Origin: Natronosalvus vescus
GTDB taxonomy: Archaea > Halobacteriota > Halobacteria > Halobacteriales > Natrialbaceae
Length of the DNA: 64,000 bases
NCBI RefSeq assembly: GCF_023973145.1
Contig: NZ_CP099546.1
Location: 2,914,001-2,978,000, forward strand
Reading direction: 5' to 3'
Shown piece after piece: positions 1 to 64,000 of this stretch. The translations under genes were made by a program, and so were the position numbers. The notes under the pieces were generated by a model. It made no database searches, was not told the DNA's origin, and worked only from the letters and a program-made list of their open reading frames with translations. Numbering within the stretch: the first letter of the stretch is position 1; every line of letters starts with the position of its first letter.

Positions 1-89
1 AATTCGCTGAGCGGTTAGGACAGCTGGGTTTGTAGCGGTTGGTAAGTGACAATTTGCAACTCGTGTGAAAACAACCCTCGACTGTCAGT

Positions 90-299
90 TCACCTATGAC
101 CTAGTAACTTCATGAAAAACAAGAATACGATAACCGAGAGTACGCCCATGACAAACAAAAGTGTAATATGTCTGAGTATAACTCTGGCAAGCGCATATAA
201 CGAAGGGGCATCAGAGTGCATCACGATATATTCTACAGCAGTCACAGTTGCGCTATTCACGACAAGGTTCTCTACAACATTTACAGCACTCATTGTCAT
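90..299 (-). CDS. possible small membrane protein
   Basis: A 69-residue open frame with one strongly hydrophobic stretch near the C-terminus (TLLFVMGVLSVIVFLFF), which looks like a membrane helix followed by a short basic tail. I recognise no family. A second Met at residue 27 is an equally good start and would give a 43-residue single-span peptide. It lies in the low-GC left end, where codon use differs from the rest of the window, so it could be foreign or not a gene at all. Confidence 0.25.
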   Translation of the reverse strand: MTMSAVNVVENLVVNSATVTAVEYIVMHSDAPSLYALARVILRHITLLFVMGVLSVIVFLFFMKLLGHR

Positions 300-837
300 T
301 GCATATGACCGGTTAGATTACATATGAGTTCAGTAATACCGATCCCTGTGAGGATGGCTCGTCGCTTCATATATGGTTTCTTAGAGTCACCAGCAAGTAC
401 TTTCTGGTGAGCTAATAATAACATGCTCTAAATTGGTACAGTGATGGCGTCTCAACCCCACAGGTCAAAGTAAAAGATGCGATTCTGTATTGCTAAACTC
501 ATGCTCTGAGTCGGTCAAGTCGTTTCTGATAGGGATCAGGTAGTTCGTTCAGCTTTTGCTGAACTCACAGCGTGAATGTGTTATCGGGTGAACCTGACAC
601 TACGGCTGAGACAGACCGGTCAGTACAGAGTATAGATGCAGCACATTGACCTCGTTTATTTCAATCACATTGGGTGGAACCAACCGATATGTACGGGTGC
701 TTACCGATCACCGTTGGCTCTATCAGTTCCTATTAGTACTGGAACTGATGCGCTGAATTGAAGGCCCGAATGAATGTTGCATGAGTTGAGTTCGATTTGC
801 TAAGAGTGGCGATCAGTCAGTACAGGTAATTTTCAGA
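300..837. other. low-GC stretch without a recognisable gene
   Basis: No coding frame with haloarchaeal character is seen on either strand. The only distinct element is a perfect 7-bp hairpin at 547-564 (GTTCAGC, TTTT loop, GCTGAAC). The AT-rich composition contrasts with the GC-rich core and suggests acquired or decaying DNA (inference). Confidence 0.5.
547..564. repeat. perfect 7-bp hairpin with TTTT loop
   Basis: GTTCAGC-TTTT-GCTGAAC is an exact inverted repeat in otherwise unstructured low-GC sequence. It could be a terminator stem or an end of a small mobile element. No flanking gene decides between these. Confidence 0.35.
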
Positions 838-1575
838 TTACCGATTGGAAAGAGCCATGTTAATCGACTCACAGAGACTGGGTTCTAATCCGCTATCCCG
901 GTACCCTGCGGCGAGATTGACATCTACGGCCCAGTATCGGTTTTCGTTATCTTTGACGAGATCAACCCCAACGCCCCGGAGATCGAGTCGGTTGACGAGA
1001 CGACGCAAACGTCGAGTAAGCGTCAGTCTGGGGCGTACATGAGTGAGGAATCGTTTGGGGCCATAGAGCTTCGAGGTAACGAGCTTGGCCGCCGTCTGGA
1101 CTCGTGTTCCATCGTTTACCGCGTAGTATTTGTAATCGACAGGCTTCGTGTGGATCAACTGTTGATAGAAATCTCCCTCGCCGTTCAGTTCGGGATCGCC
1201 ATGCCAGATGTAGTAGGGTTTTGCAACGTACTCAAACTCGGGTTTCTCGAAGGATAGTCTAGGAGTCCGAAATCCGACCGCCTCGAGCGCTCGTAGCCCA
1301 ATTAGTCGTGAACTCAACGCCATCGTTGCGACGAGGTTGTTCCACAGGGGCGTTCCCGTTTGTCGTGCATACCTGAGAGCGGAGAGATTGAATGGGAAAA
1401 CCTGCTTATTGACGAGCAAAGCAAGATCGTCGATGTGACTCGGAGAGAGTTCGGATCGCGGCTCAAAGAACCGAACGGTATATCCCGATTTCCGAAGTTG
1501 GCTGGCGACGGCAGTGAAGACCGGCTGATCACCCTTACAAAGAATCCCGATTTGCTCCGCGTTAGCCGTCTTCAT
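838..1575 (-). CDS. ATP-grasp-like protein (RimK/GshB-like)
   Basis: This 245-residue protein starts with a preATP-grasp-like Rossmann segment (IGILCKGDQPVFTAVASQL) and continues into a region like an ATP-grasp fold: residues 110-125 contain the core strand EYVAKPYYIWHGD and the C-terminus has GVGVDLVKDNENRYWAVDVN. In this superfamily the Asp and the late Asn in V-D-x-V...-D-V-N bind metal-ATP. Family members join an acid to an amine or thiol using ATP. It is short for a full RimK ligase, and the substrate cannot be told. It stands alone in low-GC sequence beside a tRNA, which fits an accessory gene. Confidence is good for the fold class and low for function. Confidence 0.55.
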   Translation of the reverse strand: MKTANAEQIGILCKGDQPVFTAVASQLRKSGYTVRFFEPRSELSPSHIDDLALLVNKQVFPFNLSALRYARQTGTPLWNNLVATMALSSRLIGLRALEAVGFRTPRLSFEKPEFEYVAKPYYIWHGDPELNGEGDFYQQLIHTKPVDYKYYAVNDGTRVQTAAKLVTSKLYGPKRFLTHVRPRLTLTRRLRRLVNRLDLRGVGVDLVKDNENRYWAVDVNLAAGYRDSGLEPSLCESINMALSNR

Positions 1576-2082
1576 CGATAGCAGATGTATGTGTGTCAGA
1601 CAGAATAATCCTCCGTGCAGTTTCGCCCCCTGCTACTGCAGTCAAAACAATCAGCAACTGCTTCGGCCGCACTGAGCGATCACTACCTTCGTGCAACATT
1701 CGCGCTCTGTATTTAGCAAATCTAATCTATCAACTACTGTAGAGATATGATGCGAAATAATGAGTTGAGTTGATAACCCCTATCAAAAAAACTTCCAAGA
1801 CCAAGTCCGCAATGGGCGCAGCAAAAAGCGAACCTCACGCGCGGTTCCTACTTGATGATAAGGGCCGTAGTGGCGCGGCGCTTCCAGCTGGAAAATTCTG
1901 CTGGCAAAGGTTCCAAAGACAGAATACGGTTGGAAACAGTTATCATTCCAGTCTTCTTCGGTATAATCGCACTACGGCTCGACGGCTAAGGCAGTGACTT
2001 CATGAAATCCGAGAACCGGCAGAAGGGTTCTTTATAAGGGACTCTACGCCGTCTGTGGGTTCACGCGAAGGAACTGAGCGTA
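1576..2082. other. intergenic, no gene seen
   Basis: About 500 bases of mixed, rather AT-rich sequence between the ATP-grasp-like gene and the 3' end of tRNA-Val. A frame at 1770-1997 has neither haloarchaeal codon bias nor any family resemblance, and I left it out. Near 2030-2040 there is a TATA-like TTTATAAG, but it points to no gene I recognise. Confidence 0.5.
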
Positions 2083-2157
2083 TGGGTTGGGGCAGATTTG
2101 AACTGCCGACTTCCTCCGTGTGAAGGAGGTATCATAACCGGACTAGATCACCAACCC
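2083..2157 (-). tRNA. tRNA-Val (anticodon CAC)
   Basis: A full cloverleaf reads on the minus strand. The acceptor GGGTTGG pairs with CCAACCC and is followed by discriminator A. The anticodon stem CCTCC/GGAGG holds the loop TTCACAC (anticodon CAC), and the T-arm contains GTTCAAATC. There is no encoded CCA and no intron, and it is 75 nt long. The acceptor and T-arms match the second valine tRNA at 53898-53972 almost exactly. Its 3' end faces the low-GC left end of the window, which is the side where integrating elements usually sit. Confidence 0.95.
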
Positions 2158-2317
2158 GCACGAGATGGTATCCGGGGGCGAAACTTAAGCGTTCCTTTCA
2201 GCGATTACCGTCGATGCCAGCGATCCCGGCTGCCACTCGAGTCCTTGGACTCATCACGCTCGAACTCGGGTAATTCGACTCAGACACGACTTCCGCTGTC
2301 ACCAATCACGTACACGC

Positions 2318-2857
2318 TCAGTACGTCGGCGACTCCTCGACCGACCCATCGCGCTGGTTGACCACTCGAGCGAGCGTAAACAACCCGTCGGATAATCGGT
2401 TGAGATACTGCACGGCATCTTCGTTCACTGCGTTTGGCTCGCTCTCCTGGAGGGTAACAGCCCGTCGTTCCGCTCGTCGACACACCGCTCGAGCGTGATG
2501 CAACCTGGAACCCGACTCGCTCCCAGAGGGGAGGATGAACGAACGCAACGGCTCGAGTTCTTCGTCGTGATTGTCGATCCAGTTCTCGACTGTGTCGACG
2601 TGGTCGTCGGTGATCATCGGATCGTCCTCATCGGGATCTGGATTGGCGAAATCCGCCTGGACGATGTGGAGGTGGTTCTGTACCGCTCGGAGCTGGTCGT
2701 CGATATCGTCGTGGCCCGTCGGTCGAATCGTCCCGATGAGCGCGTTGAGTTCGTCGACGGTTCCGTAGGCCTCGATTCGGGGATCCGTCTTCGAGACGCG
2801 CGTCATGTCTCGGAGATCCGTTCCGCCGTCGTCTCCGCGTCCGGTATAGATCGGCAT
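2318..2857 (-). CDS. cob(I)alamin adenosyltransferase, PduO type
   Basis: This is a 179-residue enzyme that transfers adenosyl from ATP to the corrinoid cobalt, making adenosylcobalamin in the cytoplasm. The N-terminal PduO signature is clear (MPIYTGRGDDGGTDL, then RVSKTDPRIEAYGTVDELNA), with the ATP-binding TGxGD and the conserved Arg and Asp. The C-terminal helix has the family pattern of CRRAERR and later YLNRLSD. The start at 2857 was chosen because the family begins with M-x-I-Y-T-G; the in-frame upstream extension of 28 residues is not family-like. The B12-dependent ribonucleotide reductase at 45.9-48.9 kb needs its product. Confidence 0.9.
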   Translation of the reverse strand: MPIYTGRGDDGGTDLRDMTRVSKTDPRIEAYGTVDELNALIGTIRPTGHDDIDDQLRAVQNHLHIVQADFANPDPDEDDPMITDDHVDTVENWIDNHDEELEPLRSFILPSGSESGSRLHHARAVCRRAERRAVTLQESEPNAVNEDAVQYLNRLSDGLFTLARVVNQRDGSVEESPTY

Positions 2858-3010
2858 TACTGGAGTCAATGGGCGGTGGTGACTTAATGGGATTGACGAA
2901 CGCACGTTTGCACCCCTCACCCCAATTCTATATCCCAACATACAGTTTATGTGTTCGCGCCACGACGGTGAATCAGTACGTTAAACATCCCTGGAACCAG
3001 ACCTAGCCCC

Positions 3011-3169
3011 ATGATGGAACTCGAAGCCGACTGTCCGGACTGTGGTGAGCAAACGTTCTACCGCGCAGCGAGCACGACGCTCCACCTCGGCGAGAAAGTC
3101 AAGTGGCACTGCCCACACTGCGATTACGGGTTCGTGGAGATCAACGGGATCGACTCGAGCGCGGTCTAA
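3011..3169 (+). CDS. 52-residue zinc-ribbon mini-protein
   Basis: A short protein starting MMELEADCPDCGEQTFYR and carrying a second pair CPHC about 24 residues later, so two CxxC knuckles form a classical zinc ribbon. It is acidic at both ends. A stop follows directly (TAA at 3167). Haloarchaea encode many such mini zinc-finger proteins of unknown role. The alternative start is the second Met. The upstream bases (ACCTAGCCCC) show no strong ribosome site, consistent with a leaderless message. Confidence 0.75.
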   Translation: MMELEADCPDCGEQTFYRAASTTLHLGEKVKWHCPHCDYGFVEINGIDSSAV

Positions 3170-3289
3170 GGCATCGATTCCTCTCTGGGCTCGTTTTCAA
3201 CCGAATCTGCTCGGCAGCTACGTACGGTGTTCAACGATCACGATCAGGACGGTCTATAGAGTGCATCGCTTCAAACGGGACTGTCCTGG

Positions 3290-3349
3290 CCTCGAGCGGA
3301 GCTATACTGCCTCGAGCGGGGTGTAGAGACCTCGAGCGGAGCTGTACAG
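3290..3349. repeat. three 20-bp tandem units
   Basis: CCTCGAGCGG begins at 3290, 3310 and 3330, exactly 20 bases apart. It is followed each time by a similar half (AGCTATACTG, GGTGTAGAGA, AGCTGTACAG). The array lies in non-coding DNA. CTCGAG is a common hexamer in haloarchaea, so part of the likeness may be compositional. Confidence 0.5.
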
Positions 3350-4119
3350 GTCTTGCCCGGCTATTGGTGTAGCCTCGACGTACAAACACCATCCTTCTCG
3401 CCGTAAAGAGATCCGCTAAGCAGTCAGGCAAATCAGCGGTGGAGAGCTTCCTCTCTCGCTGCGAGGGATTTAGCCAGTCGACGAGGTAACCTGGCTGCTC
3501 GGTCGGAACGTCCGGTTCTAGCGGTCGAATAGGGGGATACGATGGACGAGTCGTTCGACCGGCACAATACCCACCACGCTGCACGCTCAACTTCTGGATT
3601 TTGCGTGATCTTCACCGACAGTGTCTCTCGAACCATTTTACAGCTGGCCCCGATTCTGTCGTGAGGACTCGAGGGTATCGTCTGTCACCTCTTCCCTACC
3701 TATTATCTTCGCATTCCCGTCACGAACCATTCGTCACGGTTTCACTTTTCGTCGCCCCCGTAGCTCGAACCTTCCTGCTCGACCGTTCGTCCTACACTTC
3801 GCCACCACATTCGTCGTTTTCGTACACGAGATGCTGGTATATGCGATCGAGCACCCATCGGTGTTATTTCTCTGTGTCACATGTCTTCTAGTCCGATTGC
3901 CCACTTTTTCCGAGTAGTTCATCTCCAGCGTCTCGAGGTCTCGCCTGTCATAACCGTCGATACTCCCCTGGTGAGAGTGCGGGGTAGAGCAGTGTCTCGC
4001 TAGTGTTCATCGTACAGCCTGTATGGGTGTCAGGATCTTCCAGTCACACAGCGGGTGTCGATTACGGGGATTCGAGAGAACGCCCTGTGCTTTAGCGAGA
4101 TGATGAATCCGAACCAGTT
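3350..4119. other. intergenic, no gene recognised
   Basis: Several open frames overlap here on both strands, but none shows the acid-rich composition or the GC-at-third-position pattern of the neighbours, and none resembles a family I know. It adjoins a decayed insertion element, so this may be eroded DNA. Confidence 0.45.
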
Positions 4120-4965
4120 TGACATCCTCTACACGACTGCAGTCGTGGGGTTTCTCACGTTCAGGGCCGAGTCGGTCTCGACCCCGACGGAGGCAACGTC
4201 CCGACCACGGTGGTTGGTCTCGGTTTGTAGGCGGTGCGTCGAGGCGATGAGCGTGTGGTGACGCCAGTCCACGTGGACTCTCTCGCTAACACCCGACGGT
4301 TCGTGGGATGCAAGTGGATTCCCAAGCACACAACGCCTCTTACGAGGCTCGACGCACAAGCCCACAGACCACAGCCAGCCGCCAGTGGATCGGTCAGTGT
4401 GCCGTCTGGGGCGGAGAACGACCTGTTGTCGTTCGAAAGATCCGAGATCTTTCGTGATGACGAGACGGCAAACCGTCTCCACTATCCCACGAAGGAATCC
4501 TCGTGCTTCAGCGCGGGAAGGGCATCAACACACATCCGTCACTCACCTGGTCGATGTGCCCGTGAAGTGGAACCTGTCCGTACCCTCGGCCTCCAACTGT
4601 CGACCCACAGCGTGTCTTCGTTGCGTGCCTCGTTGGGGGTATTGATCGTATTTGTCGGGAAATGCGAATTCGTCGATACGCTCGCGGTCGAAGTCGGATT
4701 GTGCGATTCACTCACCGAGTGAATCGTTGGTTTCGATTTGACTTTGTCGACGAGGTGGTGATCCACTCTCCACCTTTCAGATCACATGGCCGTTTTCCGC
4801 CAAGGGGCGTCCAAGCAGCATCTGGTTTCAACCCTGTTCTGCCGATCTTACCCCCAGGGTAAGACTGCGAAAGTAGGTGTTCTCCTTCTCGGATCTCGAC
4901 CGTCTCTCTCGCTTGCGTTTTCGGCGTTTCAGTCGGGTTCGGTGAACGAAACTGACCCGCACTCA
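4120..4965 (-). pseudogene. decayed IS1341-type element (tnpB remnant)
   Basis: The left boundary has the hallmark right end of haloarchaeal TnpB-only elements. Read on the minus strand, this is a perfect stem CACGACTGCAGTCGTG followed shortly by GAGGATGTCAA. Upstream of it the minus strand holds pieces in different frames that recall TnpB: one frame near 4550-4620 reads HAVGRQLEAEGTDRF, like the stretch before the second RuvC motif, and another at 4170-4300 resembles the basic C-terminal tail. No continuous frame, RuvC triad or zinc finger survives. The extent to the right (about 4965) is a guess. The gene is dead through frameshifts and stops. Confidence 0.5.
4132..4147. repeat. perfect 16-bp palindrome, IS right-end hairpin
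   Basis: CACGACTGCAGTCGTG. In intact IS200/IS605-family elements such a stem next to GGATGTCAA marks the end recognised by the transposase and forms the 3' part of the guide RNA. Here it survives although the gene beside it has decayed. Confidence 0.6.
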
Positions 4966-5495
4966 TTCTGACCGACGTCGCGTTCGTTCGTTGATGATAC
5001 GGATGCGATATTTCCAGTGTGTATCCCTATCGTTACTGGCGTTCACTGTGGTACTCGAGCGAAACGTCCCGTCCACGACACGGTGTCGCCGTTCGTATAG
5101 CAGTGGTGTGGACACATCGGTTGAATACTGGTTGGGTCAACCAGAGCGGTCGTACATGCTGGTGCTGTGTCGCTCTCGAAGCTGGCCTTCGGAACCGCCG
5201 CCAGTTTGAACTGATTTTGTGAGCGGATTCCGACCGATCAATTGTAAGATTGTTGATGGCTGATTCGGTAAGATGTGGGAGTAACCATGGAGTCGTAATC
5301 GGCGTAGAAGTCAATTTATTGACGGTATTTGGCGACACCTTCTAACCGGCATTACTACACTAAGGCTGATACAGAGGTTCAAACTGCTGCTATAGGGGGC
5401 AAATTGAGGAGTCTTTAGACCATCTTATCCAACTAAGGCCGACTGAAGCACCAACAACTAAGTACTACCCGTTCGTCGCCATCGACGAGACAGAC
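4966..5495. other. intergenic, upstream of the DUF5805-like gene
   Basis: No gene is recognised. Weak frames at 4991-5222 (plus) and 5033-5338 (minus) give tryptophan- and cysteine-rich or basic peptides without family likeness. The last 150 bases are less GC-rich and must hold the promoter of the gene at 5496. Confidence 0.45.
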
Positions 5496-5864
5496 ATGCC
5501 GGAACCAAAGCTGAACGTCGGCGTCCCCGAACATCAGCTCGCGATCTACGACGACGAAGCCGAGGAAATGGGCTTCTCCTCCAGGGCCGAATACATCCGC
5601 TCGATGATCAATGCTGGACGGCGGGAATTCGGCCTCAACCCCCAGGGTGAGACCCCGGAAGACGCCTCTCTACGAGGGTCGCTCGACGAACGCATTCTCG
5701 CAATTCTCGAGGAGGCCGAGGGGTTGGCCCAAGACGAGGTCGTCGACGCAGTCACCGCTGACGTTGAAGATCAGGTCACCGAGGTACTCAACGACCTGAA
5801 CGACGAGGGGCGCATCGACTACGACGTCCGTCGGAGTGGCTTCGTCGTTGCGGAGGGGCAGTAA
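5496..5864 (+). CDS. DUF5805-like ribbon-helix-helix/winged-helix protein
   Basis: 122 residues. The N-terminus (KLNVGVPEHQLAIYDDEAEEMGFSSRAEYIRSMINAG, residues 4-40) has the pattern of a ribbon-helix-helix DNA-binding domain. Residues 60-115 predict a small winged helix (ERILAILEEAEGLAQDEVVDAVTADVEDQVTEVLNDLNDEGRIDY). This combination matches the haloarchaeal family often annotated DUF5805 (from memory). It ends three bases before the tyrosine recombinase, so the two are surely co-transcribed. A role as accessory factor or regulator of that recombinase is a reasonable inference. Confidence 0.65.
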   Translation: MPEPKLNVGVPEHQLAIYDDEAEEMGFSSRAEYIRSMINAGRREFGLNPQGETPEDASLRGSLDERILAILEEAEGLAQDEVVDAVTADVEDQVTEVLNDLNDEGRIDYDVRRSGFVVAEGQ

Positions 5865-5867
5865 CCG

Positions 5868-6923
5868 ATGGACGCTACCGAACCCATCGGTGATCTCGAC
5901 GCCAATGCCGAAGACCCGATCGCGACGTTCCTCGAGGAAATCAGCCTCTACGGCCGGTCACAGAAGACGATTGCGGACTACGAGACGACGCTGAGACAAT
6001 TCGAGCGGTTCCTCCGGGGTGACGGCGGGCCAACCGACCTCGACGACGTCGCGCGACGTGACTGCCTCTCGTGGATTCAGCACCTCCGTGACGAGGGGTA
6101 TGCCCCTGGTTCGATCCGGACGAAAGCCGTCCACCTCAACCGATTCTACAGTCATATGGCCCAGGTCGGCGCGTTCGACGCGAATCCGATGGTCGTCGTG
6201 ATGGAACAGTTGAGCGAGCGTGGGGACGCCTCACCGACGCGACGAGACGTCTCCATCGAGCAGATGGGGGCGTTCGTCGCGGAGATCGACCACCCGCTCC
6301 GGCAGGCAATCGTGACGATGCTGTCGAAGACCGGGATCCGGGCTGGTGAGCTGTGTAATCTCGATCTGCGGGACGTGAACCTCGAGCACGAGGCGATCAT
6401 CGACTATCGCGACACGCCGCCACGGGCTGCCGTTCGCGATCACCCCGATTCGTTCTTCGTGGCCAGCGACATCGCCGTCGGGAGCGTCGTCAACGGCGAA
6501 CAGCGAGCGGAAGGGAATAAACGCCATCGCGATACACGGATTCCGATCGACGAAGAACTACAGGAAGCGCTCGTCCGATGGTTGGCGATTCGCCCGGATC
6601 CCGCCTCTGACGCCGACCCGTTGTTCGTGAGTACGAGTCGGAAGTGTGGACAGCGATTGACCGTCGATATGGTGCATTCACACGTTCGAGAAGCCGCTGA
6701 GCAGCGTGGATGGTACGCAGAGGGTGCTGGCCCAGAGGAGAACGTGACACCCCACTACTTCCGGCACTTTTTCACCACGCGGCTAAGGGGGCGCGTCGAT
6801 GACGCGTATCTCGTGCAGTACATCCGCGGCGACGTCGGTGACGTGATGGATCGATACACGCACGATTGGGAGGAACTCGTCGAAAAACCGTACCGTAGTC
6901 ACATTTTTCGATTCAGTGAGTGA
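5868..6923 (+). CDS. tyrosine recombinase, XerC/D-like
   Basis: A 351-residue site-specific recombinase. Residues 20-105 form the SAM-like core-binding domain (FLEEISLYGRSQKTIADYETTLRQF). The catalytic domain keeps the first Arg in KTGIRAGELCNLD, the H-x-x-R box in HYFRHFFTTRLR and the tyrosine in DVMDRYTHD near residue 330. All key residues are present, so it should be active. It cuts and rejoins DNA through a 3'-phosphotyrosyl link. It is translationally coupled to the upstream DUF5805-like gene. No phage or plasmid genes and no tRNA att site adjoin it, so it may be a resident chromosomal recombinase rather than part of a mobile element. Confidence 0.85.
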   Translation: MDATEPIGDLDANAEDPIATFLEEISLYGRSQKTIADYETTLRQFERFLRGDGGPTDLDDVARRDCLSWIQHLRDEGYAPGSIRTKAVHLNRFYSHMAQVGAFDANPMVVVMEQLSERGDASPTRRDVSIEQMGAFVAEIDHPLRQAIVTMLSKTGIRAGELCNLDLRDVNLEHEAIIDYRDTPPRAAVRDHPDSFFVASDIAVGSVVNGEQRAEGNKRHRDTRIPIDEELQEALVRWLAIRPDPASDADPLFVSTSRKCGQRLTVDMVHSHVREAAEQRGWYAEGAGPEENVTPHYFRHFFTTRLRGRVDDAYLVQYIRGDVGDVMDRYTHDWEELVEKPYRSHIFRFSE

Positions 6924-7214
6924 CTGCTACCCTACTCATAAACCCCATATCGCTATACAAAATCCCTGGCTGTTTTCTAACAGGGATTCTCCGTATGGAT
7001 CGCTGCAAATCGCAAGACGGGGCGACGCTGAGGGCTAACGTCGCCACTGTGCCTCGAGATCGGAGTCCGAAGCAACGTGATTCCACGACGGAATTGGGCC
7101 TCAGTCGGCTATGATGGACGCTACATTACAGCTGGAGCCTCGAACTGATCGAGTTCGGAACGGGAAGTGAACTGAAACGCAGAACCTGAAAAACAGACGG
7201 ACGACCGGAAGCGA

Positions 7215-8678
7215 CTACTCGTCCTCGAGCGCCTGCCAGGACAGCCGCGGATTCCGCGCGGCGCTCGTCTGATCGATGCGACCGACTGCGGTTCGGTTCG
7301 GCGCGGTCTCGAGCGTCTCGTCGTCCGATGCCTGAGCGTGACCGAACGCTTCGGCGAGTCGATCGAGCGTCTCTTTGCTCTCGACTTCCGTCGGCTCGGT
7401 CATCAGCGCCTCCGGCACGATCTCTGGCCACTTCGTCGTCGGCGGGTGAACGCCGAAGTCGAGCATCCGTTTGGCGACGTCGGCTGCGTCCTGGTTACCG
7501 GCGCTGGCGACGAACTCGTGGTGGAACGGGCCGTACGGCACCTCGTAGTCGATCTGACTCGCGAGGTAGTTCGCGTTGAGGACGGCCTTCGCACCGGCGT
7601 CGGTGAGCCCCTCGTCACCGAGGCGAGCGATGTAGGCGAATGCCTTGACCAGGACGAGCCAGTTCCCCTGGAAGCCGTGGACGTGACCGATCGAGTGATC
7701 GGGATCGAATAGTTCGTATCCCTCATCGGAGTGGCGAACGCGGGGTTTCGGGAGGAACGGTGCGAGTTCGTCGACGACACCCACCGGACCGGCACCGGGG
7801 CCGCCGCCACCGTGGGGCGTCGCGAACGTCTTGTGCACGTTGTAGTGCATGACGTCGAAGCCCATGTCGCCCGGACGGGCTCGTCCGAGCAAGGCGTTGA
7901 GGTTCGCCCCATCGTAGTAGAGCAATCCGCCGGCGTCGTGAACCATCGCGGCAATCTCCTGAATGTCGCCCTCGAACAGCCCCAGGGTATTCGGGTTCGT
8001 CAGCATGAGGGCAGCCGTGTTCTCCGAGAGTGCGGCCTCGAGCGCCTCGAGGTCGACCCGGCCGTCCTCGTCGCTCGGGATGGTGACGACATCGTACCCG
8101 CCGAGGGCCGCCGTCGCGAAGTTCGTCCCGTGGGCGCTCTCGGGGATGATAACTTCGTCCCGGTGGCCCTCGCCGTTGTGTTCGTGGTAGGCGGTCGCCA
8201 CGCGGATGCCGACGAACTCGCCGGCCGCACCCGCGGGTGGCTGGAGCGTGACGGCGTCCATCCCGCCGATTCGACCGAGGTAATCCTGCAGACGGTACAG
8301 GATTTCGAGGGTTCCCTGGATCGTCTCCGGCGAGCGGTCGGGGTGAACGGCACCGGACTCGAGGGCAGCCACGTCCTCGGTGAATTTGGGGTTGTACTTC
8401 ATCGTACAGGAACCCAGGGGGTAGGGGCCGTTGTCGATCCCGTACACCATCTGTGAGAGTCGCGTGTAGTGGCGCGCGAGTTCTGGCTCCGAAAGCGACG
8501 GCAACTCGAGGCTGTCCCGCGTCAGGTCGTCGGGCAGCGGGGAGTCGTCGTCGATCGCGACCCGAGTGGTGTTTTTCTCCGAGAGCAGCGGTTCGTACTG
8601 GCCGTCGGTAACGTAGCGAGCCTGGTCGAAGTAGGTCTCGCCGTTTTCGCCTGCCGCCTCGGGGGCGTGCTCGGTCAT
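7215..8678 (-). CDS. gcvPB: glycine decarboxylase (P protein) subunit 2
   Basis: A 487-residue PLP subunit of the two-part glycine decarboxylase. With GcvPA it removes CO2 from glycine and passes the aminomethyl group to lipoyl-GcvH. The PLP lysine lies in the typical stretch [20 protein letters not shown]. The substrate-side motif [10 protein letters not shown] near residue 95 is also present. The start at 8678 was chosen because it overlaps the gcvPA stop by four bases (ATGA), which shows translational coupling; an in-frame extension to 8747 would run into gcvPA. gcvT and gcvH lie about 10 kb away on the other strand. Confidence 0.95.
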
Positions 8679-10012
8679 CGAGCCACCTCCGTCACCGCCG
8701 CGACGAACCCATCGATATCCTCGTCGCTCACGCCAGCAATACAGCACTGAATCTCGTGGTCGCCGACGACGTGAACCGCGTACCCGTGCTCCTCGAGATC
8801 GCCCGCGACCGCTTTGGCGGGGCGATCGACCCGGGCGACGAACTCCCGGAAGTGTCGACGGTCGTGAACCGGGGCCTCGACGCCGTCGATGTCATCGAGT
8901 TGTTCGGCCACCGCCTCCGCTTTACGTACCCCGCGAGTGGCGAGGTCGGCGAGCCCCGATGGCCCGAGGTACGCTGCGTGCATCGCCGTTCGGAGGGCAA
9001 CCCACGCCTGGTTGGTACAGATGTTGCTCGTGGCGCGTTCACGTCGGATGTGTTGTTCGCGCGTCTGGAGAGTCAGCGTGAACACGCGACGATCGGACTG
9101 ATCCTCGCTGACGCCGACGAGTCGACCCGGTACCTGTCGGAGATAGCGCTCACGGGTTGCGAAGAGACCGAGCCCCATGCCGTAACTGGTCGGGAGACCT
9201 AGGACGCTGGCATCCCCGATCACGACGTCGGCACCGACGTCGGCCGGCCGCTGGAGCAATGACAGCGCGATCGGATCCGAACCGATGACGTACAGGGCAT
9301 CGACCTCGTTCACGCTCGAGCCGATATCGGCCAGGTTCTCCTCGATAGTTCCCCGGACGGTCGGGTTCTCGACGTAGCACATGACCACGTCCTCGTCGAG
9401 TGCCGTCTCGAGGGAATCGACGTCGACGTTCCCATCGGTCGTCGGGTACGTCTCGACCTCGAGGTCGGTTCCGGCGACGTAGTTCTCGAGGGTGCTCCGG
9501 CGACCCTCGAGCAAAATGTCGGGAACCAGGACGCGGTGGCCGGACGTGGCGCGAACGCGGTCGGCGAGCGTCGCTGCCTCGCCGAGGGCGGTCGCCGCGT
9601 CGTACATCGAGCAGTTGGCGATCTCGAGCCCGGTCAACTCGACGAGGAGGGACTGGTATTCGAACAGCGCCTGCAAGAACCCCTGGGAGATTTCGGGCTG
9701 GTACTGAGTGTAGGAGGTGAGAAACTCCGAGCGATCCGCGAGGTGGTCGACCACCGAGGGGACGTAGTAGCCGTAGTGGCCCCGTCCCAGCAGTTCGATC
9801 AGATCGTCGTTTTGCTCGAGCGTATCCCCAACCAGTGCTCGCGCCTCGCGCTCGCTGTGCGGTTCGATCCCGAACTCGTCGTCAAACCATACCTCGGGCG
9901 GGATGTCGAAGAGGTCGTCGATGGAGTCGACACCGATCGCCTCGAGCATCGCCGCCGTGTCGTCGTCCGTGTGGGGAGCGTACGGACTCCCCGTGGTACG
10001 TGTTCCGTTCAT
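8675..10012 (-). CDS. gcvPA: glycine decarboxylase (P protein) subunit 1
   Basis: 445 residues, the normal length for the split archaeal/Gram-positive type. Family landmarks are [18 protein letters not shown] near the N-terminus, [22 protein letters not shown], then [14 protein letters not shown]. It pairs with GcvPB, which carries the catalytic lysine; this subunit shapes the active site of the alpha2beta2 enzyme. It is the first gene of the gcvPA-gcvPB pair. The 230 bases upstream, up to the HMG-CoA synthase stop, must hold the promoter. Confidence 0.95.
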
Positions 10013-10241
10013 GGCAACTTCGAGTCTCGGGTGGCTGAAAAGGCATCCGTTTCCACCGGCGGTCGGTCGCGGGCTTCGTTCCGAGACACGTTAGGCGAGA
10101 GTTAGGGGCACGGGGTTATGAACGCACCTCTTTTTCCTCCGGCGTGGGAGCAATCGCTGTCTCGCCGTGGACGCGTCCACTGCGTGCGTGGTCACTCGAG
10201 TGGTCGATGCTGCAAAACGGAATCCGTATTCGAGAACCGCC

Positions 10242-11579
10242 CTACTCGACGAACCGGTACTTGCGCTCGCCCATTCGGCCCCAGCCGTCGAAGACGAACT
10301 CCTGCTCGGGGGTCGTCAGCGGCTCGATGTCGACGTCCATGTCGTGATTGTGGGCGTCGTGAATCTCCTCGTAGTCCGCCCAGCTAATGTCGTAGCGGGC
10401 CTCGAGCTGTTCGTCGACGTTCAGCGCAGCGATCTCCTCGCGCCAGTTCTCCCGGACGACTTCGGTGTGGATCTCGGCCTGTGCGCCGCTCCCGTAGGAA
10501 GCCACGAGCAGTTGGTCGCCGGTGACGTCGCGGTCGGTCTCGTAGGCGTGTTTGAGCGCGCTCGCGCGGGCAACGTGCACCGAGCCGGTGTACCAGTTGC
10601 CGACGTTCCTGGAAATGGTCAGCGTCGGGTCGATGGTCTCGGCGTACCACTCCTGGTAGCGGTCGGTGCGTTTGAGGCTGTCCATGTACTCGCGGATGGC
10701 TTCGCGGAAGGCCTCGTCGTCGTCGAAGGCCTCCTCACGGGGCTGGCGGCCGATCTCCTCGGCGAGTTCCTCCTCGATCTCGGTGTCGCGGGTGACGTGT
10801 CGGTACGCGAGCAGCGCGGCCTTGCGAACCATGCCTGGGAACGGCGTGTGGAAGGGGGCGTAGGCGAAATCGTCGACGGTGAGATCGCCGGCCTCGCGCT
10901 GGTAGTCGACTAGCGCCTCGCGCATGCGCGCGAGATACACCTGTACGGAGCGCTTGCCGTCGACGCTGGGGAACTGCTGGTTAGGTTTGAGGAAGTCGGT
11001 CTCGTCGGCCGAGCCGTACCCCTGTTCAGTCGAGAGTTCGACCAGGTCGGGATCCTCGCTGATGAGCATCGCCACGGCACCGGCACCCTGGGTCGCCTCG
11101 CCGGCGTCCCCGCGAGCGTACAGCGCGGTGTCGGTGGCGATCACGATCGCTGAGCGCCCCCGGTTGCGGCCGGCCTGGATCCAGTTGAAGGCGTCGTCCA
11201 GACTCTGCGTGCCGGCGATGCAGGCGAACTTGCGCTCGCCTTTGTTCGCGTGGTGGAAGTCGCCCTCGAACACCTGCTCGAGGCAGCCTGCGACGTACGT
11301 CGAAACCGGTTTCGAGTTGTCGAAGGCGCTCTCGGTGGCGACGTCGATGCGGCCGATATCGTCGGGCTCGAGGCCTTTGCGATCCATGAGGCGGTAGGCG
11401 GCGTTGGCGCCCATGGTGACGATGTCCTCGTAGCTGTCGGGGAACGAGGAGGCGTTGAGGCCGAGGCCTTTGGTGTACTTTTCGGGGTCTTCGCCCTTCT
11501 GGGGGGCGAACGTGCCGGGCAAGTCGAGTTTGAGGTTGCCCGTCCAAATTTCGACGGCGTCGATACCGACGGATGTCAT
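10242..11579 (-). CDS. hmgB: hydroxymethylglutaryl-CoA synthase
   Basis: A 445-residue enzyme that condenses acetyl-CoA with acetoacetyl-CoA to HMG-CoA, the step before HMG-CoA reductase in mevalonate and archaeal lipid synthesis. The acyl-accepting Cys is residue 120 in GERKFACIAGTQ. The general-base Glu lies in DVATESAFDNSKP near residue 83, and a conserved His occurs in FAYAPFHTPFPGM. The start MTSVGIDAVEIW (11579) matches the family N-terminus; five more residues are possible upstream but not supported. It is monocistronic, with about 150 bases on its 5' side before the end of the surface-protein gene. Confidence 0.95.
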   Translation of the reverse strand: MTSVGIDAVEIWTGNLKLDLPGTFAPQKGEDPEKYTKGLGLNASSFPDSYEDIVTMGANAAYRLMDRKGLEPDDIGRIDVATESAFDNSKPVSTYVAGCLEQVFEGDFHHANKGERKFACIAGTQSLDDAFNWIQAGRNRGRSAIVIATDTALYARGDAGEATQGAGAVAMLISEDPDLVELSTEQGYGSADETDFLKPNQQFPSVDGKRSVQVYLARMREALVDYQREAGDLTVDDFAYAPFHTPFPGMVRKAALLAYRHVTRDTEIEEELAEEIGRQPREEAFDDDEAFREAIREYMDSLKRTDRYQEWYAETIDPTLTISRNVGNWYTGSVHVARASALKHAYETDRDVTGDQLLVASYGSGAQAEIHTEVVRENWREEIAALNVDEQLEARYDISWADYEEIHDAHNHDMDVDIEPLTTPEQEFVFDGWGRMGERKYRFVE

Positions 11580-11726
11580 ACTGTAAGGGTACAAGTCAGG
11601 CTACAAGATATTGTCGTTCGTGGTTTCGACGATTGACGTTCACGTTAAGGAACTAGGAACGTTATTTCGACCATTGATTACACTCTGTAGCGAGTTTCGA
11701 ACCAAAAGGAGGTGGTCGGACAATGA

Positions 11727-14210
11727 TCAATCCTCTTCCGATATTAACCGTTGGGTGTAAACGGATAATTCGTCATGATTATGGCTGGCTTCGTAAAGCA
11801 CGTAGATTGTCTCTCCGTCAGATTCTACGTCGATAGTGGTTGTCGTTGTTTCACGACCTTCAGTGTCGAATGTCAGCGAGTCGATCTCGCTTTCTTCACT
11901 ATTGAATATAACAACATTAATTTCGCCACTTGATTGGTGTATGCTCGCATCTATGTCTAACTCCAATGTGTACGTACCTTGATTCACATCGTCAGTTGCA
12001 GTGCCGATTTTGAAGGGGTTATTTTCGGACGTGAACGTTGCAGGGCTATTGTCTGCGGTTTGTATATTCACGAAGCTTTCCAGTGTGCCTGCTGGATCAT
12101 CATCGAATGGTGGAATGTCCGAATCTCCGCCTTCGCCGTCTCTGTACCTGTTGGGGACAAATTCAGTTTGAGGGACAACCGAAACGGTGACCGTTTCATC
12201 ATCTACCTCGGGTGATTCTGACGAAATAGTGATCGTCACTTCATCCTCTGAGTCTGTTTCTGCAGCCTCGTAAACGGTTTGCACTATCCCGTTCTCACTA
12301 CTCGTATCCGTTTCAGAACTCAAGGTACCGTCACCATTTGTTGTGAACGTCACCGTCTCACCCTCGTAGTTATCTCCGAATTGATCGACGATTTCTGCTG
12401 TAATGGTCGTCGTTTGGCCTGGGGATATCGGGTCATCACTAGCACCGGCGTTTTCGATCGCTGTTGCTGTCGGTTCGTCAGTAACTGTCACTGTTGCTGC
12501 ATCGCTATCTAAAGCGTTTGATCGACCTTCCTCATATAGAATCGCGGTCAGCGTTTCACCAGAATTGAACTCATCATGGTCAAGGTCAACCGTATACAAT
12601 CCGTCTTCTTCGACAGTTTTCGAGCCGATTTCGTATCCACTCGAGTTTTCGATTACGATCGTCGCATCACCGTTCTCAGTATTGGAGAACCAGACGTCTT
12701 CGACCTCAACAGCACCCTCTGGCGGGATTGTCTGGTCGTTGAAGGTTAGTGCGCCATCCGGCTCTCTGCTGATCGTTAGCACAATTGTGTCGCCATCGCT
12801 CCCGCTCGAGGTGTACACTTTGACGCTATCACCGTCTTCCGCGTCGTCGTCGACGGTAAACGTAGTGGTATTCGTGCCGGCAGAATCAGTCCATCCCGTA
12901 TTCGGGGAAACGGTTCCAACGCTGGTGTCGTTGACGGAGAACTCGACCCTGGCACCATCTGCAACGTCGTCAGTTTCCATCGTCAGGTCGATTTCGTTTC
13001 CGGTCACGACACAGGTGTTTGCGCTACACTCCTCGTCGTCCACACCCGATTGACCCGATGGATCCTGCCAATCGACCCAATACGCTGGCGTCGCGCCGTC
13101 GCCCTCTCCACCACTTCCACTGCCAGCCCTCACCTCGAATTCGATATCGACATCCGAGCCATCGATCGATAATTCCACGGTATCGCCTGTCTCGAGTTCG
13201 CCGATACGCACCTGTCCGTTACTCCCGGTTGACGTCGATCTGAGGTCGCCATCCCCTTCATTCGTAATTTCGACGTTCCGAACGGGGTTGTTGAACGTAT
13301 CCCGGACTTCGACGATTGTTGTTGGTGCGAACTCGTCGACGACGGTCATGTAGGACACGCGATCGACGGCGTCCGCTCGAGTCGCATCACCGATTCCGAC
13401 TTCGGCCATCCGGAGCGAATACGATTGATTCACCAACTGAAACCGGATTGCTGGCTGCTCGGACGTCCCGGCTTCCTCGATACTATCCTCGAGTACCGCA
13501 TCTGACTCTCGAAGACTAGCGTTCCAGGCTTCGAAATTCGACGTCGGCAGCGTCATCGTAATTGGGTTGTCGTCCTCGACTTGAGCGACGCTCACCGTAT
13601 TCGATGACGTACTGAACGCCCGCGTTTGCACTGAAACGGTCGAGCTGCTCGAGGTCGACAGATTCCCCGTCATCGTCACGATCGTGATCTCGTCGCCATC
13701 GATCACGATCTGATTGTCAATCGGGATGGTCGCATTGTTCGGATGGTGGTTGTACAGCAATCCGTGCTCGAAAACGGTCGTCGGAGCATTTCGATACTCG
13801 TTGTACCCTGGCGTGTACGTGAGTCCGTAGGTTTCACGCGCCCAGTTCTCGATCGGTACCTCGTCGCCATCAATCGAGGTCGCGTTCTCGATGACGATTT
13901 CACCGAGGGGTTCAGAGGCCAGGGTTCCCGATGACGGTGGGGGGTTGACCGTCATCGTTCGGGATGGATAGTTCGTGCCGAGGCTGACCGAATCGGCTCC
14001 ACCACTCCCACCACCGGGAACGGAGACGATCGTATTTCGAAGCTCCTGAAGCTGACTCTGGGTCTGCTGGTTGTGCTCGTACTCAACCGCCTGATTCTCG
14101 TCGGGGACGACGTTCACCTGATACAACGCGAGCGCCGTCACGACGATTCCGAGGAGGAGCACGGCTCCGATTACTGCGGAGACAGCGCGCTCGTCACCCC
14201 GGTCTATCAT
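11727..14210 (-). CDS. type IV pilin-like surface protein with Ig-like domains
   Basis: 827 residues. The N-terminus DERAVSAVIGAVLLLGIVV matches the archaeal type IV pilin class (DUF1628 pattern), where a prepilin peptidase cuts just before a hydrophobic helix; only this one membrane segment is seen. Residues 60-280 form the usual beta-rich pilin-like domain. After it come acidic Ig-like modules: one carboxypeptidase-regulatory-like unit near 300-350 (TSTGSNGQVRIGELETGDTV), several beta-sandwiches, and near 590-690 an invasin/Big-1-like unit (GQTTTITAEIVDQFGDNYEGETVTF). It ends with a YTLELDIDASIHQSS beta module. It is likely an extracellular adhesin anchored by, or assembled in, a pilus base. 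The gene half that encodes the C-terminus is visibly poorer in GC than the rest. Confidence 0.75.
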   Translation of the reverse strand: MIDRGDERAVSAVIGAVLLLGIVVTALALYQVNVVPDENQAVEYEHNQQTQSQLQELRNTIVSVPGGGSGGADSVSLGTNYPSRTMTVNPPPSSGTLASEPLGEIVIENATSIDGDEVPIENWARETYGLTYTPGYNEYRNAPTTVFEHGLLYNHHPNNATIPIDNQIVIDGDEITIVTMTGNLSTSSSSTVSVQTRAFSTSSNTVSVAQVEDDNPITMTLPTSNFEAWNASLRESDAVLEDSIEEAGTSEQPAIRFQLVNQSYSLRMAEVGIGDATRADAVDRVSYMTVVDEFAPTTIVEVRDTFNNPVRNVEITNEGDGDLRSTSTGSNGQVRIGELETGDTVELSIDGSDVDIEFEVRAGSGSGGEGDGATPAYWVDWQDPSGQSGVDDEECSANTCVVTGNEIDLTMETDDVADGARVEFSVNDTSVGTVSPNTGWTDSAGTNTTTFTVDDDAEDGDSVKVYTSSGSDGDTIVLTISREPDGALTFNDQTIPPEGAVEVEDVWFSNTENGDATIVIENSSGYEIGSKTVEEDGLYTVDLDHDEFNSGETLTAILYEEGRSNALDSDAATVTVTDEPTATAIENAGASDDPISPGQTTTITAEIVDQFGDNYEGETVTFTTNGDGTLSSETDTSSENGIVQTVYEAAETDSEDEVTITISSESPEVDDETVTVSVVPQTEFVPNRYRDGEGGDSDIPPFDDDPAGTLESFVNIQTADNSPATFTSENNPFKIGTATDDVNQGTYTLELDIDASIHQSSGEINVVIFNSEESEIDSLTFDTEGRETTTTTIDVESDGETIYVLYEASHNHDELSVYTQRLISEED

Positions 14211-14288
14211 ACGGAGTGATAGTCCTGATAACGTAAACGCTTATTGGCTCGAGGCCCCGCTCGAGCCGTCCAAAAGAGCCTCCTCTGG

Positions 14289-14867
14289 TTACTCGTCTTC
14301 CTCGACGACTTCCGGATCGCTCATCGCGCTCTGGAGGCTGTCGAGGCCGTTGATCCACTCCGTGACGAGGCCGTACTCGAGTTCCTCGGCGATCGTCATA
14401 TCCAGCGTTTCGCCGTCGAAAATCAGCGTCCCCGCCTGGGCCGCATAGCCGAGCGCGGCGTCCAGATCTTCCTCGGCCTCGGCGTCGGCCGCGGCACCGA
14501 TGTAATCCATAACGCTCGCTTCCTCGGCCGGGCCGCTCGCGACATACTCCTCGGCGGCGATGAACACACAGACCAGACTCGTCTGGACGCCGTCGACGAG
14601 CATGCGCGTCTCCTCGTCGTCGATGTCGACCTCCGAGAGGACGATCTCGCGCACGTCGGCGATCTCCTCGAGGGCCTGTTCCTGCTCGAGTTCGCCGTCT
14701 TCGTAGGCGGCGACGATTTTGGCCACGGCGATCGCGGTATCGTCCTGCAGGTTCAACAGTAAGCGCGCGGACGATTCGTCCTCCGGATCGATCTCTTCGT
14801 CGTCCAGGCGGTCGATCCAGTTCTGCCAGCGTTCTGCGGAATAGAACTCTGCCGGGGGATTGCTCAT
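14289..14867 (-). CDS. DUF2150 family protein
   Basis: A 192-residue, highly acidic, helix-rich cytoplasmic protein. It matches the haloarchaeal DUF2150 family by its opening FYSAERWQNWIDRLDDEEIDPE and by the late segment YAAQAGTLIFDGETLDMT. No catalytic motif is visible and the function is unknown. It sits between the pilin-like gene and a TatD-related gene on the same strand, with gaps of about 80-95 bases, so a shared message is possible. Confidence 0.85.
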   Translation of the reverse strand: MSNPPAEFYSAERWQNWIDRLDDEEIDPEDESSARLLLNLQDDTAIAVAKIVAAYEDGELEQEQALEEIADVREIVLSEVDIDDEETRMLVDGVQTSLVCVFIAAEEYVASGPAEEASVMDYIGAAADAEAEEDLDAALGYAAQAGTLIFDGETLDMTIAEELEYGLVTEWINGLDSLQSAMSDPEVVEEDE

Positions 14868-14962
14868 ACTCTCACCTACACCGGCCGCTTGAAATGCCTT
14901 TCTCTACACCTCGCCCGTGAAGTCGCCACCCTATATTCGGCCCTAAAAACGGAACAGGACGG

Positions 14963-15817
14963 TCACGCATCGCGCTCGAGCGTCGCCTCCGTGTCGATCC
15001 CGTACACCACCTCGGGCGTTTCGACGTGAGCCGTTCGAACGGCCCCCTCGTACCCCTGCTCGAGCAGCCAGGCGACCCGTCGCGGGACGGTTTTCGGGCC
15101 GAGGACGGCACCCGGTCGGTCGGGATCGTCGACGAAATCGGTCTCCATCAAGAACGGCTCGCCACGCTCGGCGGCGACCTCGAGGCGGTCTTTCTCGCTC
15201 ATGACGCTCGGGGTGATCCCCTCGAGACGGCCACCGGCGTAGTGTTTGACGACCCTGTGGGCGGGGAGCCCAGCGTCTTCGGCCCACTCGGCGACCTCGG
15301 TGAAGTCCGAACTGGCTTCGGCGTGGAGCTGGACGGCACACTCCAGGTCGGCCCCCAGTTCGAACGCGTGTCGCATGACGGCGTTCGAGGCGTCCCAGAC
15401 GTCGTCGCTGACGTCGTAGTGGGGCCGACCGGATTTCAGGCCGAGCGCCTCGCCGTCGCGGACGTACTCGGCGGCGACCTCGAGGCCACTCTGCATAATC
15501 TCGGCAGCCTCCTGGGGCGACAGGCCGCGTTCGTCGACCAGTCGCGAGACCATTCCGGGGTGGACGCCGAGTACCGGCCAGGCGCGACCATAGAGGCGGT
15601 CGCTCGCCTCGGAAACGATCTCGATGGTTCGCTCGAAGACTGAACGAAAGTCCTCGCCGGCGTCGGCCTCGACGCCCAGGTGCCACGACGGTTTGTTGAT
15701 CACGATCAGGTGCGTTCCGCCCATCCGGGCGAAATCGTCGACGGCTTCGAGCCCTCGCCCATGATCCGGATCGAGGTGGAGGTGGTTGTCGAGTACTGGC
15801 GTCTCAGCATCGATCAT
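14963..15817 (-). CDS. TatD-related metal-dependent hydrolase
   Basis: A 284-residue TIM-barrel hydrolase of the amidohydrolase superfamily. The metal-binding HxH lies in LDNHLHLDPDH (residues 10-16). Further ligands are likely in QLHAEAS, VVKHYAG and METDFVDDPDRPGAVLGPKT. The archaeal TatD-related branch ends in a similar VLGPKTVPRR segment. Substrate unknown: relatives act on nucleic acid ends or small amides. It starts with ATG at 15817, only 71 bases from the stop of the NYN gene on the same strand. Confidence 0.8.
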   Translation of the reverse strand: MIDAETPVLDNHLHLDPDHGRGLEAVDDFARMGGTHLIVINKPSWHLGVEADAGEDFRSVFERTIEIVSEASDRLYGRAWPVLGVHPGMVSRLVDERGLSPQEAAEIMQSGLEVAAEYVRDGEALGLKSGRPHYDVSDDVWDASNAVMRHAFELGADLECAVQLHAEASSDFTEVAEWAEDAGLPAHRVVKHYAGGRLEGITPSVMSEKDRLEVAAERGEPFLMETDFVDDPDRPGAVLGPKTVPRRVAWLLEQGYEGAVRTAHVETPEVVYGIDTEATLERDA

Positions 15818-15888
15818 GGTCGGAGGGTTGGGAGCCAGGTCGGAAAAGCCATCGACTTGTGATCGCGTCCAATGCGGTGAACCGCGAC

Positions 15889-16374
15889 CTACCCCTCGGC
15901 GGTATCACGAGACGTCGACTCCCCCTCGAGCGTGATCGCCATGTCGGCGGCGTTCTGGAGGGCGTCGGAACGTCCGTGCGCGCCGGGGGCGATGGCGACC
16001 GTCCGGATCCCTTCGACACCGGCGTACTCGAGAACGGGCTTGAAATCGGTGTCCCGGGAGGCGATGACGAGTTCGTCGATCCGTCCGTCGGCAACACACG
16101 CGGTGGCATCGACGGCGAGTTTGACGTCGACGTCCCCGCTCGTGATCACAACTTCGAACCCGCGGGCTTCGGCTGCCTGGATGAGTCCTGGCGTGGCGTG
16201 TTCGTCCAGATACAGCCGGATGACGCCGACCCGGCCGCGCTCGAGCACCGCTTCCCGGAGGTCGTCGAGATCGACGTCGAACTCGTTGCGAAAGACGTTC
16301 GGCCCGTCGACGAACAGGCCAATGCTGTCCGTCGACGGCGTTTCCCGCAGCCGATTTCGGACGGATTCAAACAT
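15889..16374 (-). CDS. NYN domain nuclease-like protein
   Basis: A 161-residue PIN-like NYN domain. The acidic metal-binding positions are visible in SIGLFVDGPNVFRNEF (residues 17-32), SGDVDVKLAVDATA (78-92) and IASRDTDFKPVLEYA (104-118). Such domains cut RNA; the archaeal single-domain members (TIGR00288-like) have no defined target. It is upstream of the TatD-related gene on the same strand. All three acidic clusters are intact. Confidence 0.85.
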   Translation of the reverse strand: MFESVRNRLRETPSTDSIGLFVDGPNVFRNEFDVDLDDLREAVLERGRVGVIRLYLDEHATPGLIQAAEARGFEVVITSGDVDVKLAVDATACVADGRIDELVIASRDTDFKPVLEYAGVEGIRTVAIAPGAHGRSDALQNAADMAITLEGESTSRDTAEG

Positions 16375-16604
16375 AGGGGTGGATAGTTAGCCCGCTGCAA
16401 TAGGTGTACCGAACCGCGGAATCGACGAAAAAGCGGCCTCGACGGTTCGGTTCCCACTGACTGAACACGGGTTCGCTCGAGATGGAGTATTACGATATGA
16501 TGATAATTCAACGTACACTTTCATATCTTGTTGTCTATCGACTAATAAATTGTGCAGAGTTTAGTAATGGTTTAATATGTGTTTGTGGATGAGTTACACG
16601 AACC

Positions 16605-18449
16605 ATGTCAGACAATGACAACTACGGGTTCGATCGACGATCGGTGCTGAAAGGAGCAAGCGCACTTGGTGCATTTTTCGGACTTGGTGGCGTTGTGACG
16701 GCCACACCCGGACGGAATCCGGGTCCAAAAGAGGACGAAATCGTCGTTGGTCTCGGCGTCAGCGTAGCCGATGCGGAGGCAACGCTCACACCGGCACTTC
16801 CGGAACAAGCCGAGATCGTCCACCGCAACGAGACACTCGGCTACGTCGCCGTCAAACTTCCAGAACAGGCGTCGGCGCAAGCTAGAGAGAACGTCAAGAA
16901 CCGCGTCGAGGCCGTCCAGGGTGTGGAGTACGCCGAGGACAACGCCACTTACGAGGCACTGCTCGTTCCCAACGACCCGATGTACGGTCAGCAGTACGCT
17001 CCCCAGCAAGTCGGCTGTGAGGAGGCCTGGGACACGACGCTCGGCGATCCTGGTGTCACGATCTCGATCATCGACCAGGGGATCCAGTACGACCATCCGA
17101 ACCTCGCGGAGAACATGGACGGGAGCGTCTCCAACTACGGCTACGACTTCGTCGACAACAACGGCGACCCCTATCCCGTCACCCAGAGCGAAAACCACGG
17201 GACGCACGTCGGTGGGATCGCCGCCGCCGGCACGAACAACGGTGAGGGCCACGCCGGCATCTCGAACTGTTCGATGCTCTCCGCACGCGCACTCAACTCA
17301 CAGGGAGGTGGGTCGCTGACGGACATCGCCGACGCGATCCAGTGGTCGGGTGACCAGGGTGCGGACATCATCAACATGTCCCTGGGTGGCGGCGGCTTCA
17401 ACAATACGATGAACAACGCCTGTGAGTACGCCTACAGTCAGGGATCGCTCCTCATCGCGGCCGCCGGGAACGACAGCGGCAGCGTCAACTACCCTGCGGC
17501 GTACGATTCGGTGATGGCCGTCTCCGCCATCGACGAGAACGAGAACCTCGCGAACTTCTCGAGTCGCGGCCCCGAGATCGAGCTCGCCGCCCCCGGCGTC
17601 GACGTCCTCTCGACGGTCAACTGGGACGACTATCAGGCGCTGTCGGGGACGTCGATGGCATCCCCGGTCGCCGCGGGGGTCGCCGCGCTCGCGAAATCGG
17701 CCCACCCGTCGATGAGCAACGACCAGTTGCGGTCACACCTCCAGGAGACCGCGGTCGACATCGGTCTCCCCGGTGACCATCAGGGTGCCGGCCGCGTCGA
17801 CGCGGCAAACGCCGTCAGCGATGGGGGCGGCGATCCACCGGAGTCCCCAACAGCCGTTATCGACGTCAGCGATACGAACCCGGACGTCGGCGACGCCGTC
17901 GAACTCGACGGCACGGGCTCGAGTTCGCCCAACGGTTCGATCACCGAGTACTACTGGAACGCCGAACCGGGCGGATCCGCGACCGGGTCGACGGTCACGC
18001 TCCAGCGGGACGAGGAAGTCGACGTAACGGTTTCCCTGACGATCACCGACGAGGACGGACAGACCGATACCGATTCGGTGACGGTGAGCTTCGGTGGCGA
18101 CGGCGGAGGCCAGTGTGGTGCTGAGGTCAACACCGCCAGCGCCGAGGGCTACTTGAGCGGCGGCTGGTATGGCAACCCGAGCGATACGTACTCGTACGCC
18201 CTCCAGACGTCCGATCCGTGTCACGGGACGGTCACGCTTGACGGCCCATCGGACGCCACGTTCGACCTGTATCTCACCCTCGACGGCCGGACGCCGACGA
18301 CGACCGACTACGACGAACGGTCGTACAACTGGGGTGCTGATGAGGAGATCAGCGTCGACCTCGACGGCGACGAGAGCTTCGGCATCCTCGTCGATCGGTG
18401 GGACGGTGAGGGTAGCTACACCCTGACCGTCGAGGAACTCGGCAAATAA
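16605..18449 (+). CDS. halolysin-type subtilisin protease with PKD and PPC domains
   Basis: A 614-residue secreted S8 serine protease. The Tat signal shows twin arginines in [21 protein letters not shown]. Residues 40-125 form an inhibitor-I9-like propeptide. The catalytic triad is D157 ([12 protein letters not shown]), H201 (HGTHVGG) and S350 (SGTSMASP), with the oxyanion Asn in AAAGNDSG. After the peptidase domain there is a PKD domain (about 410-505) and a C-terminal PPC-like domain (about 510-614) with two Cys. It is exported folded, as usual in haloarchaea. It is nearly identical over long stretches to the next gene. It stands alone with an AT-rich upstream region. Confidence 0.92.
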
Positions 18450-18933
18450 CCGCTCACGTTCGATTTTCTTTAGCGCTGATTCGAGCCGTTGTCGTCACTT
18501 CTCGGTGATTACCGAGTCGAACTGTCGATCACCGATAACTCCGTACAACAGCCGCTTGAATCGCCCGTCCACTCGAGGACGTTGGACGTACGTCCTCTCG
18601 TGTAGGTCGTCGAATTCCTTCTCGCCCCGACCGCTCGAGTGGCGTCATCTCAGGATTTCCGTTGTTGTGATGATGTAGTGCACCTAATTTCCTCTGTGGA
18701 ATCGATCACGATAGTGGATCGGGAGTTCAGTTAACTACGACACAGATAGTATTAAAAAACGTACACGTGATTGTTCGTCGCTGGTCTGTAAACGACCCGT
18801 CCACCAGTTAGCATTTACACCCTGGTTATGGCTGTTCTTACCGACATTCATCGTTATCATTGATCTTCTGACAATAAATTCCATAGTATTTCATAAGGAT
18901 TTAATTATAGTTGTGAGTATGCGTGACTACGTC
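18450..18933. other. intergenic between the two halolysin genes
   Basis: About 480 bases without a gene. The first part is GC-rich and the last 250 bases are AT-rich, with several TATA-like stretches (for example AGTATTAAAAAA near 18748 and TTTAATTATAG just before the start). Each protease gene therefore seems to have its own promoter. Confidence 0.6.
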
Positions 18934-20553
18934 ATGTCAGAGGATGACATTCCAGGCTTTGATCGACGTACCGTACTGAAATCCGCTGGTGCACTCGGTG
19001 CCTTCTTCGGTATCAGTGGACTCACCGTTGCAACCCCTGGCCGTAGGCCAGGGCCAAAAGAAGACGAAATCGTCGTCGGGATGGGGGCGAACGTCTCCGA
19101 CGCCGAAGCGACACTCGCTTCGGAACTTCCCGAACAGGCCGAGATCGTCCACCGCAACGAGACACTCGGCTACGTCGCCGTCAAACTTCCAGAGCAGGCG
19201 TCGGCGCAGGCCAGAGAGAACGTCAAGAACCGCGTCGAGGCCGTCCGGGGTGTGGAGTACGCCGAGGACAACGCCACCTACGAGGCGCTTTACACGCCGA
19301 ACGACCCGATGTACGGCCAGCAGTACGCCCCACAGCAGGTCAATTGTGAAGGTGCGTGGGACACGACGCTCGGCGATCCTGGTGTCACGATCTCGATCAT
19401 CGACCAGGGGATCCAGTACGACCATCCGAACCTCGCGGAGAACATGGACGGGAGCGTCTCCAACTACGGCTACGACTTCGTCGACAACAACGACGATCCG
19501 TACCCAGTTTCGCAGGGTGAGAACCACGGGACGCACGTCGGTGGGATCGCCGCCGGCGGCACGGACAACGGTGAGGGCCACGCCGGCATCTCGAACTGTT
19601 CGATGCTCTCGGCTCGAGCCCTCGGCGACGGTGGCGGCGGGTCGCTGACGGACATCGCCGACGCGATCCAGTGGTCGGGTGACCAGGGTGCGGACGTCAT
19701 CAACATGTCTCTGGGTGGTGGTGGCTTCTCCGATACGATGAACAACGCCTGTGAGTACGCCTACAATCAGGGATCGCTCCTCATCGCCGCCGCCGGGAAC
19801 GACTACGGTGGCAGCGTCTCGTACCCCGCAGCGTACGATTCGGTGATGGCCGTCTCCGCATTGGACGAAAACGAAACTCTCACATCGTACTCGAACAAGG
19901 GCAGCCAGATCGAACTCGCTGCGCCGGGAAGCAACGTCCTCTCGACGGTCAACTGGGACGACTACGACGAGCTCTCCGGCACGTCGATGGCATCCCCGGT
20001 CGCTGCCGGGGTGGCCGCGCTCGCGAAATCGGCCCATTCGGGCCTCTCGAACGACCAGCTTCGTTCTCATCTTCAGAACACGGCCGTCGACATTGGCCTT
20101 CCCGCGGATGAACAGGGACACGGTCGCGTAGATGCGAATCTCGCAGTCAATACTGATCCAGGTGACGACGGCGGCGACGACCCGGACGATCCCGACGATC
20201 CCGACGACCCAGGCGAATGTGGTGACGAGGTCAACACCGCAAGCGCCGAGGGGCACCTGAGCGGCGGCTGGTACGGGAACCCGAGCGACACCTACTCCTA
20301 CGACCTCCAGACGGACGATCCGTGCCACGCGACGATCACCCTCGATGGGCCGTCGAACGCGACGTTCGACCTGTATCTCACCCTGGACGGTCGAACGCCG
20401 ACGACGACCGACTACGACGAACGGTCGTACAACTGGGGTGCCGACGAGGAGATCAGCGTCGACCTCGACGGCGACGAGAGCTTCGGCATCCTCGTCGACC
20501 GCTACGACGGCGAGGGAAGTTACACCCTGACCGTCGAGGAACTCGGCAAATAA
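18934..20553 (+). CDS. halolysin-type subtilisin protease with PPC domain
   Basis: A 539-residue paralogue of the preceding protease. It has a Tat signal ([18 protein letters not shown]), a propeptide, triad D157, H201 and S351, and a C-terminal PPC-like domain. The PKD domain is missing and is replaced by an Asp-Pro linker ([13 protein letters not shown] near residue 415). ATG 18934 was chosen because it aligns with the start of the upstream paralogue; ATG 18919 and GTG 18913 would add five or seven residues. Propeptide, catalytic core and C-terminal domain are almost the same in both genes, so this is a recent tandem duplication or a pair kept alike by gene conversion. Confidence 0.9.
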
Positions 20554-20718
20554 CCACTCGTCCACCACCCCCGTTCGCCTGTCTCGAGTACCGCTACTCG
20601 AAACGGGTAGGCAACGTATCAGACATCCGCTACCGATTCCCATTTTTGACGTCGTTTGTGGACGGCTCGTTCGAAGTCGACGAAAACCTATTACTACCCC
20701 GGCCGTGTTGGCTCGAGT

Positions 20719-21822
20719 ATGTCGCTTCAGATGCCGCCACTGCGTCGGGTTCACGACGATCGCGGGGCGAAGGTCACCGAGTTTGGCGGCTGGGAGATGC
20801 CGGTCGAATTCGACTCGATCCGCGAGGAACACCAGGCCGTCCGTGAGAACGTCGGCAAGTTCGACGTCTCACACATGGGTGAAATCGAGGTGGCAGGCCC
20901 GGACGCGACGCAATTGATGCAGCGACTCACCTCGAACGACGTCACCGCTCTCGACGTCCGCGATTCCCAGTACGCGGTCATCCCCGACACCGACGGCGTG
21001 ATCATCGACGACACCGTGCTCTACCGACTGCCCGACGCCGACGGCCACCGTCGCTATCTGTTCATCCCGAACGCGGGCAACGACGAGGCGATGGCAGAGC
21101 GATGGCGCACCCACCGAGACGAGTTGGGGCTCGAGGCAACCGTCGATAACCAGACCCAGGAGTACGCGATGTTCGCCATCCAGGGGCCGAACGCCCGTTC
21201 GCTCGCGGCCGACGTCGTCGACGAGCCGAAGGCGGTCGGCGACCTGGGTCGGTTCGAGGCGACCGACGCGTCGATCGACGGTATCGAGTGCTGGATCGCT
21301 CGAACCGGCTACACGGGCGAGGACGGTCTCGAGGTGCTCGCTCCCTGGGACGAAGCCGAACCCATCTGGGCGGCGTTCGACTGCCAGCCCTGTGGGCTCG
21401 GAGCCAGGGACACCCTTCGCCTCGAGGCCGGCTTCGTCCTGGCCGGACAGGATTTCGACCACGAGTCGAACCCGCGGACACCCTACGAGTGCGGGATCGG
21501 GTTTACCGTCAAACTGGACACCGAGTTCGTCGGCCGGGATGCGCTCGAGCAGGTAAAGGAGGAAGGCATCGAGGAGAAACTCGTCGGCTTCCGACTCGTC
21601 GACCGCGGCATCGCTCGCCACGGGTACGACATCCTGAACGGTGACGGCGACCCGATCGGCACGGTGACGAGCGGGACGATGAGTCCGACGCTCGAGGCGG
21701 CAATCGGGATGGGATACGTCCCGGTCGAGTACGCCGACGAGGGAACGGTCGTCCGCATCGACGTTCGTGGACGGAACAAAAAGGCAAAGATTGAAACGAC
21801 TCCCTTCATCGACACAGTATAA
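20719..21822 (+). CDS. gcvT: aminomethyltransferase (glycine cleavage T protein)
   Basis: A 367-residue T protein. It takes the aminomethyl group from lipoyl-GcvH, releases ammonia and forms methylene-tetrahydrofolate (or the pterin used by the organism). Family landmarks are [24 protein letters not shown] at the N-terminus, [24 protein letters not shown] and the C-terminal [21 protein letters not shown]. The start at 20719 follows a TATA-like CCTATTACT about 27 bases upstream, which fits a leaderless message. The stop overlaps the gcvH start by one base (TAATG). Confidence 0.95.
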
Positions 21823-22205
21823 TGAGCTTCGACACACCAGACGATCGACGGTACCTCGAATCGCACGAGTGGGCACTCGAAACGGACGACGGCGTCAAAG
21901 TCGGCATCTCCGACTTCGCACAGGACGAACTCGGCGACGTCGTCTTCGTCGAACTTCCCGACGAAGGCGACTCGATGACCCAGGAGGAGGCCTTCGGCGT
22001 GATCGAGTCGATCAAAGCGGTCTCCGACCTCTATGCACCGATTAGCGGCACGGTGACGGCCGTCAACGAAGACCTGTTCGACGCCCCCGAACTCGTCAAC
22101 GAGGATCCCTTCGGCGACGGGTGGATGCTCGAGATCGATCCCGACGACGAGAGCGAACTCGAGGCGTTGCTCTCGGCCGAGGCGTACAGCGATCAGGTCG
22201 CCTGA
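21822..22205 (+). CDS. gcvH: glycine cleavage H protein
   Basis: A 127-residue lipoyl carrier. The lipoylated lysine is K65 in [17 protein letters not shown]. The opening [20 protein letters not shown] is typical. It shuttles the aminomethyl group from GcvPA/PB to GcvT and is re-oxidised by dihydrolipoyl dehydrogenase, which is not in this window. It is translationally coupled to gcvT through TAATG. Confidence 0.96.
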
Positions 22206-22398
22206 TCCAACCGCTCCGATCGCGACCCGTAGCGTACGGCTCGTAGCTGTGTGCTGCCTCCCATTTTTGTGCGAACGCTGGATACACAGGAGTCACAGCC
22301 CGTCGGCGGCCGACATCTCGAGTTCGGACGCGTACTCGAGACCGGTGGTTGGGCTGTCGTCGGAGCCGTTGTCATTGGGCGACCGCGTCAATATCGCT

Positions 22399-23376
22399 TC
22401 AATGGGCGTAGGAATCGTCTGTACGCGGATCATACAACTCACTGGCGAGATCGATCAGGAGGTTTCCGAGGAGTCCGATACCAACAGGAACCAGCATCGC
22501 CCCGAGGATCAACTGTCCGTCGCGAGTATCGATCGCCGTGTACCCGACGTATCCGATACCGTTGATCGTGAAGATGTACTCGAGGACGTAGACCGTCAGG
22601 ACGAAGATCGAGAGCACCTCGGCGAACGAGAGCGAGAGGAGAGGGTACTTGGCGTTGGCCAGGATGTGTCTCGAGACGGCCGACTTGCTGAGCCCCTTCG
22701 ATCGAGCCAGTTTGACGAAGTCTTGACCGGCGTACTCGGCCGTTTGTGCGCGGACGTACCGTGACTGCGCGCCGAAGAGCGTCAGCGACAGTACGACGGC
22801 TGGGACGACGTACGCTTTCAGGTTCGTCGGGGCGAGCGGCGAGGCAGCACTATCGTACACCAGGCTGCCGAGGCCGAACTCGTAGATGGCGTAGCTGAAG
22901 GCGGCACCGGCGAGGAAAAACGCCGGGATCGCAGCGATCGCATAGGCACCCACGCGAACGATGGATTCGAGTCGCTTCGTCGACGCGGTGGCGGAGTAGT
23001 ATCCGAGTAGCGTACTCGCGATCGTCGACACGACGAGCGCTGGAATGATGTACACTGCAGAGACGAGCGTCGCATCGAGGACGACGCTGCCGACCGGACG
23101 CTCGTACGTGTGTGACCACCCCCAGTCGAACGTGGCGTATCCGATCATCCAGTCCAGATATCGCTCGTGGAGTGACCCATCGAGGCCGCGACTCGCCTGA
23201 TACGTGTCGACGGCGGATTGGGGATCGCCGCCGCCGGTGGCTGCTCCCCAGGCGGCCAACGTCTCGTTTGGATCCGGTGCCCAGTTGAGAAAGGCGAACA
23301 TCGCGGTAAGCAATAGCCAGATGACGACGAGGGCAAACAGGAATCGGTGTCCGACGAGTCTGATGACGGTGTTCAT
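22399..23376 (-). CDS. ABC transporter permease, DppB/OppB type
   Basis: A 325-residue inner-membrane permease with about six hydrophobic segments. It has the EAA loop that contacts the ATPase (YAGQDFVKLARSKGLSKSAV, near residue 225). It belongs to the dipeptide/oligopeptide/nickel family. It is transcribed away from the DppC-type permease at 23566, with 189 bases between the two starts. No substrate-binding protein or ATPase lies within the window on either side, which is unusual because these genes normally form one operon. The substrate cannot be told. Confidence 0.85.
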   Translation of the reverse strand: MNTVIRLVGHRFLFALVVIWLLLTAMFAFLNWAPDPNETLAAWGAATGGGDPQSAVDTYQASRGLDGSLHERYLDWMIGYATFDWGWSHTYERPVGSVVLDATLVSAVYIIPALVVSTIASTLLGYYSATASTKRLESIVRVGAYAIAAIPAFFLAGAAFSYAIYEFGLGSLVYDSAASPLAPTNLKAYVVPAVVLSLTLFGAQSRYVRAQTAEYAGQDFVKLARSKGLSKSAVSRHILANAKYPLLSLSFAEVLSIFVLTVYVLEYIFTINGIGYVGYTAIDTRDGQLILGAMLVPVGIGLLGNLLIDLASELYDPRTDDSYAH

Positions 23377-23565
23377 GGCGTCCGGTAGCGTAGAGGATTA
23401 TAACGTCGTGTAGCAAATACACGTCAACAACCCAACTTCATTGTTTCGGTGCGTGCAGCGACGACGGATCGTCACGGAGCTTCCGATGTGGTCGACCCGA
23501 TTCTGCTGCTACCAACACATTCATTGTGGACGAACCGGAACCAGAAGGTCAGCTGACCAACACGA

Positions 23566-24729
23566 ATGCCCGTTCCCGATGAGCCCTCCGGCGTCGATGG
23601 CCACCCGCTCGAGTCAACCGACTGGGCACGGAATCAGGGGAGTATCGGTTGGGACTGGTTCGACGTGTTGCGGTGGGGAATTCTGGCTGCAGTGATAGTC
23701 GCGGCAATCTCCGACACGGTGCTCGTTGATGAGTGGAACGTGCTCCCGGTCTCGATGGACGTCTTCGATTGGCTCCTGGTGATCGCCCTCACTGTTGCGT
23801 TGGTCGTGAGCGCGCCGGTTCTTTGCAACCGGGATCGGTTGCGGTGGCACCTCTCACGCTACCCGACGGATCTGCCTTCGGTGTTCGGGCTTGTCGTGGT
23901 TGGTCTCGTCTTTCTCGTGGGTTTTCTCGGCCCGTTCTTCGTTCCCGAACCGACGGAAGCGTTCGACCGGTTGAACCAGCCACCACTGTTACTGTCGGTC
24001 GACGAGAGCCTTGTCAGCTCCTGTCTGGGCGAGCAACGTGGCGGTGTCTGTCATGGAACCATGGACCACCCGTTCGGAACCGACCGGTGGGGGATGGACG
24101 TCCTCACGTACGTCGTCTACAGCACCCGAACGACCCTCGAGATGATTGTGCTTGTGGCGATGATTGCCGTTCCGATCGCGACGCTCGTCGGCACCGCCGC
24201 TGCCTACGGCGGTGGCTGGATCGATTCAGTGTTGATGCGGTACGTCGACGTGCAGATGGTCGTTCCCGCGTTTTTCATCTACTTCGTGCTCTATTTCACC
24301 TATGGGCCGAGTCACACGATGCTCATCGCCGTCTTCGGCCTCTTTAGTTGGGGTGGTATCGCCCGCGCCGTTCGCCTCGAGGTGCTACGTGTTCGCCAGG
24401 AGGCGTACGTCTCTGCGGCGAAGGCGGCCGGTGCCAGCACGCGCGCCCGAATTCTCGACCACGTGTTTCCGAACGTAACGGGGGTCATCGTCGTCTCGAT
24501 GACGATTCAGATCCCGTTCTTGATCGTCGCGGAGGCCTCCCTCTCGTTTCTCGGTCTCGGAGACGCCTACGTCTACTCCTGGGGTGATATCATTCGTCGC
24601 GGACTCGAGGACATCCACCTTCGGGCATGGATTCCGGCGATTCCGGGAATTGCACTCACGGTCACGGTTCTGGGATGTTATCTCCTCGGTGACGCGCTCC
24701 AGCAGATGTTCGATCCGCGAACGAGGTAA
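23566..24729 (+). CDS. ABC transporter permease, DppC/OppC type
   Basis: A 387-residue permease. It has an N-terminal hydrophobic part with three spans and a long external segment (residues 115-165) containing HGTMDHPFGTDRWGMDVL, the DppC hallmark 'GTDxxGRDVLSR'-like box, here with M in place of R. The core has the EAA loop EAYVSAAKAAGASTRARILDH, and the end SWGDIIRRGLED...MFDPRTR is typical. It is probably the partner of the divergent DppB-type permease. A pair of Cys (SSCLGEQRGGVCHG) lies in the external segment and could form a disulfide. Confidence 0.85.
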   Translation: MPVPDEPSGVDGHPLESTDWARNQGSIGWDWFDVLRWGILAAVIVAAISDTVLVDEWNVLPVSMDVFDWLLVIALTVALVVSAPVLCNRDRLRWHLSRYPTDLPSVFGLVVVGLVFLVGFLGPFFVPEPTEAFDRLNQPPLLLSVDESLVSSCLGEQRGGVCHGTMDHPFGTDRWGMDVLTYVVYSTRTTLEMIVLVAMIAVPIATLVGTAAAYGGGWIDSVLMRYVDVQMVVPAFFIYFVLYFTYGPSHTMLIAVFGLFSWGGIARAVRLEVLRVRQEAYVSAAKAAGASTRARILDHVFPNVTGVIVVSMTIQIPFLIVAEASLSFLGLGDAYVYSWGDIIRRGLEDIHLRAWIPAIPGIALTVTVLGCYLLGDALQQMFDPRTR

Positions 24730-24774
24730 TACGTCGTATGGGATTCGGATCCCAAAACAAGGAATGGCTCGCCT

Positions 24775-25485
24775 CTACTCGATCGTCGCGAGCGTCTCGA
24801 GCATCTCCTCGAGCGGTACCGTCGAGACAGCGAGGGAGTAGCCGTCGATTCGGGCCAGGTCGGCGGCGTGCTCCCAGAGGTCGTCCGCCTCGAGGCCGTG
24901 GAGGACGACGGCGTTCGGCGTCGGGTTGACAACTCGGAGCGCGACGAGGGGCGATTCGCCGCGGGTGACGCCGGTAAAGACGAGCAAACGGTTCGTACTC
25001 TGGCCGTAGAGCCGGAAGAACTCCTCACTCGAGAGGCGTGTGATCGCCTCGATGCTGTTGATGACGGTGTGACCGCTGATTCGATCCGTGCTTCCGGGTG
25101 CAATTTCCGTTGCCTCGATCGATTCGTACACGTCGGGGAGGTGGTATGTGGTCGCGTACTCGCGCAAGTCGTAGACGACGTCGCTTTCGAATCCCGCCGA
25201 GAGGACGCGGCCGTACTGTCGAATGCGGTCACCGCCTCGCTGTTCGTCGATTGCGAGCAATCCGTCGACGAGTCGTTTGATGACGCCGATGCCGGGACTT
25301 TCGCGGCGACCGCTCTCGTAATCGGAGATGACCGACGAGGAAACCTCGAGTTCGCCCGCCAGATCCGTCTGGGAGACGTCGAAATCCGTTCGCCACTTGC
25401 GCAACGTCGCGCCGGGGTCGCCGCTCAAGGTGATCTCGCCGGCGATCTTCTCCGCCAGTTCCCGTTTTGGCCCGCGTCCGCCCAT
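24775..25485 (-). CDS. HTH transcriptional regulator, archaeal COG1709 type
   Basis: 236 residues. An XRE-like helix-turn-helix lies near residues 28-60 (LRKWRTDFDVSQTDLAGELEVSSSVISDYESGRR). It is followed by a roughly 170-residue archaeal domain (LLVFTGVTRGESPLVALRVVNPTPNAVVLHG...) that recalls predicted archaeal regulators of COG1709. It probably acts as a dimeric DNA-binding protein sensing an unknown signal. The ATG at 25485 was preferred over one ten residues earlier because the family starts just before GPKRELAEKIAGEI. It converges with the DppC-type permease gene, 45 bases apart. Confidence 0.75.
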   Translation of the reverse strand: MGGRGPKRELAEKIAGEITLSGDPGATLRKWRTDFDVSQTDLAGELEVSSSVISDYESGRRESPGIGVIKRLVDGLLAIDEQRGGDRIRQYGRVLSAGFESDVVYDLREYATTYHLPDVYESIEATEIAPGSTDRISGHTVINSIEAITRLSSEEFFRLYGQSTNRLLVFTGVTRGESPLVALRVVNPTPNAVVLHGLEADDLWEHAADLARIDGYSLAVSTVPLEEMLETLATIE

Positions 25486-25661
25486 ACTAATCGGGGAGTC
25501 ACACGGCTGTGGCAAGTAGCTACCGGCATCGCTCGAGGGTATGTGTCTCTCGCCTGCTCGGTATCTCGCGCGTATTGCATCACTCGGGATTCCATGTGAT
25601 CACATCACTCGAGTTCGTCCACGGCAAACACTCAAGCGATCAGCGTCCGTGACTGTCGCTC

Positions 25662-26321
25662 ATGCCTTCCACTGTCGTCCACGTCGGACTGGCCGGGCTG
25701 GTCGGCGCTGCACTCCTCGGCGATCGGTTCGATACCAGGGCAATCCTGTTCGTCATGGCCGTCACTGCCATCATCGATCTCGATACACTGATCGGAATTT
25801 ATTTCCCGGGTACGCATCGTGCTGCACTGCACAATATTTGGGTCGTCGTGATTCCCGGTGTCCTCCTCTACTGGGACGCGAACGTTCGCGACCGGTCGTT
25901 CGTCCGCTCGAGATGGGGTGACTACGGCTACCGTGCCGGCTGGGTCACGCTCGTTGCCGTCCTGTTCGCCCACATTCTGCTCGATGCGTTTTACAACGGC
26001 GTGAATCTGTTCTGGCCGGTGTACGACCGATTCTTCGACCTTTCGGGGGCGCTCATGGTGACCGATCAGCGGGGTCTCGTCCAGACGTTCGTCGAACTCG
26101 AGTCGGGTTCTGGGGGTACGTCGCTCTCGGAATCGACGGCGAGAGGCACTACTGCCGACACTCACTACTCGACCGGCTTCGACCCCACGCGAGAGGAACC
26201 GCCCGAAGACGTCGAACGGATCTTTCCGATCGCGAGCTCCGGTGAACTGTTCGTCGTTTCAGTGATCGGCTATCTCACTGTCGGCTATCGAATCTACGAA
26301 TCGCGGCGACGGAGCGAGTGA
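25662..26321 (+). CDS. DUF457 (YdjM-like) membrane metal-dependent hydrolase
   Basis: A 219-residue membrane protein. The N-terminal TVVHVGLAGLVGAALLG and AVTAIIDLDTLIG carry the His and Asp of the DUF457 pattern (H6 region and DLDT), and HRAALHN supplies further His. Four or so hydrophobic segments are seen, with a Ser/Thr-rich outer loop near residues 150-185 and a last span before RIYESRRR. Family function is poorly known (predicted membrane-bound metal hydrolase). Confidence 0.75.
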   Translation: MPSTVVHVGLAGLVGAALLGDRFDTRAILFVMAVTAIIDLDTLIGIYFPGTHRAALHNIWVVVIPGVLLYWDANVRDRSFVRSRWGDYGYRAGWVTLVAVLFAHILLDAFYNGVNLFWPVYDRFFDLSGALMVTDQRGLVQTFVELESGSGGTSLSESTARGTTADTHYSTGFDPTREEPPEDVERIFPIASSGELFVVSVIGYLTVGYRIYESRRRSE

Positions 26322-26365
26322 CCAGGATCTACAGTCCTATGTAGGCGTCGACTGTATGGGAGCCC

Positions 26366-26935
26366 ATGGAACCATCGGTGACTGACAGAGCGTACGATCC
26401 GACAACCGATCGCCAGGCGCTGTGGGAACTCAAGCGTGGATTCGAACTCGGTCTCGGTGAGGGGACTGGCGACGACGAGAAAACGCAGCAGTACGAGGCG
26501 AAACTCGACGACGAGTATCGCGACGGCTATCTCGAGTGGGTCGAACGCTGTCAGGCGTCGGAGCCGGATGCCGTCACTGTGGCCGTGCGTTCGGATCCAA
26601 ATATGGACTCGAATGTGGACACAGACTCGAACACGAATGCAGGAGCATCGAACCCCACACCATCGCTCGTCGGCTACGTATTCGTCCTGCCCCAGGATCA
26701 CGCCTACATCTGGGACGCCGCCGTCCTCAACGAACTCTACGTTCGACCCGCGTTCCGCGGTACTGGCGTCGCAGACGGCCTCATGGAACGGGCGATCGAA
26801 ACTGCTCGCGAACAATCGCTCCCGCTCGAGCGACTGGTTCTCGACGTCGATCGCGAAAACGACCGTGCACAGGCGTTTTACGACCGCCACGGGTTCGACC
26901 ACTGGGGCGAGATGGTCGCCCGGCCGCTCGAGTGA
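26366..26935 (+). CDS. GNAT family N-acetyltransferase
   Basis: A 189-residue GNAT enzyme. The acetyl-CoA-binding loop is in LYVRPAFRGTGVADGLMERAIETA (motif A, residues 127-150). Then come a beta strand LERLVLDVDRENDRAQAFYDRHGF and a final strand. The acceptor is unknown. Residues about 76-95 are an Asn/Asp/Ser-rich run (NMDSNVDTDSNTNAGASN) inserted between two beta strands, and are probably a flexible surface loop that arose by expansion of a short repeat. Confidence 0.85.
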   Translation: MEPSVTDRAYDPTTDRQALWELKRGFELGLGEGTGDDEKTQQYEAKLDDEYRDGYLEWVERCQASEPDAVTVAVRSDPNMDSNVDTDSNTNAGASNPTPSLVGYVFVLPQDHAYIWDAAVLNELYVRPAFRGTGVADGLMERAIETAREQSLPLERLVLDVDRENDRAQAFYDRHGFDHWGEMVARPLE

Positions 26936-27088
26936 GGCGGGTGCGTCCTTTCCCGTCGAGGCCGAGGTCGGGATCGCGACGCATCGTCTGATCTGTTGGC
27001 GTTGCTTCCTGGTGACTGCCGAGTCGCAAGGGTACCCAGCGGTAACTCGTTCCACCAGTCCGTATCAATCGACGGGCTGATCGTGACG

Positions 27089-27754
27089 CTACCCACGAGA
27101 AAACTTTCGCACGAGTACGCCACCGACGGCCCCGAACGTCAGCGGATAGACGATCCCGACGATGAGAATCGACTCGAGCGGGGCGGGACGGATGACCCCG
27201 CCTTCGACCGGCACCGTGGATACAAGGACGGCGACGATCGTCGCGAGCAGGTAGCCGATGGCGATCATCGCGCCGACGATCGACGCGTCGGTGTGTGTCT
27301 CGAGCGTTTCGACACGACGGGCGGTGATGGCTGAGCCCGCTAGTGCGAGGACGACCGGGGGGAGGATCAAGAGCAGCCACTCGTTCCCGCCACCGTGGGT
27401 GACGGCATTTTGCTCGGCCCGAAGGAGGCTGTACAATCCCTGCTGTGGAATCAGAGTCGGGACGCCGTGTGCGTTGACGTACGTCCAGGCGACGAGTTCG
27501 GCGGTGAGGGTCTCGCCAGTAGCCGATTCGAGAATCTCCGTCCGGAGGTCGCTCCGAATCGTCGAACCAGCGAGGAGGTAGGTGAGGGCGTAGCCGACGG
27601 CCCAGGCAGCAGTTCCGGCGGACGCCCCCTCGAGGAGTGGCTGTAGGTCGTTCTCGTCGGCCGTGGCGTTGCCGTCGGTGTCTGCATCGACACCGCCCTC
27701 GATCTCGGCGTTAGCGTCGCCCTTCGCTTCGTTCTCGGGATCCCGCCCAGACAT
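27089..27754 (-). CDS. haloarchaeal four-span membrane protein
   Basis: 221 residues. An acidic, low-complexity N-terminus (residues 1-40) is followed by four hydrophobic segments (about 48-65, 125-145, 160-182 and 195-215) and a short basic tail. It resembles a haloarchaeal family of unknown function. No catalytic motif is seen. It converges with the GNAT gene across 150 bases. Confidence 0.65.
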   Translation of the reverse strand: MSGRDPENEAKGDANAEIEGGVDADTDGNATADENDLQPLLEGASAGTAAWAVGYALTYLLAGSTIRSDLRTEILESATGETLTAELVAWTYVNAHGVPTLIPQQGLYSLLRAEQNAVTHGGGNEWLLLILPPVVLALAGSAITARRVETLETHTDASIVGAMIAIGYLLATIVAVLVSTVPVEGGVIRPAPLESILIVGIVYPLTFGAVGGVLVRKFSRG

Positions 27755-28491
27755 TGACGCTTCTTTCCCGTGGGCGATGAAAATCGTTGTGTTCGGTTGA
27801 CCTGTCGCTGGCGGAGTGCTGGTACGGTGAACGGTCGCGTGTTGGATCGGGTGGACGAACCGTCAATCGATTCCGATAGCACGGTCTCGAGTTCGAAATT
27901 GTTCGGTCGCGTGACTCGTCGATTCCTGATATCGACGTCCGTTCGAATAGGAGTGGGCCACCGTCGCGGCTACCCAGCCACGAACAGCCGCGGGTGGCAC
28001 GAGTGTTGAGCATGAGTGATCCACCATGACGCGCTTATGAAGAACGCATCATGTGGCGTGCAAACCGACCGGTTCGCAGACCACGTGCACTCACTGGGTT
28101 GGTGTGCGGGCAATACGTCGCGTCGTCGGGGTGTTCCCGTCGACAGATGGGTATTGGACGTATTGGGTAATAAACTCGGTTGAAGTAACGAATATTCCTG
28201 GTAGCCACCCAATATGTGTTTGAACGTTTGTACAATACCAAAATAAATGATGATCGTCTCATCCTAACTCGCCTTTGCTCGGAGAAGTACCGGATCGGTC
28301 ACTGAGCTATACGGCGTCGGGTATTACTGCACGTAGCGCTTACCGGGTGGTTCCACCCGTCGAACTGGTCGTGGACGTCCTCGAAGCGGACTGTTCGTTC
28401 TCGTGAAAACGCGGTACCACCCGTCCACTACTGTCGCGCTGGTTCACGGCTTTACAGCGACGGTGGTACAGCAGAAGCGGATTCCAGTTTC
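27755..28491. other. intergenic, no gene recognised
   Basis: About 740 bases. The part around 28100-28270 is AT-richer and the rest is GC-rich. Small frames at 27770-28009 and 28035-28262 do not have haloarchaeal codon bias. Nothing convincing is seen. The stretch runs into the 3' end of the interrupted DUF4234 gene. Confidence 0.45.
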
Positions 28492-28754
28492 TCAGACGGG
28501 ATTCGCGGCGACGTCGTTGATCCCGGTCTGGACGAGATACCACAGGATCGGCGGAAACACGAGTTCGGCGAGGAACAACAGCAAGCCGCTCTCGTCGACG
28601 ACGGCCTCACAATCCTTGGCGAACCACCAGAGGATGACGAGATTGACGATCGGGATGAACAGGCCGATAAACCGCAGCAGTGGACTGTACTCCGCGTCCG
28701 TCCCGACCTCGAGCTGGACGAACGTGATGTAATACCAGTACGGGATGTGAACCG

Positions 28755-28775
28755 CCTCGGGGTCAAGCCCCGAGG
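28755..28775. repeat. IS left subterminal hairpin
   Basis: CCTCGGGG TCAAG CCCCGAGG, a perfect 8-bp stem. It lies just downstream of tnpB, where the guide RNA scaffold and the transposase-recognised end are expected. Confidence 0.75.
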
Positions 28776-28789
28776 CTTCTTCGCGTGGT

Positions 28790-30070
28790 TTAATCAGATA
28801 CTCCCACCCGACCATCGGCCTGATAGCCTCGAACGGTCGGGTGGGTCACGGTCGGGCTGTCCACAAGCCCCGATGCCTGCCGTCGCACCTTCCGAACTTG
28901 GGGAAGGCTGTTGAGAGCAGGCACATTCCAACTCATACACTTCTCGATACCTTTCACGGCGATATTGACGCTTGCACCACGGTCACTGTGGTCTTGATGA
29001 CTACAAGACTTGCACTTGAATCGCTTCTTCCGCCGATTCGCCCGTTCAGCGTGCCCACACAACGGGCACCGCTGGCTCGTCTTGTACGGGTCAATCGAAT
29101 CCGAGGGGATTCCCTCGAACGCAGCCTTGTACGACGTATAGAACTGGAGAGCGCGAAACGGCAAGTGGTGCAAGCGTCGGTTCATCCGCGTGCCGTAGTC
29201 GATACTGTCGCGCATCTCTTTGAGGTCTTCAAAGACGATGCACGGCTTCTCGAACCGCTGGCTCCACTCCACGATGTGACGGCTCACCTTGTGGAGTCGG
29301 TCACGGACGAACCGTTCCTCGCGCCCTTCCAGCGTGTCGTGGATGCTGTCCTTCCCCGCGTTCTGGACGCGCTTCCTCATCGTGAAATAGCGGTGGCGCT
29401 CGAACTTGATTTCGGGGAAGTCGATAACCAACGTATCCTCGACACCATTCTCGGAGAGTGCAGTGAGAGCCACGTTGTCCTCGTTCACATCGACACCGAT
29501 AACCGTCCGAGAGTCCTGCTTGTCTCGCACAGTACGTTCGGTGTTGCGAATATTGACGTGGAGTTCCGGTTCTCCCTCGCGCCACAGGGCTTCACTGGTC
29601 GTGACTTTCCACTCATCGCTCGTTAGTGCGTTCTTGAGCAAATCAAGGTGGGAGTCACTACCCTTGAGGATACCTTTGACGTGGTTGTAGGGTTTCGCAC
29701 TGATGCGAAACGCCACTTCGTCCTCATCGGTGAGCGAGAGGTTGTAGCCTTCTTCGTAGTTGGCTCGAAGTGGGTACGCGCCACCTTTGGTGTGGCTGGG
29801 AATGTTGTAGTCGTCGTAGTCGTAGTAATTCTCCATCGCTTCCAAGGCCTTGGCGACGATGCGTTGAGTCGTGTTCTTGATGAGGTCGGCCTCGTCTTCG
29901 AGACGAGGAGAAATGTCGTCCCAGTCCACGCCGTTTTTGGCAAGGCGGATGGTTTCGTTGTACACCCAGCGGGCTTCGAGGGTGGCGTCTTTGAGCAGAC
30001 TCTCGTTGTCACTCTGGATGTCGAGTTGGAAGTCCAGCGTCTTCACGAGAGTCGGCTCTTCGGTTGTCAT
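28790..30070 (-). CDS. tnpB: TnpB RNA-guided nuclease of IS200/IS605
   Basis: 426 residues. The RuvC-like active site is complete: Asp in TVIGVDVNEDNVAL (about 192), Glu in CIVFEDLKEMRD (about 281) and Asp in HSDRGASVNIA (about 368). A four-Cys zinc finger lies between the last two (CPLCG...CKSC). In this family the protein, with an RNA from the element's end, cuts DNA lacking the element and so favours its retention. It starts with ATG overlapping the DUF2080 stop (ATGA). The length is normal. Confidence 0.93.
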   Translation of the reverse strand: MTTEEPTLVKTLDFQLDIQSDNESLLKDATLEARWVYNETIRLAKNGVDWDDISPRLEDEADLIKNTTQRIVAKALEAMENYYDYDDYNIPSHTKGGAYPLRANYEEGYNLSLTDEDEVAFRISAKPYNHVKGILKGSDSHLDLLKNALTSDEWKVTTSEALWREGEPELHVNIRNTERTVRDKQDSRTVIGVDVNEDNVALTALSENGVEDTLVIDFPEIKFERHRYFTMRKRVQNAGKDSIHDTLEGREERFVRDRLHKVSRHIVEWSQRFEKPCIVFEDLKEMRDSIDYGTRMNRRLHHLPFRALQFYTSYKAAFEGIPSDSIDPYKTSQRCPLCGHAERANRRKKRFKCKSCSHQDHSDRGASVNIAVKGIEKCMSWNVPALNSLPQVRKVRRQASGLVDSPTVTHPTVRGYQADGRVGVSD

Positions 30071-30222
30071 TCTTTGTCTTGTTCAGTGGGTTCTGAGGTG
30101 CGAACGACTTTCACGTCCGCGCCACGCCAGCGTTTTGGGACGGTGACGTGGGCGCTGTTCCCGAACGGTTTGACCTCTCCGTCGAGAACTTCTTCGCCGT
30201 CGATTTCAAAGCGATTCGCCAT
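30067..30222 (-). CDS. DUF2080 family transposase-associated protein
   Basis: A 51-residue protein beginning MANRFEIDGEEVLDGEVKPF and containing GNSAHVTVPKRWRGADVKVV, an AbrB/SpoVT-like swapped-hairpin pattern typical of DUF2080 proteins linked to haloarchaeal IS elements. Its stop overlaps the tnpB start by four bases, so the two are translated together. It is divergent from tnpA. It might bind the element's own promoter region (inference). Confidence 0.8.
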   Translation of the reverse strand: MANRFEIDGEEVLDGEVKPFGNSAHVTVPKRWRGADVKVVRTSEPTEQDKE

Positions 30223-30264
30223 ACCAGTGTATATACTTAAGTGTATCGGTGTGGTGTGTCAACT

Positions 30265-30663
30265 ATGGAGGAGAAACGGTCAAATCACACGGTGTACAAC
30301 GCCAACTATCACTTCGTGTGGTGTCCGAAGTACCGCCACGCGATACTGGAGCCAATCGAGGATTCGTTGGATGAGTGTTTTCAGAAGGTATGCGATGAGT
30401 ACGGCTATGACCTACAATCGTTGCACATATCTCCTGACCACGTACACGTGTTCCTGTCCGCGCATCCGAAACACGCGCCGAGCGAGATTGTACGGACAAT
30501 TAAGAGCATCACAGCGCGAGAGATGTGGGAGCAACACGAACCGTTTCTGGAACAGTATTTGTGGGGTGGTGGATTCTGGGAACAGTCATACTATGTCGGG
30601 ACGGCAGGCATAGTGTCGAGCGAGACGATTGAACAGTATATTGAACGAACGGAACACGTTTAG
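30265..30663 (+). CDS. tnpA: IS200/IS605 HUH transposase TnpA (Y1)
   Basis: A 132-residue single-strand transposase. The HUH motif is PDHVHVFLSAHP (about 60-71), and the catalytic Tyr is expected in SSETIEQYIER near the C-terminus. The opening HTVYNANYHFVWCPKYRH is the classical family start. ATG 30265 was chosen over the GTG at 30241, because the eight extra residues are not conserved. It forms a dimer that excises and inserts the element as single-stranded DNA. Confidence 0.93.
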   Translation: MEEKRSNHTVYNANYHFVWCPKYRHAILEPIEDSLDECFQKVCDEYGYDLQSLHISPDHVHVFLSAHPKHAPSEIVRTIKSITAREMWEQHEPFLEQYLWGGGFWEQSYYVGTAGIVSSETIEQYIERTEHV

Positions 30664-30682
30664 TGGAGTTTACGGCCTTCAC

Positions 30683-30703
30683 CCTCGGGTTCAAGCCCCG
30701 AGG
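30683..30703. repeat. IS right subterminal hairpin
   Basis: CCTCGGG TTCAAGC CCCGAGG, a 7-bp stem, close to the other end's hairpin in sequence. It lies 20 bases after the tnpA stop. Confidence 0.7.
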
Positions 30704-30815
30704 CACTCGGCCTGTCTTTTCTGTAGAATCCGAACGTTATGATCGTGAACAGTACCTGCTTTCCGAGTGACCGGTGGCGGAACGCACCCTCGTTCGTGAC
30801 TGTCCGTTTAGACAT

Positions 30816-31319
30816 ACCAGTTTCATTCACCAGACCTGACTAATATCTTGTGCTGTGATGAGTTCGAATAATTTCAGTTGTCGTCGCGATTCAGCGAGCC
30901 GTAACAATGGGACTCGCTCGCGCAATTCCAAAATATATTGGATTAACACGTATTTGTCATCACCCCGTAGCACCTATTGCAGGGAGCACCCCAACGGAAC
31001 ACACGATACCCCCCGTGTGAGTTCAGCCCTGCCACCGAGCCAACCACCCCACATCACCAACACCACCCCGCATCACCACACAGGAATCCACTACGGCGTG
31101 TGCCTCCCAAACCGCCCGTAGTCGTTCCCGGGCGTTTTTCAAACTCCCCCGCTTTTCACCCTTCCACTGGCAACCGACCAGCGACCGTTCTCACAACTAC
31201 TCGGGTCTCAAGAGCCACTGCTCGAGTTCGTCGAAACGTCCGACCCTCCAGACGGTGCCGTGAGGAATTCGTTCTCGACGCTCGAGGTATCGTTGGTGGG
31301 CACCGAAGAAATCGATAAG
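30816..31319. other. intergenic, no gene seen
   Basis: About 500 bases between the broken DUF4234 start and the 3' end of tRNA-Met. It includes a C/A-rich stretch (31000-31120) that codes for nothing plausible. The left part is AT-rich and should contain the former DUF4234 promoter. Confidence 0.5.
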
Positions 31320-31472
31320 TGCCCGGGGAGGGCTCCGAACCCTCGATCTCCGCATGTCCCAGGTTCGAGGCTCGGCAGCATCCTCGAGGGACACGGAGGC
31401 TTCCAAGGCGAAACCGCACCGAATCTCTGAACCCTATGAGTGCGGCGCTATGTCCAGCTAAGCCACCCGGGC
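31320..31472 (-). tRNA. elongator tRNA-Met (CAT) with intron
   Basis: On the minus strand the acceptor GCCCGGG pairs with CCCGGGC and discriminator A (complement of 31320). The anticodon stem CCGCA/TGCGG holds CTCATA with anticodon CAT. The T-arm is GAGGG TTCGGAG CCCTC. Between anticodon base 37 and the 3' strand of the stem lies an insert of about 79 bases (31356-31434 by my assignment). Its ends, GGTTC and GAACC, can pair to form the bulge-helix-bulge cut by the archaeal splicing endonuclease. Exons are 31435-31472 and 31320-31355, giving a 74-nt mature tRNA. An intron at this site of elongator tRNA-Met is known in haloarchaea. Confidence 0.9.
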
Positions 31473-31580
31473 TTGCGTGCACTCTCGGCTTTGGCGCTGG
31501 CTTTCTTTAACCTTCCCATTCACCGGCGGCGTGCAATCCGTACCCACGGATTTATGATCAGCCCTTGCGAAATTCGGGCT

Positions 31581-32627
31581 ATGACTGTTCCCGGAATCGT
31601 CCAGTCGACGCTCGAGGGCGAGGAGATCGCCACTCGGGTGTCACTCGGTGGCGACGACGAACTGTTTATTACGCCCTCGAGAACCATCATCTACCGCGCT
31701 GAAGGTCTATTGAGCGACGAATCTGTCGATGAGTTCGACCACAGCGCCGATCGACTCACGCTCTCGGAAGGCCGTCGAAAGACCACGTTCACCCTCGAGT
31801 ACTCCATCGATGGCGAGCGATCGTTTTCGATCCCAGCCAGTCGAACCGACGATGTTCTCCATCCGGTACTCGCCGGCGTCCTAACCGGCAACGAGATCAC
31901 CGACCCCGGCGAGACCGTCCACCGGACGTTCCGCTTTAGCGAACTGACACTCATCATCACCAGCGACCGCGTCGTCAAACACATCGGCGAGGCCGTCTGG
32001 GACAGCGACTACGAAGGGTATCACTACGACGACGTGACGAATCTCTCGTTCGAGGACGGGAGCGTCGCCACCCAGATCGTCCTCGAGACCGACGGCCGCC
32101 AACAGCGGGTCAAAGCACCGAACGACCGGGCTGACGAAGTCTGTGAACGCCTCAAACGGGCGCTCTTTGCATACTACGACGTGAGCACGCTCGAGGAACT
32201 CAACGCAGCTATCGCCCCCGAGGACGACGACTCGGCGGCTCGATCGACCTCGGGCATCGACTTCGGAGCGGGAGTCGATCCACTCGATGCCAACCCGCCC
32301 GAACCGGAGGAAGACGAGCCAGCGGCGAGGTCGGCTGATTCGGTGGCTGAGAACGATCGGCTCGGGACAGGGAGCGGATCCGACGGTGAAACGACCACGG
32401 CGGAGTACGACGAGTCGGCTGCAGACCCAGGCGCAGGTAGTGGCCAATCGACGGGGGCGACACAGACAGCGGCGGGCGCGGCGCGTGGCGCTACGCACAG
32501 CAGCGATCCGGAATTAGTCGACCGAATCGAATCGCTCGAGGCGGCCGTCGACGCCCAGACGGAGTTACTCGAGTCCCAGCAGCGAACGATCGAACAGTTG
32601 ATTCAGGAGCTCAAGCAGGGTCGGTAA
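31581..32627 (+). CDS. haloarchaeal PH-like domain protein with C-terminal coiled coil
   Basis: 348 residues. Residues 1-215 contain two similar beta-rich halves (IATRVSLGGDDELFITPSRTIIYRAEGLL and FRFSELTLIITSDRVVKHIGEAVW) that look like tandem PH-like domains of a haloarchaeal DUF family. Residues 220-310 are an acidic, Ser/Gly-rich linker. The end (ELVDRIESLEAAVDAQTELLESQQRTIEQLIQEL) is a coiled coil, so it probably oligomerises. ATG 31581 was preferred to an in-frame GTG inside the tRNA gene. Function unknown. Confidence 0.75.
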   Translation: MTVPGIVQSTLEGEEIATRVSLGGDDELFITPSRTIIYRAEGLLSDESVDEFDHSADRLTLSEGRRKTTFTLEYSIDGERSFSIPASRTDDVLHPVLAGVLTGNEITDPGETVHRTFRFSELTLIITSDRVVKHIGEAVWDSDYEGYHYDDVTNLSFEDGSVATQIVLETDGRQQRVKAPNDRADEVCERLKRALFAYYDVSTLEELNAAIAPEDDDSAARSTSGIDFGAGVDPLDANPPEPEEDEPAARSADSVAENDRLGTGSGSDGETTTAEYDESAADPGAGSGQSTGATQTAAGAARGATHSSDPELVDRIESLEAAVDAQTELLESQQRTIEQLIQELKQGR

Positions 32628-32813
32628 CGATTCGTTCATTCGTACGAGCAGATAGTATTTTCAGGCACTCGAGCAGGGCGAGAGCGTTGGTTCCGGCTCT
32701 TGGAGTAGATCAGTCCGGTTGGGTAGCCGCCGTCAATCGAGTACCGTCTGTGAGCCGGCTGCGAGAATGCGGCTATCGGGTTGCACGAACACACCGAACC
32801 CGAAGACGGTAAC

Positions 32814-33167
32814 TCACTCCCGACCTGTGACTTTGCGGATACACGACGAGCCGAAGGGGCCGATTTCGCCGGCCTCGAGTTTGATGAAGTGACCAGTCGA
32901 CAGGCTGGAGCCACACCGCTGGCAGTGAAAGTCACCCTCTTTCGTCACGACCTGTTCCTGAAAACGGACGTACTGTCGGCTCTTCACGCGGACAATGCCG
33001 TCCTCACGCTCGATGATTCCCCGAAGTTCGGCCTCGTCGAGGATCGTCCGGGTCAGCGTCGGATTGGTCGTGATCGTCTCGATCCGATCGAGGAGATCCG
33101 GGAGGGGGAGTGAGTCGTGTTCGAGTCGCTCGAGCAGCGCGAGCCCGAGTTCGACGCGCTCGTCCAT
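32814..33167 (-). CDS. DUF5830 family protein, winged helix plus zinc finger
   Basis: 117 residues. The N-terminus predicts a winged helix (LPLPDLLDRIETITTNPTLTRTILDEAELRGIIEREDGIVRV). The C-terminal half has CQRCGSS and a later Cys in GPFGSSCIRKVTG, a probable zinc site. It fits the haloarchaeal DUF5830 pattern. It may bind nucleic acid, but no target is known. It is divergent from the TVP38-like gene. Confidence 0.8.
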   Translation of the reverse strand: MDERVELGLALLERLEHDSLPLPDLLDRIETITTNPTLTRTILDEAELRGIIEREDGIVRVKSRQYVRFQEQVVTKEGDFHCQRCGSSLSTGHFIKLEAGEIGPFGSSCIRKVTGRE

Positions 33168-33296
33168 CGATGTGAGGTGTCCGGTGAATCGTGATAAACG
33201 TTCTGACGAGGAAGGTGAGCCGGAGACACGTGCTGTCGGGGCGGTGAGCCAGACACAAAAGTTTCAACCCCTGGGTTCGAACCCGGTGCTAGTTCG

Positions 33297-34016
33297 ATGT
33301 CGTTACCGCTCGCCGCTCGAGCCCTCCTCGGAACCGTGCTCCTCGGCGTCGTCCTCGTTGGGAGCGTGGTGGTGTCCCCATCGGCGAGTCTCGGCCTCCT
33401 CGAGTCGGTCGCCGGCAATCCCTACCGGTTTGGCCTCGTCGTCGCCGCCCTGTACGCGATTCGCCCCATCTTCGCCTGGCCGACGACACCACTTGCCGTC
33501 GTGGTCGGCTACGGGTTCGGAATCACGCTGGGCGTTCCAATCGCCCTCCTTGGCGTCGCCCTGACGGTGATTCCGGTGTACCTGGTCGTTCGCTGGCTCA
33601 CCGAGTCGTCGGCCGACCGAGCACGGGTGTGTGCAACGCTCCCGTTTGGAACCACCCTCGAGAGGAGCCACCGCGTGGTCACCCAATACTACGAAACCGC
33701 GGGCCCCTTCCGCGGTGTCGTCGCCTCACGGTTGGCCCCAATTCCATCGGACGTCGCGACGGGGGCGGCCGCGGTGAGCGGCGTTCGGCTTCGCCACCTC
33801 GTCGCCGGTACCGTCGTCGGAGAGGTACCGTGGACGATCGCAGCCGTCGTCCTCGGCGCGTCGACGGCGACGCTCGCAGCCAGCGTCCGTGACACCGGTG
33901 GACTGGGCGAGTACGGGATGGCGCTCGCAGTAATCTGCACGGCTGCAGCGGTGGTGCTCGTCGCCCCGGCGGTGTATCACCTCCTTCGGACGCAGGATGG
34001 GGCGCCGACCGCCTGA
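33297..34016 (+). CDS. TVP38/TMEM64 (VTT domain) membrane protein
   Basis: A 239-residue membrane protein with about six hydrophobic segments. The VTT-domain core is seen in PTTPLAVVVGYGFGITLGVPIALLGV (about 62-87) and in ASRLAPIPSDVATGAAAVSGVRLRHLVAGTVVGEVPWT (about 145-182). Family members are linked to lipid scrambling or membrane homeostasis. It converges with the HalX gene, and the two stops lie 14 bases apart. Confidence 0.85.
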   Translation: MSLPLAARALLGTVLLGVVLVGSVVVSPSASLGLLESVAGNPYRFGLVVAALYAIRPIFAWPTTPLAVVVGYGFGITLGVPIALLGVALTVIPVYLVVRWLTESSADRARVCATLPFGTTLERSHRVVTQYYETAGPFRGVVASRLAPIPSDVATGAAAVSGVRLRHLVAGTVVGEVPWTIAAVVLGASTATLAASVRDTGGLGEYGMALAVICTAAAVVLVAPAVYHLLRTQDGAPTA

Positions 34017-34030
34017 AAATGAACCCGCAG

Positions 34031-34555
34031 TTATGCCTCCTCGAAACCATCACCCAGCGACTCACCTAACTTGCCCAACTCGTCCTCGAGTTGCTGGTAG
34101 GTCTCCGTACCCTCGAGTTCCTCCATCGTGAGTTCGTCCTCGAGGGTGTCTTTCTTGTTCGAGAGCGCCTGGAGTTCGCGACGTCCGTCCTGTAAGTATC
34201 GCGACTGAACCCGGAGCGTATCGATGATGCGGGTGAGCTGACTTCGCGTGACGGGTTTCGTGACGTAGTCGTCGATATCGAGTGCAACGATGTCGAGACC
34301 CGGGTCGACTGCGGTCACCATGATGACCCAGCAATCGTGGCCACGGCGACGTATCTCTTCGAGCACTTCGTCGCCGGTGAGATCCGGCATGTGGCGATCC
34401 AGAAGGACGATGTCGACCTCGTCGGTCAGTTGCTCGAGAGCAGATCGACCGTCGTAGGCGGTGAGAACGTCGTAGCTATCCCCAACCCAGGTCGCATACA
34501 GATCCGTGAGTTCGGTCTCGTCGTCGACGACGAGGATCGTCGGTTGAGTAGACAT
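34031..34555 (-). CDS. HalX-domain response regulator
   Basis: 174 residues. The receiver domain has the acidic pair in LVVDDETEL, the phospho-acceptor D53 (IVLLDRHMPDL) and the conserved K100 (YVTKP). Residues 125-165 form the HalX coiled-coil helix pair (QALSNKKDTLEDELTMEELEGTETYQQL). There is no DNA-binding domain. It is likely phosphorylated by a histidine kinase encoded elsewhere; HalX output is not well understood. Confidence 0.92.
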   Translation of the reverse strand: MSTQPTILVVDDETELTDLYATWVGDSYDVLTAYDGRSALEQLTDEVDIVLLDRHMPDLTGDEVLEEIRRRGHDCWVIMVTAVDPGLDIVALDIDDYVTKPVTRSQLTRIIDTLRVQSRYLQDGRRELQALSNKKDTLEDELTMEELEGTETYQQLEDELGKLGESLGDGFEEA

Positions 34556-34806
34556 GGACAGCCTTGTCTCTGAGAAGGGGTCGTTTCGGTCAACTCAGCG
34601 TGTGGGTCGACCGTGGATATGCGACCTCGAGTTGGTGCGTACGTCCGTGGGGATTGGTCGTGGGGTACGTTCGGGGAGGTAGGTTTGGGAATGTACGTTC
34701 GTGAAGTCCGGTCTACGGTGTCGTCGGATGACAGGTGACACCGACGCCCGACAGCCGATCATCCATCTGGTTGACAAGCAAATTTTCCTCTACTGCATCG
34801 CCACAG

Positions 34807-34935
34807 TCAGCGGAACGGATCTGAACAATCGTAGATGACCCCGTGCTGTGGGCAGACGTACTTACAGTGGCGTTTGTAGAGGGATGCCTCACAGCGCGGA
34901 CAGGGTGGGCCGTTGGTGTCGTCTGGTGGGTGCAT
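34807..34935 (-). CDS. 42-residue zinc-binding mini-protein
   Basis: Read on the minus strand: MHPPDDTNGPPCPRCEASLY, then KRHCKYVCPQHGVIYDC and a short end SDPFR. It has CxxC, then CxxxC, His and a last Cys, a compact zinc-finger pattern. I know similar haloarchaeal mini-proteins (CPxC...HCKYVCPQHGV) but no function. It ends with TGA at 34807. The frame and the dense Cys/His pattern make it very likely real. Confidence 0.75.
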   Translation of the reverse strand: MHPPDDTNGPPCPRCEASLYKRHCKYVCPQHGVIYDCSDPFR

Positions 34936-35077
34936 CGAACGCGGCCTCTCGTCGATCCCGGACGCGTGCTCTACTGAAGACGGCGATCCTGGATCGACAG
35001 GTCACGCCGATATCGGTTCCCGACCGTCAAGAGCGTGACGGCTGAAGCGAGATCACGGTCTTACACCGTCTCAACCA

Positions 35078-35097
35078 GTATACAGAAATCGTTTTTG
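35078..35097. promoter_or_regulatory. shared dyad operator, site 1 (aminotransferase A)
   Basis: GTATACAGAAATCGTTTTTG: the left half and centre match the site at 45804-45824 (CAGAAATCGT is identical), while the right half is weak. It lies 20-40 bases upstream of a TATA-like AAATTATTT (about 35118), which is itself about 27 bases before the ATG at 35152. That position suits an activator. Confidence 0.55.
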
Positions 35098-35151
35098 AAG
35101 ATACGAATACTGTTGACAAATTATTTGTGACTGGTTCACATCGTGTTGCAC

Positions 35152-36534
35152 ATGGGCGCCGAACCACCGATCGAGGAACTCCATTTCGCAGATGCACCGT
35201 CAGTCGACGCGGTTCCTGGGCCGAAGTCGCGCACACTGCTCGAGAAACAACGCGAGATCGACAGTAGCGCCGTCGCGTATCCGAACGACATCCCGCTGGC
35301 GTTCGAGGCGGGGAAGGGGGCGACGATCAGGGACGTCGACGGAAACACCTACATCGATATGTTCGCAGGGATCGGCGTCCTCAACGTCGGACACGCGAAC
35401 CCGTACGTCGTCGACGCGATCCACGACCAGATGGACAAACTCGTCCACACGGTCGACTTCCCGACCGAGGCGCGCCTCGACCTCATCGAGAAACTCGACG
35501 AAATCGCTCCGGGCTCGCTCGCCGGGAACAATCGCGTCGTCTTCGGCGGCCCCACGGGGAGCGACGCCATCGAGGCGTCGATCAAACTCGCGAAGTTCAA
35601 CACCGACGGCGACGGGCTGATCGCCTTCCGCGGGGGCTACCACGGCCCAACGAGCGGGGCGATGAGCCTCACCTCGAACACGAAATTCAAGGGCCACTAC
35701 ACGCCGTTGCTTCCGGACGTCGTTCACGCGCCGTACCCCTACCCGTTCGCCCAGGGAAAGAGCCCGGACGATGCCACGAAGGACGCCCTCGAGGAGGTTC
35801 GAGCCATCGTCGAAGACCCCTACAGCGGCCTCGCGAATCCGGCCGGGATCTTCGTCGAGCCGATTCAGGGCGAAGGCGGCGTCGTCGTCCCGCCGGCAGG
35901 GTTCCTCGAGGGCCTCAGGGAGATCGCCGACGACAACTCACTGCCGCTGATCTTCGACGAGATCCAGAGCGGGATTGGACGCACGGGCGAGTGGTTCGCC
36001 GCGGATCACTTCGACGTGACGCCCGACGCGATGACGATGGCGAAAGCCCTCGGCGGGAACGGTCTCCCGCTCTCGGCGACGATGTACCGCGAGGAACTCG
36101 ACACCTGGGGACCGGGCGATCACGCAGGCACCTACCGCGGACACGTCACGGCGATGGTCGGCGGCACTCGTGCGATCGAGTACATCCAGGCCCACGATCT
36201 GCTCGCCCACGCCCGCGACCTCGGTGCGCACATTCGCGCCCGGTTGGAGGAAGTCGCCGAGACGACCCCCGTGCTTGGCGAGGTACGCGGCAAGGGGCTG
36301 TTCATCGGGGCCGAATTCGTCCACGAAGATGGGAGTCCCGCCGACAACGTCGTGGGTTCGATCCAGCAGTACTGTTACGAACACGGCGTGCTGGTGTGGA
36401 CGGCCGGCCGGTACGGGAGCGTCCTCCGACTTCTGCCACCACTCGTACTAACGCGCGAGCTGGCCGACGTTGCCCTCGAGGTGATCGCCGACGGCATCGA
36501 GCACGCAGCCGCCGAAGCGTCGCCATCACGCTAA
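35152..36534 (+). CDS. class III aminotransferase, diaminobutyrate/GABA-type (A)
   Basis: A 460-residue PLP aminotransferase. PLP contacts are [16 protein letters not shown] (about 135-150) and FRGGYHG. The catalytic Lys is in [18 protein letters not shown] (about 300), and Asp in [14 protein letters not shown] binds the ring nitrogen. The [10 protein letters not shown] form resembles diaminobutyrate-2-oxoglutarate aminotransferases (EctB/Dat/DoeD group, from memory). In the context of a DoeA-like hydrolase it is the better candidate for turning L-2,4-diaminobutyrate into aspartate semialdehyde. The ATG at 35152 fits a leaderless start; GTG 35143 is the alternative. An upstream dyad links it to the rest of the cluster. 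Confidence 0.85.
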
Positions 36535-37112
36535 CGGTGTTGGCCGCTCTCGAGATGGGATCGGCTCCTCTCGAGGTGGCGGATACGAGGGCGGTAACCG
36601 TCGGTCAGTTCGCTGAATGCGCCCTCGAGCGAGATTCTGTCATATTTGACTTTCGTAACCAGCATATACAATAATTGATGAGCGTTTTTCGTTGTACGGA
36701 GTCCGTACGTTCGTATTAGGATACGGTGAACCGATGGCGGGCGGTGACTTCGTGAATCAGTAAACCGCGGCTATTGGCTCTACTCGTCGTGTCGCGTGCG
36801 TCTCTCGAGCGCGGCATCTGGTAGCCGTCATCCGATTCTGCTTGTGACGACGTGGATATCGATTCGTTCTCACAGTAATTGTATACAAATTCTGTATATC
36901 ACGACAACGATTACAGAAAGTCTTAATAACCAATCCGTGGATGTGGTGTTTGGTGGTACCACACACCATGGTATTTGATACATCGATTCGAGACGGTTGC
37001 GGGGGGATAGATCGAAAGAAAAGCCAGTGGTGGGGCTGCAGTGCGTCGGGTGATCGCCACCAGAAGTGGACGTTTTTCGATCCACTGGTTTCGGTACTGA
37101 GAGGTGAGGATC
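36535..37112. other. intergenic, long leader and promoter of the BCCT gene
   Basis: No gene. The part 36840-36990 is AT-rich and carries the dyad at 36881 and a TATA-like CTTAATAACC near 36921. If transcription starts after it, the BCCT message has a leader of about 160 bases. A ribosome site GAGGTGA lies at 37101-37107, unusual in this mostly leaderless neighbourhood. Confidence 0.5.
36881..36900. promoter_or_regulatory. shared dyad operator, site 2 (BCCT transporter)
   Basis: GTATACAAATTCTGTATATC is a good inverted repeat (GTATACA / TGTATAT). It lies about 20 bases upstream of the TATA-like CTTAATAACC, the geometry of an activator site. Confidence 0.65.
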
Positions 37113-38765
37113 ATGGCTGACGGCGGCGACCTCGGCGCTGTCGGGCGGTTCCGCGAGGAAATCGATCCGATCGTGTTCATCTTCGGTACGCTCCTGACGG
37201 TCGGTGTCATCGCGATGTTCTTCTTCAGCCGGAGCACCCTGGCCTGGGCTATCGGCGATCCCGAGACCGCCCAAGAGGGGGTTCTTAACACGTTCTTCCT
37301 CGAGTACCTCAACTGGGCGCTGCTGGTGATCGTGTTCCTGGTCGTCGTCTTCCTCCTGTTCCTGATACTAGGGCCGTGGGGGAAGCTCAAATTCGGGGAC
37401 GATCCGCCGGAGTACAGCTTCCTGTCGTTTTTCGCGATGTTGTACTCCGCTGGCTTCGCCGCGGGCGTCGTGTTCTGGGGCCCGACGGAAGCGCTGTTTT
37501 ACTACGACAATCCGTCGCCACTGTTCGACGTGTCGAGTCAATCGGGTGAGGCGATGCCGATCGCCATACAACAGACGCTCTTCCACTGGGCGTTGCCCCA
37601 GCTAGCCGTCTTCACGATCATGGGGATCGCGATCGGCTACTTCGCGTACAACTACGAGAACGTGCCACTTCGTGTGTCGTCGGCGCTCACGCCGATTCTC
37701 GGGCGCGACAACCTCGACGGCCCGGCTGCGAAGGCCATCGACATCCTCGCGGTCTTCGCGACCATCGGCGGCGTGGCGACCTCGCTCGGCTTCATCGGCA
37801 GCCAGTTCGTCACCGGACTCGACTACCAGTGGGGTATAGACCTGGGAGACACAGGCATCCTCCTCGTAGTCACGGCGATGACGCTCCTGTTTACGATTTC
37901 GATGGTTCTGGGGGTCAACCGCGGGATCAGGCGACTCTCGAACTTCAATATGGTGTTGTTCGTGATCCTCCTCCTGGCGACCTTCATCGTGGGGCCGACG
38001 ATCTTCCTCGTCCTGGTCGGTACGCAGGCCCTCAGCGGAATGGTCACGAATTTCGTCTCTATGAGCCTCTACACCGGTGCGGGGGCGGAGGGCGGAACCC
38101 AGTGGGTGAACGACTGGACCGTCTTCTACTGGGCGTGGGCCCTCTCGTGGTCGCCGTTCGCGGGGCTGTTCATCGCGCGCATCTCCCGGGGTCGAACGGT
38201 ACGGGAGGTCGCGTTCACGGGCATCGTCGCGACCTCGGCGGCGACGATTCCGTGGTTCATTTCACTGGGCGGTACCGCGCTGTATGCACAACACAACGAG
38301 ATCGCCGACTTCAGCGGCGTCATGGCGTTCGAGCAGGGCGCCGAGGTCACTGGCTTCATCCTGTTCGATGCGTTCCCACTCGGGACGGTGTTCATGATCG
38401 CGTTCATGTTACTCGTGACGACGTTCTTCATCACGTCCGCGGACTCCTCGACGCTCGCGGTGTCGATGATGACGACCGGTGGGAAGGCGAGACCGTCGAA
38501 CATCAACCGAATCTTCTGGGGAGTCGTCCTCGGGATGACCGCAGCGATCCTCATGATTCAGGGTGGTGTCGACGCGCTCCAGTCCGCCGCAATCGTCACC
38601 GGCGGGCCGTTCGCGTTCGTCTGCTTCCTCGCCATGCTCGGGCTGATCAAACACTTCAGCACGAAGTACGGCCGCGTCCTGCTTCAGGAGGACACCGTGT
38701 TGATCGGCTCCTCCGAGGACAAACCGGCTGTCGGCGGTGCGGCACAGGCAGGAGACGACGACTGA
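37113..38765 (+). CDS. BCCT family compatible-solute transporter
   Basis: A 550-residue secondary transporter with twelve hydrophobic segments. The family signature is in NDWTVFYWAWALSWSPFAGL followed by FIARISRGRTVREV (about 335-368), with the tryptophans that line the binding site. The Gly-rich segment IGGVATSLGFIGSQF is also typical. It imports betaine, ectoine, carnitine or similar solutes with Na+ or H+. ATG 37113 has the ribosome site GAGGTGA in front. The upstream dyad places it in the same regulon as the aminotransferases and the DoeA-like hydrolase, so its substrate is probably what they degrade. Confidence 0.93.
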   Translation: MADGGDLGAVGRFREEIDPIVFIFGTLLTVGVIAMFFFSRSTLAWAIGDPETAQEGVLNTFFLEYLNWALLVIVFLVVVFLLFLILGPWGKLKFGDDPPEYSFLSFFAMLYSAGFAAGVVFWGPTEALFYYDNPSPLFDVSSQSGEAMPIAIQQTLFHWALPQLAVFTIMGIAIGYFAYNYENVPLRVSSALTPILGRDNLDGPAAKAIDILAVFATIGGVATSLGFIGSQFVTGLDYQWGIDLGDTGILLVVTAMTLLFTISMVLGVNRGIRRLSNFNMVLFVILLLATFIVGPTIFLVLVGTQALSGMVTNFVSMSLYTGAGAEGGTQWVNDWTVFYWAWALSWSPFAGLFIARISRGRTVREVAFTGIVATSAATIPWFISLGGTALYAQHNEIADFSGVMAFEQGAEVTGFILFDAFPLGTVFMIAFMLLVTTFFITSADSSTLAVSMMTTGGKARPSNINRIFWGVVLGMTAAILMIQGGVDALQSAAIVTGGPFAFVCFLAMLGLIKHFSTKYGRVLLQEDTVLIGSSEDKPAVGGAAQAGDDD

Positions 38766-38892
38766 GAGGGAACGTCGTACCACCATACCGCCGTTTGCCG
38801 CTATCGAGTGGGAAAACGGTGGTACGTGATTACAACGATCCCTCCGACCCACTCCCCTCGCTTACGGGGTTTCGCAACCGTTATTGATCGCC

Positions 38893-38912
38893 GTATACAG
38901 TTTTTGTGTATG
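38893..38912. promoter_or_regulatory. shared dyad operator, site 3, overlapping a start codon
   Basis: GTATACAGTTTTTGTGTATG: its last three bases are the ATG of the gene at 38910. A TATA-like GTTATTGAT lies just upstream. A protein bound here would cover the start of a leaderless transcript, so this is a repressor-type position. Confidence 0.65.
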
Positions 38913-39560
38913 ACTACGGACGACGAAATGGACGAGTTGAAGGGCCTCGCGTACGACCCAGACCGAGAGCGAGGGATCCTCACGCCCAGCGATCGGGAGT
39001 TCCTGCTCGGCCGTAAAACGGACTACACCGATCACTCGAAGAAACAGAAACGCAACCGGATTCGCCGACGAATACGGAACGCCATCCTCGATTTCTCCAT
39101 CATCTTCGACCACCTCGACGACCGCGACCGTGAAACGGTGTTCGACCCCGAAGACGAGGAGCGAGACGCCTACACGCAGGGCATCGTCGACATGCTCGCA
39201 CTCCTCCACCTCGGTACGATGGGCTACTCGACGCCGTTCAAGGACATGCTCTCACAGGGGGTCTACAAGGCCGAACAGGAACTCGCCGGCTCCGACTACC
39301 GCATGGTGAACGTCTACTTCAACGTCGATCCCGTCGGTCAGATCGACGTCGATGAGGTCATCGACAAACTCGAGCGTGGTCGCTTCAACGAGCTCACCGA
39401 CGAGGAGTTGCGGGCGTTCGTGCGATTGCTCGCGGAATCGTCGGAGTTCTCGCCCGATCCGATGCGCGAGGAGATCAAAGACCAGATGGACGAGTTCGCC
39501 GAGCGGGCCACCCAGGCAGCCCTCCAGCGCGAACAGCGCATCGAGGATCTCATCGATTGA
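38910..39560 (+). CDS. haloarchaeal conserved protein of unknown function in the solute cluster
   Basis: A 216-residue, highly charged, mainly helical protein. A basic segment (KKQKRNRIRRRIRNAILDFSIIFDHL, about 45-70) follows ILTPSDREFLLGR; this opening is shared by a group of haloarchaeal proteins known to me only as hypothetical. The C-terminus (150-216) is an acidic helical region (DEVIDKLERGRFNELTDEELRAFVRLL). The basic helices could bind DNA or RNA, but no standard HTH is evident. ATG 38910 lies inside a cluster dyad, which suggests tight, possibly self-imposed control. It is the only non-enzyme, non-transporter of the block and hence a candidate regulator or sensor (inference). Confidence 0.7.
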   Translation: MTTDDEMDELKGLAYDPDRERGILTPSDREFLLGRKTDYTDHSKKQKRNRIRRRIRNAILDFSIIFDHLDDRDRETVFDPEDEERDAYTQGIVDMLALLHLGTMGYSTPFKDMLSQGVYKAEQELAGSDYRMVNVYFNVDPVGQIDVDEVIDKLERGRFNELTDEELRAFVRLLAESSEFSPDPMREEIKDQMDEFAERATQAALQREQRIEDLID

Positions 39561-39599
39561 GCGGTGGAGTCAACGGGAGCCGACTGACTCTCGAGCAAT

Positions 39600-39678
39600 G
39601 TCGACGAATGTTGAGCACAGTCAACGAATACTGACAGAGTCGACGAATACTGAGGAGAGTCAACGATTTTCGAGCGGC
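39600..39678. repeat. four imperfect 19-20-bp tandem units
   Basis: GTC(G/A)ACGA starts at 39600, 39620, 39639 and 39659, each followed by a similar ATACTGA/TTTTCGA half. A fifth partial copy (GTCAACG) is at 39569. The array lies in the gap between the unknown gene and the amidohydrolase stop. Confidence 0.55.
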
Positions 39679-39756
39679 TCGACGCGAGAATCGAGCGACG
39701 GATCCCGTCGTAATCGGTGCCGAATCGGGGGGTAAAATGTCGGACGCACCGACCGG

Positions 39757-41067
39757 TTACGGTCGTTCGACCTCGAGTCGACGAACCGACTCGACGAGTA
39801 CGTCGACAGCGATCTCGAGGCTGCGCTCGTCGACGTCGAAATGAGGTGTGTGGTGGCTGTCCGGGTGATCGGTGCCGACGATTAGATAGGACGCGAGTCC
39901 GCCCTCATCCTGGACGCGCCGCATGAGGAACGTCGCGTCCTCGCTCGCCCCGAAATCCGCGGTTCGTACCGTGTCGTCAACGCCGTCCGTTTCGCCGGCC
40001 ACGTCGTACACCAGGTCGACCAGTTCGTCGTCGCTGTCGGCCCGCGGCGACTCGCTGACGACGTCGAACTCGAGGTCACAGCCGTGCATGGCGGCGGCGG
40101 ACTCGAACGTGCGACGGAGTTCGCCTTTCACGTACTCCATCAGGGCGGTGGTCTCGCCACGAACCTCGGCCACGACGTCAGCTCGTTCGGCGATGATGTT
40201 GCTCGCGGTTCCCGCCTCGACGCGACCCACATTTACCCGCGTCATGCCGCCGCTGTGTCGCGGGATGCCGTAGGCGTTCTGTACCGCCGTGGCCATCGCC
40301 TGGATCGCATTGTGCCCCTCGTTCGGCGCTTTTCCGGCGTGGGCGGATCGTCCGCGGATAGTCGCGTCGATGTGGCTCATCGCCAGCGGTTTGACGATGC
40401 CCGCGACGACCTTCCCCGTCGGATGGTCGAGGCCGACGTGGACGGCGAGGAGGTACTCGAGTCCCTCAGCGTAGGGGCCGTCGGCCATTGGCTTCCCGCC
40501 GCCAGCTTCCTCCTCGGCCGGCTGGAAGAAGACGGTGAACGTGCCGTCGAAATCGCTCTCGAGCACCGCCTCGAGGGTCGCCAGCCCGATCGTCATGTGA
40601 GCATCGTGTCCGCACGCGTGCATCAGTCCCTCGTGCTCCGACCGGAATCCCTCAACCGCGGGCTCGTGGTCGTCGTCGCTCGCCTCCTCGACGAACAGGC
40701 CGTCGATGTCGACCCGGAGCCCGATCGACGGCCCGTCGCCCCGACGCACCCTGGCGACGACGCCGGTGTAACCGCCCTCCGTCGCCTCGAGCACGTCCTG
40801 ACGCGCCCCGCGTTCGCGAGCGCGATCGAACCACGTCTCGAGATCGTCGTCGTTCGGAACCGCCATCCGTTCGTCTGGATCCATCGCCTCCGGTCCGACG
40901 ACAATCTCGTCGATCCCGCCCGTCCCGGCCTCCTCGCTGCGGGCGTCTATCGCCTCGAGTTCGTCGACGAGCAGGCTGGTGGTGTAGAACTCCCGCCAGC
41001 CCGGTTCGGGGTACCGGTGGAACGTTCGCCTGACGTCGCCCAATCTGTCGCGAACCGTTCGGGTCAT
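39757..41067 (-). CDS. M20 amidohydrolase, candidate N-acetyl-diaminobutyrate deacetylase
   Basis: A 436-residue dinuclear zinc hydrolase of the M20D/AbgB-like branch. Landmarks are HRYPEPGWREFYTT at the N-terminus, the metal site HACGHDAHMTIG (about 150), FFQPAEEEAGGGKPM with the catalytic Glu, the dimer-domain motif GRSAHAGKAPNEGHNA, and a late His in DHPDSHHTPHFDVDE. The family removes acyl groups from amino acids. Beside a DoeA-like ectoine hydrolase, the likely reaction is N-acetyl-L-2,4-diaminobutyrate to diaminobutyrate plus acetate (the DoeB2 role). It is divergent from the 2-hydroxyacid dehydrogenase, with dyads in the gap. Other acyl-amino acids remain possible. Confidence 0.8.
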   Translation of the reverse strand: MTRTVRDRLGDVRRTFHRYPEPGWREFYTTSLLVDELEAIDARSEEAGTGGIDEIVVGPEAMDPDERMAVPNDDDLETWFDRARERGARQDVLEATEGGYTGVVARVRRGDGPSIGLRVDIDGLFVEEASDDDHEPAVEGFRSEHEGLMHACGHDAHMTIGLATLEAVLESDFDGTFTVFFQPAEEEAGGGKPMADGPYAEGLEYLLAVHVGLDHPTGKVVAGIVKPLAMSHIDATIRGRSAHAGKAPNEGHNAIQAMATAVQNAYGIPRHSGGMTRVNVGRVEAGTASNIIAERADVVAEVRGETTALMEYVKGELRRTFESAAAMHGCDLEFDVVSESPRADSDDELVDLVYDVAGETDGVDDTVRTADFGASEDATFLMRRVQDEGGLASYLIVGTDHPDSHHTPHFDVDERSLEIAVDVLVESVRRLEVERP

Positions 41068-41102
41068 CTCGATCGATACCTACCCCGTGCTCGCACTTAA
41101 TG

Positions 41103-41145
41103 GTACACAGATTTCGTTGAAGGCGGATACACACATTTTATTTTT
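41103..41145. promoter_or_regulatory. two shared dyad operators, sites 4 and 5, in a divergent promoter
   Basis: Site 4 (GTACACAGATTTCGTTGA, 41103-41120) abuts a TATA-like CATTAAGTG facing the amidohydrolase. Site 5 (GATACACACATTTTATTTTT, 41126-41145) overlaps the TATA-like ATTTTATT facing the dehydrogenase. Both match the cluster motif mainly in one half (TACACA), so they are weaker than the other sites. Confidence 0.45.
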
Positions 41146-41166
41146 CGTACCCGCGTGACGGCACCT

Positions 41167-42141
41167 ATGACCGATGCTCGTCAGGACGTCGTCGTCCTCC
41201 GCGAAGGAACCGAGGGGCTCGCGACGGAACCGTACGCCGATCTCCTGCGCGACCGACTCCCGAGCTACGACGTCAGACACGCGCCGACGCCGCAAGCCGA
41301 ACGCACGCTCGTCGAACGGGCACCGATCGTCACGGGCGTCCGCATCGACGAGGCGCTCCTCGAGCGCGCCGCGGAACTCGAGCTCTTCGCCTGTGCGTTC
41401 GCCGGTACGGAACACCTTCCGATGGACGCGCTCGAGGATCGCGGCGTGATTGTGACCAATGCCGGGGGCATCCACGCGCCCGGCATCGCCGAACAGGCGC
41501 TCGGGAACATGCTGGTGTTCGCCCGACGGCTCCACGAGGGGTGGCGGCGGAAGCGAAACCGCGAGTGGCGTCACTTCCAGTCGTTCGAGCTGACGGGGTC
41601 GACGGTCACGGTCGTCGGCCTCGGCTCGATCGGCACCGAACTGGTGACCCGACTCGAGGGGTTTTCCGTCGAGACGATCGGCGTCAGGTACAGTCCGGAG
41701 AAGGGTGGGCCGACGGACGAGGTCATCGGCTTCGACGACGATGCCATCCACGACGCGCTCGCTCGAACCGACTACCTCGTGATCGCCTGCCCGCTTACGG
41801 AGACGACCCGCGGCCTCATCGGCTCCGAGGCGTTCGCGACGCTCCCGCCACACGCTGTCCTCGTCAACACCGCTCGAGGCCCGATCGTCGACACCGACGC
41901 GCTGGTGTCGGCGATTCAGACCAACGGCATTCGCGGGGCGGCACTCGACGTCACCGATCCCGAACCGCTTCCTCCCGACCATCCGCTGTGGGACTTCGAG
42001 AACGTTCTCATCACGCCACACACCGGTGGTCACACCCCGAAACACTGGAACCGACTAGCCGACATCGTCGCGAGAAACGTCGAGGTACTCGAGGAGACGG
42101 GATCCGCGAACGATCTCGAGAACGTGGTGTTTGCGCCCTGA
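41167..42141 (+). CDS. D-2-hydroxyacid dehydrogenase
   Basis: A 324-residue NAD(P)-dependent enzyme. The dinucleotide fold has VTVVGLGSIGTEL (about 158-170). Catalytic residues are Arg in VLVNTARGPIVD, Glu in DVTDPEPLP and His in LITPHTGGHTP. It interconverts 2-keto and D-2-hydroxy acids; the precise acid is unknown. It starts with ATG 41167, preferred over GTG 41155. It is followed after 82 bases by the EamA transporter on the same strand. In this cluster it may deal with a keto acid from transamination, or with hydroxyectoine-derived carbon (inference). Confidence 0.88.
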   Translation: MTDARQDVVVLREGTEGLATEPYADLLRDRLPSYDVRHAPTPQAERTLVERAPIVTGVRIDEALLERAAELELFACAFAGTEHLPMDALEDRGVIVTNAGGIHAPGIAEQALGNMLVFARRLHEGWRRKRNREWRHFQSFELTGSTVTVVGLGSIGTELVTRLEGFSVETIGVRYSPEKGGPTDEVIGFDDDAIHDALARTDYLVIACPLTETTRGLIGSEAFATLPPHAVLVNTARGPIVDTDALVSAIQTNGIRGAALDVTDPEPLPPDHPLWDFENVLITPHTGGHTPKHWNRLADIVARNVEVLEETGSANDLENVVFAP

Positions 42142-42223
42142 ACCGGTCGATTTCGTCGGTGGCGTTGCTGCCGACCCTGGGCCGAGAGCAGAGGCGAAAG
42201 CAGCGACACCGCTCGAGTGACCC

Positions 42224-43138
42224 ATGATTCCCGAACTCCCACAACCGATCCTCGGGATCCTCCTCGCGAGCCTCGCGGCGATCATGTGGGCGATCCAGTA
42301 CCTGTGCGTTCGCGTCGGAACGGATGATGGTGACGTTCTCTCGGCCGTTATCGTCACCATCGCGGTCAATCTCGCGTTGCTCGCTCCGGCTGTCCTCGTC
42401 GTCTACCCGCGGCCGTACTCGGGACTGTTCACCCCGCTCTCTCTCGTCGCGTTTACCGCCGCGGGACTCGTCGGCACGCTCCTCGCCCGACTCCTCATGT
42501 ACAAGAGCATCGAAACGATCGGGGCGAGTCGAACCTCGCCCGTGATCGCCGCGAACGTCTTCTTCGCGACCGTCCTCGCGGTGGTCTTCCTCGAGGAGTC
42601 CCTCACGTTCGTGCACGTCGTCGGCATCGTCCTCATCGTCGGCGGGGTCGCCGTCATCTCCTGGGATACCGCGTCGTCAGAACCCGATCAGTCCCTTCGG
42701 GAACTCGGCCTCTCGCTGTTGCTCCCCGTGGTGGCCGCTGCGGCGATCGGCATCGAACCGATCTTCGTCTCAATCGGTCTCGAGGAGGGGACGCCCGCCA
42801 TCCCCGGTGTGCTGGCCATGACTGCCGCCGGTGGAATCGGGTTCGTTGGCTACCTCCTGTGGCGACGACAGCCCGTTCAACTATCGGTGCGGAGCCCCTC
42901 GACCGCTTGGTACGTCGCCGCAGGCGTCTCGAGTGCGATCGGTCTCGTCACGTACTTCGCGGCGCTCGAGGTCGCCCCCGTCGTGATCGTCGTTCCCCTG
43001 TTGCAAACGACGCCGTTGCTCGTCGTCGTCCTCTCCGCGCTGTTTCTCCCGCAGCGTCTCGAGCGGGTCACGCTACTCACGGTGGTCGCTGCGCTCGTCG
43101 TCGTGGGTGGGGCGATTCTGGTGTCGGTTTCGGGGTGA
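42224..43138 (+). CDS. EamA/DMT family transporter
   Basis: A 304-residue membrane protein made of two five-span EamA repeats. The first is about residues 5-140 (SLAAIMWAIQYLCVRVG at the start, the YKSIETIGASRTSPVIAANVFFATVLAVVFLEE signature at its end). The second is about 155-300 (YFAALEVAPVVIVVPLLQTTPLLVVVLSALFLPQ). Such proteins move amino acids or metabolites, often outwards. It is probably co-transcribed with the hydroxyacid dehydrogenase. Confidence 0.88.
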   Translation: MIPELPQPILGILLASLAAIMWAIQYLCVRVGTDDGDVLSAVIVTIAVNLALLAPAVLVVYPRPYSGLFTPLSLVAFTAAGLVGTLLARLLMYKSIETIGASRTSPVIAANVFFATVLAVVFLEESLTFVHVVGIVLIVGGVAVISWDTASSEPDQSLRELGLSLLLPVVAAAAIGIEPIFVSIGLEEGTPAIPGVLAMTAAGGIGFVGYLLWRRQPVQLSVRSPSTAWYVAAGVSSAIGLVTYFAALEVAPVVIVVPLLQTTPLLVVVLSALFLPQRLERVTLLTVVAALVVVGGAILVSVSG

Positions 43139-43198
43139 CGCGGTTTCGTGAAGACGGTATGTCGAGGTGACGCTGCACACCGCCGCCAGGTTCCGCGA

Positions 43199-44377
43199 TC
43201 AGACCGAGAACAGTTCCTGCGGGAACGATGAGAACCGCTCCGCACCCGTACTCGTCACCCGGAACGACTCGCTGATCTCGACGCCGAACTCGTCGAACCA
43301 GATGCCGGGAATCATGTGGAAGGTCATGTTCTCCTCGAGCACCGTCTCGTCGCCGGGGCGGAGGCTGGCCGTGTGCTCGCCCCAGTCCGGCGGGTAGCCA
43401 CACCCCATCGAGTAGCCGATGCGCGATTCCTTCTCGATGCCGTGTTCGGCGATGGTCTCCCGCCAGGCCCGTTCGACTGCCTCGCAGGTGACGCCCGGTT
43501 TGGCGGTATCGAGGGCGGCGTTCAGACCCTCGACGACGACGTCGGCCACGCGCTGCATCTCGTCGGGCACGTTGCCGACGACGGCCGTCCGGGCCAACGG
43601 CGAGTGATAGCGGTGTCGACAGCCTGAGAGTTCGATGATGACGGGATCGCCTGCCCGGAATGGATCGTCCGACCACGTCAGGTGGGGCGTCCCCGTGTGG
43701 TCTCCGGAGGGCATCAACGGAACGATGGCGGGGTAGTCCCCACCCATTCCGTCCACGCCGTCGATCAGCGTGTGATAAATTTCGGCCGCGACGGTCGACT
43801 CGGGGACGCCTTCCTCGAGCGCGTCCAGCCCCGCTTGCATCGCCGCGTCAGACAGTTCGACCGCCTGCTCGATGTACTCGAGTTCTTGGTCTGATTTCAC
43901 GATGCGTACCTCGTTCACCAGGAGCGTCGCGTCGTCGAACGACGCCCCGGGGAGGTTCTGTTGCAGTCGCTCGTGGGAGTGAGCGGTGTAGTAGTAGGCG
44001 TCCATCTCGACGCCGATGGCGGTTCGATCGAGCTCCATCTCCTCGAGGACGGTCGCCACGTAGTCCATCGGGTGTTTGCCGACGGGCGACTGGACGTGAT
44101 CGTCGCTGTAGGATCTGATGTGCTCGTGGTCGATCCAGACCGTCGCTTTCGCCCCGTTGGCGTCCATCTCGCGACCGATCCACACCGGCTGGTCGTGATC
44201 GAGTGAGACGACGACGCCCTGGTGGACGTAGAACGACCAGCCGTCGTAGCCGGTGAGGTAGTTCATGTTGGCCGGGTCGGTGACGAACAGCGTCTCGAGA
44301 CCTGCTTCTCGCATTCGCTCTTTGGTTCGGTCGACTCGCCGTTCGTACTCCGCTCGCTCGAATGGTGTGGCTGTCAT
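43199..44377 (-). CDS. doeA: M24-family ectoine hydrolase (DoeA-like)
   Basis: A 392-residue protein of the creatinase/aminopeptidase-P fold. Compared from memory with Halomonas DoeA it shares NMNYLTGYDGWSFYVHQ, DANGAK, HPMDYVATVL, GVEMDAYYYTA, GGDYPAIVPLMPSG and GCGYPPDWGEHTASLRPGD. The metal-binding Asp positions of ordinary M24 peptidases are replaced (CRHRYHSPLART in place of the usual GYxSDxTRT), as in DoeA and creatinase. The reaction is opening of the ectoine ring to N-acetyl-L-2,4-diaminobutyrate. ATG 44377 was preferred over TTG 44383. It has its own dyad upstream and lies downstream of aminotransferase B on the same strand. The main alternative is another creatinase-like amidinohydrolase. 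Confidence 0.82.
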   Translation of the reverse strand: MTATPFERAEYERRVDRTKERMREAGLETLFVTDPANMNYLTGYDGWSFYVHQGVVVSLDHDQPVWIGREMDANGAKATVWIDHEHIRSYSDDHVQSPVGKHPMDYVATVLEEMELDRTAIGVEMDAYYYTAHSHERLQQNLPGASFDDATLLVNEVRIVKSDQELEYIEQAVELSDAAMQAGLDALEEGVPESTVAAEIYHTLIDGVDGMGGDYPAIVPLMPSGDHTGTPHLTWSDDPFRAGDPVIIELSGCRHRYHSPLARTAVVGNVPDEMQRVADVVVEGLNAALDTAKPGVTCEAVERAWRETIAEHGIEKESRIGYSMGCGYPPDWGEHTASLRPGDETVLEENMTFHMIPGIWFDEFGVEISESFRVTSTGAERFSSFPQELFSV

Positions 44378-44431
44378 TCTCAATCAATCCGACGAACGAT
44401 GCGCTCTCGCTTAATCTTTTTCGTGTTCGCC

Positions 44432-44450
44432 GTATACGGAATGTGTATAT
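44432..44450. promoter_or_regulatory. shared dyad operator, site 6 (DoeA-like gene)
   Basis: GTATACGGAATGTGTATAT is a clear inverted repeat, about 15-20 bases upstream of a TATA-like AGATTAAGCG (minus strand) that precedes the DoeA-like start. It lies in the 85-base gap between aminotransferase B and the hydrolase, so the hydrolase can be transcribed on its own. Confidence 0.65.
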
Positions 44451-44462
44451 TTGGCCAGCGGA

Positions 44463-45806
44463 TTAGGCGGTCGCGTCGATCGACTCGAGTAACAGGTCGG
44501 CACCGAGGTCGATCTCGCGTTCGGTCACGTCGAGCGGCGGCAACAGCCTGATCGCCTTCTCGCCACAGCCGAGCGTCAGCAGGCCTCGAGCGACGGCCTC
44601 CTCGACGACGGCGGTTCGACGCTCGGTGGTGTCGAACTCCACGGCGAGCATGAGTCCGCGTCCGCGCACGTCGATCACACCGTCGGGCTCCGCGTCGCGC
44701 AACCGTTCTTTCATGTGGGCACCGCGAACGACTGCGTTCGCACACAGGTCGTACTCTCGAATCGCGTCGATCGTCAATGCTCCCTGTAACGCCGAGAGGA
44801 TGTCGCCCCCACCCCACGTCGATCCGATGCGGTTCTTTTCGGTGGGGAAGACTTCCGAGCGCGAGATGGTCGCGCCGGTTCGAAGCGCCTTCCCGCCGGC
44901 GATGACGTCCGGTTCGATCGCGTAGTGATCCGAGGCCCACAGCTTTCCCGTTCGTCCAAGTCCGGACTGGATTTCGTCGGCGATCAGGTGAATGTCGTAG
45001 GTCTCACAGACCCTCGCTACCTCGTCCATGAACGCCTCACTCGGGAAGTTGTAGCCGCCGACGCCCTGGATCGGCTCGAGGATCAGGAACGAAATCTCCG
45101 ACGGATCGATGTAGCCCCCTTCGGGCTCGAGGAGCCGTCCCAGCTGTGAGTCACCGCCGGCGAAAAAGCCACAGGAGCACGTCTCCTGGCTACAGTTTCG
45201 ATCCTCACAGAACGGTACCGTTCTCGTTCCTGCGATTTCGGGATACGAACGGGTGTAGACGGACTTGGCTCGAGTCATCGAGAGCGTCCCAACAGTCCGG
45301 CCGTGGAACGCGCCGACGAACGTGATGCCGTACTTCGGCGATTGGGTGTTCGCGTTGGCGATCTTCATCGCGTTTTCGACCGCCTCGGCGCCGCTGTTAC
45401 AGAGAAACACTGTGTCCATGTCGTAGTGGGCGGTGATCTCGACCAGCCGATCCATGAGCTGGCTCGGTCCGGGGTGGGCCGGATCCGTCGGCGACGTACC
45501 GGCACCGACGTAGAAGTCCTGGCCGGCGATCTTCATCGGATCGCCGAGTTCGAACTCGGCCATCGGCTCGAGAATTTTGGGATTGTCGTACCCGAGGGGT
45601 GCAGCGCCGATGTGGCACGTAAAGTCCATGAGGACGTTTCCGTCGACATCGGTACAGAACGGCCCCGCTGCCGGTGCGGTTCGATCCCAGACGAACTCGT
45701 GGGAGTATTCACTTGGGGCGGCGCTCCGGTGGTGGTACTCGATCCACGACTGGGCCGCCTCGCCCGGGACGGTACGAACCGACGGCTCCGCGGTATCCCG
45801 ATCCAT
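44463..45806 (-). CDS. class III aminotransferase (B) with a Cys cluster
   Basis: A 447-residue PLP enzyme like 4-aminobutyrate/lysine aminotransferases. Key regions are FLCNSGAEAVENAMKIAN, FVGAFHGRTVGTLSMT, Asp in HLIADEIQSGLGRTG, the PLP Lys in VIAGGKALRTGATIS and GSTWGGGD. Residues 197-210 form an unusual Cys run (FCEDRNCSQETCSCGFF) that could bind a metal. It is in the same direction as the DoeA-like gene. Its ATG lies inside a perfect cluster dyad. The substrate is probably an omega-amino acid such as diaminobutyrate or GABA. Confidence 0.88.
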   Translation of the reverse strand: MDRDTAEPSVRTVPGEAAQSWIEYHHRSAAPSEYSHEFVWDRTAPAAGPFCTDVDGNVLMDFTCHIGAAPLGYDNPKILEPMAEFELGDPMKIAGQDFYVGAGTSPTDPAHPGPSQLMDRLVEITAHYDMDTVFLCNSGAEAVENAMKIANANTQSPKYGITFVGAFHGRTVGTLSMTRAKSVYTRSYPEIAGTRTVPFCEDRNCSQETCSCGFFAGGDSQLGRLLEPEGGYIDPSEISFLILEPIQGVGGYNFPSEAFMDEVARVCETYDIHLIADEIQSGLGRTGKLWASDHYAIEPDVIAGGKALRTGATISRSEVFPTEKNRIGSTWGGGDILSALQGALTIDAIREYDLCANAVVRGAHMKERLRDAEPDGVIDVRGRGLMLAVEFDTTERRTAVVEEAVARGLLTLGCGEKAIRLLPPLDVTEREIDLGADLLLESIDATA

Positions 45807-45824
45807 ACACAGAAATCGTGTATG
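45804..45824. promoter_or_regulatory. shared dyad operator, site 7, overlapping a start codon
   Basis: This is the best copy: CATACAC at 45804 and its exact complement GTGTATG at 45818 flank a 7-base centre (AGAAATC). On the minus strand the end GTGTATG contains the aminotransferase B start codon. TTTAATAAC, a TATA-like box, lies about 27 bases upstream of the ATG. The site therefore covers the transcription start. Confidence 0.75.
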
Positions 45825-45852
45825 GCGTTATTAAATGTTGGTGTCTCTCCGT

Positions 45853-48800
45853 TCAGCACTCGCTCCAGCCACAGGACTCACACGTCTTGCAGCCTTCCGA
45901 GAAGTACAGCGAGAGCGACCCACAGGAGGGACACTCCGGCGACTCGCCGGCGTCGATCAGATCCTGGGTGGCGTCCTGTTTTTCGGCTGCGGCCCCGCCG
46001 TCGGTCTCGTGATCCTCGTAGTCGACTGCAGCCTCCTCGGCGTCCGCCGACTCCTCGAGCGTCTGCTGTTTCGGGTACGGTTTGTCGATTTCGTTGTCGA
46101 GGTAGCGTCGCATCGCAGTGCCAATCGCGTCCGGGATCGACTGAATCTGTTCGCCCTTGTCCCAGGCCACCTTCGGACTTCGGGTTCCACAGAGTTCGTC
46201 GACGACCTCCTCGGGATCGACACCGGAGCGCAGCGAGGTCGAGATGACCTTCGCCAGCGCTTCGGTGAAGGAGTTGGTGAAGCCGCCGGAGTGGCCGATG
46301 TTGGCGAACAACTCGAACGGCTGGCCGGTTTCGGGATCCTCGTTGATCGTGACATACACCTTGCCGTAGCCGGTGTCGATGCGCTGGCTCACGCCCTGCA
46401 AGGCGTCGGGGCGTTCGCGTTTTTCGGCGAACTCGACGGTCGGTCGGTCGCCGTTGGTCTCGAGGTCGGCCCCAAGCACTTGGCGGACGTCTTCGTGCTC
46501 GAGGAACTGCTCGAGGCCACCGAAGATTTCGCCGATCTGTTCGACCAGCGCCTCGGCGGCTTCGGTCTCGTCGGCGAACTCCGTGTTGTCCGCGCGCGTC
46601 GTCAGCACCTGCTTCGTCCGGGTGCCGTCGCGGTAGTAGGTGACGCCCTTGCCGCCGTGTTCGTACACCCACTCGAAGACCTCCTTGGCGTCCTCGAGCG
46701 TGGAGTCGTTGGGCGCGTTGACGGTCTTCGAGATGGCGGAGTCGACGCCCTCCTGGCAGGCACACTGCACGGCCGCGTGATCTTTCGCGGTGAGGTCGGC
46801 GGTGATGACGAACAGTTCGCCGATCGCGTCGGGGACGGTCTCGAGCCCGTCGACACCGTCGAACTGGTTGGTAGCCATCTGTTCCTGGGCCTCGCGCTTT
46901 GCGGCCTCGACGTCGATATCGTTGGCCTCGAGCGTGCGCAGGAAGTAGTCGTCGAACTCCACCAGCATCTCGTCGCCCTGGACGTCGTCGGTGACGTTCT
47001 TGTAGTAGGCGACGTTGTAGATGGGCTCACAGCCGCCGGTGGTGTTGCCGACCATGCTCGTCGTCCCGGTCGGCGCGATCGTCGTGACGTTGTGGTTCCG
47101 GATGGGGAACCCGTCAGGGAACCGATCCGCGTTGAGACCCGTCTGGTGTTCGAACCACTCGCGGTACTCCGTGGGGTTCGCGTACTTCGACTCGTCCCAG
47201 TCGGCGAAGGAGCCGCGCTCTTCGGCCAGTTCGTGACTCGTCCACTTGGCCTCGTGGTTGATGTGGGTCATCAGTTGGCGGGCGACCTCGTTACCCTCGT
47301 CGCTACCGTACTTGATGCCGAGCTGGATGTAGAGCTGTGCCAGCCCCATGATGCCCAGTCCGATCTTGCGCATCCGGCGAACGGTCTCTTCGATCTCTTC
47401 GACCGGGAAGTCGGACATCGTGACGACGTTCTCGAGGAAGCGCGTGCCGTAGGCGATGCGCTCGTCGAACTCGTCCCAGTCGATGGCCGCCTCGAGGAAC
47501 GCTGCGACGGCTTCCTCGTGGCTCTCGTACTCGTCGGCGTGTTCGGCCGACCAGACGCGCCAGTCTGGGGAATCAAAGGCAGCGAGGGTACTCAGGTTAA
47601 TATGTCCAAGATTACAGGCCTCGAATTCTTCCAACGGCTGCTCACCACATGGATTTGTCGCCAAAATGGTATGTTCGGGGTGTTTCTCCACGTCGAAGGA
47701 GTGTTCCTTGTTGACGCGCTCGAGATAGATCACGCCGGGTTCGCCGTTCTCGTGGGCACCCTCCACGATGCGCTCCCAGACGAGTTCGGCGGGAATAGAG
47801 AGCGGTTCGCCGACCTCGACGTACTCGCCGAGGTCGTAGCGGCCGTACATCTCCTTGGTTTCCTCGGTGGCGATGTGTGGCTCTTCCGTCCGTGGGTTGG
47901 TGAACGTGTACTCTTCGCCGTTCTGGACGGCCTCCATGAAGGCGTCGGTGACGCCCACCGAGATGTTAAAATTCGAGAGGTGGCCCTCGACGGCGTTGCG
48001 CAGGTGTTTCGGCACCTTGCCGTCGTCGTCGATCAGTTCGCGGGCCTCCTCGAGCGCCTCGGCGAACGTCGTGTACGTGTAGTCGTCGGGGTCGTTGAGC
48101 CGCAGCGTGTGTGCCAGCGAGACGTCCTTGTTTTTGGCGTGGATGAATTCGATGACGTCCGGGTGTGAGACGCGCATGATGCTCATCTGGGCCCCCCGTC
48201 GGGTACCGCCTTGCGCGATGGTCTCACACAGCTGATCGTACGTGCGCATGAAGGTGATCGGGCCGGAGGCGATGCCGCCGGTGGAACCGACGGAGTCCCC
48301 GAACGGGCGCAGTTGCCAGAAGCCGTAGCCGACGCCGCCACCGGACTGGAAAACCTCGGCGGCCTTCTTGGCCGTCTCGTGGATGTTCGCGAGGTCGTCG
48401 TCGGGGCTCATGACGAAACAGGCCGAGAGTTGCTGGAGTTCGTCACCTGCGTTCATCAGCGTCGGCGAGTTGGGCATGAACGAGAGGGTTTCCATACCCT
48501 CGATGAACGTGTCGGCGACGTCCTCGACGTGTTCTCGAACCGAAGTGGGAAGTCCGGGGACGACGGTGTCGTAGGCAAATTTGTTGACGTTCTCCTCGGT
48601 GAGCACCGTCTCGACGTCGTCGTCGACGGTCGTCCCCTCCCCGAAGACCTCCGCGGCGAGTTCGTCCCGGCGTGGATGGCCCGGCTTGAGCTGGTCTGGC
48701 GTGACGGTGACCTCGACCCCCTGGTTGTCGCCCTCGTACACTGCCTCGGCGAGAGCGATGTTCTTCCCGATGCGCTCGAACAGTTCCTCCTGGGTCTCGG

Positions 48801-48948
48801 TAAGTTCGCCGTCGGCATCCTTCCGAAGATAGCGTGCTGGGAGGATGTTGTGATAGGCGTTTGCCGTCATGCGCTCCTCGAGGGTCTCGCCCTCAGTGCG
48901 TTTGATCGGCAGCGTGAGATCGTCCGCGGTGAGCTCGGATTCGCTCAT
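45853..48948 (-). CDS. nrdJ: adenosylcobalamin-dependent ribonucleotide reductase (class II)
   Basis: 1031 residues. It reduces ribonucleotides to deoxyribonucleotides with an AdoCbl radical. Landmarks are LSACFVMSPDDDLANI (substrate-site Cys), GGVGYGFWQLRPFGDSVGST, QGGTRRGAQMSIMRVSHPDV, the NPCGEQPLEEFEACNLGHIN active-site loop and PTGTTSMVGNTTGGCEP. At the C-terminus are a TSCPD-like domain (GLEQ...PQ region) and a four-Cys zinc finger (CPSCGSLSL...CKTCESCGWSEC). The ATG at 48948 was chosen; a 49-residue in-frame extension is not family-like. The length is normal and no intein is seen. Its cofactor requires the adenosyltransferase at 2318-2857. Confidence 0.95.
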   Translation of the reverse strand: MSESELTADDLTLPIKRTEGETLEERMTANAYHNILPARYLRKDADGELTETQEELFERIGKNIALAEAVYEGDNQGVEVTVTPDQLKPGHPRRDELAAEVFGEGTTVDDDVETVLTEENVNKFAYDTVVPGLPTSVREHVEDVADTFIEGMETLSFMPNSPTLMNAGDELQQLSACFVMSPDDDLANIHETAKKAAEVFQSGGGVGYGFWQLRPFGDSVGSTGGIASGPITFMRTYDQLCETIAQGGTRRGAQMSIMRVSHPDVIEFIHAKNKDVSLAHTLRLNDPDDYTYTTFAEALEEARELIDDDGKVPKHLRNAVEGHLSNFNISVGVTDAFMEAVQNGEEYTFTNPRTEEPHIATEETKEMYGRYDLGEYVEVGEPLSIPAELVWERIVEGAHENGEPGVIYLERVNKEHSFDVEKHPEHTILATNPCGEQPLEEFEACNLGHINLSTLAAFDSPDWRVWSAEHADEYESHEEAVAAFLEAAIDWDEFDERIAYGTRFLENVVTMSDFPVEEIEETVRRMRKIGLGIMGLAQLYIQLGIKYGSDEGNEVARQLMTHINHEAKWTSHELAEERGSFADWDESKYANPTEYREWFEHQTGLNADRFPDGFPIRNHNVTTIAPTGTTSMVGNTTGGCEPIYNVAYYKNVTDDVQGDEMLVEFDDYFLRTLEANDIDVEAAKREAQEQMATNQFDGVDGLETVPDAIGELFVITADLTAKDHAAVQCACQEGVDSAISKTVNAPNDSTLEDAKEVFEWVYEHGGKGVTYYRDGTRTKQVLTTRADNTEFADETEAAEALVEQIGEIFGGLEQFLEHEDVRQVLGADLETNGDRPTVEFAEKRERPDALQGVSQRIDTGYGKVYVTINEDPETGQPFELFANIGHSGGFTNSFTEALAKVISTSLRSGVDPEEVVDELCGTRSPKVAWDKGEQIQSIPDAIGTAMRRYLDNEIDKPYPKQQTLEESADAEEAAVDYEDHETDGGAAAEKQDATQDLIDAGESPECPSCGSLSLYFSEGCKTCESCGWSEC

Positions 48949-49384
48949 GCGTGCGACACCTCGTCCGCACACCGCCCACTGCTGGCGAATTTTCCGTCTG
49001 ACAGTGTATCCCTTTGCATGGTTAGTGACGAAGGATGGATATTCTCCCACCCCTATAAATCTGTCTGACTTGCAATAGTGAAAGTCAAATTGCAAAGATA
49101 CCGCTCAGTGGTCGTCGTTCGTTCCCGGTCGCCGAGACGGACGTCTCGGGCCCTGTCATACGCTATGAACGCATCAGTCTTAATCATTTTCAGAGGACAC
49201 TGAAAGTGAAACCCGGTTCCGGATCCCTCGAGTATTGCCGGTGTCGACCGTCGATGTGTGCATCTCTGGTACTCACAACGCGTTGGAGGCATATCAGCGG
49301 TTTCCACGAGGGTTGATGTGTCTCGATAATGAGAGTTTCAACTCATCCGGAACTATTAGGTGGATTGAGTGCGCGGTGATAGCT
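48949..49384. other. divergent promoter region of nrdJ
   Basis: AT-rich, no gene. A TATA-like box for nrdJ is seen as CCCTATAAATC (plus strand near 49051, reading GATTTATAGGG on the minus strand), about 100 bases before the start codon, so the message has a leader. Just upstream are two TTGCAA hexamers 14 bases apart (49072-49097) and, near 49188-49210, an inverted pair TTTCAG/CTGAAA. These may be regulatory. Confidence 0.5.
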
Positions 49385-49564
49385 ATGCTCGATCCGATAA
49401 CCGGTTCACCGATCCTGATGGCGCTCGCAATTCTCGCGATCATCGCCGTCGCGATAACCGCGATCAGGTTCGCGATCAAGATCGCTATCAGAGTGGGACT
49501 CGTCGCTGCCGTGGTACTCGCTGGACTGTATACGATGGGTTATCTCGGCGTGCTCCCGTTCTGA
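49385..49564 (+). CDS. 59-residue membrane mini-protein
   Basis: Starts MLDPITGSPILMALAILAII and continues with a second hydrophobic stretch (VGLVAAVVLAGLYTMGYLGV), separated by IRFAIKIAIR. Two membrane spans are likely. ATG 49385 was chosen because upstream in-frame sequence is not coding-like. Its last 25 bases overlap the 3' end of trpG on the other strand. Function unknown; similar small proteins occur in haloarchaea. Confidence 0.6.
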   Translation: MLDPITGSPILMALAILAIIAVAITAIRFAIKIAIRVGLVAAVVLAGLYTMGYLGVLPF

Positions 49565-50229
49565 GCGCGCACGTCCCGAAGAAAGTTCTCGATGATCTCG
49601 TGACCGACGGCGGTGAGTACGCTCTCCGGATGGAACTGTACGCACTCGAGTGGCACGTCCTCGTCCGTGTGACGGACGCCCATGACGAGTGACGTGCCAT
49701 CGTGGTCGGTCGTCGCCGTTACCTCGAGACAGTCGGGCACCTCGACGGCGACTAGCGAGTGGTACCGACCGGCCTGGAAGCCCTGCTCGAGCCCCGCGAA
49801 GACGCCCCGTCCGTCGTGATTCACGGAAGAAGCTTTCCCGTGGATCGGCGACGGTGCGCGGTCGATCGTCCCGCCTAGGGCGTAGACGGCGGCCTCGAGA
49901 CCAAGGCAGACACCCAACGTAGGGATCGTCGGACTCACCTCGCGGATCACGTCCATCGAGACGCCGACGTCGCGTTCGTTTTCCGGGTGGCCGGGGCCAG
50001 GACTGATGATGATCGCGTCGGCGTCGACCGCGCGAACCTCCTCGAGCGTGGCGGTGTTTTTCAACACGGTCGTCTCGGCGTGCTCGCTGACGTACTCGAC
50101 CAGATTGTACGTAAAGGAGTCGTAGTTGTCGACGACGAGAACGTGCGGTCGCCCCTCGTCGGCGGTGACGTCGACTCCGCTGGCGGAATCATCGCTATAC
50201 TCGTCTCCAGCGCCAGGCGTCGTGCTCAT
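49540..50229 (-). CDS. trpG: anthranilate synthase component II (glutamine amidotransferase)
   Basis: 229 residues. It is a class I amidotransferase supplying ammonia to TrpE. Landmarks are VLVVDNYDSFTYNLVEYV, IISPGPGHPENERDVG, nucleophile Cys in LGVCLGLEAAVYALGG, and the His/Glu pair in CVQFHPESVLT. The usual GVCLGHQ reads GVCLGLE here. The first 25 residues are a variable acidic extension. Its start overlaps the trpE stop by four bases (ATGA). It is the last gene of the trpDFEG operon. Confidence 0.95.
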   Translation of the reverse strand: MSTTPGAGDEYSDDSASGVDVTADEGRPHVLVVDNYDSFTYNLVEYVSEHAETTVLKNTATLEEVRAVDADAIIISPGPGHPENERDVGVSMDVIREVSPTIPTLGVCLGLEAAVYALGGTIDRAPSPIHGKASSVNHDGRGVFAGLEQGFQAGRYHSLVAVEVPDCLEVTATTDHDGTSLVMGVRHTDEDVPLECVQFHPESVLTAVGHEIIENFLRDVRAQNGSTPR

Positions 50230-51932
50230 TGCTCGGCCCCCACGACCACGTCACGGTCAGTCGGATCGGTCGACTCCTCCCGTTCGATCTGCTCGAGCGC
50301 CGCCAACACGCCGCCCATCTTTTTCTCCGTCTCGTCGTACTCGGCTGCCGGATCGCTGTCGGCGACGAGACCCGCGCCCGCTTGCACGGTGATGCGCTGG
50401 TCGTCACCACCGGATTCGATCGTCGCCGTTCGGATGACGATCGCGAAGTCGGCATCCCCCGTCCAGGAGTAGTAGCCGACGCCACCACCGTACAGACCGC
50501 GAGGCTCGTCCTCGAGATCGTCGATGATCTCCATTGCCCGCACTTTCGGTGCGCCAGAAAGTGTCCCTGCGGGGAACGCAGCACGGGTCGTGTCGAACGC
50601 GTCGGCGTCGGCGGCCAGCCGACCGGTGACCGTCGACTCGATGTGCTGGACGTGGCTGTACTTGAGGACGTTCATGAACTCGTCGACGCGAACGGAGCCT
50701 GCTTCGGCGACCCGGCGAACGTCGTTTCGTGCCAGATCGACCAGCATCGTGTGTTCGGCGCGCTCTTTGGCGTCGGCGAGCATCTCGCCGGCCAGGCGTC
50801 GATCCTCGACGGGGCTCGAGCCTCGTTCACAGGTACCGGCGATCGGATTCGACATGATCTCGCCGCCGCGCACGGAGATCAGCGTCTCGGGGCTGGCACC
50901 GACGACCGTGAGATCGTCGTGCTCGAGCAAGTACATGTACGGCGAGGGGTTGATCTCGCGCATCGACTCGTAGAACCCCAGGGGATCGATCTCACCACGA
51001 ATTTCGCGACGTCGGGAGATCACGCCCTGGTAGATCTCGCCGTCGAGCACGCGTTCTTTCGCTCGATCGACGGCCGCTTCGTACGTCTGGCGCGACCCTG
51101 CCGTCTCCGATCGTTTGACAAATCCGCCGGTTTCGAGGGTCGTTGCCGACGAAAGGACGGTCTGGACGCGTTCGGCTTCTGATCGGAGCTCGTCGTACAC
51201 TGCTCGCGGATCGTCGGCGGGGCCAATCACCGGCGTGAACACCAGCGAGACGGTGCCATCGTGTTCGTCGAACACGAGCGTTTTCGTCGTCAGAACGAAC
51301 TGGGCGTCCGGAAATCGCGAGTCGGGTCGCTCACAGCCCACTTCCTCGAGCCAGAGGTCGTAGACGGCGTCGTACGCGAGAAAGCCAACCAGCCCACCCT
51401 CGAGGTGCTGGCGGTCGCGGTCGGGGACGTTCTCCAGTCGAACGTCGGGCAAAGCCGCCCGAAGCGAATCGACGGTGTCTCCGCTGTCGTCGCGGCCGAT
51501 GGTCTCGAGTGGCGCAGTGTCCGTGAGGGGTTCGACGGTCGTCCCATCGGGATCGACGGTGATGACCGCCTCTGGTTCGTACCCGACGTACGAAAAGCGG
51601 GCGTGTCGATCCGCGCTGGCGGCGTTCGGTCTGAACGCACCGTCCGGATCGCTCGAGGGCGTCTTCTCTGCGCTCTCGAGCAGGAAGCTGTAGGGCGACG
51701 GCTCGCGGTCGGCTTCTGTTCCCTCGGTTTCGATACGTCCTGTAAGGGCCGCATACGCGTTCAGTGGCGTCGTTTCGACCTCGAGCGTGGCCTCGAGGCG
51801 GACGACGGCCGGTCGCTCCCGTCGGTCGGTTCGCTCGGCGAGGCCGACGAATCTATCGTCGTCGGTCTGGAGCGTCAGCGACGACTGCGTTGGGGTGGGT
51901 GCTGCGTTCGATGTCGATGGTGGATTCGTCAT
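50226..51932 (-). CDS. trpE: anthranilate synthase component I
   Basis: A 568-residue chorismate-using enzyme. With TrpG it makes anthranilate. Landmarks are NPSPYMYLLEHDDLTVVGASPETLI, PIAGTCERG, DLARNDVRRVAEAGSV and FPAGTLSGAPKVRAMEIIDDLE. The N-terminal LLES motif (YSFLLESAEKT, about 84), which in this family binds tryptophan for feedback inhibition, is present. ATG 51932; 27 bases separate it from the trpF stop. Confidence 0.95.
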   Translation of the reverse strand: MTNPPSTSNAAPTPTQSSLTLQTDDDRFVGLAERTDRRERPAVVRLEATLEVETTPLNAYAALTGRIETEGTEADREPSPYSFLLESAEKTPSSDPDGAFRPNAASADRHARFSYVGYEPEAVITVDPDGTTVEPLTDTAPLETIGRDDSGDTVDSLRAALPDVRLENVPDRDRQHLEGGLVGFLAYDAVYDLWLEEVGCERPDSRFPDAQFVLTTKTLVFDEHDGTVSLVFTPVIGPADDPRAVYDELRSEAERVQTVLSSATTLETGGFVKRSETAGSRQTYEAAVDRAKERVLDGEIYQGVISRRREIRGEIDPLGFYESMREINPSPYMYLLEHDDLTVVGASPETLISVRGGEIMSNPIAGTCERGSSPVEDRRLAGEMLADAKERAEHTMLVDLARNDVRRVAEAGSVRVDEFMNVLKYSHVQHIESTVTGRLAADADAFDTTRAAFPAGTLSGAPKVRAMEIIDDLEDEPRGLYGGGVGYYSWTGDADFAIVIRTATIESGGDDQRITVQAGAGLVADSDPAAEYDETEKKMGGVLAALEQIEREESTDPTDRDVVVGAEQ

Positions 51933-51959
51933 TGTGAATGTCGATATCGGTATCGGCGA

Positions 51960-52637
51960 TCAGCGTTCGACTGTCGGCGGCTCTCGAGATCGTACCGCCA
52001 CCCCATCGGGACGGCGGGCCGCGTCGACGAACGCACGAACGGCCTCGTGGTCTTTCGTTCCCGGTGTGGCTTCGATTCCGCTCGAGACGTCGACGGCGTA
52101 CGGCGATACGGTCTCGATCGCTTCGGTGACGTTCGACGGAGTGAGCCCGCCAGCGAGAATGACCGGTGACTCGAGGGCTGAAACTGCCTCGCGGGTTTGC
52201 TCCCAGTCGTGGGTTTCACCGGTACCGCCAGCACCGTGTTCGTCCACGGAGTCGACGACCAGCGCGTCCGCGATGTCGTCGTACATTTCAGCCGCCGACA
52301 CGTCTTCGGCGTCGATGGCGAGGAAGACCGCGGCGTCGATTTTGGCTCGCAGGTAAGCCAGATCGCCCGGTCGCATTCCGCCGTGGAGCTGCATGACGTC
52401 GGGTTCGACGGCTTCGGCGAGTTCGATTGCCCGCTCAGGCCCCGTCGGCATCGTCACGAGAACGGTCGTTACGAACGGTGGGGCGGCGTCGACGAGCGCT
52501 GTGGCGCGATCGGCGGTCACTTCCCGTGGTGTTTCGATCGAAACGTCACAGACGATCCCGACGGCATCTGCTCCGGCTTCGACGGCGGCATCGAGATCGT
52601 CCTTCTGGGTGATCCCGCAAATCTTCACGCGCGTCAT
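51960..52637 (-). CDS. trpF: phosphoribosylanthranilate isomerase
   Basis: A 225-residue TIM barrel. The catalytic Cys is in VKICGITQKDDLDAAVEAGADAVG (residue 7) and the catalytic Asp is expected in VDVSSGIEATPGTKDHEAV near residue 190. LHGG (VMQLHGGMRPGDL) and ILAGGLTPSNV are phosphate-binding loops. It catalyses the Amadori rearrangement, the third tryptophan step. Its start overlaps the trpD stop by four bases. Confidence 0.94.
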   Translation of the reverse strand: MTRVKICGITQKDDLDAAVEAGADAVGIVCDVSIETPREVTADRATALVDAAPPFVTTVLVTMPTGPERAIELAEAVEPDVMQLHGGMRPGDLAYLRAKIDAAVFLAIDAEDVSAAEMYDDIADALVVDSVDEHGAGGTGETHDWEQTREAVSALESPVILAGGLTPSNVTEAIETVSPYAVDVSSGIEATPGTKDHEAVRAFVDAARRPDGVAVRSREPPTVER

Positions 52638-53725
52638 TGGGCCTCCGCCTCTGCTTCCGTGTTCGTGTCCGTTTTCGAGTCGACTTCCGCGTTCTTTTCC
52701 GAATCCGTTTCTGCGTTCGCGCCCGATCGCGTAGAATCACACAGACGCTCGAGCGTCGCGGCGGCGTCACCCGATTGAATCGCTTCGAGGGCCCGATCGG
52801 CACCCGCCTCGAGCGTGTCGACTTCCCCGGAGATGTAGACAGCAGCGCCGGCGTTCGCCAGGATGACGTCCCGTTTCGCACCGTCGATGCGACCGTCGAC
52901 GATTCCGCGGAGGTCGGCGGCGTTCGCTTCGGGCGTTCCACCGGCGACGGCGTCGATAGCGTGGGTCTCAAGTCCGAGGTCGGCTGGCTCGAGGGTGTAC
53001 TCCTCGACGGTTTCCCCGTCAACCTCGGCGACGCGCGTCTCGCCGTGGATCGCAATTTCGTCGGTACCAGCACCGTGGACGACGAGCGCCCGTTCGACAT
53101 TCATGCGTGCGAGGGCACGCGCGAGTACCGGAACGAGTTCGGGGTCGTAGACGCCCACGACCTGTGCGTCGGCTCCGGCCGGGTTCGTGAGTGGGCCGAG
53201 GACGTTGAAGATCGTCCGCATCCCGAGTTCCTGGCGCGGCCCGATGACGGCTTTCATCGCGGGGTGGAACACCGGGGCGAGCATGAAGCCGATGCCGTCG
53301 GTTTCGATGGCGCGTTCGACGGCGGGCGGTTCGGCGTCAACGGTGACGCCCACCTCCTCGAGGACGTCGGCGCTACCGGAGGAGGAGGACACCGAGTAGT
53401 TGCCGTGTTTGGCGACGGAAACGCCGGCGCCCGCTGCGACGATCGCGCTCGTCGTGGAGACGTTGATCGTGTCGTAGTCGTCGCCGCCGGTGCCGCAGGT
53501 GTCGACCAGCGGTTCGCGATCGGGATCGATCGTTCGGGCGGCGTCGCGCATCCCTTCAGCGAAGCCCGCGATTTCGGCTTCCGTCTCGCCTTTCGAACGC
53601 AGTGCCGCGAGCAGTGCACCGATCTGTGCTTCGGTCGCATCCTGGAAGATTGCGCTCGAGGCGGCTCGAGCCTCCGGCTGTGCGAGGTTTCGACCGTCAG
53701 TCACGTGTTCGACGTAAGTTTGCAT
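52634..53725 (-). CDS. trpD: anthranilate phosphoribosyltransferase
   Basis: 363 residues. It joins anthranilate to PRPP. Landmarks are VDTCGTGGDDYDTINVSTTSA (PRPP loop), SVAKHGNYSVSSSSGSADVLEEVG and IFNVLGPLTNPAGAD. The last 30 residues are a charged low-complexity tail (Ala/Glu/Asp/Thr), not needed in the family. It is the first gene of trpDFEG. A TATA-like CTTAAGTTG lies near 53780, about 55 bases before the ATG. trpA, trpB and trpC are not in the window. Confidence 0.95.
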   Translation of the reverse strand: MQTYVEHVTDGRNLAQPEARAASSAIFQDATEAQIGALLAALRSKGETEAEIAGFAEGMRDAARTIDPDREPLVDTCGTGGDDYDTINVSTTSAIVAAGAGVSVAKHGNYSVSSSSGSADVLEEVGVTVDAEPPAVERAIETDGIGFMLAPVFHPAMKAVIGPRQELGMRTIFNVLGPLTNPAGADAQVVGVYDPELVPVLARALARMNVERALVVHGAGTDEIAIHGETRVAEVDGETVEEYTLEPADLGLETHAIDAVAGGTPEANAADLRGIVDGRIDGAKRDVILANAGAAVYISGEVDTLEAGADRALEAIQSGDAAATLERLCDSTRSGANAETDSEKNAEVDSKTDTNTEAEAEAQ

Positions 53726-53897
53726 AGGGGAACACCAGTGTACGAATTTGTCTTACAATGTCCAAAACAGTACATCAACTTAAGCGTGTCGGAGCCACGC
53801 CCGTGGTGAACACTGCCGAACGACCGGTGATTCGAAACCTTCAATTAGGGTGGCGGGCAACGATTGAGTGCGAAGGGAGAACGCGCAGACGCAAACC

Positions 53898-53972
53898 GGG
53901 TTGGTGGTCTAGTCTGGTTATGACACCTCCTTGACATGGAGGAGGCCGGCAGTTCAAATCTGCCCCAACCCA
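53898..53972 (+). tRNA. tRNA-Val (anticodon GAC)
   Basis: 75-nt cloverleaf. The acceptor GGGTTGG pairs with CCAACCC, then discriminator A. The anticodon stem CCTCC/GGAGG holds the loop TTGACAT (anticodon GAC), and the T-arm contains GTTCAAATC. It differs from the valine tRNA at 2083-2157 mainly in the anticodon loop and variable arm, so the two are recent relatives. No intron. Confidence 0.95.
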
Positions 53973-53975
53973 CTT

Positions 53976-54023
53976 TTCAGCGACACAACGCGACGAGCAA
54001 AGTGGTTCGCTCGTCGCTGAAAA
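53976..54023 (+). terminator. stem-loop terminator after tRNA-Val
   Basis: TTCAGCGAC pairs with GTCGCTGAA, and inside it GACGAGC pairs with GCTCGTC. The outer stem ends in AAAATT. It begins four bases after the mature 3' end of the tRNA. Confidence 0.6.
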
Positions 54024-54034
54024 TTGTTGTCGGA

Positions 54035-54122
54035 AGATTTGAACCAGATAAGTCGCAGCCCGGGAAGCGAACGGAGTGAGCGACCCGGAACGTCTTGACG
54101 AGGTTCAAATCTGGCCCAACCG
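54035..54122. repeat. tRNA T-arm/3'-end remnant with inverted copy
   Basis: GGTTCAAATCTGGCCCAACC (54102-54121) is nearly the T-arm and 3' acceptor of the tRNA just upstream, with a G in place of C at one position. AGATTTGAACC (54035-54045) is its T-arm part inverted. Such scraps are left by integration and loss of elements at a tRNA, or by partial duplication. Confidence 0.55.
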
Positions 54123-54422
54123 CCTCGAGCAACACGATTGACGGATGGGACTGATACTCGAGGCTCGAGAAATGGCATAATGGTGTAGAAAGGAGCTGTA
54201 CTTCTCGAGTGACGCGAAGACGTTTCGCCGTAGTTCGAATCGTACTGATCCGTGGGCCTGAGGCGAAACGGGGTGTGACTACCGCTTTTTGAATAGTGGC
54301 TACCAGAGTACCTCCTCGAATATTCCTAACACAAAACACCGGCTTGCGATTACCTCGAGGTACCTTACTCACTCACCCAGGTGTTAGCGCGAGTATATGC
54401 ATTACGGGTGAGTGTCTCGTTC

Positions 54423-64000
<9,578 letters not shown>

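Follow-up and report, generated by a model that had tools for sequence, protein, structure and literature searches.

A candidate regulator outside known protein families and its putative operators at the promoters of a probable ectoine-catabolism cluster in haloarchaea

The window, that is, the whole 64,000-nucleotide stretch of DNA analysed here, belongs to a haloarchaeal genome represented by a single contig of 3.84 Mb, and a gene cluster spans its 35.1–45.8 kb region. The cluster comprises a class III aminotransferase (AT1; 35152..36534, plus strand; PF00202) near diaminobutyrate transaminases, which matches TIGR00709 at 339 bits, under the cutoff; a BCCT transporter (37113..38765, plus strand; PF02028); a 216-amino-acid protein outside known families, termed REG (38910..39560, plus strand), which is proposed below to be a DNA-binding regulator; a DoeB2-like M20 amidohydrolase (39757..41067, minus strand), which scores over the cutoff for TIGR01891 and under that for NF038260; a D-2-hydroxyacid dehydrogenase (HDH; 41167..42141, plus strand; PF02826); an EamA transporter (42224..43138, plus strand; PF00892); a DoeA/EutD-like M24 hydrolase (43199..44377, minus strand), whose best match is still TIGR02993 at 461.6 bits against a cutoff of 613; and a second class III aminotransferase (AT2; 44463..45806, minus strand; PF00202). 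Two further genes occur in orthologous loci: one encodes a Rid-family protein, the other a PLP-dependent dehydratase that matches EutB among other NCBIfam models and threonine ammonia-lyase best of all. Putative ectoine catabolism clusters containing EutD, an aminopeptidase, an aminotransferase and a BCCT transporter have been reported in Halobacteria and are termed provisional in the available text of that paper (PMC13188858, 2026); the present cluster shares with them a EutD/DoeA-like gene accompanied by genes for an aminopeptidase, an aminotransferase and a BCCT transporter, a combination conserved among Halobacteria. Because of this gene content and these published clusters, the substrate is probably ectoine, and the locus is treated here as a putative ectoine-catabolism cluster. 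Elsewhere in the window, an IS200/IS605-like element, judged by its translations, occupies 28790-30663, with a TnpB-like ORF (28790-30070, minus strand) divergent from a TnpA-like ORF (30241-30663, plus strand).

An earlier note on this DNA had reported seven copies of a dyad motif, each next to the start of a cluster gene, and all seven places were confirmed; in register, the 21-bp dyads start at 35077, 36880, 38892, 41102, 41126, 44431 and 45804. When scored against the pattern YRTAYAC-N7-GTRTAYR, four are strong (36880, 38892, 44431 and 45804), one is weak (35077) and two are degenerate (41102 and 41126). Both dyads without a mismatch lie on start codons: CGTATACAGTTTTTGTGTATG (38892..38912, plus strand) lies on that of REG, its last three bases being the ATG, and CATACACAGAAATCGTGTATG (45804..45824) on that of AT2. 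The dyad upstream of BCCT (36880..36900; one mismatch) overlaps a weaker dyad (36867-36887; three mismatches), which is displaced by 13 bp and shares the half TGTATACA. This half is self-complementary, and overlaps with the same 13-bp step (36867-36900 in the window) recur at AT1 in other genera; such overlaps suggest arrays of three half-sites. Upstream of DoeA, a dyad with one mismatch (44431..44451) precedes, on the minus strand, ACACGAAAAAGATTAAG, a half-site abutting the BRE/TATA region; this arrangement also occurs in orthologues. The dyad upstream of AT1 (35077..35097) carries three mismatches. The divergent M20 and HDH promoters have in common a degenerate dyad of which only the left half is intact (41102..41122), and a second, tandem half-dyad (41126..41146), 24 bp from the first, lies on the HDH TATA-like box; these two were counted by hand at approximately four and five mismatches, respectively. 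Orthologues carry dyads with zero to two mismatches at the M20/HDH position and share an HDH module in which the dyad is followed by TACACAAAAAGG and then by TATA. The pair in the window would count only as worn remnants of a tandem that is better kept in these orthologues.

Conservation upstream of orthologues, which the earlier note had proposed as a check on the motif, was found in the form of fixed offsets across 57 haloarchaeal loci (1.03 Mb in total) that were fetched with REG as the query. Gene order differs among the genera, and REG remains with the cluster, the exception being a locus (L041) that contains REG and one DoeA only. Within these loci, 50 of the 51 perfect dyads are located within 300 bp of the start of a cluster gene. 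At AT2, all 33 distinct orthologous dyads end with the ATG; at REG genes that have a promoter to themselves, the dyad takes the same position as in the window and ends on the ATG in nearly all cases, and REG genes that are the second gene of an M20-REG pair are without a strong dyad of their own. At M20, the dyad ends 31 bp before the gene in 19 of 23 cases, and at AT1, where orthologous dyads mostly occupy -76 to -56, it ends 55 bp before the gene in 18 of 28.

A chance or base-composition origin of the dyads was weighed against these data and has a negligible probability. A loose pattern, allowing three mismatches, occurs 45 times in the window where 27 occurrences are expected, which speaks for such an origin, but sites with at most one mismatch number five against 0.18 expected, and none of 100 shuffles reached five; the fifth of these sites, at 61561, is out of line with the refined consensus and can probably be put down to chance. 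That consensus, YRTAYACA-NWWWN-TGTRTAYR, was derived from 61 distinct orthologous sites and was used in place of the loose 7-N7-7 pattern, which has 180 matches in the genome. A scan of the 3.84-Mb genome with it, the other check proposed earlier, identified one site with no mismatch, two with one and three with two, and the best matches are concentrated in the cluster: it holds four of the six, including all three with zero or one mismatch. The ORFs at the two outside sites (155219 and 2482907, two mismatches each) include no obvious catabolic gene. A chance origin is thus refuted by the conservation in orthologues, the strict window scan and the genome scan. From their sequence and distribution, the dyads are, close to certainly, operators of one local regulon, and this regulon looks like a single-locus one.

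Two classes of promoter can be distinguished. At AT2 and REG, a TATA-like sequence (TTTTAAT or CTTAAT) is followed by a dyad lying over the expected start site and the ATG. The dyads of BCCT, AT1, DoeA, HDH and M20 precede the TATA box, by some 20 bp in the case of BCCT and AT1, and HDH, BCCT and DoeA have an extra half-site (e.g., TACACAAAAAGG) 22–24 bp further on, touching the BRE/TATA region; EamA, which follows HDH in the window, is without a dyad. The earlier note had assigned five sites to positions on a TATA-like box or just ahead of one, and two to the start codons of leaderless-looking genes; this division is correct and is kept in orthologues. The position of a dyad on the ATG of two genes might indicate that the dyads work in RNA, as hairpins or translation-start elements. 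This role was rejected as highly improbable, since the TATA spacing implies leaderless transcripts in which most of the dyad would be untranscribed, and the remaining sites lie upstream of TATA.

REG is the sole regulator-like gene common to every locus. Its presence was compared with that of the AT2 dyad in 146 genomes of the class, with REG orthologues defined by an E-value below 1e-60. REG orthologues were identified in 47 of these genomes and AT2 homologues (E <= 1e-120) in 120, of which 73 are REG-less. The AT2-start dyad pattern occurs in 41 genomes, all of which have REG, and direct reading of the remaining six genomes with REG revealed a dyad at AT2 with zero to two mismatches; the exact pattern was found in none of the 73 REG-less genomes with AT2, and direct reading of 16 of these (L149 and L151-L165) revealed no dyad at AT2. 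Second AT2 copies in three genomes with REG (L166-L168) are also without the dyad. A Fisher test of 41/47 versus 0/73 gave 5e-26, a figure that overstates independence because the genomes are related. When further congeners are added, three with REG and one REG-less genome that was likewise read directly, the AT2 dyad is present in 50 of 50 genomes with REG versus 0 of 74 REG-less genomes with AT2; the four genomes of the window's own genus that have REG all carry it. Two REG-less congeners, G045 and G148, keep AT2, DoeA, EamA, HDH, M20 and BCCT (about 70% identity for EamA and 83–90% for the others), and the AT2 start has four mismatches in both. In G045, BCCT (84%) and M20-HDH (80%) align on either side of the missing REG, with no remnant of the gene between them; G045 and G148 may share one REG loss.

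REG is proposed to bind the dyads because they are absent wherever REG is absent and lie at fixed promoter places, including its own start codon. We regard it as likely that REG, a member of an unnamed haloarchaeal transcription-factor family on this reading of the sequences, is the binder of the cluster dyads. The single factor marking the cluster promoters that the earlier note had envisaged is supported by the conservation in orthologues, the genome-wide scan and this presence/absence comparison. The dyads might instead be bound by an unlinked transcription factor of haloarchaea, for example of the IclR, Lrp or TrmB type, with REG as a co-regulated target or effector partner, and an IclR gene does occur nearby, in only 11 of the loci. 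This alternative is unlikely, as lack of the AT2 dyad coincides exactly with absence of REG, also inside a genus in which the rest of the cluster is intact. The co-occurrence data are also compatible with REG only modifying another DNA binder, as it may do. An element at the EamA start of both REG-less congeners also counts against REG as the binder: it amounts to a dyad with two mismatches in the same leaderless geometry. In L149 and L193, it reads CATCTCC-GAAGACC-GTGTATG on the EamA start codon.

The unlinked factor gains some plausibility from the REG protein, which is without a recognised DNA-binding domain. REG had no informative match in Pfam, NCBIfam, PDB or PHROGs: no PDB sequence matched below an E-value of 0.66, no match of weight to GntR or another helix-turn-helix (HTH) was obtained in Pfam or NCBIfam, the HTH_IclR and IclR_C domains of Pfam are absent, and its 216 residues contain no match to an aminotransferase-like domain. 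The Lrp, TrmB, ArsR, MarR and PadR Pfam domains were found in none of 24 REG-family members. Pfam matches of single members to RPN13_C, Phage_int_SAM_4 and BtrH_N, and a weak match of one member to PHROG 26393, of unknown function, were taken as noise or uninformative. An AlphaFold2 model of REG, computed with 38 close orthologues, reached a pLDDT of 42 and was unusable. Alignments of the family define an N-terminal block, DRxRGxLTPxDRxxLxG plus RIRxR...DF, which REG possesses, and the conserved N-terminal part of REG contains a basic stretch (residues 41-56, net charge +8) in a protein whose overall net charge is -21. The earlier note had seen no obvious DNA-binding protein in the cluster; this stands insofar as no known domain is present, but the best candidate lies inside the cluster: it is REG, encoded from 38910 and with a dyad on its start codon. 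All REG relatives found are haloarchaeal, and none was found in viral contigs or phage records. Orthologues of REG are often present on large haloarchaeal plasmids (plasmid records H1-H14), where they are labelled as hypothetical proteins, and cluster genes adjoin REG in the two plasmid records that were opened; the location on large plasmids is consistent with horizontal spread. One family member (L106:2583-3719) has 379 amino acids and a long C-terminal extension, as compared with the usual length of approximately 210.

Haloarchaeal paralogues of REG are many and mostly 27–45% identical, and family members occur in 41 of 58 sampled haloarchaeal genera. The paralogue in the genome of the window is flanked, as judged by translations, by genes for an MMPL-type exporter and a valyl-tRNA-synthetase-like protein, lies away from ectoine genes, and has a dyad of its own, TATAATC-CATTTCT-GATTATG, which ends on its own ATG (G000:C1:2271227-2271247, in L173). 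The pattern TATAATC-N7-GATTATG has a single perfect match in the 3.84 Mb, and the dyad is retained throughout this paralogue's subfamily, which is itself conserved in the family; another subfamily has CATAATC/GAGTATG-like arms. The starts of paralogues were surveyed for 7-N7-7 dyads that end on the ATG and have at least 5/7 arm identity, with spacers varied from 3 to 12. At spacer 7, this identity was reached by 21 of 56 paralogues, as opposed to 10 of 443 control starts, and at each of the other spacers by at most three. In most of the 25 paralogue clusters, namely the distant ones, no clear ATG-anchored dyad was found, and the ATG-ending dyad, present in REG and the closer subfamilies, may define only part of the family. 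A constant geometry combined with differing arms would be the trace expected of a family of autoregulators with diverged specificity, and the occurrence of differing dyads at the starts of paralogues without ectoine genes around them argues further against an unlinked factor.

If REG is the binder, it would recognise YRTAYACA-N5-TGTRTAYR as a symmetric oligomer, presumably a dimer. At REG and AT2, the operators would lie just downstream of TATA and cover the expected start site together with the ATG of a leaderless gene. REG bound there should prevent the promoter from opening or RNA polymerase from loading; the geometry makes autorepression and repression of AT2 the likely outcome. In archaeal local autorepressors, an operator downstream of TATA provides steric repression, and REG resembles these in that its operator would cover both the start site and the ATG of a leaderless gene. 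It differs from them in that no HTH, RHH or other listed domain was detected in it, and in that the last three bases of the operator of REG and its close relatives are the ATG. At the promoters of the upstream class (BCCT, AT1, DoeA, HDH and M20), REG would more probably recruit or stabilise TFB/TBP; activation at these sites is narrowly favoured over repression by occlusion. REG might instead act as a pure repressor that occludes BRE/TATA via the second half-site, a sub-case that overlaps the main explanation and to which we give a real, though clearly less than even, chance. The abutment of this half-site on BRE/TATA fits such a role, but these promoters have their stronger dyad upstream of TATA, where archaeal activators usually bind, at a distance of some 20 bp in BCCT and AT1. 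Bacterial ectoine catabolism is under the control of a repressor, EnuR, which is encoded with ectoine uptake and catabolic genes and controls them (PMC5924519), and this also speaks for pure repression. As to the dual activator/repressor in the earlier note, its two classes of site are real, and activation at the upstream class is what we infer from their position. The ligand of REG is presumed to be an ectoine-pathway metabolite.

EnuR, a MocR/GabR-type protein of the GntR superfamily, is like REG in that its gene sits with those of the ectoine pathway; it combines a winged helix with a PLP-binding aminotransferase-like domain, whereas REG has 216 amino acids and neither of these. The available text on the haloarchaeal clusters (PMC13188858) names neither a regulator nor an operator for the archaeal clusters, unlike the proposal made here, and no description of an archaeal ectoine regulator was found in the open-licence literature. 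The broadest form of the proposal is put forward tentatively, at slightly less than even probability: REG would found a haloarchaea-specific family of sequence-specific transcription factors whose DNA-binding domain differs from those in Pfam, closer members would have an operator of their own on the start codon of their gene, so that specificities could be read from genomes directly, and REG would repress and activate within one pathway according to site position. If the proposal is true, a regulator of haloarchaeal ectoine-type catabolism would be named and made testable, and an unannotated family of regulators, present in the majority of the haloarchaeal genera sampled, would be identified. 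Because the site of a close member lies on the ATG of its own gene, genomes could then be mined for matching proteins and operators, which would give access to the recognition code and the fold of a possibly new DNA-binding domain.
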